Source: Nitrospirae bacterium CG02_land_8_20_14_3_00_41_53 (GTDB lineage Bacteria > Nitrospirota > Thermodesulfovibrionia > Thermodesulfovibrionales > SM23-35). Taken from it: a stretch of 47,129 bases of DNA. Position numbers and translations under genes: made by a program. Position 1 is the first letter of the stretch; every line of letters begins with the position of its first letter. The notes under the pieces are model-generated. The model did no database searches and was not told the origin of the DNA. It worked only from the letters and a program-made list of their open reading frames with translations. Below are positions 1-47,129 of this stretch, piece by piece. Where the stretch lies: assembly GCA_002780895.1 (NCBI GenBank), contig PEUB01000118.1, positions 1 through 47,129 of the forward strand, written 5' to 3'.

Positions 1-236
1 GTGTTCTGAATGACGTTTCGAAGAAGGGAAAGAAGGTAATTATATCAAGGGCTAATAAACCCCTTGCTGTTATGATTTCAATTGAAGAATATGAGAATAA
101 GGTTCTCAAGAAGGATAGGCAATTGAGATTGAAGGATATTGGTTACAAAATGGATACATGGAGAAAGAAGTACAGGAAGGAGATCACCAATATTGATGTT
201 GTAAAAGAGATAAGAGAAATGAGAGAGAGCAGATGA
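1..236 (+). CDS. Phd/YefM-type antitoxin, 5' truncated
   Basis: The reading frame is open from the left edge (codons in frame with base 3) to the TGA at 234-236, so the start lies outside the window. The visible protein begins VLNDVSKKGKKVIISRANKP and continues LAVMISIEEYE, the typical core of Phd/YefM antitoxins: a short DNA-binding N-terminal fold around 'ISRANKPLAVMIS' followed by a charged helical tail that wraps the toxin. Its stop overlaps the ATG of the PIN-domain toxin (ATGA at 233-236), the usual antitoxin-first arrangement with translational coupling. By family knowledge it would neutralise the toxin and repress the shared promoter. The family is clear; the exact subfamily (Phd versus VapB) is less so. 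Confidence 0.8.
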   Translation, partial: VLNDVSKKGKKVIISRANKPLAVMISIEEYENKVLKKDRQLRLKDIGYKMDTWRKKYRKEITNIDVVKEIREMRESR

Positions 237-637
237 TAGTCCTTGATGCCTCTTTAATTCTTAAATGGATATTCGAAGATGAAGAGGGGGGAGATAGAGC
301 CAGGTATTATAGGGATAGACATATTTCCGGTGATGAAGTAGTAGCAATCCCTGACCTGTTTTTCTATGAGATTGCTAATGTCCTTGCGACAAAAACAAGG
401 TTAACTATAGAGGGCGCTGTTGAAGCTTTTTCATTGTTCTGGAATTTTGATTTTGAGGTAATTAGTCCTGGAGTAGAAGAGTTCCTTAATGGAATTACTT
501 TATCTAAACGAAATAGGATAACTTTATATGACGCAGCTTATATTGAACTTGCAAGAGTATTAAATTGTTATTTCGTTACCTCTGACAGAAGACTTTATCA
601 AAAAGTAGAGGCCCTGAAAAGGGTAAAATTATTATAA
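233..637 (+). CDS. vapC: PIN-domain ribonuclease toxin (VapC family)
   Basis: This 134-residue protein has the PIN-domain acidic set: D5 in MIVLDASL, E46 in FFYEIANVL, D100 in TLYDAAY and D118 in TSDRRLY. These residues coordinate Mg2+/Mn2+ for RNA cleavage in VapC toxins. The length is normal for the family. The start ATG overlaps the antitoxin stop, so the pair is translated together. VapC toxins cleave tRNA or rRNA and slow translation when the antitoxin is lost; the target here cannot be read from sequence. It sits at the edge of an accessory region with a second toxin-antitoxin module just downstream on the other strand. Confidence 0.85.
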   Translation: MIVLDASLILKWIFEDEEGGDRARYYRDRHISGDEVVAIPDLFFYEIANVLATKTRLTIEGAVEAFSLFWNFDFEVISPGVEEFLNGITLSKRNRITLYDAAYIELARVLNCYFVTSDRRLYQKVEALKRVKLL

Positions 638-724
638 CAAAGGAACTAACAGTTCAATGGGGTTACCTGTGAAAAAGGCTGACACGAAAAAGTTGTGATT
701 AATTCTTTAAATTCTCTATTTTAA

Positions 725-1159
725 TCAAAGCTTCTTTTTTATAAACTTGTTTATCTGCCTAAGAAACTCCTCAAAGTCTCCGATATTTTCTTTTGAGGAT
801 TTAAAGACCTTGCGGTCATCTATATTCCAGTATTTGTGTATGATAATATTTCTCAGACTGGCAAGTTTCTTTAGCTTCTCACCAAGTTCCCTGGTAATAA
901 TTCCGGCGCCAGATAATTTTTCGAAGCAATCAGGATATCCTTTAGGTGGTTGACCCGCTATGCGAGCAAGAATGTGATTACATATATTTGCCATCGCCTC
1001 GACAGCCTCGATTAAAAGATAACGCAAAGAATAAACATCCCTTTGCTCTTTTACAAAGACTTCCTCTTCCGCGGCCGTAATGGACTTTATGGCAGAGACT
1101 GTATCGAGAAGGTCTTTTTCAAGGGTCTTAATCTTTTCTATGTTTATCTCTCTATACAT
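725..1159 (-). CDS. HepT-like ribonuclease toxin
   Basis: This is a 144-residue all-helical protein with the HEPN motif R-x4-H-x-Y at R103-H108-Y110 (RNIIIHKYWNID), the catalytic signature of HepT toxins. Its ATG overlaps the 3' end of the upstream nucleotidyltransferase gene by 16 bp. In the MntA/HepT family the nucleotidyltransferase partner adds AMP to the HEPN tyrosine and silences the RNase. The partner and gene order here match that system. Nothing looks truncated. Confidence 0.82.
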   Translation of the reverse strand: MYREINIEKIKTLEKDLLDTVSAIKSITAAEEEVFVKEQRDVYSLRYLLIEAVEAMANICNHILARIAGQPPKGYPDCFEKLSGAGIITRELGEKLKKLASLRNIIIHKYWNIDDRKVFKSSKENIGDFEEFLRQINKFIKKKL

Positions 1160-1566
1160 TCCATAAGCTCCTTGAAATATGATTTTGAGAACTCAAAATA
1201 ATCCATATACATTAGTCCGACATCTTCCAGGAAATTAAGTCTAACAACCGTATCTCTTTCAAAGATTAAAGTGCCTTCGTTTATAACTGAAAATTGAAAG
1301 CCGATCGGTGCATAATTTATTACTTTAAAGTCCACTGAATAACCAGAAGCCATCTCAAGCTCGGAAGATATCTCAAGCTCAAAATCGAATACTGCACCTT
1401 CAGGTATTGCACAGTATGCCCCTATATCTATATCTCTGAAGGGAAGGATACCAAAAGAGCCATGGAGATAAGCAAATGAGACCTTATCATGCCTCTTGAG
1501 AGCAAATATAAGTCTCTGTTTAATCTGGACTATTTCATTCTTGGTTAATTCAAATCTTTGTTCCAT
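1144..1566 (-). CDS. MntA-like minimal nucleotidyltransferase antitoxin
   Basis: I place the start at the ATG at 1566, giving a 140-residue protein beginning MEQRFELTKN. A longer in-frame extension to 1620 has no better support. The minimal nucleotidyltransferase motif is clear: G36-S37 in LHGSFG and the two metal-binding aspartates D45 and D47 in RDIDIG. In MntA/HepT systems this enzyme AMPylates the HEPN toxin's tyrosine. The gene precedes and overlaps hepT, as expected for co-translation. A TATTCT box about 8 nt upstream of the ATG could serve as a -10 element for a nearly leaderless mRNA. Confidence 0.8.
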   Translation of the reverse strand: MEQRFELTKNEIVQIKQRLIFALKRHDKVSFAYLHGSFGILPFRDIDIGAYCAIPEGAVFDFELEISSELEMASGYSVDFKVINYAPIGFQFSVINEGTLIFERDTVVRLNFLEDVGLMYMDYFEFSKSYFKELMECIER

Positions 1567-1760
1567 AATGGCTAAGAATACCACAGAGAAAAAACCTTTA
1601 CAAGATGATGGAAGCAGCAAATCTTTTGTAGGGAATTCATAGTGAAATCTGTAAGAGAAGGGTAAGAGAAGGGTAAAAGAAGGGCAGGGGTCAGATTTTT
1701 CGTCTGAACAATTTTTTTATTTTTTTGACGTGAGAAATACTTTTAAGATATTATTAACAG

Positions 1761-1952
1761 ATGGGAAGGAAGGAATTTTTAAAACAGATAAAAAGCTTAC
1801 AGGAGAGAATAAAGGAACACGAGATAAAGATCAATTTAGAACAGCAGAAGACAATTCCAGATGTAAATAGAATAAAGTATTGGCAGAAGGAAATAGATGC
1901 CTTTAAAAATGCAATCATTAGAGCAGAAAAGAGGCTAAGGAGGAAGAAATGA
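1761..1952 (+). CDS. Small basic coiled-coil protein, unknown function
   Basis: This 63-residue protein, very rich in lysine, glutamate and isoleucine, is predicted to be one or two long helices (KQIKSLQERIKEHEIKINLEQ), ending in a basic cluster (RAEKRLRRKK). I do not recognise a family. It overlaps the next gene by 4 bp (ATGA at 1949-1952), so the two form a pair. There is no Shine-Dalgarno, but TATTAT at 1749-1754 lies 6 nt before the ATG, which would make the transcript leaderless. The region upstream (1640-1690) has a threefold 'agaagggta'-type direct repeat. Confidence 0.55.
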   Translation: MGRKEFLKQIKSLQERIKEHEIKINLEQQKTIPDVNRIKYWQKEIDAFKNAIIRAEKRLRRKK

Positions 1953-2179
1953 GGAGTGTAGCGAATGTTGTTTTAAGTGAGATGATAACAGAACTTTTAA
2001 AAGAATTAGGTGAAGAATGTAGTAAGACATTAAAGTTATTATCTCAATTAGAGATTGAAGACTTAGCACCTGAACAAGTAGCAAGCATCCTTGCGGAGTT
2101 AGGTGCTGCCGTTGTTCATTTACATGCCCATACAGATGGTCTTCAGGAGCTTATAAATGATGAGATTGAGAGACTCTAA
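1949..2179 (+). CDS. Small acidic helical protein, unknown function
   Basis: This is a 76-residue acidic protein rich in leucine, glutamate and alanine, beginning MRSVANVVLSEMITELLKEL. It has a heptad-like C-terminal half that includes HLHAHTDGLQELINDEIERL. It has no signal peptide or membrane segment, and I recognise no family. AGGAGG just before the start (inside the previous gene) and the ATGA overlap indicate coupling with the basic partner. A basic/acidic helical pair encoded in tandem could form a complex. That is inference. Confidence 0.55.
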   Translation: MRSVANVVLSEMITELLKELGEECSKTLKLLSQLEIEDLAPEQVASILAELGAAVVHLHAHTDGLQELINDEIERL

Positions 2180-2210
2180 AACAAAAAAGAAAGGAGGTTG
2201 GACTAATTAT

Positions 2211-2230
2211 TAAAATAGGATTAAAATAGG
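2211..2230. repeat. Tandem 10-bp direct repeat beside the transposase
   Basis: The motif ttaaaatagg occurs twice back to back immediately outside the left hairpin repeat of the transposase. It may be a partial copy of the hairpin element. Confidence 0.5.
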
Positions 2231-2245
2231 GACAGCGACTATTTT
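2223..2245. repeat. Left 23-bp inverted hairpin repeat of RAYT element
   Basis: The 23-bp sequence AAAATAG-GGACAGCGA-CTATTTT is the exact reverse complement of 2945-2967. Each copy also folds on itself (7-bp stem AAAATAG/CTATTTT). The transposase stop codon (2239-2241) lies inside this copy. Paired inverted REP-like hairpins flanking a RAYT gene are typical of this transposase family. Confidence 0.85.
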
Positions 2246-2904
2246 TGTTCTTTCTTTGGTCTTCCCCATGGAAGTGCAGTCATCCTCCTCCCAAGCAATT
2301 TCTCTATTTTTAATATGAAGTTGTTATCACCGCATGGACGTCCTGTCCTTGTGTTTTGCCTTATCTCATTTTCCAGAGTCTTATCTTCTTTCTCTCTCAA
2401 ATATGCCGCCCAGTCTTTTATCTTTTCAATAATGTAACAGTCTTCTGATATTATAGAATCTGTTCTGCCCTTTACATGACTTATTGCGCTTGACCACTTA
2501 TATTCTTCTGCTCTCTTTACTATCTTTGCCCTGACTGGGTTGTTTTCTACATATCTTATCCCTGCATAAAGATGCCTCTCATCAAGCACACACGAAAAAA
2601 ACCGCCCCTGCCACAGATGACCAGTTGCTTTATTCCTCATATTGAAATACTGAGAATATCGCATATGAAGCGCATTGAAGGTCTTTGACAGTGAATCAGT
2701 TTCCATAGGCACTGCAATGAAGTGCACATGATTCCCCATAAGACAGTATGCCCATATCTTTAATGAATATTTACTGCTGTAAAGTTTCAGCCACTCTAAA
2801 TATTGTTGATAATCTCCTTCTCTTTCGAAAACTGCCTGGCGATAATTGCCTCGTTGAGTTATATGATGGGGATACCCTATCGATACTGCACGGGCTATTC
2901 TTGG
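2239..2904 (-). CDS. REP-associated tyrosine transposase (RAYT, Y1/HUH)
   Basis: This is a Y1-type transposase of about 221 residues starting MPRIARAVSIGYPHHITQRG. I choose the internal ATG at 2904 because family members begin at this MPRIAR segment; an upstream ATG at 2943 exists. It has the HUH metal-binding motif in MGNHVHFIAVP, the conserved GHLWQGRF segment, and the catalytic-tyrosine region YVENNPVRA. The basic C-terminus ends in WGRPKKEQK. It is flanked by perfect 23-bp inverted hairpins, its likely substrates. By family knowledge the enzyme nicks and rejoins single-stranded REP hairpins. The frame is complete, so it may be active. Confidence 0.9.
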   Translation of the reverse strand, partial: PRIARAVSIGYPHHITQRGNYRQAVFEREGDYQQYLEWLKLYSSKYSLKIWAYCLMGNHVHFIAVPMETDSLSKTFNALHMRYSQYFNMRNKATGHLWQGRFFSCVLDERHLYAGIRYVENNPVRAKIVKRAEEYKWSSAISHVKGRTDSIISEDCYIIEKIKDWAAYLREKEDKTLENEIRQNTRTGRPCGDNNFILKIEKLLGRRMTALPWGRPKKEQK

Positions 2905-2944
2905 CATGGAAGTAATAATAGGTGTTTTATCTTTATAAGTCAAG

Positions 2945-2967
2945 AAAATAGTCGCTGTCCCTATTTT
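2945..2967. repeat. Right 23-bp inverted hairpin repeat of RAYT element
   Basis: This is the exact reverse complement of 2223-2245, with an internal 7-bp stem. It lies just upstream of the transposase start on the minus strand. Confidence 0.85.
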
Positions 2968-2986
2968 GTTGGTCCCTATTTTGTTG
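2957..2986. repeat. 15-bp tandem repeat overlapping right hairpin
   Basis: gtccctattttgttg is repeated exactly twice (2957-2971 and 2972-2986). The first copy overlaps the end of the right hairpin, so part of the element has been duplicated. Confidence 0.7.
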
Positions 2987-3178
2987 TATGCGGAAAACTT
3001 GGGATCAGTTAATAGAAGGTATAAGACTTTATTTTCATTTTGTCAAGTTTATAGAAACATCTAAATTTTTTAACTGAGGCGATGGATGTAATATGGATGT
3101 AATTATGTAAGAATTGAATTTAATGTCATTGTGAGGTATTCTATTAAACTAAAAATCCTTATCGGGAGGGAATTTTTA

Positions 3179-5857
3179 ATGGCAAAGAAGGCTAAAAAAG
3201 GAATCAAAAAATATGTTTACTTTTTCGGAGGGGGGAAGGCTGATGGAAGAGGAGATATGAAAGACCTTCTCGGAGGAAAGGGCGCTGGACTTGCAGAGAT
3301 GACCAATCTTAAAATTCCAGTCCCTGCTGGTTTTACAGTTACCACAGAGGCCTGCAATGAATATTTCAAGGCGGGTAAGAAATATCCACCCGGAATGTGG
3401 GAGCAAGTACTTGAGAACCTTAAAAAGGTGGAAAAGGCAATGGGGATAAAATTTGGTGATTCTGTTAATCCTCTTTTAATTTCTGTACGCTCAGGGGCAA
3501 AATTCTCCATGCCTGGCATGATGGATACAGTCCTCAACCTCGGGCTTAATGAGATGACGATAAATGCACTTATAAAAAAGACAGGAAATGAACGGTTTGT
3601 ATACGATGCATACCGAAGGCTAATTACAATGTTCGGCAGTATTGTTATGGGAGTTGAGAGGCAGAAGTTTGAAAAAGCCCTTGAAGAGATGAAGGAAAAG
3701 AAAGGAGTTCGCCTTGATACAGACCTTACAGTTAATGATCTGAAAAACCTTGTTGAAGAATTTAAGATTATTTATAAAAAAGGTACTCGAGAGGATTTTC
3801 CAACTGACCCAGTTGAACAGCTTAAAAAGGCTATAAGTGCAGTATTCGGTTCATGGTTTGGAGACAGGGCAGTTAAATACAGAAAGCTGAACGATATACC
3901 TGATAATCTCGGTACAGCATGTAATGTTCAGTCAATGGTATTTGGAAACCTGGGTGAAAATTCCGGCACAGGAGTCGGCTTTACGAGAGATCCGTCCACA
4001 GGTCAGAATAGGTTCTTTGCAGAATGTCTTATCAATGCACAAGGTGAGGATGTTGTTGCAGGCATCAGGACGCCGCTTCATATAGAAGAGCTAAAGAAGC
4101 GGCTTCCAGTTGCTTATAGGGAGCTTAACAGTATATACAAAAAACTCGAAAGGCACTATAAAGATATGCTGGACATAGAGTTCACTGTTCAGGAAGGCAA
4201 ACTCTACATGCTTCAGACAAGGGTTGGGAAGAGGACAGCGGCATCAGCCCTTAAAATAGCTATTGATATGGTAAAAGAGAGATTGATAGATAAAAAGACA
4301 GCAATATTGAGAATTGACCCCCAGCAGCTTGACCAGTTACTTCACCCTATGATAGACCCAAAGGCTCAGGTTAAGGTAATTGCAAAAGGGCTCCCTGCTT
4401 CACCTGGTGCTGCAGTTGGAACAGTAGTATTCACAGCAGAGGATGCAGAAAGGGCTGCGGAAAAAGGTAAAAAGGTTATCCTTGTCAGGACTGAAACCTC
4501 ACCTGAGGATATTGGTGGCATGGATGCTGCCCGGGGTATCCTTACTGCAAGAGGAGGTATGACATCCCATGCAGCGGTTGTTGCGAGAGGAATGGGCAAA
4601 TGCTGTGTTGCAGGATGCGGTGCAATAAATATAAATGAAATACAGAGGTATTTTACAGTTAATGATCTTATTGTAAAGGAAGGCGAATATATAACCCTTA
4701 ACGGTACAACAGGTGAAGTCATGCTGGGTGAGGCACCACTTGTAACACCAGCACTCACACGTGATTTCGGTACTTTTATGAAATGGGTTGATGAGTTCAG
4801 GAAGCTCGGCGTTAGGACAAATGCTGATACTCCCCATGATTCAGAAGTGGCAAGGAGTTTTGGGGCTGAGGGAATTGGTCTATGCAGGACAGAACATATG
4901 TTTTTTGCCCCGGAGAGGATAAGTGCGGTAAGAGAGATGATCCTTGCTGATGATGTAGAGGGAAGGGAAAAGGCTCTTGCCAAGCTACTTCCGATGCAAA
5001 AAAGTGACTTTATAGGAATATTTAAGGCAATGAAAGGTCTTCCTGTTACCATACGGCTTCTTGATCCGCCACTTCATGAATTCCTTCCGCATACAGATGA
5101 AGAATTAAAGGCTTTAGCTGTTACAATGGAGGTTCCTTTTGAGAAACTGAAGGCGAGGAATAGGGTATTACATGAATTTAATCCAATGCTCGGGCACAGG
5201 GGCTGCAGACTTGGTATAACATATCCTGAGATTTATGAGATGCAGGTTCAGGCTATAATGGAGGCTGCATGTGAGTTGTCAAAACAGAAGATTAAAGTAA
5301 TACCTGAAATAATGATACCATTGGTCGGCCATGTAAATGAACTTAAGATGATGAGAGAACTGACTGTTAAAGTAGTAGAAGAGGTTCAGAAAAACTATAA
5401 AACAAAGGTCAACTATACTGTTGGAACAATGATAGAGCTTCCTCGTGCTGCTATAACAGCTGATGAAATAGCTGCGCAGGCAGACTTTTATTCTTTCGGT
5501 ACAAATGACCTTACGCAGACAACCTTTGGACTTTCAAGAGATGATGCAGGTAGATTCCTTCCATATTATGTTGAAAAGGGGATACTCGATTACGATCCAT
5601 TTATAACTCTTGACCAGAGCGGCACAGGGCTCCTTATGAAGATAGCTGTAGAAAAGGGCAGGAAGATAAAGAAGAACCTGAAAATGGGAATATGCGGCGA
5701 ACACGGCGGGGATCCAAAATCTGTTGAGTTCTGCCATAAGATAGGTCTGGACTATGTTAGCTGTTCGCCTTACAGGGTTCCTATTGCAAGACTTGCAGCA
5801 GCACAAGCAGCGCTTAAAAAGAAAACTAAAAAAGATTTAAGTAAGTCAACTGTGTAA
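3179..5857 (+). CDS. ppdK: Pyruvate, phosphate dikinase
   Basis: This 892-residue protein is full length for the family. I start at the ATG at 3179 (MAKKAKKGIKKYVYFF), which has GGGAGG upstream, rather than 48 bp earlier. Domains run in order: N-terminal ATP-grasp (about 1-350); the swivelling phosphohistidine domain with GGMTSHAAVVARGMG and catalytic H464; and a C-terminal TIM barrel with GLCRTEHMFF and the catalytic cysteine C839 in CGEHGGDP. It interconverts pyruvate + ATP + Pi with PEP + AMP + PPi. In anaerobes it often feeds gluconeogenesis. The stop overlaps the next start by one base (TAATG), so it is coupled to the phosphohexomutase gene. Confidence 0.97.
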   Translation: MAKKAKKGIKKYVYFFGGGKADGRGDMKDLLGGKGAGLAEMTNLKIPVPAGFTVTTEACNEYFKAGKKYPPGMWEQVLENLKKVEKAMGIKFGDSVNPLLISVRSGAKFSMPGMMDTVLNLGLNEMTINALIKKTGNERFVYDAYRRLITMFGSIVMGVERQKFEKALEEMKEKKGVRLDTDLTVNDLKNLVEEFKIIYKKGTREDFPTDPVEQLKKAISAVFGSWFGDRAVKYRKLNDIPDNLGTACNVQSMVFGNLGENSGTGVGFTRDPSTGQNRFFAECLINAQGEDVVAGIRTPLHIEELKKRLPVAYRELNSIYKKLERHYKDMLDIEFTVQEGKLYMLQTRVGKRTAASALKIAIDMVKERLIDKKTAILRIDPQQLDQLLHPMIDPKAQVKVIAKGLPASPGAAVGTVVFTAEDAERAAEKGKKVILVRTETSPEDIGGMDAARGILTARGGMTSHAAVVARGMGKCCVAGCGAININEIQRYFTVNDLIVKEGEYITLNGTTGEVMLGEAPLVTPALTRDFGTFMKWVDEFRKLGVRTNADTPHDSEVARSFGAEGIGLCRTEHMFFAPERISAVREMILADDVEGREKALAKLLPMQKSDFIGIFKAMKGLPVTIRLLDPPLHEFLPHTDEELKALAVTMEVPFEKLKARNRVLHEFNPMLGHRGCRLGITYPEIYEMQVQAIMEAACELSKQKIKVIPEIMIPLVGHVNELKMMRELTVKVVEEVQKNYKTKVNYTVGTMIELPRAAITADEIAAQADFYSFGTNDLTQTTFGLSRDDAGRFLPYYVEKGILDYDPFITLDQSGTGLLMKIAVEKGRKIKKNLKMGICGEHGGDPKSVEFCHKIGLDYVSCSPYRVPIARLAAAQAALKKKTKKDLSKSTV

Positions 5858-7509
5858 TGGCTCAGGAATTCGAAAATGCTGCTTCTTGCTGGAAGGCAAT
5901 AATGTTAGATACTTCCAGAAACAGGGGATTACTTTCAATTATTGAAAAGTTCGCAAGAGAAAATACAAACCCGGCAAGGATAGTATTCGGCACATCAGGA
6001 TGGCGAGGAGAAATAGGTACTGACTTCACATTCAATAATGTGCGTGTTGTAACCTCAGCTATTATCGAGATGTTCAAAGGCAATGATAGTTCTGTTATGC
6101 AGGCAATGGGGGTATCAGGTTTTGAAGAGATAATAAAACGCGGGGTTATTGTTGGCCATGACAATCGTTTTCTCGGCCCTGATTTTGCAATGGAGGTTAT
6201 AGGACTTCTTCAAAAAGATGGAATCAGGACGTGGTATGCAGGCGAGGCACCCACACCTGAATTTTCAGCAGGTATTGAGATATTAAATGCTGCGTGTTCC
6301 ATCAATCTTACACCATCCCACAACCCGGCAAATTTTGCAGGTTTCAAATTTAATCCTTCAGACGGTGGCCCTGCTGGGTCTGAGATAACAACAAGAATAG
6401 AAGAGATAGCTAACAGGATGATGTCGGAGATCCGCCGAGGCGGAAAGGAATCTATTGTGTTTCAGTCAGTAAAGCCGGAAAGTATAGAAAAAATAGACCT
6501 GACCCAGCTTTATATTGAATTCATAACAAAAAGGAAGACATTAGATATCGAAAAAATTTGTGATTTTGTAAACAGGGAAAATTGCGTTATCTGTATTGAT
6601 AATGTGCACGGCTCAACAAGGGGACGCATTGAAAGGATTCTTGGTATCAGCAGTAAAATTAAATATCTAAGGACAGAGGATGATGTCCTTTTTGGTGGTA
6701 TAGCTCCAGAACCATCTGGAAAAAATATGCAGGGTGTCGAGAAAGTCTTAAAGGGAAGCAATGCCAGATTTAAGCTGGGTGTTATTATGGACCCCGACGG
6801 TGACCGTATAAGGCATACTGACGGCGTCGTGCAGATACCAATGAACTATTTCGGGGCAATGGCGCTCCATTTCCTTCATGTTTATAAAGGCGTTAGAGGG
6901 GTTGTTGTGAAATCAGCGGGGACAAGTAACCTTGTTAATGCCATAGCAGAGAAACTAAAAGTGCCTGTGAAGGAAACGAAGGTTGGATTCAAGAATTTCA
7001 GACCTTATATGCTAAAGACATTAAGTGAAAGGGCGATAGTTGCTTTCGAGGAGTCAGACGGCATATCTGCTTATAATCACACACTCGAAAAAGATGCTAT
7101 TTTTGGTCTGCTTCTTGCTATAGAGATGATAGCTGTTACAGGCAAAAATCTGAGCGAATATCTCAATAACATAATGGATGAATTTGGATACTATTATCCG
7201 GATCGTTCAGGCATAACAGTGGATCCAACCCTTGTTGGTGAACCCTTAATGAAAAGACTATTAAGTATAAAAGAAAATTTTAAAAAGGGGACTGTAATCA
7301 GAATAGGTAAAAGTAACAGGACTGTCAAGGATGTGATAACCGTGGACGGCACAAAACTGGTTTTCGATGACAGTTCATGGCTTATGATAAGACCATCAGG
7401 CACAGAGCCAAAGGTCAGATTTTATATAGAAGCAAGAACAGAAGAAGGGAAAAAGGCTGTGTTTGAGGCGGCAGAGAAAATGACCAGGGAAGCTCTCAAG
7501 ATAGAGTAG
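5857..7509 (+). CDS. Alpha-D-phosphohexomutase (phosphoglucomutase/phosphomannomutase)
   Basis: This 550-residue phosphohexomutase has all four active-site signatures. They are the phosphoserine loop TPSHNP (S154), the metal loop DPDGDR (D312, D314, D316), the sugar loop FEESDGIS and the phosphate-binding loop RPSGTEPKVRFY. It moves phosphate between C1 and C6 of glucose or mannose, supplying sugar-1-phosphates for NDP-sugars. It starts one base before the ppdK stop ends, so PEP formation and sugar-phosphate conversion are co-translated. This fits the NDP-glucose demand of the compatible-solute genes further on. Glucose versus mannose specificity cannot be assigned from motifs alone. Confidence 0.9.
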   Translation: MAQEFENAASCWKAIMLDTSRNRGLLSIIEKFARENTNPARIVFGTSGWRGEIGTDFTFNNVRVVTSAIIEMFKGNDSSVMQAMGVSGFEEIIKRGVIVGHDNRFLGPDFAMEVIGLLQKDGIRTWYAGEAPTPEFSAGIEILNAACSINLTPSHNPANFAGFKFNPSDGGPAGSEITTRIEEIANRMMSEIRRGGKESIVFQSVKPESIEKIDLTQLYIEFITKRKTLDIEKICDFVNRENCVICIDNVHGSTRGRIERILGISSKIKYLRTEDDVLFGGIAPEPSGKNMQGVEKVLKGSNARFKLGVIMDPDGDRIRHTDGVVQIPMNYFGAMALHFLHVYKGVRGVVVKSAGTSNLVNAIAEKLKVPVKETKVGFKNFRPYMLKTLSERAIVAFEESDGISAYNHTLEKDAIFGLLLAIEMIAVTGKNLSEYLNNIMDEFGYYYPDRSGITVDPTLVGEPLMKRLLSIKENFKKGTVIRIGKSNRTVKDVITVDGTKLVFDDSSWLMIRPSGTEPKVRFYIEARTEEGKKAVFEAAEKMTREALKIE

Positions 7510-7666
7510 GGATGTTCATAAATTTCTTTCTCAGAGGCCCTGACATCTGCTTATATATTTGCCTAAATGCCGCTTTTTGTGTATAGTTTTATTAAAGCAT
7601 GGCATGGCAATTACTAAAATTGCCTTTATCTATTAGGTTTGGAATATTAATTGTTTGGAGGAGCAA

Positions 7667-8164
7667 ATGGCAGATGAACATTCCTTTGACATTGTAAGCA
7701 AGGTTGACATGCAGGAGGTATTAAACTCTGTCCAGCAGGCGACAAAAGAGCTGAACCAGAGATTTGATTTTAAAGGAAGTAAAAGCAATATAGAGCTTAA
7801 CAAAGATAAAGGCGAGATAACTCTTATTTCTGATGATGAGCAAAAGCTTAAAAGCGTTATCGAGTTACTCCAGTCAAAACTTGTCAAGCGCAATGTTCCT
7901 CTAAAATCGCTTCAGTATGGGAAGATTGAAACCGCATCAGGAGGGACTGTAAGGCAGGTTATCACACTTCAGCAGGGCATAGTTCAGGAAAAGGCAAAGG
8001 AGATTGTTAAATTAATTAAAGGTACAAAACTCAAGGTGCAGGCAGAAATACAAAAAGACCAGCTCAGGGTCAGGGCAAAAAAGAAAGATGACTTACAGGC
8101 AGTTATAAGTATGTTAAAAGAAAAAGATTTAGGAATACATATGGAATTTGTAAACTATAGATAA
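7667..8164 (+). CDS. yajQ: YajQ family nucleotide-binding protein
   Basis: This 165-residue protein begins [18 protein letters not shown]; the ATG at 7667 follows GGAGGA. The N-terminal motif FDIVSKVD, the central NQRFDFKGS segment and the C-terminal [11 protein letters not shown] are characteristic of YajQ/UPF0234 proteins, which have two ferredoxin-like halves. Members bind nucleic acids or nucleotides, and some are c-di-GMP effectors. The role here is not assignable. It ends convergently with the ATPase gene, overlapping it by 10 bp. Confidence 0.93.
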
Positions 8165-10857
8165 TTAATCGCATTTCTTTTCCACCACTTCTCAGCCTCA
8201 ACAGCAAAGAATATAATCGAAGAAAGTCCCAGTGTTATTAATAGTTCATTCAAATCAAGAGGCTCTGTTTTAAATATAGGATTAAGAAACGGCACATATA
8301 TGGTTGTCATTTGAAGGGCAAAGGTCAATATAACTGCGCCGAGAAGTGGTTTATTTGAGAATAAACCTATCTTGAATAATGATTCCTTTTCAGATCTTAT
8401 AGCAAGGACGTGCCCAAGTTGTGTAAGACAGAGAACTGTAAATACCATTGTCTGCCAATGGGCATGTCCCGTCTTAAGTGACCATGCTTGAACAAAGAGA
8501 ACAACACCAGCCATTAAAAACCCAACCCATAGAGCATGAGTTCCCAACCCATAAGCAAATATGCTCTCCTTGGGATGTCTCGGAGGTCTGCTCATTATAT
8601 TATCTTCGGCTGGCTCAACAGAAAGGGCAAGGGCAGGAAGTCCATCTGTCATAAGATTTATCCAGAGTATGTGGATTGGCAGGAGGGGAATTGGCAATCC
8701 AACAAGTGGTGCGAGAAGGAGTGTCCATATCTCACCTGAGTTTGTGGTGAGAAGATATTTCACAAACTTCCTTATATTATCATATATCTTTCTGCCCTCT
8801 TTCACTGCCTTTACAATCGTAGCAAAATTATCATCCAGCAATATCATATGTGATGCCTCTTTCGAGACATCGGTTCCTGTTATACCCATAGCGACGCCTA
8901 TATCAGCCCTCTTTAATGCAGGTGCATCATTCACGCCGTCACCTGTCATCGCGACGAATTGCCCTTTATCCTGAAGTGCTTTGATTATCTTTAACTTTTG
9001 CTCAGGTGCCACTCGTGCATACACTTTGATATTTTCAACCTTTTCTTCAAACTCTTCTATAGAAAGCTCAGAAAGCTTTTTCCCTGTAATAATTGCTTTC
9101 GAATCATCCTCAAGTATGCCAAGTCTCCTGGCTATTGTCTTTGCTGTAAGTGGATGATCACCAGTTATCATCACTGGTTTTATTCCTGCAGTCTTACATA
9201 AAGCTGCCGCCTCTTTTACCTCTTCCCTCGGTGGGTCTACCATACCAACAAGACCTAAAATGGTGAGACCTGTCTCAACATTCTCAGGGGACATATCATT
9301 GGGCAAGCTATCCCACTTTTTCATGGCTATGCCAAGAACCCTCAATCCATCAGCAGCCATTCTTTCGCTTATCCTGAGAATTTCATCTTCATCTATATTT
9401 TTTGAACCCTCCGATGTCAAAATATAATGAGCCTTCTCAATCAAGACCTCGATCGCCCCTTTTGTAAAAGATATAAATTTTTCCATCCCTTCTTTTTCTA
9501 AAGGGCGATCATAATCCCCCCCTCCCCCCTTTACTAAAGGGGGGGGAGGGGGGATTTTATGGATCGTCGTCATGCACTTCCTCTCCGAATCAAATGGTAT
9601 CTCAGCAATTCTCGGAAAATCATTTACAAGTATATCCTTTTTAAAACCAGCATCTTGCGATGCCATATAAAGAGCTACTTCTGTTGGATCGCCTATGACT
9701 CTGCCATCCTTATCTACAGCTGCATCATTGCTAAGGGCAAGAGCAGTAAACAATATTTGCAGGGGCGAACCTATGTGTTCGCCCATTTCTTTCGGGTAGA
9801 CACGAAGGTCTACCCCTACAAGTTTTCCATCTACATAAATCTCCTCAACAGTCATTTGATTCATGGTGAGTGTGCCTGTCTTATCAGAGCAGATATATGT
9901 AACAGACCCGAGGGTTTCTACTGCAGGAAGTTTTCTTATAAGGGCATTCTGCTTTACCATCTTTTTTGCACCGAGGGCAAGGGAGATAGTTATTACCGCT
10001 GGAAGAGCCTCTGGTATTGCTGCAACAGCGAGGGAAATAGCTGTAAGGAGCATTAATAAAGGTGGTTCACCCCTGATAATACCAATACCAAAAACGATGG
10101 CACAGATTGCAAGGACAGCAAATGCAAGCTTCTGACCGAAAGTTGCAAGCCTTTTCTGAAGTGGTGTCTTTACCTCTTCCTCCTCCTGCAACATTGTAGC
10201 AATCTTGCCAAGCTCTGTTTCCATCCCAGTAGCAACAATAATTCCGGTACCTCTACCATAAGATACGATAGTGCCTTTGTATGCCATATTTTTTCTATCG
10301 CCCAGGGGCAGCATTTCATCATGAAGGGATTTTATATACTTTTCTACAGGTATTGATTCACCGGTAAGGGCAGCCTCTTCAACCTTCAATTGTGCTACTT
10401 CAATTAATCTCATATCTGCCGGCACAATCTTGCCCGCATCAAGAAGAACTATGTCACCAGGGACGAGTTCAGATGCTGATATATCAGCAGGTTTTCCCTC
10501 CCTGATGACAGTTGCGGTAGGCGCCGCCATCTTTTTAAGAGCTGCCATCGCCTTTTCTGCCCTGTATTCCTGGACAAATCCGATAATGGCATTGAGTACA
10601 ACAATCACTACGATAGCAATAGTATCTGTAAGCTCACCGACAATTCCTGATACAATTGCTGCAGCAATGAGGACAAGGATCATGAAGTCCCTGAACTGGT
10701 CAAGGAACATCATGAAAGGGGTCTTCTTCTCTTTTTCCTTTAATACATTTAAGCCATGTTTCTCAAGCCGTTTCCTTGCTTCATCCCCAGAGAGACCATG
10801 AGGAGAAGAGTGCAATTCGTCAACAATATTTTCTATACTCTTTTGATGCCAGCGCAT
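8155..10857 (-). CDS. Cation-transporting P-type ATPase (Ca2+-type, P2)
   Basis: This P-type ATPase of about 900 residues begins [19 protein letters not shown] (ATG at 10857; the ORF could extend to 10911). It has the N-terminal cation-ATPase domain, the actuator motif TGES, the phosphorylation site SDKTGTLT (D325), the hinge [16 protein letters not shown] and a C-terminal six-helix cation-ATPase domain. The layout and the [20 protein letters not shown] segment match bacterial SERCA/PMCA-like pumps, so Ca2+ export is likely, with Na+/H+ or Mn2+ as alternatives. Two different repeat elements are read through in frame: one near residues 343-366 and one near 434-448. Both lie in or before the nucleotide-binding domain, where loops vary in length, so the pump may still work. 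Confidence 0.93.
9513..9556. repeat. GC-rich palindromic element, copy 1 (inside ATPase)
   Basis: This near-perfect palindrome (aatccccccc... to ...ggggggatt around a tttactaaa centre) is translated on the minus strand as [15 protein letters not shown]. It is the same family as copies at 18565, 26262, 27617, 32432, 36141, 43990 and 44147. Confidence 0.9.
9762..9816. repeat. Double-palindrome repeat (gggcgaac/gggtagac type) inside ATPase
   Basis: Two successive hairpins lie here: GGGCGAAC/GTTCGCCC (9763-9784) and GGGTAGAC/GTCTACCC (9794-9815). The ATPase reads them as [19 protein letters not shown], between the phosphorylation site and [12 protein letters not shown]. It is a different repeat family from the element at 9513. 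Confidence 0.8.
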
Positions 10858-10927
10858 ATTACTCTTCTTTCTACCATCATAAGATTGGGCTAATAAATTA
10901 AAATACAACAAATTATTGTGAAAATAC

Positions 10928-11020
10928 AGGAGATTGATTCGCTCCTCACAATGACAAAATACTTTTGCAAATTGTCATTCGAGCCCTTCGCCCCTCTCAT
11001 TGCGAGCGAAGCGAAGCAAT
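10928..11020. repeat. Intergenic 'cattgcgag...agcaatc' repeat, two partial copies
   Basis: gattgattcgctcctcacaa plus tgac (10934-10954) is followed by the palindrome-like attgcgagcgaagcgaagca plus at (10999-11020). Related copies are at 29508, 43713 and 44100. No gene was recognised between 10912 and 11178. Confidence 0.7.
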
Positions 11021-11178
11021 CTTGCCTTTCTGCTCAAGGTAAACTCTGTGAAGCTATCTCAAGGTGCCGTGTGTTCACAAACCACCTTTTTAAAAATTGA
11101 GTTATTACATTATCGAGCCATTGAGCTAATGACTCAGCCTTATCCTAAAACACCATAACATGTATTACATCTGCATCT

Positions 11179-11412
11179 TCACTTTTTTCTTATCCATTCT
11201 TTCATATTAGAGGCATTGCTTTTTACTCTTTTGAGAATCTTTTTTGCCCAGACAAATTCAGTAGCAAGGATTGCCAGACCGATTGGAATTACCACTATCG
11301 CAGGGCCTGGCAATGCAATCATAGCGATACCTGTAAGCAGTACTGTAAAACCAATTACGGCTATTATCAGTCTCTTTGCTTGCTTAATAGTCTTAAGTAT
11401 GAACACAGTCAT
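11179..11412 (-). CDS. PGPGW-type small transmembrane protein
   Basis: This 77-residue protein has two membrane segments (about 15-33 and 36-53) separated by a tight turn, with the segment TGIAMIALPGPAIVVIPIGL followed by AILATEFVWAKKILKRVK. The PGP turn, the paired helices and the basic C-terminal tail match the PGPGW family of putative transmembrane proteins (TIGR02611-like). The function is unknown. It is the last gene of a minus-strand group with the zinc-ribbon and SPFH proteins, and no strong Shine-Dalgarno is visible. Confidence 0.75.
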   Translation of the reverse strand: MTVFILKTIKQAKRLIIAVIGFTVLLTGIAMIALPGPAIVVIPIGLAILATEFVWAKKILKRVKSNASNMKEWIRKK

Positions 11413-11488
11413 ATATCATCAATCAAAAAACCAAAGGGTTAGGGCTTGCTTTTTGATGCATCCTTTTATCAAAAGAGTAAAAACCTGA

Positions 11489-11767
11489 TCACATTTTGTT
11501 TTGAACCTTGACCATCTCTATGGGTTGCTCCCTGCCACAGTGTTTGCAAAAATTTGCATCTTCTTTAATAATCTCTGCACAGTAGGGACATTTTTTGGTA
11601 TATCCTTTAGATACCAGAGGTGGAAGCAATGCAATAACAATAATAAGCAAAGGGAAAAGGGCGCATAGTATAAACCACCATATCGGGCTGCGCCCTTTTC
11701 TTATAGCTATAATACCGCCTACAATACCTGCAATAATAAGCAGAATAACATATCTAAGTCTAAGCAA
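11489..11767 (-). CDS. Membrane protein with C-terminal zinc ribbon
   Basis: This 92-residue protein has two membrane segments (about 6-22 and 29-50). A cytoplasmic treble-clef/zinc-ribbon follows, formed by CPYCAEIIKEDANFCKHCG (CxxC...CxxC). The only plausible start in this frame is TTG at 11767; no in-frame ATG lies near it. Zinc-ribbon tails on small membrane proteins are common in bacteria and usually of unknown function. It lies downstream of the SPFH gene and may be cotranscribed with it. Confidence 0.7.
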   Translation of the reverse strand: MLRLRYVILLIIAGIVGGIIAIRKGRSPIWWFILCALFPLLIIVIALLPPLVSKGYTKKCPYCAEIIKEDANFCKHCGREQPIEMVKVQNKM

Positions 11768-11798
11768 TGGGATTCTCTACTTTTTTATGATTATTCGT

Positions 11799-12656
11799 TT
11801 ATCTCTTCTGTATCTCACCTACGCCTATAAATGGCACAGCGCCGCCGCCTGTAACCTGGGGGAGGATTCCATTCCATTTATCTATAGCCTTGAGATTGGC
11901 CTCTATCTTTCTAAGCTCTATAAGGTCCGGTGAAATATTTGCCCTTTGTAGCCTCAGGGACTCTGCCTCTGCCTTTGCTGCTGTGATCTTCTGCTCTGCC
12001 TCTATCCTTATCCTATCGAGGTCTCTTTTTGCCTTTAGTGCAAGCTGTTCTGCTGCCTGCTTTGCCTCAATAGCCTCTGCAAATACTTTGGAGAAGCTGA
12101 ATGAGACGATAGAAAACGCATCAACTGCTATATTATATGCCAGGAGTCTTTCAGCAAGGTTTCCTCTCATGGCCTCGCTTACCGCTGCTCTCTTTGTTAT
12201 AAGCTCTTCTGCTGTATACTTGGCTGATACAGCTTTCATTACTTCTTGTATTGCAGGGTCTATAATACGCTCCTTGAATTCTACCCCAAGGGTTTGATAG
12301 ACAACATTTGCTTTATCAGGTATTATATGATAGTTAAGTGCAACCGATGATGTCACATCCTGAAGATCAGCCGAGCCAGATACGGCATCAGTCACTGCCT
12401 TCTGAACCTTGACATCCACCCGGACAATCTTCTGCATTATCGGTATCCTGAAATGCAGCCCCTCTCCAAACACATCCTTCTGAACAGCGCCAAAATTAAG
12501 GACAATTCCTCTTTCGCCTGCCCCAATCTGAACCCATGGATGTAAAAACAGAAAAAAGACCAGAATTGCTACAATAATTAGTACTAACCTCAAAGGGCCT
12601 TTCTTCATTGCAGACTTCATTGCCTCCTTTGCCCTGTAGACATCTTGCTCATCCAT
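11799..12656 (-). CDS. SPFH/prohibitin family membrane protein
   Basis: This 285-residue protein has a strong ribosome-binding site (AAGGAGGTAG). It has a short cytoplasmic N-terminus, one membrane helix (about 23-41) and the SPFH core with GIVLNFGAVQKDVFGEGLHF and VDVKVQKAVTDAVSGSADLQ. A long alanine/glutamate-rich coiled coil (EAIEAKQAAEQLALKAKRDL) follows. The prohibitin-like C-terminus is LPQVTGGGAVPFIGVGE. SPFH proteins assemble membrane scaffolds and control proteases or membrane domains. Here it sits in an ion-transport and osmo-stress neighbourhood. It resembles prohibitins more than HflK/HflC, because only one such gene is present. Confidence 0.9.
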   Translation of the reverse strand: MDEQDVYRAKEAMKSAMKKGPLRLVLIIVAILVFFLFLHPWVQIGAGERGIVLNFGAVQKDVFGEGLHFRIPIMQKIVRVDVKVQKAVTDAVSGSADLQDVTSSVALNYHIIPDKANVVYQTLGVEFKERIIDPAIQEVMKAVSAKYTAEELITKRAAVSEAMRGNLAERLLAYNIAVDAFSIVSFSFSKVFAEAIEAKQAAEQLALKAKRDLDRIRIEAEQKITAAKAEAESLRLQRANISPDLIELRKIEANLKAIDKWNGILPQVTGGGAVPFIGVGEIQKR

Positions 12657-12712
12657 TATGCTACCTCCTTTTAATTTTTTGTAATAAGGTCTCGCTTGAT
12701 AGATAATAACCT

Positions 12713-12765
12713 AACGAGTGGTACCGGCCTACCTTTGGTAGACGTGCTGACGATAGCCACTCATT
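12713..12765. other. Nested inverted repeat upstream of SPFH gene
   Basis: Outer stem GAGTGG/CCACTC (12716-12721 with 12757-12762) encloses CTACC-ttt-GGTAG (12729-12741). It lies between the 3' end of the CaCA exchanger gene and the SPFH start, both on the minus strand. It has no U-tract on either strand, so it is not an obvious intrinsic terminator. It could be a structured 5' leader. Confidence 0.45.
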
Positions 12766-12823
12766 CAGTTACTCCCCTTTACTTACTGCTACATTATCTG
12801 GGATATGAAACTTATGTCAAGAA

Positions 12824-13825
12824 CTATCTCAGCATATACAGCAGCATAAGGTTAATCACATATACTAACACTATACCAATAGAATCCCATGCTAAAAATA
12901 ATAGCCTTTTTTCTGACCTGTAGGTTAAACCAATAATGGCAACAGTCGTCATCGCAATAGCGGACAGGGCAGATATTATATGATTTGGATTGACAAAAGA
13001 AAGAAGAGGTCCTTTGGTAAAAAAGATATCATCAATGGCAAGGATAAATATATTGAAGATATTACTGCCGAAGAGATTACCTATTGCAAGGTCTATTGCA
13101 TCTATTTTTACAGCTGATATAGAAACCACTACTTCTGGTAAGGATGTAGAAATTGCGATAAATATATTTCCCACAAAGGTTTGGCCAAGACCTGTGGTTT
13201 CTGCAATGCCTTCGCCAATCTTTGGCAAAAAAGTAGCAGCAATAATGACAACTAATGCATTAATACTATAGTTGACAATGGCGGTCTTTGTTAAAATGTC
13301 TTTATATTTCAATTCAACAGCCATTTCTTTCATATAAGCAGCAATCTGTCTCTTTTCATAAGAGAAGACCAGCTTAATTGCAATAAAATAAATAATCATA
13401 AATAACAGACTATATGGACCTATCCAGCCCAGAGGAGAGATAGACTTACCTAAAAATAGACTTATACCAACTATGCTCAAAAGAATTATTCCGAAACCAG
13501 CAGAAAGTATATGTCCCTGATGAGCCTTTGCAGATATTGGCATTATACGATATATAGCATCAAGAATGGCGATAATTAGCATATTAAATACGCAACTTCC
13601 AAGGACATCGCCAACAGCAATGTCAGGAACACCAGCATAGGTAACAGAGCTTATTCCGGTTACAAGTTCAGGAAGGGAAGTTACCGAGGCCATAAGAACT
13701 AAACCTATCCATGCCCTTCCAAGACCTGTCTTTTCAGCAATAATGTCGCCATATTTCGAGAGCTTTGTGCCTGAATATACAATTATAAGAGTACAAATAA
13801 TAAAGCCGATCCAGAGCAACATCAA
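12824..13825 (-). CDS. Sodium/calcium exchanger family (CaCA) antiporter
   Basis: This 333-residue, roughly ten-helix protein has an internal inverted duplication. The two alpha-repeat signatures are ASVTSLPELVTG...GDVLGSCVFNMLII in the first half and ISTSLPEVVVS...GNLFGSNIFNIFIL in the second. These acidic SLPE motifs bind cations in CaCA exchangers such as YrbG. It probably exchanges Ca2+ for Na+, H+ or K+. The start overlaps the stop of the upstream KefB-type antiporter (13822-13825), so the two transporters are coupled. Confidence 0.9.
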   Translation of the reverse strand: MMLLWIGFIICTLIIVYSGTKLSKYGDIIAEKTGLGRAWIGLVLMASVTSLPELVTGISSVTYAGVPDIAVGDVLGSCVFNMLIIAILDAIYRIMPISAKAHQGHILSAGFGIILLSIVGISLFLGKSISPLGWIGPYSLLFMIIYFIAIKLVFSYEKRQIAAYMKEMAVELKYKDILTKTAIVNYSINALVVIIAATFLPKIGEGIAETTGLGQTFVGNIFIAISTSLPEVVVSISAVKIDAIDLAIGNLFGSNIFNIFILAIDDIFFTKGPLLSFVNPNHIISALSAIAMTTVAIIGLTYRSEKRLLFLAWDSIGIVLVYVINLMLLYMLR

Positions 13826-15807
13826 GGTTCCCCTTTGAAGTATTTCAGTGCATCATGCAGGTTCTTTCTATCGCCAATAAAAAGAACAAAGTCCCGATCT
13901 TTAAGACGGAAATCAGGGTCGGTAACGGTATATACTTTCTGATTTCTCCTCACAGCTATAATAGTAACACCTGTTTTCTTCCTCACCTGAAGGTCTTTTA
14001 TAGTTTTTCCGCTTAAGTATGACCCCTCTGGTATTATGAATCCAGCTAACTCTATTTCTGGAAGCCATTCATATTCTTCGAAGAGATGCCTCTTTGGAAC
14101 ATCGATATTCCTTAATGTCGTATAACTATTACTCCTTATCTTTTCGACCATATCAATTATGATATTTCTTGGAAAGCTGTACTGATGCAATACCCTCGCA
14201 AATATCTCAATCGATGTCTCAAACTCCTCTGGTATTACTTCATCCGCACCAAGCTTTTTGAGGTCATCCACCTCAGCAACATATCGTGTTCTTACGATGA
14301 TATAAATATCAGGGTTTTCATGCCTTGCGATAGAAATGATCCTCCTCGAAGACGAAGGATCAGATATCGCAATGACGAGAAGCCTTGCCTTCTCGATACC
14401 GAGTTTATGCAGAATTTCTTTACTCGTGCCGTCACCGTAATATATTGGTTCTCCCTTTTTCTTCATATCTCTAACAGTATCGCTATTCATCTCAAGCACA
14501 ACATAAGATATTTCAGCTTCTCTTAATACCTTTGCAAGATTTCTTCCATTCAAACCGAAACCTACAATAATGACATGATCATGTTTCCTTCTTGGGAATC
14601 CCTCGCCTTCCGATGTCTTTTGCAGCCTGCTGAGACTTTTGAATATACGCCTCGATGTTATCCAGTCAGATACAGATGGAGCAAACTGTAATGTAAACGG
14701 AGTCAGTATCATTGTTACAACAGAAGAAGAAAGGAAAATCTGATAGAAATCATCTGTTATAATTCCCGATGTCTTTCCTGCAATCGCAAGCACAAAGGAA
14801 AACTCTCCGATCTGTGCAAGCCCGAGGCCTGCAAGCAGAGACGATCTCGGTGAAGTTCCAACAAGCAGGGCGGAAGCTGTTCCTGTAATTATCTTAAGTC
14901 CAAAAATAAACAAAACGATAGAGGCTATCTTAGGAGCATTGTTTAGAACGAACTCGATATTCATTAACATTCCTATGGAGACAAAAAACAGACCCATGAA
15001 ACTGTCTTTGAACGGCAATATATCTGAGATTGCCTGATGCGCATACTCTGATTCTGAAATTATTATGCCTGCTAAAAAAGCTCCAAGTGCAAGGGAAAGA
15101 CCAAACCTTGAAGTTAAAAGCGCTATGCCAAGGCAGAGAAGTATAATTGTAATTATAAAAAGTTCACGACTTCTTGTATGTACAACTTGATGAAGCAGGG
15201 AGGGAACTATCCATCTTGCACTCAGAAGTACAACCGCTATTATCAATATTGCCTTGCCAAATTTTATTACTATGTCCATTATGTTTATCCCATCACCAGA
15301 TAAAACAGGGGTAAGGAGCATAAGCGGTACAACACATAGGTCCTGGAAAATGAGTATTCCTACCATGATGTGTCCGTGAGGTGAGTCTATTTCGCCTTTC
15401 TCTGTGAGCATCTTTAATACGATAGCGGTACTGCTTAATGCGATAAGGAAACCAAAGAAGATAGATTTGTTGACATTTCCAGTAGCCAGATAGGCAGCAG
15501 CAGCCGATAAAACGATAGTAAGGAATACCTGTACGCTACCACCTCCTATAACAGCCTTTTTAATCCTGACAAGCTTTGCCATAGAAAACTCGATACCGAT
15601 AGTAAAAAGGAGTAGTATGACGCCGATTTCTGCGAGTGCCTCGATGGAGTGAGTGTTTCTTACTATCCCTATTCCGAAGGGCCCGATAATAACTCCAGCG
15701 ATGAGAAAGCCTACAAGAGATGGTATCTTCAACCTGTAAAGTAAAAATACCACTAAGGCAGAGACACCAAAGACGATGACCAATGATTTTAAGAATTCAT
15801 ATTCCAT
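13822..15807 (-). CDS. KefB/CPA2-type cation:proton antiporter with RCK domains
   Basis: This 661-residue protein comprises a Na+/H+-exchanger-type membrane domain (about 1-380, roughly 12 helices, with GFLIAGVIIGPFGIG and FFGFLIALSSTAIVLKML). A TrkA-N nucleotide-binding domain starts at VIIVGFGLNGRNLAKVL (about 413). A C-terminal TrkA-C/RCK domain ends in the RKKTGVTIIAVRRNQ segment. The layout is that of KefB/KefC-like K+(Na+)/H+ antiporters gated by NAD(H) or other ligands. It is co-translated with the CaCA exchanger through an ATGA overlap. The role in ion homeostasis is clear; the transported cation is not. Confidence 0.92.
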   Translation of the reverse strand: MEYEFLKSLVIVFGVSALVVFLLYRLKIPSLVGFLIAGVIIGPFGIGIVRNTHSIEALAEIGVILLLFTIGIEFSMAKLVRIKKAVIGGGSVQVFLTIVLSAAAAYLATGNVNKSIFFGFLIALSSTAIVLKMLTEKGEIDSPHGHIMVGILIFQDLCVVPLMLLTPVLSGDGINIMDIVIKFGKAILIIAVVLLSARWIVPSLLHQVVHTRSRELFIITIILLCLGIALLTSRFGLSLALGAFLAGIIISESEYAHQAISDILPFKDSFMGLFFVSIGMLMNIEFVLNNAPKIASIVLFIFGLKIITGTASALLVGTSPRSSLLAGLGLAQIGEFSFVLAIAGKTSGIITDDFYQIFLSSSVVTMILTPFTLQFAPSVSDWITSRRIFKSLSRLQKTSEGEGFPRRKHDHVIIVGFGLNGRNLAKVLREAEISYVVLEMNSDTVRDMKKKGEPIYYGDGTSKEILHKLGIEKARLLVIAISDPSSSRRIISIARHENPDIYIIVRTRYVAEVDDLKKLGADEVIPEEFETSIEIFARVLHQYSFPRNIIIDMVEKIRSNSYTTLRNIDVPKRHLFEEYEWLPEIELAGFIIPEGSYLSGKTIKDLQVRKKTGVTIIAVRRNQKVYTVTDPDFRLKDRDFVLFIGDRKNLHDALKYFKGEP

Positions 15808-15836
15808 TACAGTAAGGATTCCGGCAGCGGGTATAT

Positions 15837-16037
15837 CTACTCTGAATGCTCGGTGATTATCTGACCAGTGCAGATAAATGATATCCCCTGACGTGCATCA
15901 AGCATGACTCCTTCAATAATTGGCTGATTTATCTTTCTCTCTGCTTGCCACTTAACTATAAAATTAGCTCCTGGGCCGCCTCTCTTATCATATTCCTTAA
16001 TGTAAATATGCGTAGATTCTAAAGGCTTCAGTCTCAT
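15837..16037 (-). CDS. Small conserved-looking hypothetical protein
   Basis: This 66-residue soluble protein begins MRLKPLESTHIYIKEYDKRG and contains GANFIVKWQAERKINQPIIE. I do not recognise it. It lies 29 bp upstream of the KefB-type gene on the same strand. Its ATG overlaps (ATGA) the stop of an 8-codon reading frame that directly follows a strong GGGGAGGAGG site, so it may be translated by coupling. The protein is not an obvious shadow because nothing runs opposite it. Confidence 0.5.
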   Translation of the reverse strand: MRLKPLESTHIYIKEYDKRGGPGANFIVKWQAERKINQPIIEGVMLDARQGISFICTGQIITEHSE

Positions 16038-16060
16038 TGGTTTTTTAACATAGCTATCAT
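16034..16060 (-). other. 8-codon leader frame (MIAMLKNQ) after strong ribosome site
   Basis: ATG at 16060 lies 8 nt after GGGGAGGAGG (16067-16077 region). The frame ends TGA at 16034-16036, overlapping the ATG of the 66-residue gene. This is a candidate leader peptide or coupling device; alternatively it marks a small indel that has separated the ribosome site from the gene. Confidence 0.35.
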
Positions 16061-16146
16061 TAAATTATCCTCCTCCCCGATTGTATTAATGTTAGTATAA
16101 TCATACTACAAAATTTCTGAATATTCTAATTTAGAGAGCTTCAATC

Positions 16147-16848
16147 TTACAGATGACTGATTTCATCCTTCTTCTCTTCTTCGCCCTTTATCTTCTTCTC
16201 CAGATACTCCTTTGCTATATCTCTCCCGCCAAGACCAAATGCTATTGCAAGGGCAAGGACTATGCCGCCAAAGATTATAGCAAAGGCAATAACTATTGTC
16301 CCCCTGCCGATGTCAAGCTGTTCGAGTGCCATTGTAACTGCAAGCAAAAATACAGTTAGCTTAACAAGTCTACCTACCAGGCCGGATACTTTCCATCCTG
16401 CATTTACAGCAGCAATCAGTGCGGCCCTCCCAAGAAAGTTGCTGAGGAGATAGCCAAAAAAGAGAATTATTACTGCAACAAAAATATTCGGCAAATAGAG
16501 GAAAAACCTTTCGAGTATCTGTTCGATAGCTGGCACATTAAGGGAACGAAGGGCTACAATAAAAAAAATAATTATTGTCAGCCAGCCGATCAACCTTGAA
16601 AGAATAAAAGATACAGGTTCTTTTATACCACCTTTTTTAAGAATCTCAACAAATCCATACCTCTCGGAAAATTTATCTACTTTTATTGTATTGAAGAACC
16701 TCAAAAACAGTTTTCTAAAAATCAAGCCAAGTACAATACCCAAGATAAAAATGAGTATGGAAGTAAGGATATCTGGTAGAAATTGTAGAACCCTCTCCCA
16801 AAACCTATCTAATGGTTCAATTATTACTTTCTTTAAAAAATCATTCAT
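16147..16848 (-). CDS. Conserved TM-helix (CmpX/MscS-related) membrane protein
   Basis: This 233-residue membrane protein has about four to five helices. It contains repeats of the conserved TM-helix type (PF05552-like): LPDILTSILIFILGIVLGLI near the N-terminus and LPNIFVAVIILFFGYLLSNF near the middle. The last helix is glycine-rich (IIFGGIVLALAIAFGLGGRD). Such proteins are related to small mechanosensitive channels but lack the full MscS beta domain. The ATG sits inside the last codons of the upstream glycosyltransferase gene (overlap 16841-16848). It is the last member of the seven-gene solute/osmo operon. Confidence 0.82.
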   Translation of the reverse strand: MNDFLKKVIIEPLDRFWERVLQFLPDILTSILIFILGIVLGLIFRKLFLRFFNTIKVDKFSERYGFVEILKKGGIKEPVSFILSRLIGWLTIIIFFIVALRSLNVPAIEQILERFFLYLPNIFVAVIILFFGYLLSNFLGRAALIAAVNAGWKVSGLVGRLVKLTVFLLAVTMALEQLDIGRGTIVIAFAIIFGGIVLALAIAFGLGGRDIAKEYLEKKIKGEEEKKDEISHL

Positions 16849-18124
16849 GACATACCCCCTTTTGTTGCTGCCAGTTCTCTATTAATAAATCCTTCTTATT
16901 TTCAAAGGTGATACCCAATCTCTCAATCTTTTGTTCAACCTCTGAGGCGCTGCTATCCCATGCTTCAATTATAAATGACGCAATCTTGCCTATATAAAGT
17001 GGAGTTAGTGATTTAAGTAGATGCTCCCTGTTCATAATCTTTCTCCGTGACGCAATCGCAAAACTATAAATGATATCAACCCATAATTCATCAGGTATAT
17101 GAAATTCTTCCTTTGAAAACTTTGCTGATTTAGACAGAAAATCCAGGATTTCAGATGGAATAAATATCTTCCATATTTCCATTAATTCCTTAACTCCGAG
17201 TCTAAACTTTTCAATCATTCTCTCAAGATTAACAGAGATGGGTTCTAATCCCACATCATATCGAAAACCAAAAGTTGGAACGGGCTCAGAGCCTTTTATT
17301 GTTTTCCAGACGTCCTGGTATGTTTCCATGAGGTCAAAGGTTGCTCCAACAACCTGATAGAGCATTGAACTCAGGTCTGCACCTGGGTCTTTAGCATCAT
17401 GTATCTTTGCGCCAAGGAATGCCTGGCAAATTTTAAATTTATTTGCTATAGCAGTTGTTGTCATCCATATATCTATCCCATATCTTGCAACATCTGTATC
17501 CCAGAGATTTTTTGTCAGGTAAAAACTCGCAAGTTTTCCTGAAAAACCAAAATCTCCACCTATTGGCTGTCTTATATGCTTCCCATATAATGCCCTCGTT
17601 AGCGGATAGACAATACTGTTTGTAATCGTCCCATCATATTTATGTCTGTGGTAGAGCGGCGAAACGTAATCAAAGCCGCCTTCGAGCACGGGTTTAATGA
17701 GAAGTTCAATCCATTCGGGAGTGATGCTCCGGAGATCAGAATCAACTACTGCACATGCCTTCACATTAAGGGCATCTGCTATCTCGAAAATTGTTCTAAA
17801 GGCGCTTCCTTTACCAGGAATCCCATGATAAGGGGTCGCTATTTTCCAGATAGGTTCTACCCTGTGATGTAAAAGTACAGATTGAAAATCTTCGATCGTG
17901 GTATTTTTAACAACTTCCATAGTACCATCTCTTGAACCGCCGTCTGAATTTACGAGCACGCATTTTTTATCAGGAAAATACTTTGCAAATCCAGTCTGCA
18001 CGGCTTTTACGACATGCCCGATAGTGCGGGCATTATTGTAACTCGGAATTCCGACAAGGATATCAGCCTTCTTTATTTCATCAATCCTTTTATGTATCTC
18101 TTTTCTGAGGATGATACTATCCAT
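16841..18124 (-). CDS. GT-A glycosyltransferase, mannosyl/glucosylglycerate-synthase-like
   Basis: This 427-residue GT-A fold enzyme begins MDSIILRKEIHKRIDEIKKA. Visible motifs are DILVGIPSYNNARTIG, the sugar-nucleotide loop NSDGGSRDGT, PGKGSAFRT, the metal-binding DSDLRSITPEW and the acceptor segment RQPIGGDFGFS. About 150 residues of C-terminal helices follow. PGKG, DxD-SxxPEW and QPxGG occur in the same order in mannosylglycerate synthase (GT78) and the related GT81 enzymes. A single-step glucosyl- or mannosylglycerate synthase is therefore plausible, but donor and acceptor cannot be read from motifs. It is embedded in the trehalose operon and overlaps the membrane gene downstream. Confidence 0.7.
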   Translation of the reverse strand: MDSIILRKEIHKRIDEIKKADILVGIPSYNNARTIGHVVKAVQTGFAKYFPDKKCVLVNSDGGSRDGTMEVVKNTTIEDFQSVLLHHRVEPIWKIATPYHGIPGKGSAFRTIFEIADALNVKACAVVDSDLRSITPEWIELLIKPVLEGGFDYVSPLYHRHKYDGTITNSIVYPLTRALYGKHIRQPIGGDFGFSGKLASFYLTKNLWDTDVARYGIDIWMTTTAIANKFKICQAFLGAKIHDAKDPGADLSSMLYQVVGATFDLMETYQDVWKTIKGSEPVPTFGFRYDVGLEPISVNLERMIEKFRLGVKELMEIWKIFIPSEILDFLSKSAKFSKEEFHIPDELWVDIIYSFAIASRRKIMNREHLLKSLTPLYIGKIASFIIEAWDSSASEVEQKIERLGITFENKKDLLIENWQQQKGVCHE

Positions 18125-18239
18125 AGATTATCTCTTCCTTATGGCAAGTCTATTTTTTACTCTTCCTGATTTTTTTTATTCCTTTGACTATAAGGCCGGT
18201 AATGCTCTTTGTCCTTACATCAAATTCAACATAGAGCTT

Positions 18240-19148
18240 TCAAAAACTTTTCTTTTCATAAATTCCTTCAGATTGCGCAGTAATTGTCAACATATCCAGC
18301 GCTTGCGGAACCTCGCGGTAACTCTTCACATAAAACTTCGCCAATGTCTTCATCGATTTCCCAACCCGAATGGTTATCCCTTCTTCTGAAAGAACGCTAA
18401 AAGCATTCTCATCAGTCTGATCATCTCCTACATAGACTGGAAAACATTTATCCTTTATTGCTTTCAGGATTAATAGGGCCGCCTTGCCTTTGTCCCACGA
18501 TATATTAGGTACCAGCTCAAGAACCTTTTTCCCTTTTATTACGATTAACAATTTTTTATTTGAAAATCCCCCCTTACCCCCCTTTACTAAAGGGGGGATG
18601 GGGGGATTATTTTTTCTGCCCTTTGTGTTGCTATGTAATATGTTTGTCTCCTCTATGAATCTGGCAACAGTCTTATAGAAGGCTTTTTTCACAGATGAGA
18701 TATCTCCTTTTTTCACAGCACGAAAGTGAAGGGTGAGGGTAAATTTTTTATCCTCAAGCCATGTACCTTTGATATCTACAATCTCTTTTTCCAGCAGATG
18801 TTTTATTTTGAGAATAGTGGGTCTTGTTGATGAGGCTTTCGGGTGGGTGTATCTCATACCCGGGCCGGCAATGTCTATCCCGTGATTCCCTCCATAATAG
18901 ATACATGGAATACCGATTCTTTTTCTGATATCAGATAACTTTCTTCCGCTCAGGATAGATACATAACAGCCTTCAGAGTTTGCCAGTGATCGCAGTTGTT
19001 TTTTTATTTCAGGCATTAAAAAGCACTGTGCAGGGTCTTTCTGGATGGGAACCAGTGTTCCATCGAAATCTAAGAATAGAGCAATTTTTTGATCAGGCTT
19101 AATTAAGTCAGAGAGATTTTTACATTTGAATAAATATACTGGCGGCAT
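18240..19148 (-). CDS. otsB: Trehalose-6-phosphate phosphatase (OtsB)
   Basis: This 302-residue HAD phosphatase begins MPPVYLFKCKNLSDLI. It has the nucleophile motif FLDFDGTL (D27, D29), the S/T motif SILSGRKLSDI, the GNHG cap element and the C-terminal GDDQTDENAF. It hydrolyses trehalose-6-phosphate to trehalose and lies 5 bp after the GT20 synthase gene, the usual otsA-otsB pairing. Residues 180-196 (NNPPIPPLVKGGKGGF) are the in-frame palindromic element copy 2, sitting between the cap and the C-terminal catalytic loop. Without it the length would be normal, so the insert probably forms a surface loop. Confidence 0.92.
   Translation of the reverse strand: MPPVYLFKCKNLSDLIKPDQKIALFLDFDGTLVPIQKDPAQCFLMPEIKKQLRSLANSEGCYVSILSGRKLSDIRKRIGIPCIYYGGNHGIDIAGPGMRYTHPKASSTRPTILKIKHLLEKEIVDIKGTWLEDKKFTLTLHFRAVKKGDISSVKKAFYKTVARFIEETNILHSNTKGRKNNPPIPPLVKGGKGGFSNKKLLIVIKGKKVLELVPNISWDKGKAALLILKAIKDKCFPVYVGDDQTDENAFSVLSEEGITIRVGKSMKTLAKFYVKSYREVPQALDMLTITAQSEGIYEKKSF
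18565..18608. repeat. GC-rich palindromic element, copy 2 (inside otsB)
   Basis: The palindrome aatccccccttacccccctt ... aaggggggatggggggatt is read through on the minus strand as NPPIPPLVKGGKGGF. Confidence 0.9.
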
Positions 19149-19153
19149 AAGAT

Positions 19154-21424
19154 TTATTCACTCTGCTGCTCTATTGTCTCAGTCAATCGCAGTCGTGCTA
19201 ATGCTGTAATTAGGTCTCCTGCCCAGCGGTAAATATTGTGTTCTTTAACCACCTCACGCATCCGTTTCATACGTTCTGACCTTTCGTCAGGCGTCATCTT
19301 AAGTGATAAAAAAATGGCATCTGCCATTCCTTCAATATCATAGGGATTCACAATTACAGCGTCCTTTAGCTCTCGTGAAGCACCTGTAAACTGGCTGAGA
19401 ATTAATACACCGTCTTCATCATCACGGGATGAGACAAATTCCTTTGCAACAAGGTTCATACCATCATGCAGGGAAGTGACCATGCATATATCGGCTACTT
19501 TATAAAATGGATAGATCTCTTTATGGCTGTGATGCCCTTTAAGGAATACAATGGGCACCCATGTTTTTGTGTGGAAACGCCAATTAATCCTATCCACCAT
19601 CTCTTCCACCTCTGTCGTCAGGTCACGGTATCTTTTTATGTGTGTGCGGCTTGGTGCACCGAGTTCAACAAATGTAAATTCACCGCCAAACTCAGGGTAT
19701 TTTTCTAAAAATCTTTCAATTGCCGTGAATCGCTCAGGAATACCTTTGGTGTAATCAATCCTATCAACCCCGACACCCATATATTTTGCGTGAGCGCCGA
19801 TCTCTCTGAACAGTTTTTCCTTTATAGAGGCTCTTTCCTGTGTTGCGGCTGCTTTACTTAAGGTTCCGCCGTTAAAATCAACGCTTATAGGGAATGGTTT
19901 AACAAGGGTTGTGTGGCCGCCGCGCGTGATTGAGAACTGCTCCCAATCAACCTTGGATTCCAAAAATCTGTCAACAGTATCCAGAAAATTATTGCAGTGA
20001 AATTGTATATGAAAACTCAGGATGTTGGCTCCAAGCATGCCTATAAGAATTTCTTCCCGCCAGGGACAGATGCCATAGGACTCGGGATTCGGCCATGGGA
20101 TGTGCCAGAATAGCGACACCCGCGCATCAGGGCGCTTACTTTTAATCAGCATAGGAAGAAGAGCAAAGTGATAATCCTGAATTAAAATCAGAGGTGATTC
20201 TTCATTTTCAATTTCCTTGAACAAGGTCTCGGCAAATTTTTCATTTGTTCTCTGATACTGAATCCAGTCTTCCAGATGAAACAGAGGCCGTGTATGGGTG
20301 ATATGGCAGAGGGGCCATAGACCCTCATTTGAAAAGCCATAATAGTAGCCGTTTTCTTCCTCCTTGGTAAGCCATACCCTTTTGAGTGTATATGCCGGGT
20401 CTTCCGGCGGGACTCGAAGCTTATCATTCCCGTCCACTACATCGCGATCTGCATATCCACTGCCGTTCGCAATCCACACACCTTCGCAGACCCGCATCAC
20501 AGGGTCTAATGCAGTAACCAATCCGCCGGCAGGCACAATGCATTTGATACTGCTTCTCTCTCTGATATGCATGTATGGCTCTCTATTTGAAACAAGGAAT
20601 ATTTTATTTCCGCTCAGTTCAGCGCGTATATGTTCTTTAAGCTTGCCTGCCGTCCAGACGGATTCTGTGCGAAGGCGCAGTTTAGCTTCATCCTCTTTTT
20701 TTGCATGTGCCATAGCAAGGTTTTTTGCCAGATGGGTAACCTCAGAAATTAAAGGGGCAAGCACATCTCCTCTCGGAGAAACCACAGATTGACCCATTTT
20801 CCCTCTTCCCATCCGTAACTCCCTCATCCATTCTGCAACACGAGCTATAGGGCCTGTGATGCTCCATCGGATTGCAAGCAGGGTAATCAAGGCAATCAAG
20901 GTTGACAATATGACGAAGCGGAGGAGGTTATTTTTCCATATCTCTTCAAGTCTCACGCCGATATATGAGGCGTCATGGAAGAGCACCAGCGTCCCTGTGA
21001 TTTTATCCTCCTCCGAAAAAGGAAGGGCATAGAAATATGTTTCTTTGTCATCAATGCGCATAAGGCTGCCGACAGGTTGATTTTCTGCAACAGATTTCAC
21101 TGCCAGAGGTAATGGCTGTGGAATTTTCAGAGCGAGATCAGGGGTTAAGGCTAAGACATTCCCTTGCTGGTCATAAACAGCTACTCCTTCGAGTCTCTCA
21201 CGATTTCCAAATCGTTCTACAAGACGATTCAATTTTTGTAGAGAATTGGACTGAACCAAAGGGACTACTGATTCCTGCAGGCTTTTTGCCAGGATAATGG
21301 CCCTGCGCTGCAAATCAGCGGTCATACGCATTTTTTCAGCTCTGACCTCATAGAACGAAAACCCGACAGCTACCAGAGCTACTATAAAAATAAGGGAAAC
21401 AATTAACCTGATTGTAATTTTCAT
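19154..21424 (-). CDS. otsA: Membrane sensor-HAMP-GT20 fusion: trehalose-6-phosphate synthase
   Basis: This is a 756-residue fusion. The N-terminus is built like a receptor: membrane helix 1 (about 5-24), an extracytoplasmic sensor-like domain (30-165, with GVAVYDQQGNVLAL and YFYALPFSEED), helix 2 (168-186) and a HAMP-like linker (187-240, ITGPIARVAEWMRELR). From about 273 the protein is a complete GT20 enzyme: FLVSNREPY, IQDYHFALLP, LFWHIPWPNPE, GVGVDRIDYTKGIPERF, and LHDGMNLVAKEFVSSR. Ordinary OtsA enzymes are about 450-500 residues and soluble. The extra 270 residues would place trehalose-6-phosphate synthesis at the membrane under a sensory domain. It lies 2 bp after the TreT gene and 5 bp before otsB. 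Confidence 0.9.
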   Translation of the reverse strand: MKITIRLIVSLIFIVALVAVGFSFYEVRAEKMRMTADLQRRAIILAKSLQESVVPLVQSNSLQKLNRLVERFGNRERLEGVAVYDQQGNVLALTPDLALKIPQPLPLAVKSVAENQPVGSLMRIDDKETYFYALPFSEEDKITGTLVLFHDASYIGVRLEEIWKNNLLRFVILSTLIALITLLAIRWSITGPIARVAEWMRELRMGRGKMGQSVVSPRGDVLAPLISEVTHLAKNLAMAHAKKEDEAKLRLRTESVWTAGKLKEHIRAELSGNKIFLVSNREPYMHIRERSSIKCIVPAGGLVTALDPVMRVCEGVWIANGSGYADRDVVDGNDKLRVPPEDPAYTLKRVWLTKEEENGYYYGFSNEGLWPLCHITHTRPLFHLEDWIQYQRTNEKFAETLFKEIENEESPLILIQDYHFALLPMLIKSKRPDARVSLFWHIPWPNPESYGICPWREEILIGMLGANILSFHIQFHCNNFLDTVDRFLESKVDWEQFSITRGGHTTLVKPFPISVDFNGGTLSKAAATQERASIKEKLFREIGAHAKYMGVGVDRIDYTKGIPERFTAIERFLEKYPEFGGEFTFVELGAPSRTHIKRYRDLTTEVEEMVDRINWRFHTKTWVPIVFLKGHHSHKEIYPFYKVADICMVTSLHDGMNLVAKEFVSSRDDEDGVLILSQFTGASRELKDAVIVNPYDIEGMADAIFLSLKMTPDERSERMKRMREVVKEHNIYRWAGDLITALARLRLTETIEQQSE

Positions 21425-21426
21425 GT

Positions 21427-22638
21427 TTAAATTTCTATTATACTCCTACCTTTGTTTTCCATTATATACCATACCCCAAGATAATCCCTTATCTGCCTTG
21501 TTATAAGAAAGTTCTTTCTTACATATTCCCTGCCATTTTCACCAATCCTTTTCGCCATTTCTATATTGTTTAATAACTGCCTTGTCCTGAATGCAGCACC
21601 TTCAATTGAATGCACAAGGAACCCTGTAACACCATGTATTATCTGAAGGGGAATTCCTCCTACAGCACCGCCTATTACCGGTTTTCCCTTCCACATAGAC
21701 TCAGATACTGTAAGACCGAAACCTTCTTTTAAGGATTTCTGCAGAACAACAGCTGCTACTCTCTGCAAAGCATTGATATCCTTATCACTGAAAGGCGGTA
21801 ATAAAAGGATGTATATATCAGGGTCGTTAGCTGCGCACTCCTTCACCTCATTTAAGACTATTTCTCCCTCCGGGTCATCGGTGGCAGGGCTCCCTGCAAG
21901 GATAAGAATGCAATCATTATATTTCTTCACAATCCTGTAAGCCTTTATTACACCTATTGGGTCTTTGAATCTGTCAAAACGGGATACCTGAAGGATTATC
22001 GGTCTGTTAGTTGGTATCTGAAATTTATTCAATGTTTTATTAATTTCTTCATCCGTTAACTCCCTGTTTTTTTCACTGACAGGATCGATAGATGGCGAAA
22101 CGATAAACTCATCAATTCCCATTTTCCTGGCAAATTTTGCAACAGAGAAAATAGCAGCGGTGTACTTTTCGCAGTATCTGCAGAGGTAATCACTTACTTC
22201 CTTCTTCGGATTTGATACATCAATATGACATCTCCACATCCATAATCCACTTTTTTTGAATTCTATGAGTGGAGCCGGCTGAGGATCATGAATCAAAACA
22301 GCATCTGCTTCAAGGTCCAGTTTGTCTGCGTTCTTACCGTTTATTTCATAGTGATAATCCCACATCTTTTTGGTTATCCTTTCAGGGTTGCCCTGCATTG
22401 CGTTATGAATCTTTTTTGTAATATTGAAAAATTTCGTGTCGCCTTCGATAATCTCCCATCTTGCTTGAATGCCTATCTCAGTAAACATAGGTATCATCCT
22501 CTGCAGGATCTCTGCCACGCCTCCCCCTTCACGGGTAGAGCTAACGTGAAGAAAAGACCTTTTATGTAACTTTTCACCTAGCATCTGCAAAAGTAACAAA
22601 TCACTCTTGGGGGATATTCCTAAATACTGGTCAAACAT
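21427..22638 (-). CDS. treT: GT4 trehalose synthase (TreT-like)
   Basis: This 403-residue GT-B enzyme has N-terminal motifs HVSSTREGGGVAEILQRMIP and VLIHDPQPAPLI. The C-terminal nucleotide-sugar domain has ILQVSRFDRFKDPIGVIKAY, LILAGSPATDDPEGE and VLQKSLKEGFGLTVSESMWK. These are the marks of trehalose glycosyltransferring synthase, which joins NDP-glucose and glucose directly, without a phosphate intermediate. It overlaps the DUF5752-like gene upstream by 19 bp and is followed within 2 bp by the GT20 fusion, so two independent trehalose routes are in one operon. A glycosyltransferase with another acceptor remains possible. Confidence 0.85.
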   Translation of the reverse strand: MFDQYLGISPKSDLLLLQMLGEKLHKRSFLHVSSTREGGGVAEILQRMIPMFTEIGIQARWEIIEGDTKFFNITKKIHNAMQGNPERITKKMWDYHYEINGKNADKLDLEADAVLIHDPQPAPLIEFKKSGLWMWRCHIDVSNPKKEVSDYLCRYCEKYTAAIFSVAKFARKMGIDEFIVSPSIDPVSEKNRELTDEEINKTLNKFQIPTNRPIILQVSRFDRFKDPIGVIKAYRIVKKYNDCILILAGSPATDDPEGEIVLNEVKECAANDPDIYILLLPPFSDKDINALQRVAAVVLQKSLKEGFGLTVSESMWKGKPVIGGAVGGIPLQIIHGVTGFLVHSIEGAAFRTRQLLNNIEMAKRIGENGREYVRKNFLITRQIRDYLGVWYIMENKGRSIIEI

Positions 22639-23306
22639 CTGCTAACAACCTCCATATCTTTTTTCACTTCTTCTTCAACTGTTTCAACGATATGAGTACG
22701 TATTTCCTCTATGGTATGCATAAATGGATCTATAGCCCTTATTTTCTCTGCAAGCTCCTTTTTTTGAAGATAATCTTCAATCCAACGGGAAAAATCATCT
22801 ATCCCGCCTCCAAGACGCATCCTTGCTTCGTAGAAATGATAGTAGATTGATCCTGCATCTATATATTTAATGGCAGTAAGAAATTCTGCAAGGTTTTTCG
22901 CTCTTGTCCCCACAGGGAATATGAGTGTAACCGTTTCGTTAAAGCAGAATTCATCACCGCGCATAGCCTCTCTCGGCTCAGGAAATTGCCCAAGATAATT
23001 GTCTATTACCTCTATAAGCTTATTTCTTAAGTCACTTATATTCTTAAAATCATACGGGTCTATATTTGAAAGCTGTTCTGACAAAGCTCTTTCCTCAAGA
23101 CTCTCTCCTGCCCAGTGCGCAAAGTCATTTGTATATTCAAGGATATGTCCTTTCAGGAAATACTGATATGTATGATGAAATATGGATTCATCGCTTACTG
23201 CCGATATGGCATCCCTCAATTCATGCAGATTCCTTGCCTTCTTTCCTGTAGATTTAAGGATGCTAACGCATTGCCTGAATTCAAAGGAATTAGTTATTTC
23301 TGCCAA
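22620..23306 (-). CDS. DUF5752-like protein with two tandem domains
   Basis: This soluble 228-residue protein has two similar halves. FEFRQCVSILKSTGKKARNL ... FHHTYQYFLKG ... DFAHWAGESLEERALSEQL corresponds to FCFNETVTLIFPVGTRAKNL ... YYHFYEARMRLGG ... DFSRWIEDYLQKKELAEKI. Each half ends in a helix of the type IDPxxxxxIxxLR. This matches my memory of DUF5752 proteins, which are found beside trehalose synthases; a database check is needed. The start is TTG at 23306 after GAGAGGA. It overlaps both the MscS gene and the TreT gene, so it is tightly coupled to both. The function is unknown; a regulatory or scaffold role for solute synthesis is inference. Confidence 0.75.
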   Translation of the reverse strand: MAEITNSFEFRQCVSILKSTGKKARNLHELRDAISAVSDESIFHHTYQYFLKGHILEYTNDFAHWAGESLEERALSEQLSNIDPYDFKNISDLRNKLIEVIDNYLGQFPEPREAMRGDEFCFNETVTLIFPVGTRAKNLAEFLTAIKYIDAGSIYYHFYEARMRLGGGIDDFSRWIEDYLQKKELAEKIRAIDPFMHTIEEIRTHIVETVEEEVKKDMEVVSRCLTSI

Positions 23307-24331
23307 TCTTTTTCCTCTCTGAGATAGACAGTTCTGTGCGGAAATGGTATCTCTATTCCTTCTTCTTTGAACCTCTTAAAAATCCTCTTTCTTAGCTCAT
23401 GCTGCGCAAGGTACTGGTCAACGAATTCCTGAACCTGACAGATGAGTGTAAAATTAAGGGAGCTATCTCCAAAGCCCGGAATGAAACGTACAAAAGGCTC
23501 CGGGTCTCCAAGCAGTCCTGGGATTTCGCCGACAGCCTTTTTTGTCTCTTCAATGAGTATCCTTTCAACCCTTTCAGGGTCAGAAGAATAACTCACTCCT
23601 ATAGGAATCAGCAGGGACATCCTCTTTTCAGGGAGATAATAATTGGTCACAACGCTCTGCGAAAGCTTGCTGTTCGGGATTATGACTGTGTTGTTAGGAA
23701 GCATCCTTACCCTCGTTGTCCTCCATGTAATATCCTCCACATAGCCTTCCTGTCCTGTCTCAAGTTTTATGAAGTCTCCAACCCTTATGGATTTTTCGAC
23801 AAGTATATGGATTCCTGCAAAAAGGTTTGCCAGCGTGTCCTGAAGTGCAAGGGCAACCGCAAGACCTCCAACTCCAAGAGCAGTAATAAGTGGAGTTATG
23901 GAAACGCCGAGGAAACTGAGTATTATCAGAAAACCGACAACAAGAATCGTGCCTTTCAATATTCCATATGCAAGTCCTGTAGTAGGAATGGGCAGGTCTA
24001 ATTTCTGAATATAATTTTTGGATATTTTACCTGATAGACTTGCAGCAGCAATAGTAATGGATAGTATTACAATTATGTGAATTGCCCTGCTGAAATAAAA
24101 CACATATTTTTCAGGGAAATCGGAGACAGCGACACCTATGTAAAGTCCAATGGCAATGCACCAGTAAATGGACGGCACCTTTAATGCCTTGATGATTATA
24201 TCGTCAACCTTAGTCTCTGTCCTTTCCGCCCACTTGTGAAGCAGTTTGAAGGCGATATACCTCACCATAAGTAGAAAAACTGCCGATACGAATGCTATAA
24301 TAGCAAGGATAAAGAGTGCTTTTAAATTCAT
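23294..24331 (-). CDS. mscS: Small-conductance mechanosensitive channel (MscS family)
   Basis: This is a 345-residue protein. I start at the ATG at 24331 (MNLKALFILAIIAF), which is 11 nt after AGGAGG; the frame can extend to a TTG at 24340. Four membrane helices precede the pore helix TALGVGGLAVALALQDTLANLFAGIHI and the beta domain (VGDFIKLETGQEGYVEDITW, MLPNNTVIIPNSKLSQSVV). A C-terminal alpha/beta domain ends in IPFPHRTVYL. MscS channels open on membrane tension and release solutes during hypo-osmotic shock. As the first gene of an operon that makes trehalose, it couples release and synthesis of solutes. It overlaps the DUF5752-like gene by 13 bp. Confidence 0.93.
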   Translation of the reverse strand: MNLKALFILAIIAFVSAVFLLMVRYIAFKLLHKWAERTETKVDDIIIKALKVPSIYWCIAIGLYIGVAVSDFPEKYVFYFSRAIHIIVILSITIAAASLSGKISKNYIQKLDLPIPTTGLAYGILKGTILVVGFLIILSFLGVSITPLITALGVGGLAVALALQDTLANLFAGIHILVEKSIRVGDFIKLETGQEGYVEDITWRTTRVRMLPNNTVIIPNSKLSQSVVTNYYLPEKRMSLLIPIGVSYSSDPERVERILIEETKKAVGEIPGLLGDPEPFVRFIPGFGDSSLNFTLICQVQEFVDQYLAQHELRKRIFKRFKEEGIEIPFPHRTVYLREEKDWQK

Positions 24332-24392
24332 ATCTATCAACTCCTCCTGTCTCTATAAATAACTATCATGGCTGTTATATCCGGATGCTAAT

Positions 24393-24437
24393 TGCTGGCA
24401 CTGTTTGCACCCTTTCCGGCAAAGGCAAAAACCAGCA
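24393..24437. other. Inverted repeat in the gap upstream of mscS
   Basis: TGCTGG (24393-24398) pairs with CCAGCA (24432-24437), with further partial pairing inside. It sits in the 5' leader of the mscS operon, or marks the end of the small upstream frame. No U-tract follows. The rest of the gap 24341-24737 holds the small frame at 24487-24612 and the displaced end of gpgS. Confidence 0.35.
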
Positions 24438-24486
24438 GTGTAAAAAATTTAATAATATGACCGTCAGGTCTTTCTTATGAACTTGC

Positions 24487-24612
24487 TCATCTCATACCAT
24501 AAGGTGTTAATTCCGTTTGTTTTCTAAAGGCTTCTTCATTTGACCTTTTCTGTTTTTGTATTAGCTCATTTGTCGCAGTCACTTCTTTCTTAAAGGAGTT
24601 CTCAAATCTCAT
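24487..24612 (-). CDS. Small charged 41-residue frame downstream of gpgS
   Basis: The frame begins MRFENSFKKEVTATNELIQK and ends TELTPYGMR. It lies 15 bp after the ancestral gpgS stop (24628) and follows a GAGG-type site. It is highly charged and helical, with no recognised family. It could be a real small gene of the gpgS transcript or chance. Confidence 0.3.
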   Translation of the reverse strand: MRFENSFKKEVTATNELIQKQKRSNEEAFRKQTELTPYGMR

Positions 24613-24627
24613 AACCCATCCTCGCCC

Positions 24628-24786
24628 TTATTTATTATCTTCATCTACCGCTTTCCTTATCATATTAAGTATATCAGGTATTGCAGACGTAACCCTGTCC
24701 CAGCCTGCAATCAATGGCACACCGAGGGGATCTTCCGTTATTTTCTGTGCAGCCAGTTTAATTCCGTTTGTAAAGGTTTCCACCGC
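24628..24786 (-). pseudogene. Displaced ancestral C-terminus of gpgS
   Basis: If one 14-bp copy of the duplication is removed, the gpgS frame continues SLAVETFTNGIKLAAQKITE and runs on through PLGVPLIAGWDRVTSAIPDI and LNMIRKAVDEDNK to TAA at 24628-24630. The segment is 50 or so well-formed residues that the present frame no longer reaches. Confidence 0.8.
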
Positions 24787-25850
24787 AAGGTTTCCACCGC
24801 AAGGCTTTCCGCGTGCCTGTCGAACACTATGCTGTTTATTGCAGCATCGTCTTCGTATCTCTTAAGCATATCCTGAGCTGTCCTCGTATATGTCGCTACA
24901 AGTGTCTTAAAAAATCCGTCAGAAAAGACTATCCCTTCAGAGGCAAGCGTTCTAAAGAGAGTCTTGCATATATCAACACACATTTTATTAAGCCCTTTTG
25001 TTGCATCTTCAGGTGATAGTTCCTGATGCTTATGCTCATAATTTTCCGCGATATCAACTTGACAGACTCTTCTTGTTGATATATTCCTGTATACTTCTGC
25101 AAGAACACCAATCTCTAATCCCCAGTCTCCGGGAATCCTGTTTACCCTTGCAAGGTCAACATCCATCGAAAACTCACCTGCAAGGGGATACCTGAAGCTG
25201 TCAAAAAATACAAGTATCGGTAAATAACCTAAAATTTTCTGTAGTGACCTTATGAGTGGTGTAAGAAGGAGCCGTGTCATCCTTCCATGAAGTCTGTCGG
25301 TTACCCTGCTGTAATACCCTTTGCAGAAATCATAATCAAGATTTGGATTCGCAACCGGATAACACAAACGCGCAAGTAGATCTCTGCTATACGTGAGTAT
25401 GTCACAATCATGGAGCACTATCTCATGGGAATACTGTTCAGAAAGGATATAACCATACGCCATCCATGTAGACCTTCCCTTGCCTGGCTCTCCCACAGGC
25501 AAATCAGCCCTCTCAATGGTCTTATATATTTCACTCATTCTTGAACCACTATTCCAGATAATGCCTGTCTTCTGCGGAAGTACAGAGAAAAATTCCTTTG
25601 TATGCTTGAATTCTTCCTCTGAGGCAGGGCCGAGTGTCACTATAACTTCTTTTATGTATTTGACTTCCTGAAGTTCTCTGACAATACCCTTTAATGCATC
25701 TCCTTCCAGTTCACTGTAAAGAGACGGCAGCACAAGGGCGATAGGCCTTTGCTGGGCATACCATGTTAATTCGGCCTCTATCTTCTCAAGATTAGTCCTG
25801 CCGAGCCTGTGAAAAGTTGCAACAACGCCTGTCTGATAAAAATCCGACAT
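24738..25850 (-). CDS. gpgS: Glucosyl-3-phosphoglycerate synthase, C-terminus frameshifted
   Basis: This GT81-type enzyme starts MSDFYQTGVVATFHRLGRTN at the ATG at 25850, after GGAGGTG; a longer frame to 25943 is not needed. Motifs seen: PIALVLPSLYSEL, the loop GKGRSTWMAYGYIL, the metal-binding segment VLHDCDILTY, and PLAGEFSMDVDLARVNRIPGDWGLEIGVLAEVY. It transfers glucose (or mannose) from an NDP-sugar to 3-phosphoglycerate. The product would be dephosphorylated by the MpgP-type enzyme encoded divergently. A 14-bp tandem duplication at 24773-24800 shifts the frame, so the last 14 residues (from LRWKPLQTEL) replace about 50 native ones. The catalytic domain is intact, so activity is possible but uncertain. 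Confidence 0.85.
   Translation of the reverse strand: MSDFYQTGVVATFHRLGRTNLEKIEAELTWYAQQRPIALVLPSLYSELEGDALKGIVRELQEVKYIKEVIVTLGPASEEEFKHTKEFFSVLPQKTGIIWNSGSRMSEIYKTIERADLPVGEPGKGRSTWMAYGYILSEQYSHEIVLHDCDILTYSRDLLARLCYPVANPNLDYDFCKGYYSRVTDRLHGRMTRLLLTPLIRSLQKILGYLPILVFFDSFRYPLAGEFSMDVDLARVNRIPGDWGLEIGVLAEVYRNISTRRVCQVDIAENYEHKHQELSPEDATKGLNKMCVDICKTLFRTLASEGIVFSDGFFKTLVATYTRTAQDMLKRYEDDAAINSIVFDRHAESLAVETLRWKPLQTELNWLHRK
24773..24804. repeat. 14-bp tandem duplication in gpgS
   Basis: aaggtttccaccgc occurs twice in a row (24773-24786, 24787-24800) followed by aagg. Fourteen is not a multiple of three, so the duplication causes the frameshift. Confidence 0.92.
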
Positions 25851-25964
25851 CTTACACCTCCGTTGAGTCTCTGCTAAAAAGGAAATACAAGTTATTTGAT
25901 TGCTGCCTGTTAAGAGTATAACGGCTATAAAATTGATGGTCAAGAAAAATCGCCCTCTCTTTAG

Positions 25965-25970
25965 TATAAT
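25965..25970 (+). promoter_or_regulatory. TATAAT box 6 nt before glycerate kinase ATG
   Basis: TATAAT lies 6 nt before the ATG at 25977 with no Shine-Dalgarno in between, so the mRNA would start at or near the A of ATG. The 126-bp gap to the divergent gpgS is the shared promoter region. No convincing -35 was seen. Confidence 0.55.
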
Positions 25971-25976
25971 TCAATC

Positions 25977-27362
25977 ATGAGCAGCGCAAATCAAATAGTT
26001 GCTGAAATATTTACTGCTGCATTGCGGTCTGTTGATTCTTATGAATCAGTAAAACTCCATACAGATAAAATCAGGCAATCTTATCAAAATGGCAGCTTTA
26101 AAAAACTAATCGTTGTTGGTTTTGGCAAGGCAGCGGTTCCAATGGCAAAGGCGGTAGAAGACGATTTGACGGATATAATTGACACTGGAGTTGTAATTAC
26201 GAAATATGGACACTGTTCCTCAACCGATAAATATATAATCCCCCAATCCACCCCTTTTTCAAATCCCCCCTCACCCCCCTTTGCTAAAGGGGGGCTGGGG
26301 GGATTATTAGGTGAAAAAATAAAAATTGTTGAAGCAGGTCATCCAGTGCCTGATGAAAGCGGATTAAGAGCTACAGAGGAAATAATAAACCTCCTTAAAG
26401 GTGCAGATGAAAACACTCTTCTTATATGCCTAATCTCTGGCGGTGGTTCTTCCCTGCTCGTTTCTCCTTATAATGGCATTACTCTCGATGGAAAAAAGAA
26501 GATTACTGAACTGCTCCTCAAAGCCGGTGTAAATATCTACGAACTTAATAACGTAAGAAAGCATATATCGAAAGTAAAAGGGGGAAGACTTGCCGAGATT
26601 GCTCATCCTGCAAAGGTTGTATCGCTTATCCTTTCTGATGTTGTCGGCGACAACCTTGATGTCATTGCCTCTGGCCCGACATCGTCCGACAGCACGACCT
26701 ACACGGATGCCCTGAAGGTTTTAAAAAAATACCGGTTAATGGAACAGATTCCCCTGAATGTCATTGATCTGCTGAATCGTGGGAGAGACGGTCTGATTCC
26801 TGAAACCCCCAAGGAAGGGGATCCCATTTTTGAACAGGTGGAAAACATAATTATCGGAAGTAACAAAAAAGCGTTGGAAGGTGCAAAGATAAAAGCAGAA
26901 TTCCTGGGATTCAACACAGAAATAATTTCTTCAGAAATTACAGGCGAAGCGAAAGAAGCCGGTAAATGGCTTGCTCAAAAGGCTATCGAAGTTCAGAGAG
27001 GGGAGCATTACAGGAAACCGGTTTGTTTCATTTCAGGAGGTGAAACAACTGTTACTGTGAGAGGAGCCGGCAAAGGCGGAAGGAATATGGAGTTGGCGCT
27101 CTCTTTTGCAATGGAGGTCGAAGGATTTGACGGGATCACGTTCCTTTCTGCAGGTACTGACGGAACAGACGGGCCGACAGATGCAGCAGGGGCAATAATT
27201 GATGGGCAGACAGTCGCAAGGGCAAAGGCTATCGGTCTTGACCCCGGAACATATCTGGAGAATAATGATTCCTATAATTTCTTTAAACAGATCAATGAAC
27301 TTTTCATAACAGGCCCGACAGGCACAAATGTAATGGATATTCAGATAATGGTGATAGAATGA
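25977..27362 (+). CDS. gckA: Glycerate 2-kinase (GckA/TtuD, DUF4147 family)
   Basis: This is a 461-residue protein of the glycerate kinase type-2 family. It has the N-terminal GFGKAAVPMAKAVE, the catalytic glycine-rich LISGGGSSLLVSPYNGITL, the lysine region NNVRKHISKVKGGRLAEIA and SLILSDVVGDNLDVIASGPT. The C-terminal domain has FISGGETTVTVRGAGKGGRN and FLSAGTDGTDGPTDAAGA. It phosphorylates glycerate to 2-phosphoglycerate and could recycle glycerate from glucosylglycerate breakdown. Residues 96-110 (NPPSPPFAKGGLGG) are palindromic element copy 3 in an N-domain loop. Its stop overlaps the phosphatase start (ATGA). It is transcribed divergently from gpgS. Confidence 0.92.
   Translation: MSSANQIVAEIFTAALRSVDSYESVKLHTDKIRQSYQNGSFKKLIVVGFGKAAVPMAKAVEDDLTDIIDTGVVITKYGHCSSTDKYIIPQSTPFSNPPSPPFAKGGLGGLLGEKIKIVEAGHPVPDESGLRATEEIINLLKGADENTLLICLISGGGSSLLVSPYNGITLDGKKKITELLLKAGVNIYELNNVRKHISKVKGGRLAEIAHPAKVVSLILSDVVGDNLDVIASGPTSSDSTTYTDALKVLKKYRLMEQIPLNVIDLLNRGRDGLIPETPKEGDPIFEQVENIIIGSNKKALEGAKIKAEFLGFNTEIISSEITGEAKEAGKWLAQKAIEVQRGEHYRKPVCFISGGETTVTVRGAGKGGRNMELALSFAMEVEGFDGITFLSAGTDGTDGPTDAAGAIIDGQTVARAKAIGLDPGTYLENNDSYNFFKQINELFITGPTGTNVMDIQIMVIE
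26262..26305. repeat. GC-rich palindromic element, copy 3 (inside glycerate kinase)
   Basis: The palindrome aatcccccctcaccccccttt ... ggggggctggggggatt reads NPPSPPFAKGGLGG. A degenerate half copy (aatcccccaatccacccctt) directly precedes it at 26237-26258. Confidence 0.9.
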
Positions 27363-28252
27363 AAAATATTATCATATTCACAGACCTTGATGGAACGCTT
27401 TTAGATTACTCCACATATTCTTTTGAAAAGGCGCTGCCTGCCCTCCAATTGCTGAAAGAGAAGGACATCCCGCTTATTATCTGTTCAAGTAAAACCAAAA
27501 AAGAGATAGAGTATTACAGAAGGAAACTCGATAACCACCATCCTTTTATATCAGAGAACGGCGGAGGGATATTCATACCAAAAGAATATTTTAAGTTTGA
27601 AGTTCAAAATTCATATAATCCCCCATCATCCCCCTTTAGCAAAGGGGGGCTGGGGGGATTTTCAGAAGAAAATGACTACCAAGTTATTAAGCTTGGTGCA
27701 CAATACAATGACTTAAGAAAAGCAATCGAAGAACTTCGTAAAGAAGGTTTTGATATTAAAGGGTTCGGTGATATGACCGTGCATGAGCTTGCAGAGACGG
27801 CAAACATGACAATAGAAGAGGCTGAAATGGCAAAGGAGCGGTATTTTGACGAACCATTTATTTACAGCGGACCTTCTCACAAACTGCCGCAGCTCTTGAA
27901 ATCCATCAATGAAAAAGGTTTCAAGTTTACGCAGGGCAGATTCTATCATATCCTCGGCAGCAGCAACAAAGGCATTGCTGTTTCCATACTTACAGATTTA
28001 TACAAAAATAAATATAAACAAATTACGACCATTGCTATCGGCGACAGTCCTAATGATATCCCCATGCTTGAAAGGGTTGATTATCCTGTTATCGTTCAAA
28101 AACATGACGGCAGTTATGACAGCAAAATTAAAATTCCACGCATCATTAAAGCAAATGAAAGCGGTCCTGAGGGTTGGAATAAGGCTGTTTTAAATAAATT
28201 CTCTAAATCTTCAGCGCATAATACCTCAGCCAGACATATACCGTTAAAATAA
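27359..28252 (+). CDS. mpgP: Mannosyl/glucosyl-3-phosphoglycerate phosphatase (HAD)
   Basis: This 297-residue HAD-superfamily phosphatase has the nucleophile motif FTDLDGTLLDYSTY, the S/T motif IICSSKTKKEIE, the FISENGGGIFIP element and the C-terminal AIGDSPNDIPML. These are diagnostic of the mannosyl-3-phosphoglycerate phosphatase family. It would remove the phosphate from the GpgS product to give glucosyl- or mannosylglycerate. It is co-translated with the glycerate kinase (ATGA overlap at 27359-27362) and encoded next to gpgS. Residues 87-101 carry palindromic element copy 4 (NPPSSPFSKGGLGGF), placed in the cap domain. Confidence 0.92.
   Translation: MKNIIIFTDLDGTLLDYSTYSFEKALPALQLLKEKDIPLIICSSKTKKEIEYYRRKLDNHHPFISENGGGIFIPKEYFKFEVQNSYNPPSSPFSKGGLGGFSEENDYQVIKLGAQYNDLRKAIEELRKEGFDIKGFGDMTVHELAETANMTIEEAEMAKERYFDEPFIYSGPSHKLPQLLKSINEKGFKFTQGRFYHILGSSNKGIAVSILTDLYKNKYKQITTIAIGDSPNDIPMLERVDYPVIVQKHDGSYDSKIKIPRIIKANESGPEGWNKAVLNKFSKSSAHNTSARHIPLK
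27617..27660. repeat. GC-rich palindromic element, copy 4 (inside mpgP)
   Basis: The palindrome aatcccccatcatcccccttt ... ggggggctggggggatt reads NPPSSPFSKGGLGGF. Confidence 0.9.
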
Positions 28253-28254
28253 CA

Positions 28255-29412
28255 TTAGATATCCCATTTAATATAGTTTCTTATTACAAATGGGGTAAAC
28301 ATTGTGGTTAGCAAAGACATTGCTACGATTGAAACATAGACATCCTGCTTGATTATATTAGAGGTCAGTCCTATTAATGCAACTATCATCGCAACTTCGC
28401 CGCGTGGAGACATCCCGAATCCAATAACTAATGATTCGGTTTTATTGAATCCTGCCAGCCTTGATGCAATACCGCAGCCGGCAACCTTACTGAATACTGC
28501 AACCAGCAATAATGTTATAAAAAATGGCAATATGCCGGGAGTTAACTCTCTAAGATTTGCAAGGATCCCAAGACTGATGAAGAATATAGCCCCGAAGATT
28601 ACATGAAAATACCCTGCCCCGTCTTTTAGGTCTTTGCTGTTTTTAAATCTTATGCCTTCCAGCGCTGCGCCTGCCAGGAATGCTCCAACAATTGCCGACA
28701 AACCGACTAGTTCTGCGACAGAGGCGTAGAAGAAACAGAACATTATTGCAATAATAAATAAAAGATGTGGATGCTTTTTTGCGAACCTCGCTTCATCCAA
28801 TCTTAAAAATATTTTCTTTATATAAGGGGCAGTGAATATGCCGGCAAATAAAAAGACTATGGACTCTATTGCTATTATTAATACCCCTATGACTGCTATA
28901 TTCTCTGCCCGCGTACTTTGAACTGTAATTGACAGCGCTAATAAGCCAAGCACATCGTCTATAACCGCTGCGCCGATTATTGCCTTTGCCGCAGGGGTAT
29001 GCAGTTTTTTCATTTCCTGCAGTACGCTTGCGGTAATAGCAATACTTGTCGCTGTCAAAGCTACGCCTATAAACATTGATTCCTTAAAATTATAGCTAAA
29101 TAAATTCCCCAAGAAATAACCTGCCGCCCACGGTACGATGGCTCCGATTAATGCTATAAACATATATTTTATCTGATAGACATCTTTAATCTTAAATTCA
29201 AGGCCTATTGCGAATAAAAGCATTATTGCCCCGAGGTGTGCAAGCATCTTAACGGCATCACTGTATTGAACAATAGAAAAAATGCTGGGGCCGATTATTA
29301 TTCCGATAATAATTATACCGACTACTGCCGACTGGTTAATCCTTGACGCCAGAAGATAGCCCGCAAGCGCAAACAGCAGGATTACACTTATTTGTAATTC
29401 AAGGGATGTCAT
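28255..29412 (-). CDS. CPA2-type cation:proton antiporter, membrane domain only
   Basis: This 385-residue membrane protein of about 12 helices has the Na+/H+ exchanger signatures GIIIGPSIFSIVQ, LGAIMLLFAIGLEF and the substrate-site region AIIGAAVIDDVLGLLALS, where the paired aspartates suggest an electrogenic cation:2H+ type. It has no TrkA/RCK domain, unlike the KefB-type protein at 13822. It ends convergently with the phosphatase gene (2-bp gap). A TATAAT lies about 34 nt upstream of the ATG, a normal leader length. Na+ or K+ specificity is unknown. Confidence 0.9.
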   Translation of the reverse strand: MTSLELQISVILLFALAGYLLASRINQSAVVGIIIIGIIIGPSIFSIVQYSDAVKMLAHLGAIMLLFAIGLEFKIKDVYQIKYMFIALIGAIVPWAAGYFLGNLFSYNFKESMFIGVALTATSIAITASVLQEMKKLHTPAAKAIIGAAVIDDVLGLLALSITVQSTRAENIAVIGVLIIAIESIVFLFAGIFTAPYIKKIFLRLDEARFAKKHPHLLFIIAIMFCFFYASVAELVGLSAIVGAFLAGAALEGIRFKNSKDLKDGAGYFHVIFGAIFFISLGILANLRELTPGILPFFITLLLVAVFSKVAGCGIASRLAGFNKTESLVIGFGMSPRGEVAMIVALIGLTSNIIKQDVYVSIVAMSLLTTMFTPFVIRNYIKWDI

Positions 29413-29507
29413 TTATCTTAACCATAAGATTTTGTTGTATAGTTATTATATCATAAAAAGATAGCGTGCCAAATAAAAACCAGCAATTCACGGTGAAAAT
29501 TGACGGA

Positions 29508-29539
29508 ATTGCTTCGGAATAAAGACTCCTCGCAATGAC
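29508..29539. repeat. Intergenic 'attgcttcg...cgcaatgac' repeat
   Basis: attgcttcgg ... cctcgcaatgac is a member of the same family as the copies at 10999, 43713 and 44100. The gap 29413-29726 holds this repeat and the hairpin below; no gene was seen. Confidence 0.65.
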
Positions 29540-29611
29540 ACATTACGAAGATTTATTTTGTCATTATGATAATGACAATGATTATATCGACTCTATATGT
29601 TTGGGTTAGGT

Positions 29612-29687
29612 ACTATTTAATAGGGCAGGCTTGGCTTTAGTCGAGTTATATAAAGGACTAATGCCGAACCTGCCCTATCAGAATAGT
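29612..29687. other. Long imperfect hairpin (about 24-bp stem plus outer stem)
   Basis: atagggcaggcttggctttag (29620 on) pairs with ctaatgccgaacctgccctat (ending 29678), about 20 of 24 positions. An outer ACTATT/AATAGT stem (29612-29617, 29682-29687) extends it. It lies between the antiporter start and the CBS gene's 3' end. It could be a terminator-like or processed RNA element, or a remnant of a small mobile repeat. No U-run follows on the minus strand. Confidence 0.5.
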
Positions 29688-29726
29688 CTCATAACCTCAA
29701 TTAACTAAAGGGAATGTTCCCTCAGT

Positions 29727-30167
29727 CTATTTGATCTTATTCAGAAGATGGTTGATGATATCAGTCAGGGTAATAATGCCTACCAGCCGGTCTTTATCCA
29801 CTACAGGAACCTGTTTTACCCTGCGGAGAATCATCTGTGACCCAGCCCTGATAATAGGCATGTCACTACTTGCTGTGATGGGAGGTGTTCCCATTATCTC
29901 CCTCACTTTCACTTCATAAAGCTTATGAGCACGTTCCTCGATATACTCGAGATCTGTCATGTGCCGCTCATCCTCAATTATATCAGGATAGCGTGGCAGG
30001 ATTGCTTTGAAAATGTCTGCTTTTGTGATTACTCCTATAGGCTTCCCATCTTCCATAACAACCAGGCCGTTTGCATGATGCCTGTTCATAACTTCTGCAC
30101 ATTCCTTCAAGGTTTGAGCATGTCCAATAGTATGTACTTCTTTAGTCATAATTTCGCCAACTTTCAT
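29727..30167 (-). CDS. CBS-domain pair protein
   Basis: This 146-residue protein is built of two CBS domains: about 1-60 (MKVGEIMTKEVHTIGHAQTL, PIGVITKADIFKA) and 85-146 (VREIMGTPPITASSDMPIIR, LVGIITLTDIINHLL). CBS pairs bind adenosyl ligands such as AMP, ATP or SAM and report energy state. No effector domain is attached, so it may act in trans on a transporter or kinase. It has a good ribosome site (CAGGAGGTG). A second AAGGAGG further upstream (around 30235) is not followed by a gene. Confidence 0.9.
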   Translation of the reverse strand: MKVGEIMTKEVHTIGHAQTLKECAEVMNRHHANGLVVMEDGKPIGVITKADIFKAILPRYPDIIEDERHMTDLEYIEERAHKLYEVKVREIMGTPPITASSDMPIIRAGSQMILRRVKQVPVVDKDRLVGIITLTDIINHLLNKIK

Positions 30168-30434
30168 AGTTCTTCACCTCCTGGGCTAAAAGATTAATTA
30201 ATTATGTTAATTAACAGATATATCTCTTTTATCACCTCCTTGTCATCGAATCTTTAATGTATCTAATGTTACAGTTTTAGAATAATTTTGTAAACCCCGC
30301 ACCTTATTATAAAAGATGCAGGGTAAAGAATTTCTATCATATTAAAAAAAACAGGAAAAATCTATTCACTTTTAATATACCCGATTCAAATGATAAACTA
30401 TGTAATTGATGTCTAAATAAAAAGGAGAAAGATT

Positions 30435-31148
30435 ATGTTTCCTTTTTTCTTGACAGCTAAAACCATACCTGATGCATGGTTTCAACTGATTTACAATCTA
30501 TTTGATAATGCCTATGCACAGAAGATACAAAAAGGATCTTTTGAAAACGAGCAGCGCCGATTACAGTATCCGGGTATAGCAGTGTATATCGAGCATCCCT
30601 ATTACGATATGGTACCTACTATACCGCCAAACTCAGGCATACCAGCTCCTACCACAAAGGAATACATCGAGGATTATTTTGTCAATTACCTGATGAATCC
30701 TGAACTGGCTGAGAACGAAACATATAGATATTCAAGCAGGATACATCATCCTATGCCGAAAGGCGGGACTCAATTTGAACGTGTTATAGAAATACTCAGG
30801 GAGACCCCTCTAACAAATCAGGCTGTTATCGAAATAGCAACACCTTTGGATCTTGATATCTGCTGCGGCAAAGACGGAAAGCTTGACCCACCGTGTCTGA
30901 GGTTGCTGGATTTTAAGGTTATACCTGTAGATGATGAGTTAATGCTGACAGTGAGCGCTTATTTCAGGTCATGGGATCTTTGGGCAGGATTCCCTACGAA
31001 CCTCGGAGGGATAGAATTATTAAAACAGTTTGTTGCTTCTGAAACTAGCCTCAAGAACGGACCTATTTATGCGTATAGCGCCGGCGCTCATATTTACGGT
31101 TATCAGGAGCAAATTGCCAGATTAAGAACCCTGAGGATTAACAAATAA
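30435..31148 (+). CDS. Divergent thymidylate synthase-fold protein
   Basis: This 237-residue protein has a clear ribosome site (AAAGGAGAAAG). Its C-terminal half has the ThyA active-site pattern: C154 in DPPCLRLLDF, R178-S-W-D181 in YFRSWDLWAGFPTN, N189, and H219-x-Y221 in AGAHIYGYQEQI. The D-to-N (8), N-to-H (30) and H-to-Y (2) spacings equal those of E. coli ThyA (C146, R166, D169, N177, H207, Y209). The N-terminal half is not recognisable as a standard ThyA. It could be a true thymidylate synthase of an archaeal-like branch or a dUMP/dCMP (hydroxy)methylase. No folate-pathway gene is adjacent. Confidence 0.75.
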   Translation: MFPFFLTAKTIPDAWFQLIYNLFDNAYAQKIQKGSFENEQRRLQYPGIAVYIEHPYYDMVPTIPPNSGIPAPTTKEYIEDYFVNYLMNPELAENETYRYSSRIHHPMPKGGTQFERVIEILRETPLTNQAVIEIATPLDLDICCGKDGKLDPPCLRLLDFKVIPVDDELMLTVSAYFRSWDLWAGFPTNLGGIELLKQFVASETSLKNGPIYAYSAGAHIYGYQEQIARLRTLRINK

Positions 31149-31150
31149 TA

Positions 31151-31282
31151 CCCCTCACCCTCACCCACAAGGGGAGAAAGGATAACACACCCCTACACCC
31201 CTCTCAAGAGGAGATTTATTATCTCCCCTCCCTCGACGGGAGGTCCGTCTTACTTATGACGGAAGGGGTAGGGGAGGGTGTG
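31151..31282. repeat. 'CCCCTCACCC' complex palindromic repeat, copy A
   Basis: cccctcaccctcacccacaag ... ggggtaggggagggtg, with an inner ctcccctccctcgacgggag. It is related to 35619-35703. The two copies bracket the signalling genes 31288-35584. Confidence 0.7.
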
Positions 31283-31287
31283 GAAAA

Positions 31288-32361
31288 CTAAGAGTTGGGT
31301 TTCCCTACAGGAAAACTTATAGTAAAGGTAGTCCCCTTTCCAGGTTCGCTATCTACAGAAATAGTCCCTTTGTGATCCTGGATTATCTTATATGTAAAGG
31401 TAAGGCCAAGTCCTGGACCATATACTTTAGATGTAACTAATGGGTCAAAGATGTTTTTAAGTTTATCCCTGGGAATACCCTTTCCTGTATCAGTTATCTG
31501 TACCTCTAAACGGTCTTCACTCATCCTGCTGGCAATTTTAAGCACCCTGGTCTTTTCAACCATGGCCTCAATAGAATTTTTAATGAGATTGCATAAAGCC
31601 CTTTTAAATAGTTTTCTATCAACTGGTATTAGAGGAAGATTATCTACTAATTCAGTCTCAACGTTGATAGACTTTTCTTTGATCTCTTGATCAAATACTT
31701 TAAGGGCTTCCAAAATCACATCGTTGATATTTGTGGGTTCTTTATAAGATACGGCCATAGTTTTTAGTTCAATAAGCTGTTTTATCATGTTTTCCAATAT
31801 CGCTACGTCATCTATGATCATCTCCATATACTTTCTGCTAGGATCACCTTCAGGAAGGTTTCCATAAACCTTGCGTGCAAAACCTCCGATAGAGGTAAGG
31901 GGATTTCTTATCTCATGTACTACCTGATCCATCATTTGTTCAAGGGCTCCTGATTTTTCCTCCTCTACTAATTTCTCATGTGCTGCCTTGATAGTAAGTA
32001 ATGACCTAACCCTTGCAGAGAGTTCTTTGTAATCAAACGGCTTGGGTAAATAATCATCAGCTCCGATATCAAGACCTTTCACCTTGCTCGCAACGTCGCT
32101 TTTTGCAGTAAGCATGATGACTGGAATATATCTTGTATTTTCATCTAATTTGAGCCTCTGACACACCTCATAGCCGTCCATTTTTGGCATCATGACATCG
32201 AGCACAACTAAATCAGGATTGTAATCAACAACCTTTTTAAGACCTTCTTCACCGTCGTATGCCTCTGCTGTTTCGTATCCTTCGGCGCGAAGCCTCTTTT
32301 TCAAAAGTTCTACCGTATCTTCATTGTCGTCTACAATCAATATCTTGTTTTTCTTCTCCAC
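31288..32361 (-). CDS. Response-regulator/histidine-kinase hybrid (REC-HisKA-HATPase)
   Basis: This soluble 357-residue protein starts GTG at 32361. An N-terminal receiver domain (LIVDDNEDTVELLKKRL; phosphoacceptor in LVVLDVMMPKMDG) is followed by a kinase core: H-box VVHEIRNPLTSIGGFARKV, N-box ALCNLIKNSIEAM, DTGKGIPRD and GPGLGLTFTYKII. It has no DNA-binding domain. Being an REC-kinase, it probably acts inside a phosphorelay, receiving phosphate from the membrane kinase upstream and influencing its own activity. It is the last gene of the signalling cluster. Confidence 0.93.
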   Translation of the reverse strand: MEKKNKILIVDDNEDTVELLKKRLRAEGYETAEAYDGEEGLKKVVDYNPDLVVLDVMMPKMDGYEVCQRLKLDENTRYIPVIMLTAKSDVASKVKGLDIGADDYLPKPFDYKELSARVRSLLTIKAAHEKLVEEEKSGALEQMMDQVVHEIRNPLTSIGGFARKVYGNLPEGDPSRKYMEMIIDDVAILENMIKQLIELKTMAVSYKEPTNINDVILEALKVFDQEIKEKSINVETELVDNLPLIPVDRKLFKRALCNLIKNSIEAMVEKTRVLKIASRMSEDRLEVQITDTGKGIPRDKLKNIFDPLVTSKVYGPGLGLTFTYKIIQDHKGTISVDSEPGKGTTFTISFPVGKPNS

Positions 32362-32431
32362 CCGAACTACTTCTATCTCCTTTTCTTATTTTTTATAATG
32401 AGCGACATTGTGAATATACATTATTGATTCA

Positions 32432-32476
32432 AATCCCCCCTAACCCCCCTTTACTAAAGGGGGGTTAGGGGGGATT
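32432..32476. repeat. GC-rich palindromic element, copy 5 (intergenic)
   Basis: aatcccccctaacccccctt ... aaggggggttaggggggatt. This copy lies between the REC-kinase and the single-domain REC gene and overlaps the latter's TAA stop. It is the only one of the eight copies that is not read through. Confidence 0.9.
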
Positions 32477-32879
32477 ACTTGTCCTTTAAATAGGATTTTA
32501 TCTGATCTGGCAGTCCATGGATATCAATAGGTTTAGATATATACCCTTCACACCCAGCCTCCATGGCTTTTTCTCTATCTCCCTTCATTGCATGGGCAGT
32601 TAAGGCGATTATCGGGGTGTCCTTAAACTTTATCTGGCTTTTCAACCTTTTTGTAACCTCATAGCCATCTATCTTAGGAATCGAGATATCCATCAGGATA
32701 AGGTCAGGGTTTTCTGCGATTGCCTTTTCTAATGCCTCTTCTCCGTCAACAGCCTCAATCATTTGATAACCCCTGTTCTTAAGTATCTTGACTACCAGCT
32801 CCCGACCATCCTGATTATCATCAACTACCAGTATTTTCCTGGAAAAGTCCTCTTTTTTCTCTTCCATCTTCTCCCCCAT
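32475..32879 (-). CDS. Single-domain response regulator (CheY/DivK-like)
   Basis: This 134-residue receiver-only protein has KILVVDDNQDGRELVVKILK, the phosphoacceptor in LILMDISIPKIDGYEV, the threonine in IIALTAHAMKGDREKAMEAG and the lysine in YISKPID. The MSIPxxDGYE, AHAM and GCEGYISKP pattern is typical of receivers that work within phosphorelays (Spo0F/DivK-like). The start may be the ATG at 32879 or the one at 32867, which directly follows GGGGGAG. Its neighbours are the heme-sensor kinase upstream and the REC-kinase downstream. Confidence 0.92.
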   Translation of the reverse strand: MGEKMEEKKEDFSRKILVVDDNQDGRELVVKILKNRGYQMIEAVDGEEALEKAIAENPDLILMDISIPKIDGYEVTKRLKSQIKFKDTPIIALTAHAMKGDREKAMEAGCEGYISKPIDIHGLPDQIKSYLKDK

Positions 32880-32893
32880 TTGTTCATTTCACT

Positions 32894-35584
32894 TTAAACT
32901 TTACTAATAGTATCCTTAATCTCTTTTAACAGGTCTTCCTTAGCAAGTACTCCCTTGTTTAATATCCCCTGTATCCTGCCATTTAGTTCATCTATATCTT
33001 TTTCTGTTAAATCCTTACGGGTTATTATTATAAGAGGAATATCCTTAACCCCCTCCTCTGTCTTGAGATATTCAATCACGTCGAAACCGCTAACCTCGGG
33101 CATTGTCAAGTTTAAGACAATCAGGTCAGGTACGAAATCCTTGATAGTTTTGATGGCATCCTTACTGTTATAAGCTACTTCTATCTGATATCCTGTTTCT
33201 CTAAGGACATTGCCGATCAATTCTATCGTATCTTGTTCATTATCCACTACTAATACTTTTTTTATCGTAGCCGTTTTTCCCAAATTTCTTAATTTTCTTA
33301 ATAAAACCTGCTTTTCTAATGGTTTTACCAGATATTCTGCTGCACCCAGACTAAAGCCCAATCTCTTATTATCTATGATCGAAAGTATAAAAACGGGAAT
33401 ATCCTGGGTTTCCGGCGTCTTTTTTAACTCCCGCAGGACCTGCCATCCATCCTTTCTTGGCATCATGATGTCTAAGGTAATGGCCATTGGTTTTATTTCT
33501 TTTGCCTTCTCTACTGCCCCTTCACCACTTAAAAAGCCAACTACCCTGTAATCCTCTCCTAAATATTTCCTTATAATATCAATAGCCTCTGGATTGTCAT
33601 CAATAGCTAATATAGTTTTTTTAGCACCCCCTTCCCCTTCAGGCAGCTCTGCTTCTGTAGCCTCATATTCCTCTGGCTCGATTAGCAGATTTTTAATAAC
33701 CTCACAGCCCTTACAGAAATCTACCTTTTCAGGATAGGCAGCTATTTTCATTCCTGCACAATGAGTTCCAATGATTAACCAGCATCGGGATTCTTTACCA
33801 CCATAGGCTGGACAGCTTGGTTGTCCACAACGGATATACTCCCAGCATCTTATGGGCTTGCCAGCATATTGCGGTTCCTTCAAAAAGGTCTCGACCGGCT
33901 TTCTAAAATATTCAGATAGGCCTTCAGCCATGCTTGGTTCCAATACTGGCTCAGCAGGCTTTTCAAGTATCTCTTTTTTCAACGGGAGAGTAAAACAGAA
34001 TTTGCTTCCCTCTCCATATTTACTCGTTACCCAGATTACACCCTTATGCAACGCAACCAATCCTCTGGCAATATTGAGACCGAGGCCTGTTCCTTCGTAT
34101 TGACGAATTGTAGAGATATCTACCTGTGTGAACTTATCAAAAATCTTACCGATATCCTCATCTTTTATCCCTATACCTGTATCTTCAACACATATTTCTA
34201 CAAATAACGGTGACTCTCCAGGTTTAATACCCCTTTCAGAGGGCTTGGCGCTTATGGTTATTCCTCCATGATGGGTGAATTTAACAGCATTTGACAATAG
34301 GTTTATAAAAATCTGTTTGACCTTATCCTCATCCCCATAAACCGGTAATAAATTCTCATTGAGATTAATAGTAAATGTAAGCCCCTTTTGTTTTATCATA
34401 GGTTCAAAGGTGGGGATAACAGACTCGATTAATAATTTCAAATATATTTCCTTTGGCTGTAAATCTATTTTCCCTGACTCTATCTTGGATACATCGAGGA
34501 CATCATTTATTAATTGCAGAAGATGTCTTGCATTAGCTACAACCTTTTTCAGGCTTTTTTCTTGTTCTTCGTTAAGGGGGCCGTCAACCCTGTCTAACAA
34601 GAGGTCTGTATAGCCGATAATGGCGTTCATTGGTGTACGGAGTTCATGAGACATATTGGCTAAAAAAGTGGATTTTAGTTTGTCCAACTCCCTGAGATCT
34701 CTGTTGGCCCTCTCTAACAGTGCTAAGAGTTGAGTCCTTTCATTTAATAAAGTAGTCTTTCTGGTTACTTCCAGCTCCAATTTCTTACTGAAGGAGGAGA
34801 CACTTTCGACCATATAGTTAAAGGTCTTTCCAAGAACTCCGATTTCGTCCTCTGTCTTTACATCAACGGAAACAGACATGTCTCCCTCTGCAAACCTCTT
34901 TGCCTCCTCAGCTAAACTCTCTACAGGGCGCCTTACAAATTTATTTATCATGAGATAGGTTAAGGTTATCGCAATGGATAAGCCGAATGCAGTTACTACA
35001 ATAGTTCGGTTGAGCTGGGCAACTACAGTTGCATGGACTCGCTCAGCGCCTACCCTTATTATCATACTTCCCAAGACCTTTCTGGAAGAGCCGTGGCAGT
35101 GATAGCAGTCCCGTTGATTTAAGATAGGATAGATTGTAACGAGATATTTTTTCCCAGCGACCACATCCTCAAACGACTTTAGTGGTTCAACCCCTGTCTT
35201 TAATATCTCATTCAGGGTTTGCAGAGCGTTTTTATTATAAATGGAATCTGCTACCTTGGTCTTTACTTTTTCCACATGCGTGGAATAGATTATTTCCTGG
35301 TCAAAATCGCATATAAATACCTCAACTTCTTTTGTTTTTTCTCTTATATCTAACAGATGTCTTTTAACCCCTTCCTTATCTCCTACCCACATGGGACTTT
35401 TTATGCCTGCATAGGTTGAGGCAGCTACCTCTTTGGCAAACATGGTCATCAACTCTAACCTGTCTCTGGTCCCAAAATATATTCTACTGTAGATTTCAAC
35501 CGACATCATTAGAACTATAATGATTACTATAGCAACCATTATTTCATTGGCCAGCCGCTTCTTTATAAAACCAAACATTTTCAT
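32894..35584 (-). CDS. Heme-c sensor hybrid histidine kinase with cysteine-rich module and two receivers
   Basis: This 896-residue kinase runs: helix 1 (about 13-33); periplasmic domain with a c-type heme motif C160-Y-H-C163-H164 (DUF3365/Tll0287-like by layout); helix 2 (193-213); HAMP (213-265); HisKA with H313 in ANMSHELRTPMNAI; and HATPase with LLSNAVKFTHHG and GTGLGLNIARGLV. Then comes a cysteine-rich 'two-CW'-type module (CWEYIRCGQPSCPAYGG ... RCWLIIGTHC ... VDFCKGCEV), followed by two receivers (ITLDIMMPRKDGW and LIVLNLTMPEVSGF; the second has N in place of the usual D). The heme suggests redox, NO/CO or O2 sensing. The next gene upstream on the strand encodes a tetraheme cytochrome. 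Confidence 0.92.
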   Translation of the reverse strand: MKMFGFIKKRLANEIMVAIVIIIVLMMSVEIYSRIYFGTRDRLELMTMFAKEVAASTYAGIKSPMWVGDKEGVKRHLLDIREKTKEVEVFICDFDQEIIYSTHVEKVKTKVADSIYNKNALQTLNEILKTGVEPLKSFEDVVAGKKYLVTIYPILNQRDCYHCHGSSRKVLGSMIIRVGAERVHATVVAQLNRTIVVTAFGLSIAITLTYLMINKFVRRPVESLAEEAKRFAEGDMSVSVDVKTEDEIGVLGKTFNYMVESVSSFSKKLELEVTRKTTLLNERTQLLALLERANRDLRELDKLKSTFLANMSHELRTPMNAIIGYTDLLLDRVDGPLNEEQEKSLKKVVANARHLLQLINDVLDVSKIESGKIDLQPKEIYLKLLIESVIPTFEPMIKQKGLTFTINLNENLLPVYGDEDKVKQIFINLLSNAVKFTHHGGITISAKPSERGIKPGESPLFVEICVEDTGIGIKDEDIGKIFDKFTQVDISTIRQYEGTGLGLNIARGLVALHKGVIWVTSKYGEGSKFCFTLPLKKEILEKPAEPVLEPSMAEGLSEYFRKPVETFLKEPQYAGKPIRCWEYIRCGQPSCPAYGGKESRCWLIIGTHCAGMKIAAYPEKVDFCKGCEVIKNLLIEPEEYEATEAELPEGEGGAKKTILAIDDNPEAIDIIRKYLGEDYRVVGFLSGEGAVEKAKEIKPMAITLDIMMPRKDGWQVLRELKKTPETQDIPVFILSIIDNKRLGFSLGAAEYLVKPLEKQVLLRKLRNLGKTATIKKVLVVDNEQDTIELIGNVLRETGYQIEVAYNSKDAIKTIKDFVPDLIVLNLTMPEVSGFDVIEYLKTEEGVKDIPLIIITRKDLTEKDIDELNGRIQGILNKGVLAKEDLLKEIKDTISKV

Positions 35585-35618
35585 TCTAACTTTTATAGTG
35601 GAAGCAAAAAAGTTTATT

Positions 35619-35703
35619 CCCCCTCACCCTAACCCTCTCCCGCTAGGGGAGAGGGACTCCTCTTTTCCCCCCTCCCTTGACGGGAGGGGATGTAGGGGAG
35701 GGT
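35619..35703. repeat. 'CCCCTCACCC' complex palindromic repeat, copy B
   Basis: ccctcaccctaaccctctccc ... gggagaggga, then cctcccttgacgggagggga. It is related to 31151-31282 and lies just upstream of the kinase start. Confidence 0.7.
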
Positions 35704-35763
35704 GAATTATGTAAATTTATTTAATTCCTTCACTCTAACTTTCAACTTTTCACTTTTATCTTC

Positions 35764-36291
35764 TTAATGTGCGCCTCCATGAATCATAGGCTTATACCTG
35801 AAGGCCTTGACCCTTTCCGAGGTATGACAGACCTCGCAATCTTTCATTGTCATACGCCTCTTTATATCACGAGGACTTTTTGTCTTTACATGGAGCTCGC
35901 CAGTTCCATGACATACCTCACATCCTGCATTCTTCAGGTAAGGCGTTTTTTCAGGACTTATGAAACCGCTCGGTTTGCCATATCCTGTGGTATGGCAAAA
36001 ATAGCACCCTTTGATCTCCTCTTCAGTCAAGCCCTTTTTTAGCCTTTCTATGCTATCGAACGACTTACTCTTCTTTGCATACTTCATAAAGCTGTTATAT
36101 TCCTTCTCATGACAACCCTTGCAGGCATCGGAACCAACATATCCCCCCTTATTCCCCCCTTTACTAAAGGGGGGTGAGGGGGGATTAGTTTCAGCGAAAC
36201 TTAAAGATGGGTTTGTTGTGATTAATGCGAGCAGGATGATTACAGTTGTAAATAAAAAGTATCTTGTTAAAAATCTAAGAGAATGGGTCAT
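35764..36291 (-). CDS. Secreted tetraheme c-type cytochrome
   Basis: This 175-residue protein has a signal peptide (about 1-33, ending SLSFA) and four CxxCH heme motifs: CKGCH, CYFCH, CEVCH and CEVCH. The arrangement resembles cytochrome c554-like small periplasmic electron carriers. Directly after the signal cleavage region the palindromic element copy 6 encodes [18 protein letters not shown], just before the first heme (GSDACKGCH). It lies upstream of the heme-sensor kinase on the same strand, 179 bp away. It may be the redox partner whose state is sensed; that link is inference. Confidence 0.9.
   Translation of the reverse strand: MTHSLRFLTRYFLFTTVIILLALITTNPSLSFAETNPPSPPFSKGGNKGGYVGSDACKGCHEKEYNSFMKYAKKSKSFDSIERLKKGLTEEEIKGCYFCHTTGYGKPSGFISPEKTPYLKNAGCEVCHGTGELHVKTKSPRDIKRRMTMKDCEVCHTSERVKAFRYKPMIHGGAH
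36141..36186. repeat. GC-rich palindromic element, copy 6 (inside cytochrome gene)
   Basis: atccccccttattccccccttt ... ggggtgaggggggatt is read through on the minus strand between the signal peptide and the first heme motif. Confidence 0.88.
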
Positions 36292-36393
36292 GTTATAACC
36301 TCAAATTTAAAGTTATTTTAAATAAATCAGCATTCGGAACTTCGTTGTTCTATTTTCTATTATTATGTGAAAAATTTCAACTGGTGGTTGATG

Positions 36394-36399
36394 TATAAT
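36394..36399 (+). promoter_or_regulatory. TATAAT box 5 nt before cooC ATG
   Basis: TATAAT is followed by aattt and ATG at 36405, with no Shine-Dalgarno. A leaderless start is likely. Confidence 0.5.
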
Positions 36400-36404
36400 A
36401 ATTT

Positions 36405-37172
36405 ATGGCATTTGTAATCGCTTTGGCAGGTAAGGGTGGTACAGGAAAGACGACTATTGCAGGGCTTACTATCCGTTATATTATTGAGAAAAAGAAAAGG
36501 CCTGTGCTTGCTGTAGATGCAGATTCCAATAACTGTCTTAATGAGGTACTCGGAGTAGATGTCCACGCAACGATAGGTAAATTAAGAGAGGAATCTCTCC
36601 AGACAATAAGAAGTGGCGCAGAAAGACCCGGCGGCATGTCTATGGAGCAGATCTTTGACTATCAGGTACAGCAGTCAATTATAGAATCAAAGGGATTTGA
36701 TTTGATGGTAATGGGAAGACCTGAAGGTCCGGGGTGTTACTGTGCAGCAAATAATATTATCAGAAAATATACAGATAAACTCTCTGAGACATACTCATAT
36801 GTTGTTATAGATAACGAGGCCGGCATGGAACATCTCAGCAGGAGAACAACCCACAAGGTTGATTTACTTCTAATAGTGAGTGATCCTGCTGTAAGAGGCA
36901 TCCAGACAGCAAAAAGGATTAATGGACTTGTCGAGGAACTACAGCTTGAGATCAATAGGCGGTTAGTTATCATAAATAGGATATCTGGCAATGAAGGAGC
37001 GGATTTGAAAAATCTTGCAGAGAAGTCTGGTCTTCAGGTTGCAGGTCTTGTTCCTCAGGATGAAGCAATATTTAATCTTGATCTTCATGGAAAACCAATC
37101 TTCCAACTCCCTGATGATTCAAAGGCGGTAAGGGCAGTTTTCAGTATACTCGATTCCTTGAATATCCCATAA
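36405..37172 (+). CDS. cooC: CooC-type nickel-insertion ATPase (CODH maturation)
   Basis: This 255-residue MinD/ParA-type ATPase has the deviant Walker A GKGGTGKTT (residues 9-17), VLAVDADSNNCLNEVLG and the CxC metal motif in GPGCYCAANN, diagnostic of CooC/AcsF. YVVIDNEAGMEHLSRRTT is the Walker B/signature region. CooC dimers bind nickel through the CxC and hydrolyse ATP to load Ni into carbon monoxide dehydrogenase. No CODH gene is present in this window, so the partner must be elsewhere. The gene stands alone, followed by recR after 80 bp. Confidence 0.92.
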   Translation: MAFVIALAGKGGTGKTTIAGLTIRYIIEKKKRPVLAVDADSNNCLNEVLGVDVHATIGKLREESLQTIRSGAERPGGMSMEQIFDYQVQQSIIESKGFDLMVMGRPEGPGCYCAANNIIRKYTDKLSETYSYVVIDNEAGMEHLSRRTTHKVDLLLIVSDPAVRGIQTAKRINGLVEELQLEINRRLVIINRISGNEGADLKNLAEKSGLQVAGLVPQDEAIFNLDLHGKPIFQLPDDSKAVRAVFSILDSLNIP

Positions 37173-37238
37173 ATCAGCATAGAGCAAATAGCATAGAGCA
37201 TGTCAGAAATTTCTATATCCTATATATATTAAAAGTAG

Positions 37239-37244
37239 TATAAT
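37239..37244 (+). promoter_or_regulatory. TATAAT box 8 nt before recR ATG
   Basis: tagTATAAT is followed by 8 nt and ATG at 37253. There is no Shine-Dalgarno, so a very short or absent leader is likely. Confidence 0.5.
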
Positions 37245-37252
37245 TTCTAATT

Positions 37253-37846
37253 ATGGAACAGGGCATCATAGAGAATCTTATAACTGAACTTACAAAACTT
37301 CCCGGTATAGGTCGAAAAACCGCACAGAGACTTGCATTCTTTATAGTCACGATGTCTGAGGAAGATGCAAAAGGAATCTCAAAGGCAATAAATGAGATAA
37401 AGGAGAAGGCAAGATTCTGCAATGAATGTTTTAACATTACAGAGACAAAAGTGTGTAGTATATGCAGCAGCAGCTCAAGGGACAGGAGTAAACTCTGCGT
37501 AGTAGAAGAACCGAGTAACATACTTGTTATTGAAAGGTCAAAGAGCTTTAACGGGCTCTACCATGTACTCCTCGGAGCCCTCTCACCAATCGATGGCTTT
37601 ACTCCCGACAGGCTCAAGATAAACGAACTTATCAAAAGGGTAGGGAGAAATGAAATTAAAGAGATTATTATCGCAACAAATCCCAATACCAAAGGCGAGA
37701 TGACAGCACAGTACATAAGAGAATTGCTTAAACCCTTTAAGGTTAAAGTAACACGAATTGCTTATGGCCTTCCAATGGGTGGGGATATTGAGTTTGCAGA
37801 CGAGGTAACACTCAGCAAGGCTATTGACGGAAGAAGAGAGATCTGA
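37253..37846 (+). CDS. recR: Recombination protein RecR
   Basis: This 197-residue protein is normal length. It has an N-terminal helix-hairpin-helix (LTKLPGIGRKTAQRLAFF), a zinc finger with C56, C59, C68 and C71 (CNECFNITETKVCSIC), a Toprim domain (LCVVEEPSNILVIERSK; ALSPIDGFTPDRL) and the C-terminal segment RIAYGLPMGGDIEFADEVTL. RecR, with RecO, loads RecA at gapped DNA. A dnaX/YbaB neighbour often seen with recR is absent here. Confidence 0.96.
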   Translation: MEQGIIENLITELTKLPGIGRKTAQRLAFFIVTMSEEDAKGISKAINEIKEKARFCNECFNITETKVCSICSSSSRDRSKLCVVEEPSNILVIERSKSFNGLYHVLLGALSPIDGFTPDRLKINELIKRVGRNEIKEIIIATNPNTKGEMTAQYIRELLKPFKVKVTRIAYGLPMGGDIEFADEVTLSKAIDGRREI

Positions 37847-37897
37847 TATCATATCTTTTATAAACTTCTAAAAAACTAAATCTTCAGGAGGTGTTCT

Positions 37898-38386
37898 ATG
37901 GAAAAGAAAAAGACAAAAGAGTTGTTAAGGGTTGAGCCATCAAAATCTCTTTCGCCCTTTGAGACGGCGGAGAGGTGGTTTGAGGACGTTTTTAGAAGGC
38001 CATTTTCTTTAATGGGGCCGTCATGGTGGCCAGGGTTGAGGATGCCAGAAATAGAAGAGGTCGCTCCATCTGTTGATATCTTTGAGGATCGTGATGACGT
38101 AGTGGTAAAGGCAGAGCTGCCCGGTATGAAGAAAGAAGATATTGATGTGAGCTTAACTGATGATGCTATAACTATATCCGGTGAAAAGAAGAAGGAAGAG
38201 AAGGTCGAAAAGAAGAATTACTACAGTTTTGAACGTTCATACGGTTCCTTTACACGCAGTTTTCGATTGCCAACCGAGGTACAAACAGATAAGGCGAAGG
38301 CAAGATTTAAGGACGGGGTCCTTGAGATAAGAATCCCAAAGACTGAAGAAGCCAAGAAAAAAGAGAAAAAGATTTTGATTGAATAA
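37898..38386 (+). CDS. Hsp20/alpha-crystallin small heat-shock protein
   Basis: This 162-residue small heat-shock protein has a good ribosome site (CAGGAGGTG). It has a variable N-terminus with ERWFEDVFRRPFS and an alpha-crystallin domain (about 50-145). The domain carries VDIFEDRDDVVVKAELPGMK, ISGEKKKEE, YGSFTRSFRLP and the conserved FKDGVLEIRIPK. A lysine-rich tail ends EKKILIE, containing the IxI-like assembly motif. It holds unfolding proteins for refolding by other chaperones. Confidence 0.95.
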   Translation: MEKKKTKELLRVEPSKSLSPFETAERWFEDVFRRPFSLMGPSWWPGLRMPEIEEVAPSVDIFEDRDDVVVKAELPGMKKEDIDVSLTDDAITISGEKKKEEKVEKKNYYSFERSYGSFTRSFRLPTEVQTDKAKARFKDGVLEIRIPKTEEAKKKEKKILIE

Positions 38387-38426
38387 TGCTAATCCAGATC
38401 AGGAAAGAATTCCTCGATATGTGAAG

Positions 38427-39740
38427 CTAAGCCTTAATCTTCTTCTGCCATCCACTTGCCTTTATAAGTATTTCCTCTTCATCTGCATTGCATAGCCTAC
38501 CCTCATTAACAACAACCTTTCCGTTCACCATTACTGTTTCGACGTCAGAGGCCATCGCTGCATAAACTATGTGAGAGTAAACATTATATATAGGTGTGAG
38601 ATGAGGTTTTTTTAAATTAATGGTTACGATATCAGCCATTTTGCCCTTCTCAATGCTTCCGATCTTATCACCAAGCCCTAACACCTCGGCACTCCATCTT
38701 GTTGCCATGAGCAGGATTGTTTTTGCATCAAGAACAGTAGGATTATTTGAGAGTGCCTTGTGAACCTTTGCGGCAGTGGACATTTCGCTCAGGATATTCA
38801 GGTCATTGTTACTTGCAGCACCGTCTGTGCCAAATGTTACCTTCACACCGGCATTCAGCATCTTCACGACAGGGGCAATGCCTGAGGCAAGCTTGAGATT
38901 ACTCTCTATGCAGTGTGAGACACCGATTCTTCTTTGAGACAGTATTTTTATTTCCCCATCAGTCATCCAGACACAGTGTGCAGCGAGCACCCTTTCATCA
39001 AGAAAGCCAATGCTATCAAGATATTCAACAGGTGCCATCATAAATCTGTTTTTAATCTCGTTTACCTCCCACCTTGTTTCTGACAGATGTATGTGAATTG
39101 GTATATCATATTTATCTGCAACATGCCTTGCTCTCTTTAAAGACTCCGGGCCACATGTGTAAAGCGCATGAGGTGCGATGCAAGGAGTTATCAGCTCATC
39201 TCCCTTCCAGTTTTTTATAAAGGATTCTGCATTGACAAAATACTCATCTGTAGTGCTCGCAGATTTTGACGGAAAATCCAGAATTCCACTCCCTAAGACT
39301 GCCCTCATGCCCATCCTCTTAGTAGACTTACCCGCGGCATCTTCATAAAAATACATGTCATTATAAGTTGTAACCCCTCCCTTGAGCATCTCAAGACAGG
39401 CAAGCTCAACCGCATCAGAGATGAATTCAGGGCTTAGCCATCTATTCTCTGCTGGCCATATATGATTTTTGAGCCAATCCGTTAAAGGAATGTCGTCAGC
39501 AATACCTCTGAAATAGACCATCGCTGCATGTGTATGGGTGTTGATCAATCCTGGAAAAACTGCTTTCCCTTCTCCCATGATAATGGCTTCTGAGGTATAT
39601 TTTTTTAAAATCTCTTTAGAAGTTCCAACTTCGAGGATATCTGTGCCGCTTACAGCAATTGCACCATCTTTAATAACAGTAAGCCCTTCATCCATTGGAA
39701 GGACATAATCGCCGCAAATGATATAGTCAACATCCTGCAT
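38427..39740 (-). CDS. mtaD: 5-methylthioadenosine/S-adenosylhomocysteine deaminase family
   Basis: This 437-residue amidohydrolase has metal ligands H69 and H71 in FPGLINTHTHAAM, then IAPHALYTCGPES, HIHLSETRWEV, LAAHCVWMTD and FGTDGAASNNDLN. This is the MtaD/SsnA/TrzN-type pattern. It deaminates MTA or SAH to the inosine forms; related enzymes act on 5'-deoxyadenosine or aminofutalosine. The precise substrate cannot be separated by motif. It lies 5 bp downstream of asd on the same strand, so the two are probably cotranscribed. Methionine or SAM recycling would be a shared theme. Confidence 0.9.
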   Translation of the reverse strand: MQDVDYIICGDYVLPMDEGLTVIKDGAIAVSGTDILEVGTSKEILKKYTSEAIIMGEGKAVFPGLINTHTHAAMVYFRGIADDIPLTDWLKNHIWPAENRWLSPEFISDAVELACLEMLKGGVTTYNDMYFYEDAAGKSTKRMGMRAVLGSGILDFPSKSASTTDEYFVNAESFIKNWKGDELITPCIAPHALYTCGPESLKRARHVADKYDIPIHIHLSETRWEVNEIKNRFMMAPVEYLDSIGFLDERVLAAHCVWMTDGEIKILSQRRIGVSHCIESNLKLASGIAPVVKMLNAGVKVTFGTDGAASNNDLNILSEMSTAAKVHKALSNNPTVLDAKTILLMATRWSAEVLGLGDKIGSIEKGKMADIVTINLKKPHLTPIYNVYSHIVYAAMASDVETVMVNGKVVVNEGRLCNADEEEILIKASGWQKKIKA

Positions 39741-39745
39741 AACTG

Positions 39746-40762
39746 CTATGCCATTTCAATAAGCTTTTCCGCTATCTGCACTGCATTTAAAGCAGCACCT
39801 TTTCTCAGATTGTCTGCGACTATCCACATATTGATACCGTTTTCTATAGACTCATCCTCTCTTATCCTTCCCACATATGTTTCATCCTTTCCAGCTGCAT
39901 CTATAGGAAGCGGATAGATATTCTTATCAGGTGCATCATATACTATCACACCAGGTGCTTCTGACAGAATCGCCCTTACCTCATCGGCAGTAAGTTTTTT
40001 CTCTGTCTCTATATTAAGGCTCTCAGAATGGCTTCTAAAAACAGGGACACGCACCGTTGTTGCTGTTATCCTTATTGATGTATCACCAAGAATTTTTTTT
40101 GTCTCATTTACCATCTTCATCTCTTCCTTTGTGTAGCCGTTTTCAAGAAATTTATCTATATGTGGAATGACATTAAAGGCTATCTGGTAAGGATACACAT
40201 TACATTTAATCTCCTTAAAATTTAATAATGCAGTCGTCTGCTGTAATAATTCGTCCATAGCCTTCTGACCAGTCCCTGAGACGGACTGAAAGGTCGTAAC
40301 TACGACCCTTTTAATCCTTGCGGAATCATGTAGTGGTTTCAAGACAACCACCATCTGTATTGTTGAACAGTTAGGGTTTGCAATTATACCTTTATGCCAT
40401 TTAAGGTCATGGGGATTAACCTCAGGCACAACGAGAGGTACTTCAGGGTCCATCCTCCACTGGCTTGAATTATCAACAACAACACAACCGGACTTTGCTG
40501 CTACAGGAGCCCAGATTTTTGATCTTTCAGCACCAGCAGAAAAAAAAGCAATATCTATTCCATTAAATGAATCCTCATTTAAGGCTTCAACTGGAATCTC
40601 TGCATCTTTAAACTCCATAATCTTCCCTTCGGAACGCTCTGATGCAAAGAGCCTGAGTCTTTCCACAGGAAAGTCTCTTCCAACAAGCGTTGCAATCATC
40701 TCATTACCAACTGCCCCTGTTGCACCCACAACTGCAACGATATATTTTTTCTTCTTGAGCAT
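39746..40762 (-). CDS. asd: Aspartate-semialdehyde dehydrogenase
   Basis: This 338-residue protein is normal length. It has the NADP-binding VAVVGATGAVGNEM, the catalytic C132 in ANPNCSTIQMVVVLKPL, the FQSVSGTGQKAMDEL segment and the basic-acceptor region VRVPVFRSHSES. It reduces aspartyl-4-phosphate to the semialdehyde for lysine, diaminopimelate, threonine and methionine synthesis. A strong ribosome site (GGAGGAT) precedes the ATG. It is the first gene of a pair with the deaminase. Confidence 0.96.
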   Translation of the reverse strand: MLKKKKYIVAVVGATGAVGNEMIATLVGRDFPVERLRLFASERSEGKIMEFKDAEIPVEALNEDSFNGIDIAFFSAGAERSKIWAPVAAKSGCVVVDNSSQWRMDPEVPLVVPEVNPHDLKWHKGIIANPNCSTIQMVVVLKPLHDSARIKRVVVTTFQSVSGTGQKAMDELLQQTTALLNFKEIKCNVYPYQIAFNVIPHIDKFLENGYTKEEMKMVNETKKILGDTSIRITATTVRVPVFRSHSESLNIETEKKLTADEVRAILSEAPGVIVYDAPDKNIYPLPIDAAGKDETYVGRIREDESIENGINMWIVADNLRKGAALNAVQIAEKLIEMA

Positions 40763-40943
40763 TTAAACAGATCCTCCATTCTGCTGAATTTAAGTTTTTA
40801 AATTTAGCATATTTTATCTAAAAATACTATTATATCCATTGTTCTCCTCAAAAAATAAACATAGAGCCGGGAAATATTGTGAAACCAGTAGGATTGATAA
40901 ATCTCCTGTAAAAAATCTAAAATTGTTTTGCTAAGGAGGGATG

Positions 40944-41849
40944 ATGGGTTTTTTTGAAAGGCTTAAAGAGGGACTTACAAAGACGAGAAAAGACTTTATA
41001 GAAAAAGTTGAATCTATATTTATAGGCAGAAAGATTGATGAAGAAACACTTGAAGAACTCGAAGAGATATTAATTACATCTGATATTGGGACTAAGGCTA
41101 CAGCAGAGATAATGACAGTGATACAGGAGAAGGTAAATAAAGGGGAGGTTAGAGATGCAGACTCTGTTAAAGAATTATTGAAAAAAGAAATGATAGCTAT
41201 TCTTGGACATTCGCAGCCTCTTGTGGTCTACGGAAACAGGCCATTTGTAATCCTTGCTGTTGGAGTAAATGGCGTTGGTAAGACAACAACAATCGGAAAG
41301 CTTGCAAGCAGGTTTCAATCTCAGGGATTTTCTGTTTTGCTTGCAGCAGGTGATACATTCAGGGCTGCTGGGATTGAACAGTTAGAGATATGGGCAAAAA
41401 GGGCTGGTACTCAGCTTGTTAAACACCAACACGGTTCTGATCCATCGGCGGTTGCCTTTGATGCTATTGCAGCCGCAAAAAAAAGAGGCATAGACGTTGT
41501 TATAGTAGATACTGCTGGACGCCTACATACAAAAAGCAATCTTATGGAAGAACTAAGAAAAGTGAGAAGGACCATTGGAAAGGCGATGCCCGAAGCACCC
41601 CATGAGATTCTTCTTGTAATTGATGCAACTACAGGGCAGAATGCCATAAGACAGGCAGAATTGTTCAATGAGGCAATCGGCATAACCGGTATTGCCCTTA
41701 CAAAACTCGATGGTACTGCAAAGGGCGGCATCGTATTTGCGATAAGGAAAATACTCGGCATTCCTGTGAGGCTTATAGGAGTCGGTGAAGGGATAGATGA
41801 CCTCAGGGATTTTGATCCGAAGGAATTTGTAGAGGCACTTTTTTCATAA
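40944..41849 (+). CDS. ftsY: Signal recognition particle receptor FtsY
   Basis: This is a 301-residue NG-domain protein. I choose the second of two adjacent ATGs (40944), since AAGGAGG is only one nucleotide from the first (40941). It has the helical N domain, then the GTPase domain: P-loop GVNGVGKTTTIGKLA, DTFRAAGIEQLEIW, VDTAGRLHTKSNLMEELRK and TKLDGTAKGG. There is no acidic A domain, as is usual outside enterobacteria. It docks ribosome-SRP at the membrane. The gene ends convergently, overlapping the PBP gene by 47 bp. Confidence 0.96.
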   Translation: MGFFERLKEGLTKTRKDFIEKVESIFIGRKIDEETLEELEEILITSDIGTKATAEIMTVIQEKVNKGEVRDADSVKELLKKEMIAILGHSQPLVVYGNRPFVILAVGVNGVGKTTTIGKLASRFQSQGFSVLLAAGDTFRAAGIEQLEIWAKRAGTQLVKHQHGSDPSAVAFDAIAAAKKRGIDVVIVDTAGRLHTKSNLMEELRKVRRTIGKAMPEAPHEILLVIDATTGQNAIRQAELFNEAIGITGIALTKLDGTAKGGIVFAIRKILGIPVRLIGVGEGIDDLRDFDPKEFVEALFS

Positions 41850-43644
41850 ACTCAACCCATATCGGGAGGGCCGACCTTGCGCCTGTTTCTTTTGAGCCAA
41901 TCGGCATATGGTTATCCCTTCCAACCCAGATACCTACTGCAAGCCTGTCATCAAATCCTATAAACCACGCATCGGTGTAATCATTGGTTGTGCCGGTCTT
42001 TCCATAAATAGGCCTTTTTAGCTCTTTTGCCCGCTGTGCGGTTCCTTCCTCAACTACAGCCTGCAGAAGAATCTTCATCTCCCCTACATTTTTTTCAGAC
42101 AGCAAGTCTTCTAAAACAGGTTTTGTCTCCTCAATAACTATCCCGTCTCTGTCAAGTATTCTTTCGTATAGCATTGGTTTTGCCCTGTGTCCTGAAGCAA
42201 ATGTTGAATAAGCTGAAACCATGTCAATGAGTCTAACATCAGAAGCACCTATTGCAAGAGGCAGATAAGGTTGAAGCCGACTTCTTATACCAAGCCTCTG
42301 AGCCATTTCAATAACATTGTCTATTCCTAAATTAGCTGCGAGCCTTATCGTTGCACAATTAAGAGATTTTGCAAGGGCGGTTTTAAGGGTAACGCTTCCA
42401 TAGTATTTGCCGTCATAGTTATGGGGGATCCATTTCTGCCCTGGTTTTGCACCTTTAAATGAGATGGGCGAATCGTTTATTCTTTCCTCTGATGTCATTC
42501 CGTTCTCGATTGCAGTAATATATACAAAAGGTTTGAATGCAGAACCCGGCTGTCTTAATGCCTGAGTTGCCCTGTTAAATTGGTTCTTCCAGAAATTAGA
42601 TCCACCGACGACTGCCTTTATATGTCCAGTTTTCATATCTATTGCTATCAGTGCTGCCTCTATTCCTAATTTTACTCTCTTTTCTATACTGGAAATTCCT
42701 CTTGCGACTGATTCTTCAGCGATCTGCTGCATCCTAAAGTCTAAGGTTGAATATATTTTATACCCTGAGGTGTATAGTTCATTACCGTATTTTGTCTCGA
42801 GATTCTGTCTCAATGTCTCTATAAAATAGGGTGCATCGTATTTTCTGAAATGAGGAGTTAACGGAAGGGAAGCCTTTTCTGCCTCTTCATATTGAGTTTC
42901 TGTTATAAATTTATGATCCAGCATTTGTTTTAAAACTACCGTTCTTCTTTCTTTTACCTTGTGGGGATTTTTAAAAGGAGAATACATTGAGGGTGCCTTT
43001 GGCATTGATGCAAGAAGTGCTGCATCGGCTATGTTTAGGCTCCTTGCTGATTTGCCAAAATATGTCTGGGCCGCAGCCTCAATACCGTATGCCCTTGTTC
43101 CGAAATAAGCCTGATTCAGATACATCCCGAGTATTTCATCTTTTGTATAATGTTTTTCTATCTGTATAGAAAGGGCTGCTTCCTTAATCTTTCTTTTTAT
43201 ACTCCTGTCAGGTTTTAAAAAGAGCATCCTTGCAAGCTGTTGAGTAATTGTGCTTCCTCCTTCGACGATTCCCCCAGCTTTAATGTCATGCCACAGCGCC
43301 CTCATTATTCCTATGAGATCAACCCCGGGGTGATTATAAAACCTGATATCTTCAACAGAGATGAAAGCCTTTTTTACGTGGTCTGGAATCTGATAATGAG
43401 GTACAAATGTCCTCCGCTCAAGATAAAGCTCAGCAATGAGCTTTCCATCACTCGAATATATCCTGGATGATTCCAGCGGGGTGTATTCTTCAAGAAGTTT
43501 TATATTTGGCAGGTCAGAAATAACCCAGTATATAAACCCTCCAAGGGTTCCTATAAGTACAGAGAAGATGAAGAGGCCTATGAATATCTTTCTGGACATC
43601 GACCTTTTTTCTGTCTTTTTGAATTCCTGCTCAAGCCTCGTCAT
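41803..43644 (-). CDS. mrcA: Class A penicillin-binding protein (PBP1A family)
   Basis: This 613-residue bifunctional peptidoglycan synthase has one N-terminal membrane helix (about 18-42) and a GT51 domain with SVEDIRFYNHPGVD and GGSTITQQLARMLF. The transpeptidase has the SxxK motif in RQPGSAFKPF, the KSLN triad and KTGTTNDYTDAWFIG. It polymerises and crosslinks the cell wall. ATTATA on the plus strand (TATAAT on the coding strand) lies 6 nt before the ATG with no Shine-Dalgarno. The 3' end overlaps ftsY by 47 bp on the opposite strand. Confidence 0.96.
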   Translation of the reverse strand: MTRLEQEFKKTEKRSMSRKIFIGLFIFSVLIGTLGGFIYWVISDLPNIKLLEEYTPLESSRIYSSDGKLIAELYLERRTFVPHYQIPDHVKKAFISVEDIRFYNHPGVDLIGIMRALWHDIKAGGIVEGGSTITQQLARMLFLKPDRSIKRKIKEAALSIQIEKHYTKDEILGMYLNQAYFGTRAYGIEAAAQTYFGKSARSLNIADAALLASMPKAPSMYSPFKNPHKVKERRTVVLKQMLDHKFITETQYEEAEKASLPLTPHFRKYDAPYFIETLRQNLETKYGNELYTSGYKIYSTLDFRMQQIAEESVARGISSIEKRVKLGIEAALIAIDMKTGHIKAVVGGSNFWKNQFNRATQALRQPGSAFKPFVYITAIENGMTSEERINDSPISFKGAKPGQKWIPHNYDGKYYGSVTLKTALAKSLNCATIRLAANLGIDNVIEMAQRLGIRSRLQPYLPLAIGASDVRLIDMVSAYSTFASGHRAKPMLYERILDRDGIVIEETKPVLEDLLSEKNVGEMKILLQAVVEEGTAQRAKELKRPIYGKTGTTNDYTDAWFIGFDDRLAVGIWVGRDNHMPIGSKETGARSALPIWVEFMKKVPLQIPSDQNP

Positions 43645-43650
43645 TGATTA

Positions 43651-43656
43651 ATTATA
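43651..43656 (-). promoter_or_regulatory. TATAAT box 6 nt before PBP1A ATG
   Basis: On the coding strand TATAAT is followed by taatca and ATG, with no ribosome site between, as seen for gckA, cooC and recR. Confidence 0.5.
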
Positions 43657-43712
43657 ACCTAAACAACCATTGGAAGATGCTTCTGCAAATAATGTCCTTA
43701 CTCATTTATACT

Positions 43713-43753
43713 GTCATTGCAAATCCCGAAAGCATTCGGGATGTGGCAATCTC
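43713..43753. repeat. 'gtcattgc...gcaatctc' intergenic repeat with CCCGAA/TTCGGG hairpin
   Basis: gtcattgcaaatcccgaaag then cattcgggatgtggcaatctc. The core ATCCCGAA/TTCGGGAT stem is perfect. It belongs to the family at 10999, 29508 and 44100. Nothing else is recognised between 43657 and 43825. Confidence 0.75.
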
Positions 43754-43989
43754 CTCGAAAATCGTCTTGACAATAAAAAGGCTTTAACCAATAATTAAGC
43801 TACAAACCCTCTCTTTCTAATATGAGGTAGCAGTCATGGGGTAGTAACAGTTAGTAACGATGAATCAGGAAGATTAACAGTAGCTTTTCAATACGACCCT
43901 TTGTTTGTTCAAAAGGTCAGAACCATTGAAGGCCGAAAATGGCATCAGGATAAAAAATACTGGAGTTTTCCTGATACGGATGAAACCTT

Positions 43990-44034
43990 AACCCCCCATT
44001 CCCCCCTTAACTTAAGGGGGGATGAAGGGGGGTT
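43990..44034. repeat. GC-rich palindromic element, copy 7 (in recombinase remnant)
   Basis: aaccccccattccccccttaa ... ttaaggggggatgaaggggggtt interrupts the recombinase between ETL and VFKGEKIHLD and reads as TPHSPLNLRGDEGGL. Confidence 0.88.
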
Positions 44035-44099
44035 AGTCTTTAAAGGCGAAAAAATTCATTTAGACCCCGCCCTGCAAAATAAACTCAAGACTCCTTTAA

Positions 44100-44129
44100 G
44101 TCATTGCGAGCCAAAGGCGAAGCAATCTC
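44100..44129. repeat. 'gtcattgcgag...agcaatctc' repeat in recombinase remnant
   Basis: Read through as SHCEPKAKQSQK, about 18 bp upstream of palindromic copy 8. It is the same family as 10999, 29508 and 43713. Confidence 0.8.
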
Positions 44130-44146
44130 AAAAAGATTATACCGAT

Positions 44147-44190
44147 AATCCCTCCATCCCCCCTTTAGAAAAGGGGGGCAAGGGGGGATT
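44147..44190. repeat. GC-rich palindromic element, copy 8 (in recombinase remnant)
   Basis: aatccctccatccccccttt ... aaggggggcaaggggggatt reads NPSIPPLEKGGKGGF. Confidence 0.9.
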
Positions 44191-44581
44191 TGAAGACCTC
44201 CGTAGAGAACTGGTCTCAAGAAAATACAGTTACAAAACAGTCAAAGGCTATCTCTATTACAATAGGGACTTCCTAAGTTTCATTAAGAAGGAGCCTGCTG
44301 ATGTTCGGGAAGAGAGAAACAATTAAAATATTTCGGGAATGCTTACAAATTTTTAATAAAGAGAATTGAAAATAGCTTGAAGAAATAAAAAAAGTGCGGG
44401 GTATATTCAGGAATTACTTGGACAAGCGAGCAGCAAGACGACTGAAATCTACACCCATGTGAGTACTATGAGCATAGGCAGAATAAGAAGCCCTTTGGAT
44501 AACCTGGATATTGAAGGAGGTGATAGAGGCAAAAGAAAAGAAGAAGAAGGAGAAGCCGCTCTGCGGCCAGAAGTGAAATAA

Positions 44582-44650
44582 CCGCACCGTGGTGCAACTT
44601 TCATTCTATTTTTCGGACAAAAGTTGCACCTGAGTGCAATTGTGAACGAG
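44582..44650 (+). promoter_or_regulatory. Putative attI and leader region with alternative hairpins
   Basis: GGTGCAACTTT (44591-44601) pairs exactly with AAAGTTGCACC (44620-44630). The same TTGCAC half can instead pair with GTGCAA at 44634-44639. The segment ends in aacgaG|TTAG, whose G|TT junction (44650/44651) marks the first cassette boundary, so attI should lie here. A cassette promoter is expected in this stretch, but I saw no convincing box. Confidence 0.6.
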
Positions 44651-44685
44651 TTAGTTGTTCATTGTGGACAGATTAGAGGAGAGAA

Positions 44686-44880
44686 ATGAATATTTATCAG
44701 CGGATTGTTTTGATATTAGGTGCTTTAGCTTTATTAGTCTTGGGCCTTAATATAGAAAATTTATTTAATGAATACAGTATCTATTTCATTATCTATTTTT
44801 TAGCTGGTATGCTCACGATTATAGGCACAACCTTATTACTGTTTTTTGCATTAAAAGGCATTAAGAAGGAAAAGGAGTAA
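44686..44880 (+). CDS. Small two-helix membrane protein (cassette 1)
   Basis: This 64-residue protein begins MNIYQRIVLILGALALLVLG, has two membrane helices (about 7-22 and 31-55), and ends in a basic tail (LKGIKKEKE). A clear ribosome site (AGAGGAGAG) precedes the ATG, 36 bp from the cassette boundary. Small membrane proteins of this MNxxQRIVLxxG type occur in bacterial accessory DNA; the function is unknown. It is followed 4 bp later by the second gene of the same cassette. Confidence 0.75.
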   Translation: MNIYQRIVLILGALALLVLGLNIENLFNEYSIYFIIYFLAGMLTIIGTTLLLFFALKGIKKEKE

Positions 44881-44884
44881 ACCC

Positions 44885-45181
44885 ATGAGAGGAAAAGGTC
44901 CGGGCGGTATGAGAACAAGGGATGCAATTCATCAAGTCATTAGCAAATTGCAAAGAGCTACAGGAAAAGACATTTTTAAGGAGGTAAAGAAAATTTACAA
45001 CTGGGGGGATCACAATATTTTACGTCACATTATGGCACAGACAATTAATCTGCAACCTGGATATTCTGAATGGGTTTTTATAAAGCATCATGAAAAATGT
45101 CTTTTCTTATGTGAAGATGGTTATTTTGAACTTTATAACCCAACTGAGCATGGAAATTTTGTTGATGGGATAAAATCATAA
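44885..45181 (+). CDS. Small hypothetical protein, possible winged-helix (cassette 1)
   Basis: This 98-residue soluble protein begins MRGKGPGGMRTRDAIHQVIS. The first part (TRDAIHQVISKLQRATGKDI, then FKEVKKIYNW) looks like a small helix-turn-helix or winged-helix unit. The second half (SEWVFIKHHEKCLFLCEDGY) looks like a beta-rich module. A similar unannotated family is common in cassettes and defence-rich DNA. The ribosome site AAGGAG lies in the end of the previous gene, so the two are coupled. Function not assignable. Confidence 0.65.
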   Translation: MRGKGPGGMRTRDAIHQVISKLQRATGKDIFKEVKKIYNWGDHNILRHIMAQTINLQPGYSEWVFIKHHEKCLFLCEDGYFELYNPTEHGNFVDGIKS

Positions 45182-45216
45182 TAATGAGAAGTTTTATTTA
45201 TATCCGCCCGCAACGA

Positions 45217-45284
45217 CAACTAACATGGCACAAAAGACTAAAGTCCAAATCCTTCAGGCTTCTTCTGTGCCAAGAACGTTAGCC
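45217..45284 (+). other. attC site 1
   Basis: R'' CAACTAAC (45217-45224), L'' TGGCACAAAAGA (45226-45237), L' TCTTCTGTGCCA (45261-45272, complementary to L'' at 11 of 12) and R' GTTAGCC (45278-45284). The recombination point is G45278|T45279. Confidence 0.85.
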
Positions 45285-45979
45285 GTTCATTGCAGGCAAG
45301 GGAAAGATAAAATGAGGTAGAAAGACATGTTAACAAAAAGACTGAAATGGTGTTCATTAGGAATAGCGGTAATATTTCTTCTATTTATCATGTCACCGGC
45401 ACTGGCAGAAAAGTGGAGTCAACGTTATATCGAAAGTCTTTCAGATTCTGCTTTTGCTTCCATTGAAATTACAAAAGATGGGAAAAAGATTAGACATCTT
45501 CCCCATCATAACCATATAGGAGAAATTGATATTTATCATTTGAAAAGCGCTCTAGGCAGAATTCATCAGGTAAAATGGATAGACCCTACAAACTTTGACA
45601 GAGCTAAAGTCCACTTGGAGCAACACTATCTGGATTACAAGCAGAAACGGGCTAAAGCTTTTGGACTAAAAAGTATCGTTAACATCAACAAGGCATCAGC
45701 TAAGGAATTAATGCAACTCCCTCACATTGGAGAAAAACGGGCACAGAATATAATTGGGTATCGAAAAACGCATGGTAATTTCAAAAGTATAGGAGAGTTG
45801 AGACGTGTTCCTGGTATCGGGCCTAAGATATTTAAAGATGTCGAGGGTCTTGTTACTGTGGAATAGAGTTTAGAAAAAGGAAATGAAAGATTCTATTATT
45901 TAAATGCCTGCAACGGGCGGCTAACATGGCGGAAAAGACCGACGTTCAAACCCTCTGGGCTTCTTTTCCGCCAAGAACG
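45279..45979 (+). mobile_element. Integron gene cassette 2
   Basis: It starts TTAGCCGTTCATTGCAGGC and ends GCCTGCAACGGGCGGCTAAC plus attC. GTTAGCCG and TTGCAGGC at the start are exactly complementary to CGGCTAAC and GCCTGCAA at the end. One secreted helix-hairpin-helix protein is carried. Confidence 0.88.
45327..45866 (+). CDS. Secreted ComEA-like helix-hairpin-helix protein (cassette 2)
   Basis: This 179-residue protein has a signal peptide (about 1-27, ending SPALA). The middle region (28-115) is of unknown fold and contains HLPHHNHIGEIDIYHL and a GRIHQVKWIDP stretch. The C-terminus (118-179) has two helix-hairpin-helix units typical of ComEA: VNINKASAKELMQLPHIGEK and FKSIGELRRVPGIGPKIFKD. 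ComEA-type HhH domains bind double-stranded DNA in the periplasm during uptake. The extra middle domain makes this different from plain ComEA. It is the only gene in its cassette. Confidence 0.85.
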   Translation: MLTKRLKWCSLGIAVIFLLFIMSPALAEKWSQRYIESLSDSAFASIEITKDGKKIRHLPHHNHIGEIDIYHLKSALGRIHQVKWIDPTNFDRAKVHLEQHYLDYKQKRAKAFGLKSIVNINKASAKELMQLPHIGEKRAQNIIGYRKTHGNFKSIGELRRVPGIGPKIFKDVEGLVTVE

Positions 45980-45985
45980 TTATCT
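45919..45985 (+). other. attC site 2
   Basis: R'' GGCTAAC (45919-45925), L'' TGGCGGAAAAGA, L' TTCTTTTCCGCCA and R' GTTATCT (45979-45985). The stem is longer than in attC1, with a short bulge. Recombination point G45979|T45980. Confidence 0.85.
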
Positions 45986-46029
45986 GCTCAGTGCGGGTAA
46001 TAAAATATAAAGAAATAAGGATAAAATAT

Positions 46030-46665
46030 ATGCGTGAGGACGGGCTGATAATTTATCGAACATCCAGAGACAATGGATTCAGAGTTGATTATGATTATTT
46101 TTACCAGCAAAGCAGGCTTCATACAAACTGGGGTAATCCAGTAGCTGACATACGTAATAAAATATATTTTTTAAACCAATTTCGTTGTCATCTTCCTAAT
46201 GCAATTGCTGACGACCTTCTACCTGTATTAGAGAACGTATCTCCTCTTTTTACTCTGGTTCAAGGTGTCGAGATTCAGGACTTAAATGAAAGAGAAGAAA
46301 TCTATCCAGTTATTCAAGAAATATTTGAAAGACTGAGGGGTGGTGTAAGAAGATTTAGAGAGACCGCTACAAGCAAGTTTATGCATATGACTTGCCCAAA
46401 CTTGTTTGCTATGGCTGACAGTGTAATAACCGGTTACATGCAGCGCGACAATATTATTAACCACTATTTAATGGTCAGTGAAGATTATAATAGGCTCTTA
46501 AAGTACTATTGCAATGAAATTAATGAGTTGTTAGAAGATGTTATGGATAGACATGGGGTCAATCGTTTAGAGGCGATAAATCGGGTTAGGGAAAAAGATA
46601 ATTACGCAGTAGGCTCTATTCCAAGAATCATTGACAAACATTTCTATTGGCGTGCAACTCATTGA
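46030..46665 (+). CDS. Hypothetical helical protein (cassette 3, gene 1)
   Basis: I start at the ATG at 46030 (MREDGLIIYRTSRDNGFRVD), giving 211 residues; the frame extends to a GTG at 45991 that lies within attC2-derived sequence and is less likely. The protein is soluble and mainly helical, with NKIYFLNQFRCHLPNAIADD and RRFRETATSKFMHMTCPNLF. I recognise no family. The TSKFMHMTCPNLFAMAD segment is the most likely functional core. The second gene of the cassette begins 14 bp after its stop. Confidence 0.65.
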   Translation: MREDGLIIYRTSRDNGFRVDYDYFYQQSRLHTNWGNPVADIRNKIYFLNQFRCHLPNAIADDLLPVLENVSPLFTLVQGVEIQDLNEREEIYPVIQEIFERLRGGVRRFRETATSKFMHMTCPNLFAMADSVITGYMQRDNIINHYLMVSEDYNRLLKYYCNEINELLEDVMDRHGVNRLEAINRVREKDNYAVGSIPRIIDKHFYWRATH

Positions 46666-46678
46666 GAATAAGAAGAAA

Positions 46679-46948
46679 ATGCCACCATTTGATGAGATAT
46701 GGAATCGTATTATCGCTCATGCTGGAGAGAATTTTTACACAATAACTGGACTTGAGTTTAGATACGAGATAGACGGTAACATTTTCTGCCCAAGCCGAAC
46801 AGACTACAAGATTCCAAAAGCTGATTTCGAAAAGGTTTATCCTCTCGTTCCTTTTGATGGCCCAGGTAGAATCAATAATATCGCCAGAGGCCCTTCCTAT
46901 ATTTGGGCAGTTCTTCACGACCGCAGAATTTCTAATGGAATGTGGTAA
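46679..46948 (+). CDS. Hypothetical protein (cassette 3, gene 2)
   Basis: This 89-residue protein starts MPPFDEIWNRIIAHAGENFY (ATG at 46679 after AAGAAG). An upstream TTG at 46631 would overlap the previous gene. Visible motifs are FYTITGLEFRYEIDGN, PSRTDYKIPKADFEKVYPLV and RGPSYIWAVLHDRRI. The FxTITGxxFxY, PSRTxYxIxKxxFEK pattern looks like a small conserved family of unknown function often found in cassettes, but I cannot name it. No membrane segment or signal peptide. Confidence 0.7.
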   Translation: MPPFDEIWNRIIAHAGENFYTITGLEFRYEIDGNIFCPSRTDYKIPKADFEKVYPLVPFDGPGRINNIARGPSYIWAVLHDRRISNGMW

Positions 46949-46975
46949 TGAATATTTTATTGTGCCCGCACCGAC

Positions 46976-47042
46976 AGATAACATGGCGGAAAAGACTCTC
47001 GTCAAAACCCATAGGGCTTCTTTTCCGCCAAGAACGTTATTT
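46976..47042 (+). other. attC site 3
   Basis: R'' AGATAAC (46976-46982), L'' TGGCGGAAAAGA, L' CTTCTTTTCCGCCA and R' GTTATTT (47036-47042). Recombination point G47036|T47037. The hairpin arms are nearly identical to those of attC2. Confidence 0.85.
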
Positions 47043-47129
47043 GGAAATGGCGGCGAGGAAAATAAGTTAGGAGGCACCGACAATGAGACCGATACGGACA
47101 GTAGTAACGCAAGTAATATGGATGTTGCT
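47037..47129 (+). mobile_element. Start of integron gene cassette 4
   Basis: The left end of a fourth cassette begins TTATTTGGAAATGGCGG. Its 3' end and attC lie outside the window. Confidence 0.75.
47083..47129 (+). CDS. 5' fragment of cassette 4 gene
   Basis: A ribosome site (TTAGGAGG) precedes ATG at 47083; the first residues read MRPIRTVVTQVIWML. The rest is cut off by the window edge, so the function cannot be told. Confidence 0.4.
   Translation, partial: MRPIRTVVTQVIWML

What the first reader, a model, noticed from the sequence alone, without database searches (positions are those of the whole stretch)
19154..21424. Receptor-like N-terminus fused to trehalose-6-phosphate synthase
A two-helix membrane anchor with a 135-residue extracytoplasmic domain and a HAMP-like linker precedes a complete GT20 domain with all catalytic motifs. 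HAMP linkers normally pass signals to kinases, cyclases or chemoreceptors. Here the output would be synthesis of an osmolyte, a one-protein osmosensor-enzyme. It sits in an operon headed by MscS.
Basis: partly seen in the sequence, partly recalled or inferred. Interest (0 to 1): 0.77.

Follow-up and report, generated by a model that had tools for sequence, protein, structure and literature searches.

The report
Membrane receptor fused to trehalose-phosphate synthase
A bacterial gene joins the outside-facing sensor and signal-passing linker of a membrane receptor directly to the enzyme that makes the stress sugar trehalose, suggesting that the cell senses a stress (most likely osmotic) and makes its protectant with a single protein.

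Summary
Residues 1-258 are TM1, a ~135-residue extracytoplasmic Cache-type domain (model pLDDT 93; closest solved fold WalK, Z 16.7), TM2, a divergent HAMP linker (profile-profile E 1e-9, although below Pfam's cut-off) and a short coiled coil. Residues 259-745 are a GT20 trehalose-6-phosphate synthase; 14 catalytic positions are intact in 90 of 90 non-redundant relatives. The architecture is not local: full-length relatives come from about ten named phyla and form one clade on my tree. Segment lengths from TM2 to the first HAMP helix and from the second HAMP helix to the enzyme are locked, the one large change being exactly seven residues, while sensor and HAMP connector vary, as expected if a signal is passed mechanically. 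Three relatives lost the sensor but kept the HAMP-coil spacing. The operon is MscS-DUF5752-TreT-TPS-TPP and holds the genome's only detected MscS, GT20 and TPP genes. Another member of the phylum fuses an MscS channel directly to a GT20. Ten literature searches found no report of a Cache-HAMP-GT20 protein. Control of the enzyme by the receptor is inferred; the osmotic stimulus is plausible but untested.

The parts
19154..21424 (-). Receptor-type trehalose-6-phosphate synthase, 756 aa (P0001)
21350..21418 (-). TM1 (about residues 3-25)
   Evidence: hydropathy; helix 2-58 in model
20945..21343 (-). Extracytoplasmic single Cache (PAS-like) sensor domain, about residues 28-160
   Evidence: AF2 model pLDDT 93, pTM 0.86; Foldseek 5is1 E 2.4e-6; VIA Z 16.7 to 4ywz_B; sCache_3_2 below cut-off
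20864..20932 (-). TM2 (about residues 165-187)
   Evidence: hydropathy; W163-to-P192 spacing 29 in 90 of 90 rows
20699..20863 (-). Divergent HAMP linker, residues 188-242 (AS1 to ~204, connector 205-222, AS2 from ~223)
   Evidence: profile-profile E 9.6e-10; sub-threshold Pfam hit at 20807-20872; helix-connector-helix in model
20651..20698 (-). Coiled-coil continuation of AS2 and junction with invariant W257, residues 243-258
   Evidence: length-locked; helix 223-253 then break
19190..20650 (-). N-terminal helix 259-270 and GT20 catalytic domain, residues 259-745
   Evidence: Pfam; catalytic residues; OtsA/Tps1 fold
18240..19148 (-). Trehalose-6-phosphate phosphatase (OtsB type), 5 nt downstream; only TPP gene found in this genome
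21427..22638 (-). TreT-type trehalose synthase (GT4), 2 nt upstream
   Evidence: PF21269 E 1.9e-51; NF041139 below its cut-off
22620..23306 (-). DUF5752 protein, function unknown, overlaps both neighbours
   Evidence: PF19027 E 2.8e-65
23294..24340 (-). MscS mechanosensitive channel heading the operon; only PF00924 gene found in this genome
16841..18124 (-). Family-2 glycosyltransferase, weakly like glucosyl-3-phosphoglycerate synthase; possible continuation of the operon
16147..16848 (-). MscS-type transmembrane protein without beta domain (PF05552)

Best explanation
It is a one-component transmembrane receptor whose output is a metabolic enzyme. SHOWN by computation: Cache-type sensor outside, two TM helices, divergent HAMP, coiled coil, then an intact GT20 trehalose-6-phosphate synthase inside, in an operon with MscS, TreT and TPP. 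INFERRED: the protein works as a parallel dimer held by HAMP and coil. A change in the Cache domain or the surrounding membrane moves TM2; HAMP converts it into a shift of the coil; the coil ends at W257, 22 residues before the S279-N280-R281 loop whose arginine corresponds to the G6P-binding arginine of OtsA (role recalled), so the signal opens or closes the active site. T6P is then dephosphorylated by the adjacent TPP. Most likely stimulus: hyperosmotic or envelope stress, with MscS as the release valve on downshift.
For: HAMP by profile-profile comparison with two controls. Cache fold. Catalytic residues 90 of 90 and OtsA/Tps1 fold. In 90 non-redundant rows W163-P192 (29), P192-G206 (14) and W257-S279 (22) never vary; E228-R250 is 22 in 87 of 90 and 15 (minus one heptad) in the 3 Nitrospira-type rows, while the HAMP connector has 6 lengths and the sensor 12. 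Three sensor-less relatives keep E228-W257 at 29. TPP found in 71, TreT in 51, DUF5752 in 49 of 109 loci. MscS directly upstream on the same strand in 7 of 99 loci with enough flank, 6 non-redundant. The genome's only MscS, GT20 and TPP genes lie in this operon. An MscS-GT20 fusion exists in another member of the phylum.
Against: No direct evidence that activity depends on the N-terminus, or of what is sensed. HAMP and Cache lie below curated Pfam cut-offs. The seven-residue change is a single clade, so one event; 7 rows have +1 and one row -2, all next to the helix break. In Nitrospira-type rows the HAMP proline is lost. The sensor is poorly conserved (29% mean pairwise identity against 60% for GT20). 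HAMP confidence in the model is modest (block pLDDT 63-80). MscS was found in only 19 of 109 loci, although flanks are often short and one query was used.
Confidence: 0.62

Rival explanations
1. The N-terminus is only a membrane anchor that places the synthase beside MscS, TreT or the envelope; Cache and HAMP are inherited from a receptor but no longer signal.
For: Sensor weakly conserved; HAMP degenerate in Nitrospira-type rows; three relatives lost the sensor and keep a TM helix.
Against: Exact length-locking of TM2-AS1 and AS2-coil-enzyme against a variable connector and sensor; purifying selection on the sensor; sensor-less variants keep the HAMP-coil spacing; a soluble TPS-TPP occupies the same slot after TreT without an anchor (L011).
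Confidence: 0.2
2. The receptor controls the synthase but the signal is a chemical ligand (periplasmic metabolite, solute or cell-wall product), not osmolarity or tension.
For: The closest folds include ligand-binding Cache domains: CitA, DcuS, DctB. Sensor divergence would fit different ligands.
Against: Repeated MscS linkage and an MscS-GT20 fusion; the best fold match is WalK, which NCBIfam names a cell wall metabolism sensor kinase.
Confidence: 0.3
3. Regulation is mainly through a protein complex with TreT, as for the TPSP-GT complex of Thermoproteus tenax, with the membrane part only modulating assembly.
For: PMC3634074 (abstract, three sections and passages read): msc-gt-tpsp operon, the GT4 protein required for TPS activity. 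The window has MscS, a GT4-type TreT and TPS in one operon.
Against: TreT was not found in 58 of 109 loci, many with short flanks; in that paper activation needed the TPS-TPP fusion, which this protein lacks.
Confidence: 0.15
4. An internal start near residue 250 yields a soluble synthase and the N-terminus is rarely made.
For: Some candidate start codons with purine-rich upstream bases (codons 205, 210, 221).
Against: They lie inside HAMP; dN/dS of the N-terminal parts is low and 101 full-length rows keep them.
Confidence: 0.04

Closest known systems
OtsA / GT20 trehalose-6-phosphate synthases (E. coli OtsA, fungal Tps1)
   Same: Fold, catalytic residues, phosphatase partner gene
   Different: OtsA has no sensor; here a Cache-TM-HAMP receptor and an extra N-terminal helix precede the enzyme; OtsA F157 corresponds to W444 in all 101 rows
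Cache/PAS-HAMP sensor kinases such as WalK
   Same: TM-sensor-TM-HAMP layout; WalK extracytoplasmic domain is the best fold match
   Different: Output is a glycosyltransferase; no kinase domain
Thermoproteus tenax msc-gt-tpsp operon and trehalose synthase complex (PMC3634074)
   Same: Mechanosensitive channel, GT4 protein and TPS in one operon; proposed osmotic stress response
   Different: There TPS is fused to TPP; no sensor or HAMP is described in the parts read. That paper states that no other prokaryotic TPS gene showed a comparable operon, which this window and its relatives contradict
Bifunctional TPS-TPP proteins of the same order (L010-L016)
   Same: Related GT20; in L011 directly after TreT
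   Different: No receptor; L011 read as TPS-TPP, with the TPP part at the C-terminus

Membership tests
GT20 trehalose-6-phosphate synthase | Full-length GT20 domain over Pfam cut-off | tested here: met
   393.8 bits against 32.5
GT20 trehalose-6-phosphate synthase | Catalytic and substrate-binding residues of OtsA (list recalled) | tested here: met
   14 of 14 positions invariant in 90 of 90 rows
GT20 trehalose-6-phosphate synthase | Makes T6P from NDP-glucose and G6P | not testable with these tools
   Supported only indirectly by the adjacent TPP
HAMP linker | Two amphipathic helices joined by a connector after a TM helix, with AS1 Pro, Gly and AS2 Glu | tested here: met
   Profile-profile E 9.6e-10 over 65 columns; P192 86, G206 77, E228 85 of 90 rows; helices in model
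HAMP linker | Single-sequence score over the Pfam cut-off (a detection threshold, not a biological feature) | tested here: not met
   12.7 against 25 bits; at best 14.9 in 9 relatives scanned. I therefore call it a divergent HAMP
HAMP linker | Parallel four-helix bundle in a dimer that relays signals | not testable with these tools
   Only a monomer model available
Extracytoplasmic Cache domain | Long N-terminal helix plus central beta sheet, between two TM helices | tested here: met
Extracytoplasmic Cache domain | Ligand bound in the pocket | not testable with these tools
Osmosensor | Activity changes with osmolarity, ionic strength or membrane tension | not testable with these tools
   Context only

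The most novel reading that the evidence does not exclude
A self-contained osmosensor-osmolyte synthase: a HAMP receptor family whose output is a central metabolic glycosyltransferase, bypassing transcription and phosphorelay. It would be ancient, spread over about ten phyla, with a parallel solution in which an MscS channel itself is fused to the same enzyme, so that membrane tension could directly gate trehalose-6-phosphate synthesis.
Probability: 0.4. Interest if true: 0.88.

Novelty: new variant of a known kind. Interest (0 to 1): 0.75.

Why it matters
HAMP receptors are known to drive kinases, cyclases, chemoreceptors and other signalling outputs (recalled). A HAMP-controlled biosynthetic enzyme would mean that a bacterium can turn an outside stimulus straight into a protectant without a gene-expression step. 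It makes a long-standing question testable in one purified protein: how a cell senses osmotic stress and couples it to compatible-solute synthesis. It also gives HAMP research a continuous enzymatic readout, and gives a family from poorly cultured phyla a concrete proposed function.

Tried and rejected
Single-sequence Pfam and NCBIfam scans for HAMP: only sub-threshold matches, so I used profile-profile comparison. An internal start was checked and rejected. Rfam found nothing in the window. The promoter and terminator scan was no better than shuffles: 30 promoter-like sites against 25.1 expected, 5 terminator-like sites against 7.9. A search for further MscS-GT20 fusions gave one in 394 genomes of the phylum; its nearest relative by tree, in G255, is a separate synthase with no MscS recognised by eye among the five ORFs of its 7-kb stretch. 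The GT20 of this family might have been a glucosylglycerol-phosphate synthase: TIGR02398 scores 289 bits against a cut-off of 569, lower than OtsA TIGR02400 at 423, and the phosphatase next door is of the trehalose type, so I rejected that. The tree is quick, has SH-aLRT support only, has a very long outgroup branch, and its unfused rows come from one phylum plus E. coli, so a single origin of the fusion is provisional. Literature: ten searches gave no paper on this architecture in an open-access library, judged from titles and abstract starts apart from the one paper read; subscription journals and preprints were not searched, and public domain databases may list the architecture. Rows dropped: L058 (deletion that removes TM2 and AS1) and L069 (no start found, probable frameshift) were left out of the 101-row alignment by hand, and contig-cut or sensor-less rows (L047, L094, L099, L100, L103, L110, L111) by length; spacing in these 9 was checked apart: E at -29 from W in 8 of 9, L094 lacking the region. 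L007 (cut by a contig end) and duplicate fetches of one place (L001, L002, L112-L114, L122) were also left out. Several of the 101 rows are near-duplicates, hence the 90-row counts.

Full report
WHAT IS THERE. The ORF at 19154-21424 is on the minus strand and encodes 756 aa. It sits 2 nt after a TreT-type GT4 gene and 5 nt before an OtsB-type phosphatase; further upstream are overlapping genes for DUF5752 and MscS. In this genome, rated 100% complete, GT20, the MscS beta domain and trehalose phosphatase each occur once, all in this operon (the phosphatase is reported as two pieces of one ORF, split where a repeat element is inserted).

N-TERMINUS. Two hydrophobic helices flank about 135-140 residues. 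An AlphaFold model of residues 27-166 from 70 rows has pLDDT 93.2 and pTM 0.86; Foldseek puts WalK (5is1) first at E 2.4e-6, then KinD, GSU0935, DcuS and others; VIA gives Z 16.7, 2.5 A over 135 residues to WalK and about 13 to CitA and DcuS. Sequence profiles agree: WalK E 0.0022 with 70 sequences and 5.4e-4 with 7. This is a single Cache (extracytoplasmic PAS) domain.

HAMP. Pfam HAMP scores only 12.7 bits on the window protein, at the correct place, and none of 9 relatives scanned reaches the cut-off. I compared a profile of residues 176-254 (88 rows) with a profile of the seven HAMP domains of this genome that pass the cut-off: probability 96.5, E 9.6e-10, score 47.8 over 65 columns, in register from the end of TM2 through AS2. 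Forty column-shuffled profiles scored at most 16.6; windows elsewhere in the protein that do not overlap the HAMP region scored at most 13.9. The full-length model (pLDDT 90.4, pTM 0.70) shows helix 153-204, a connector, helix 223-253, a break and helix 259-270 before the first strand of the enzyme.

ENZYME. The GT20 part matches OtsA and Tps1 structures with TM about 0.87 by target length. Fourteen positions that correspond to catalytic or substrate residues of OtsA (the list is recalled) are invariant in 90 of 90 non-redundant rows.

DISTRIBUTION. Of 61 genomes of the same family and order, 8 (the window's own included) hold a match that begins at residue 1 and runs into GT20, one of them cut by a contig end. 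Among 395 genomes of the phylum I counted by hand, in a listing that was cut off, 24 strong matches beginning at residue 1 (one cut by a contig end), and 74 weaker ones, all in one family, with ORFs of 700-838 aa; only six of the 74 were read in full (L133-L138). Of the 80 best named genome records, 73 match from residue 22 or earlier; record titles name Acidobacteriota, Omnitrophota, Elusimicrobiota, Nitrospirota, Rokuibacteriota, Bacteroidota, Gemmatimonadota, Methylomirabilota, Myxococcota and Patescibacteria-type groups. Most are metagenome bins, so single labels may be wrong. On a quick tree, 83 of 83 receptor-type rows, three sensor-less ones included, form one fully supported branch apart from 19 unfused rows and the MscS fusion.

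COUPLING. In 90 non-redundant rows W163-P192 is 29, P192-G206 is 14 and W257-S279 is 22 without exception; E228-R250 is 22 in 87 and 15 in 3; E228-W257 is 29 in 79, 30 in 7, 22 in 3 and 27 in 1. The HAMP connector G206-E228 has six lengths and the sensor twelve. The +1 and -2 cases lie between R250 and W257, at the predicted helix break. Hydropathy of residues 222-253 peaks at periods of 3.3-3.5 (permutation p 0.013 at 3.5). Three relatives lack the sensor (L100, L103, L111; L111 shows one TM helix only) yet keep E at -29 from W, as do five further rows outside the alignment. This is what a mechanical relay would need. It is not proof, and the heptad deletion is one clade.

CONTEXT. In 109 loci, many cut short, TPP is found in 71, TreT in 51 and DUF5752 in 49; at least one of TPP, TreT, DUF5752 and MscS in 87. 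MscS lies directly upstream within 300 nt on the same strand in 7 of 99 loci with at least 1 kb of flank, 6 of them non-redundant, and elsewhere in the neighbourhood in others, 19 of 109 in all. In G206, of the same phylum, a 722-aa ORF joins an MscS beta domain (E 8e-11, over cut-off) to GT20 (E 3.5e-120): a second joining of a membrane-stress protein to this enzyme, seen once in 394 genomes.

LITERATURE. PMC3634074 (abstract, sections 17, 22 and 25, and passages) describes the msc-gt-tpsp operon of Thermoproteus tenax, in which a GT4 protein activates the synthase in a complex, and says that no comparable operon exists elsewhere. The present operons extend that association to bacteria. None of the ten searches listed a paper on a Cache-HAMP-GT20 protein.

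VERDICT. A real, widespread and, as far as these searches reach, undescribed receptor-enzyme family. Control of the enzyme by the receptor is the best reading (about 0.62 for the full statement); osmotic sensing is likely but untested.

Noticed in passing
L150 minus strand 681-2849 (G206:C1:76180-78348): In-frame fusion of an MscS-type channel (TM region plus beta domain) to GT20, 722 aa; the only one seen in 394 genomes of the phylum.
   Followed up: partly
window 18565-18620, 26262-26317, 27617-27672 and further copies: Palindromic CCCCCCTTTACTAAAGGGGGG-type repeat, 7-9 copies in the window; three copies lie inside open coding genes (TPP, glycerate kinase, HAD phosphatase), and the copy in TPP splits its Pfam match in two.
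   Followed up: partly
window 24738-28252: Probable glucosylglycerate pathway beside the trehalose operon: GpgS-like protein, glycerate 2-kinase and a HAD phosphatase; two cation:proton antiporter-type genes also lie nearby (13822-15807, 28255-29412).
   Followed up: no
window 22620-23306: DUF5752, of unknown function, is found with TPS in 49 of 109 loci, usually beside TreT; a candidate new part of trehalose metabolism.
   Followed up: no
L100, L103, L111: Receptor-type synthases without the sensor domain, keeping TM and HAMP; natural sensor-loss variants.
   Followed up: partly
L058 2973-5102: A 710-aa variant in which TM2 and most of the first HAMP helix are missing; natural deletion or assembly error.
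   Followed up: no

Follow-up and report, generated by a model that had tools for sequence, protein, structure and literature searches.

A cassette array with attC-like hairpins beside the remnant of a XerA-related tyrosine recombinase: probable integron-like capture without the IntI-specific domain

Introduction

Capture of gene cassettes by integrons is generally discussed in terms of the integrase IntI, whose additional domain, I2, was called necessary for cassette capture and the source of the single-strand activity of integrases; according to the same account no other protein contains it, and no intermediates are known (PMC7790495). IntegronFinder, too, requires the IntI-specific domain for the call of an integrase (PMC9668308). 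The window analyzed here, a stretch of 47,129 bases (bases 1-47129 of the 51,178-base contig C115 of the 2.0-Mb, Nitrospirota-like genome G000), ends in a series of short genes separated by hairpins, which an earlier note had described as a chromosomal integron, naming neither an integrase nor an attI. Thus, it was our interest to ask which recombinase serves this array and whether the locus is an integron in the standard sense. Both parts are present upstream of the first cassette, the recombinase as a remnant (about 43805-44521) and behind it the attI. With considerable confidence we attribute the array to integron-like cassette capture by a tyrosine recombinase that is related to XerA and has no IntI-specific domain. 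No earlier description was found in a limited search of the open-access literature, and priority is uncertain.

Results and Discussion

Cassettes, attC hairpins and attI

Three complete cassettes and the start of a fourth lie within the window (Table 1). The earlier note had made its reading depend on further attC downstream, and these were found: beyond the window, contig C115 contains three more attC, the last of them reaching C115:50976, as well as two runs of N, and a seventh cassette begins before the contig ends, so that the array comprises at least seven cassettes. They are short, with a median of 648 bp, and unidirectional. A second, sister array is located in the same genome on contig C122 (L016). 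An Rfam scan of the window gave zero matches. The product of cassette 2 combines a signal peptide-like start with a helix-hairpin-helix domain and is exported-looking and ComEA-like, which points to a possible DNA-uptake function as cassette cargo.

The positions given for the three hairpins in the earlier note proved correct, and each displays a 53-nt core between AAC of R'' and GTT of R', so that every cassette has its own folded attC with the crossover at G|TT. Their arms had been called near-identical, which applies to the second and third hairpin, both with TGGCGGAAAAGA/TCTTTTCCGCCA, whereas in the first the change is compensated, the arms being TGGCACAAAAGA/TCTTCTGTGCCA. The L stem covaries over 22 sites, with changes on both sides in seven of 12 pairs, and 0 of 500 shuffles attained the observed score. 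In window-type sites the 12-bp L stem is fully paired without a bulge and the extrahelical G of the L box, by which strand choice is set in IntI-defined integrons, is absent; asymmetry sits in the spacers (1 nt versus 5 nt) and in the outer wobble. The same attC was found in relatives within Nitrospirae / Thermodesulfovibrionales, and a search of the viral contig collection for the exact attC pattern gave 0 matches.

The insertion point of the window lies between 44650 and 44651, the position of the attI having been located solely from the pairing of the first cassette's end with a candidate start. At least eight loci share this fixed entry point, at the same place and with the same motif: the crossover follows the recombinase stop codon by 116-129 nt in most loci and by 68-105 nt in some, and the motif, always an A-rich AACRAG|TT or GTAG|TT, stands behind two locus-specific palindromes. 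The arrays on C115 and C122 are nearly identical as far as the crossover G of the attI and diverge beyond it. In the attI alignment the palindromes vary in sequence among loci while their symmetry is kept, which suggests that the attI may fold or may bind paired recombinases. At L166 (minus strand) a transposase-like gene is situated between recombinase and attI, and the crossover is shifted to +1395.

Table 1. Features of the cassette array and its recombinase remnant, in window positions unless a locus or contig is given.
Feature	Position	Strand	Remarks
N-terminal recombinase remnant, HARP-XerA type (pseudogene)	43805..44326	+	tblastn; ORF 43901-44326
C-terminal remnant of same recombinase, ending ..SSKTTEIYTHVSTMSIGRIRSPLDNLD	44402..44521	+	tblastn; TIGR02249 27 bits; translation
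attI	44579..44650	+	paired palindromes GGTGCAACTTT..AAAGTTGCACC, ending GTGAACGAG|TT
Outer-helix start arm, cassette 1	44650..44667	+	partner 45207-45224, paired in circle only
Cassette 1	44651..45278	+	ORFs 44686-44880, 44885-45181; without informative family match
attC of cassette 1	45218..45278	+	R'' 45218-45224, core 45225-45277, R' from 45278
Outer-helix start arm, cassette 2	45278..45297	+	partner 45906-45925
Cassette 2	45279..45979	+	ORF 45327-45866, Pfam HHH_3 75 bits
attC of cassette 2	45919..45979	+	core 45926-45978
Outer-helix start arm, cassette 3	45979..45997	+	partner 46964-46982
Cassette 3	45980..47036	+	ORFs 46030-46665, 46631-46948; without family match
attC of cassette 3	46976..47036	+	core 46983-47035
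Cassette 4 start (nuclease-like)	47037..47129	+	runs past window to C115:47624; also G000:C122, G142:C125, G288:C53
Same cassette body, differing attC cores	L012 4114-4233; L016 ~2419-2477 (-); L100 2516-2569, 3687-3747

The recombinase

The recombinase remnant adjoins the cassettes upstream on the same strand and lacks the middle of the gene. In tblastn searches with P0002, a 372-aa protein of G021 and one of the intact relatives, residues 8-134 matched L012:305-811, which corresponds to window 43805-44311, and residues 330-369 matched the C-terminal remnant with 72% identity. The same attI recurs at the array on C122, accompanied by a similar remnant. Being a remnant, the gene of the window probably has no activity of its own, unless a recombinase encoded elsewhere acts in trans. 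GC-rich palindromic repeats (CCCCCATTCCCCCCTTAA..) occur within the remnant (window 43990-44030 and 44155-44195), elsewhere in genome G000 and inside other relatives of the recombinase.

Intact relatives consist of a HARP-like N-terminus with a conserved G.RW.P..K.W.FP motif (18.2 bits against HARP, PF07443, where the Pfam gathering cut-off is 25), followed by a catalytic part of the XerA type (NF040815: P0002 240 bits, L105 235 bits, curated cut-off 220). With 208 bits they stay under the cut-off of 265 of the IntI model TIGR02249. Judged from their sequences, all 14 relatives are devoid of I2, a result that refers to intact proteins because this gene part is deleted in the window copy: KGRKDRYT and HTLRHSF are 75 aa apart in 14/14 relatives versus 116 aa in 19/19 IntI. 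In an alignment with IntI of V. cholerae (2a3v) the segment in between measures 28 aa versus 70 aa, a loss of about 42 residues, and the alignment to the XerA structure 5hxy is unbroken. In the tree the recombinase clade (support 99/99) and IntI (100/100) are separate. Of the earlier designation as chromosomal integron the site-specifically inserted cassette array with attC-like hairpins is retained; the recombinase, however, is not an IntI, given that its intact relatives do without the IntI-specific domain. Multiple, variable copies beside cassettes also argue against a role in chromosome dimer resolution at dif sites.

Association of the hairpins with the recombinase

To relate hairpins to recombinases, 230 genomes of the class were searched with the recombinase protein, and loci were picked without reference to hairpins. 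Within 6 kb downstream of the recombinase on the same strand, 15 type-specific hairpins were detected in 52 kb, compared with two in 370 kb at all other positions, where the class offers about 11 loci with room to look, several arrays lie in fragmented MAGs and many contigs end right after the recombinase. Around IntI genes the same detector gave a single match, in a total of 1.29 Mb of strand. No such array lay within 1.5 kb of XerA-like relatives that show 36-46% identity and are without the HARP-like part, and at L170 there is sequence room for an array yet the hairpin is absent.

These distributions bear on the possibility that a normal IntI serves the arrays in trans, as CALINs of ordinary integron cassettes, the neighbouring recombinase being unrelated. 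Genome G000 does possess two full-length, intact IntI-type genes that could act in trans, both with N-terminal extensions (C15:148-1455, TIGR02249 420 bits; C55:~690-2148, 366 bits), and IntI1 was reported to recombine very diverse attC, archaeal and phage ones included (PMC9668308, PMC9892861). However, no recognisable attC array was found beside either gene, for which reason they were rejected as owners of the array, and the hairpin type is nearly absent around IntI while enriched beside this recombinase, with a single insertion site directly after its gene. Moreover, the recombinase is present with no IntI above the cut-off in G021, G142, G186, G189 and G118, and attC were detected in the first three of these, G021 being one contig and 100% complete; no clear attC was found in G189 and G118. 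Service in trans by IntI is accordingly regarded as unlikely.

Pairing of cassette ends

The complementarity of cassette ends had been described in the earlier note as specific to each cassette, and this was borne out: on the contig, five cassettes allowed the test, and every one of them scored best with its own end (28-41 versus at most 24 with any other). Past the 7-nt R box, pairing amounted to 17.2 with the own end versus 6.6 in crossed combinations (n=11 consecutive, unselected cassettes; permutation p<=1e-4), whereas IntI cassettes of the same class (n=23) gave 5.1 own versus 5.8 crossed (p=0.86). Mismatched ends were encountered in 8 of 19 consecutive segments and are accountable only by assuming missed attC or fusions.

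The outer helix is laid out as GTTRRRY, four bases and then 7-14 bp that vary by cassette. The fourth of the four bases reads A in the start arm, whereas the end arm, taken as its reverse complement, has G there; this combination occurred in 23/27 cassettes and the opposite in 0/27, the 27-cassette folding set including pairing-selected cassettes, so that statistics rest on the unselected sets. This difference reads as G.T on the bottom strand and as A.C on the top strand or in a transcript; the signature was found in 0/23 cassettes of IntI arrays. Because only the own end pairs, the extra helix exists solely in the circle, where the predicted stability of the bottom strand is -29.5 kcal/mol versus -18.2 kcal/mol in the array, the extra helix contributing about -11. 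Predicted folding favours the bottom over the top strand in 25/26 and 117/117 cases.

Self-pairing was previously taken as what circular cassettes give after insertion. That it reflects a circular intermediate is upheld, although its length of about 20 nt exceeds what IntI arrays offer, namely 8-10 nt in the same class and at most 9-11 nt in known integrons (PMC2727003). Long end pairing as a general integron trait was ruled out by the same-class IntI arrays, the class 1 plasmid L086 and the cyanobacterial plasmid L085. The pairing of about 20 nt with its strand-specific wobble is a feature of this system.

It might be objected that the clade is no more than IntI in a slightly altered form and that the long pairing is normal integron biology in a favourable sample, since published attC pairing already comes to 9-11 nt and both the R''-L''-L'-R' layout and the AACRAG|TT end of the attI resemble classical integrons. 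Against this speak the missing domain in 14/14 relatives, the separate clade at 99-100% support, and the IntI cassettes, in which neither the own-end effect nor the wobble was seen, which makes this explanation very improbable. A service of the complementary ends to the cassette transcript, as a 5'-3' panhandle or terminator, instead of to recombination is hardly credible: the ends do flank every gene and could pair in the transcript, but read as transcript the conserved mismatch would be A.C, the G.T wobble arising only on the bottom DNA strand, and the pairing is cassette-specific and located exactly at the crossover.

Relatives in IMG/VR, plasmids and phages

A scan of IMG/VR with P0002 recovered relatives at 80 loci, with identities of 41-51%. 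Most of them are about 270 aa long, without the HARP-like part or I2, and are encoded divergently from their arrays. Like the window type, they combine a recombinase without the IntI domain with own-end pairing and the wobble signature; unlike it, they have no HARP-like N-terminus, and their arrays are placed as in classical integrons, on the opposite strand and upstream of the recombinase. In this position 285 hairpins were counted versus 17 in all other positions. End pairing was 14.5 own versus 6.2 crossed (permutation maximum 7.0). Among 173 of these metagenomic cassettes the wobble signature appeared in 160 and its reverse in 0, and bottom-favouring differences outnumbered top-favouring ones by 174 to 5. 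All array-bearing recombinases fall on one side of a 100/100 branch separating IntI. At L178 - L257, up to 17 hairpins were seen in 8 kb, with cassettes of about 160-700 bp and cores of 40 nt to 120 nt.

Named relatives stem from Chryseobacterium plasmids and from Polaribacter and Cellulophaga phages. The Chryseobacterium plasmids L258 and L259 carry the recombinase and an AAACAAG|TT site, and the detector left their attC-like repeats unresolved; for a relative on a Persicobacter megaplasmid a clear array was not found. At L258 (NZ_CP041688.1, 9056-17056), the HARP-like recombinase and AAACAAG|TT are accompanied by unidirectional small genes, a group II intron and an element of the IS110 family; insertion near attC is known for elements of either kind.

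A possible course of capture and its relation to integrons

The following course would fit these arrays. The recombinase gene is followed by the attI with its two locus-specific palindromes ending in AACRAG|TT. In a circular cassette, the bottom strand at the attC would fold into a three-helix hairpin consisting of an L stem of 7-12 bp, spacers of 1 nt versus 5 nt, a 7-bp R helix at the cut, the four bases with the G.T wobble and an outer helix of 7-14 bp. The wobble should aid the choice of the bottom strand, and the recombinase, which we infer to cut these sites, would join the attI to the folded bottom strand at G|TT, the substrate presumably taking a single-strand route, to which the stability bias of the bottom strand points indirectly. 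After insertion the halves of the outer helix would sit at opposite ends of the cassette and the site would revert to a weaker two-helix hairpin. Since the outer helix is split on insertion, capture should be favoured over re-excision, and the circle-only helix would thereby bias the reaction and offer a simple physical reason why capture prevails over loss.

With sedentary chromosomal integrons (IntI/attI/attC) the locus shares a recombinase gene with an attI next to it, short unidirectional cassettes in tandem whose attC are palindromic (R''-L''-L'-R'), the G|TT crossover and the favoured bottom strand. It differs in that the recombinase does without the I2 domain of IntI, the 12-bp L stem has no extrahelical base, the spacers are 1 and 5 nt, a third helix exists only in the circle, and the attI carries paired palindromes. 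Treponema-type integrons (PMC3607928) likewise have the recombinase upstream of the array on the same strand, but with an IntI of their own and ordinary attC. XerA-like recombinases (NF040815, PDB 5hxy) share the catalytic domain, with full contiguous alignment and a score of 240 versus 220 bits, whereas the additional HARP-like N-terminus and the association with an attI and a cassette array are particular to the present type. The system would work like an integron, yet is not one by the standard definition of an IntI with its extra domain, and IntegronFinder, which needs that domain, should report a CALIN at best.

Beyond the window, we lean towards a broader assumption, in which a widespread second kind of integron captures cassettes through folded single-stranded DNA by means of a XerA-type recombinase without I2, with strand choice and a bias for insertion over excision provided by a cassette-specific, circle-only third helix with a wobble on the bottom strand only. 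Such a system would either have arisen independently of known integron recombination or have survived from its ancestor. If an attI/attC/cassette family without I2 is accepted, the reaction would be possible without this domain, the origin of integrons would become directly testable, and mobile cassettes in large number would have escaped surveys that depend on the IntI domain.

Mobility of cassettes and exchange of cores

The nuclease-like cassette occurs in four contexts: as the fourth cassette of C115, as the first of C122, as the first of G142 at the attI, and in G288, a member of another class. In C115, at the attI of G142 and in G288, the shared sequence TTATTTGG.. begins directly after the crossover G and is preceded by unrelated sequence. 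Between C115 and C122 the body and R'' are kept while the attC core differs, and L100 contains two copies of a 429-bp cassette that are 89% identical and have different cores (Table 1). A simple model in which a cassette moves together with its attC does not predict the differing cores of the nuclease cassette copies; hairpin cores may be exchanged separately from cassettes. In the second array, at L016 (minus strand), a stray hairpin core (GAACGAGATACGCAAAATG..CATTTCGCCCGTTATATG) stands immediately behind the attI and ahead of the first cassette.
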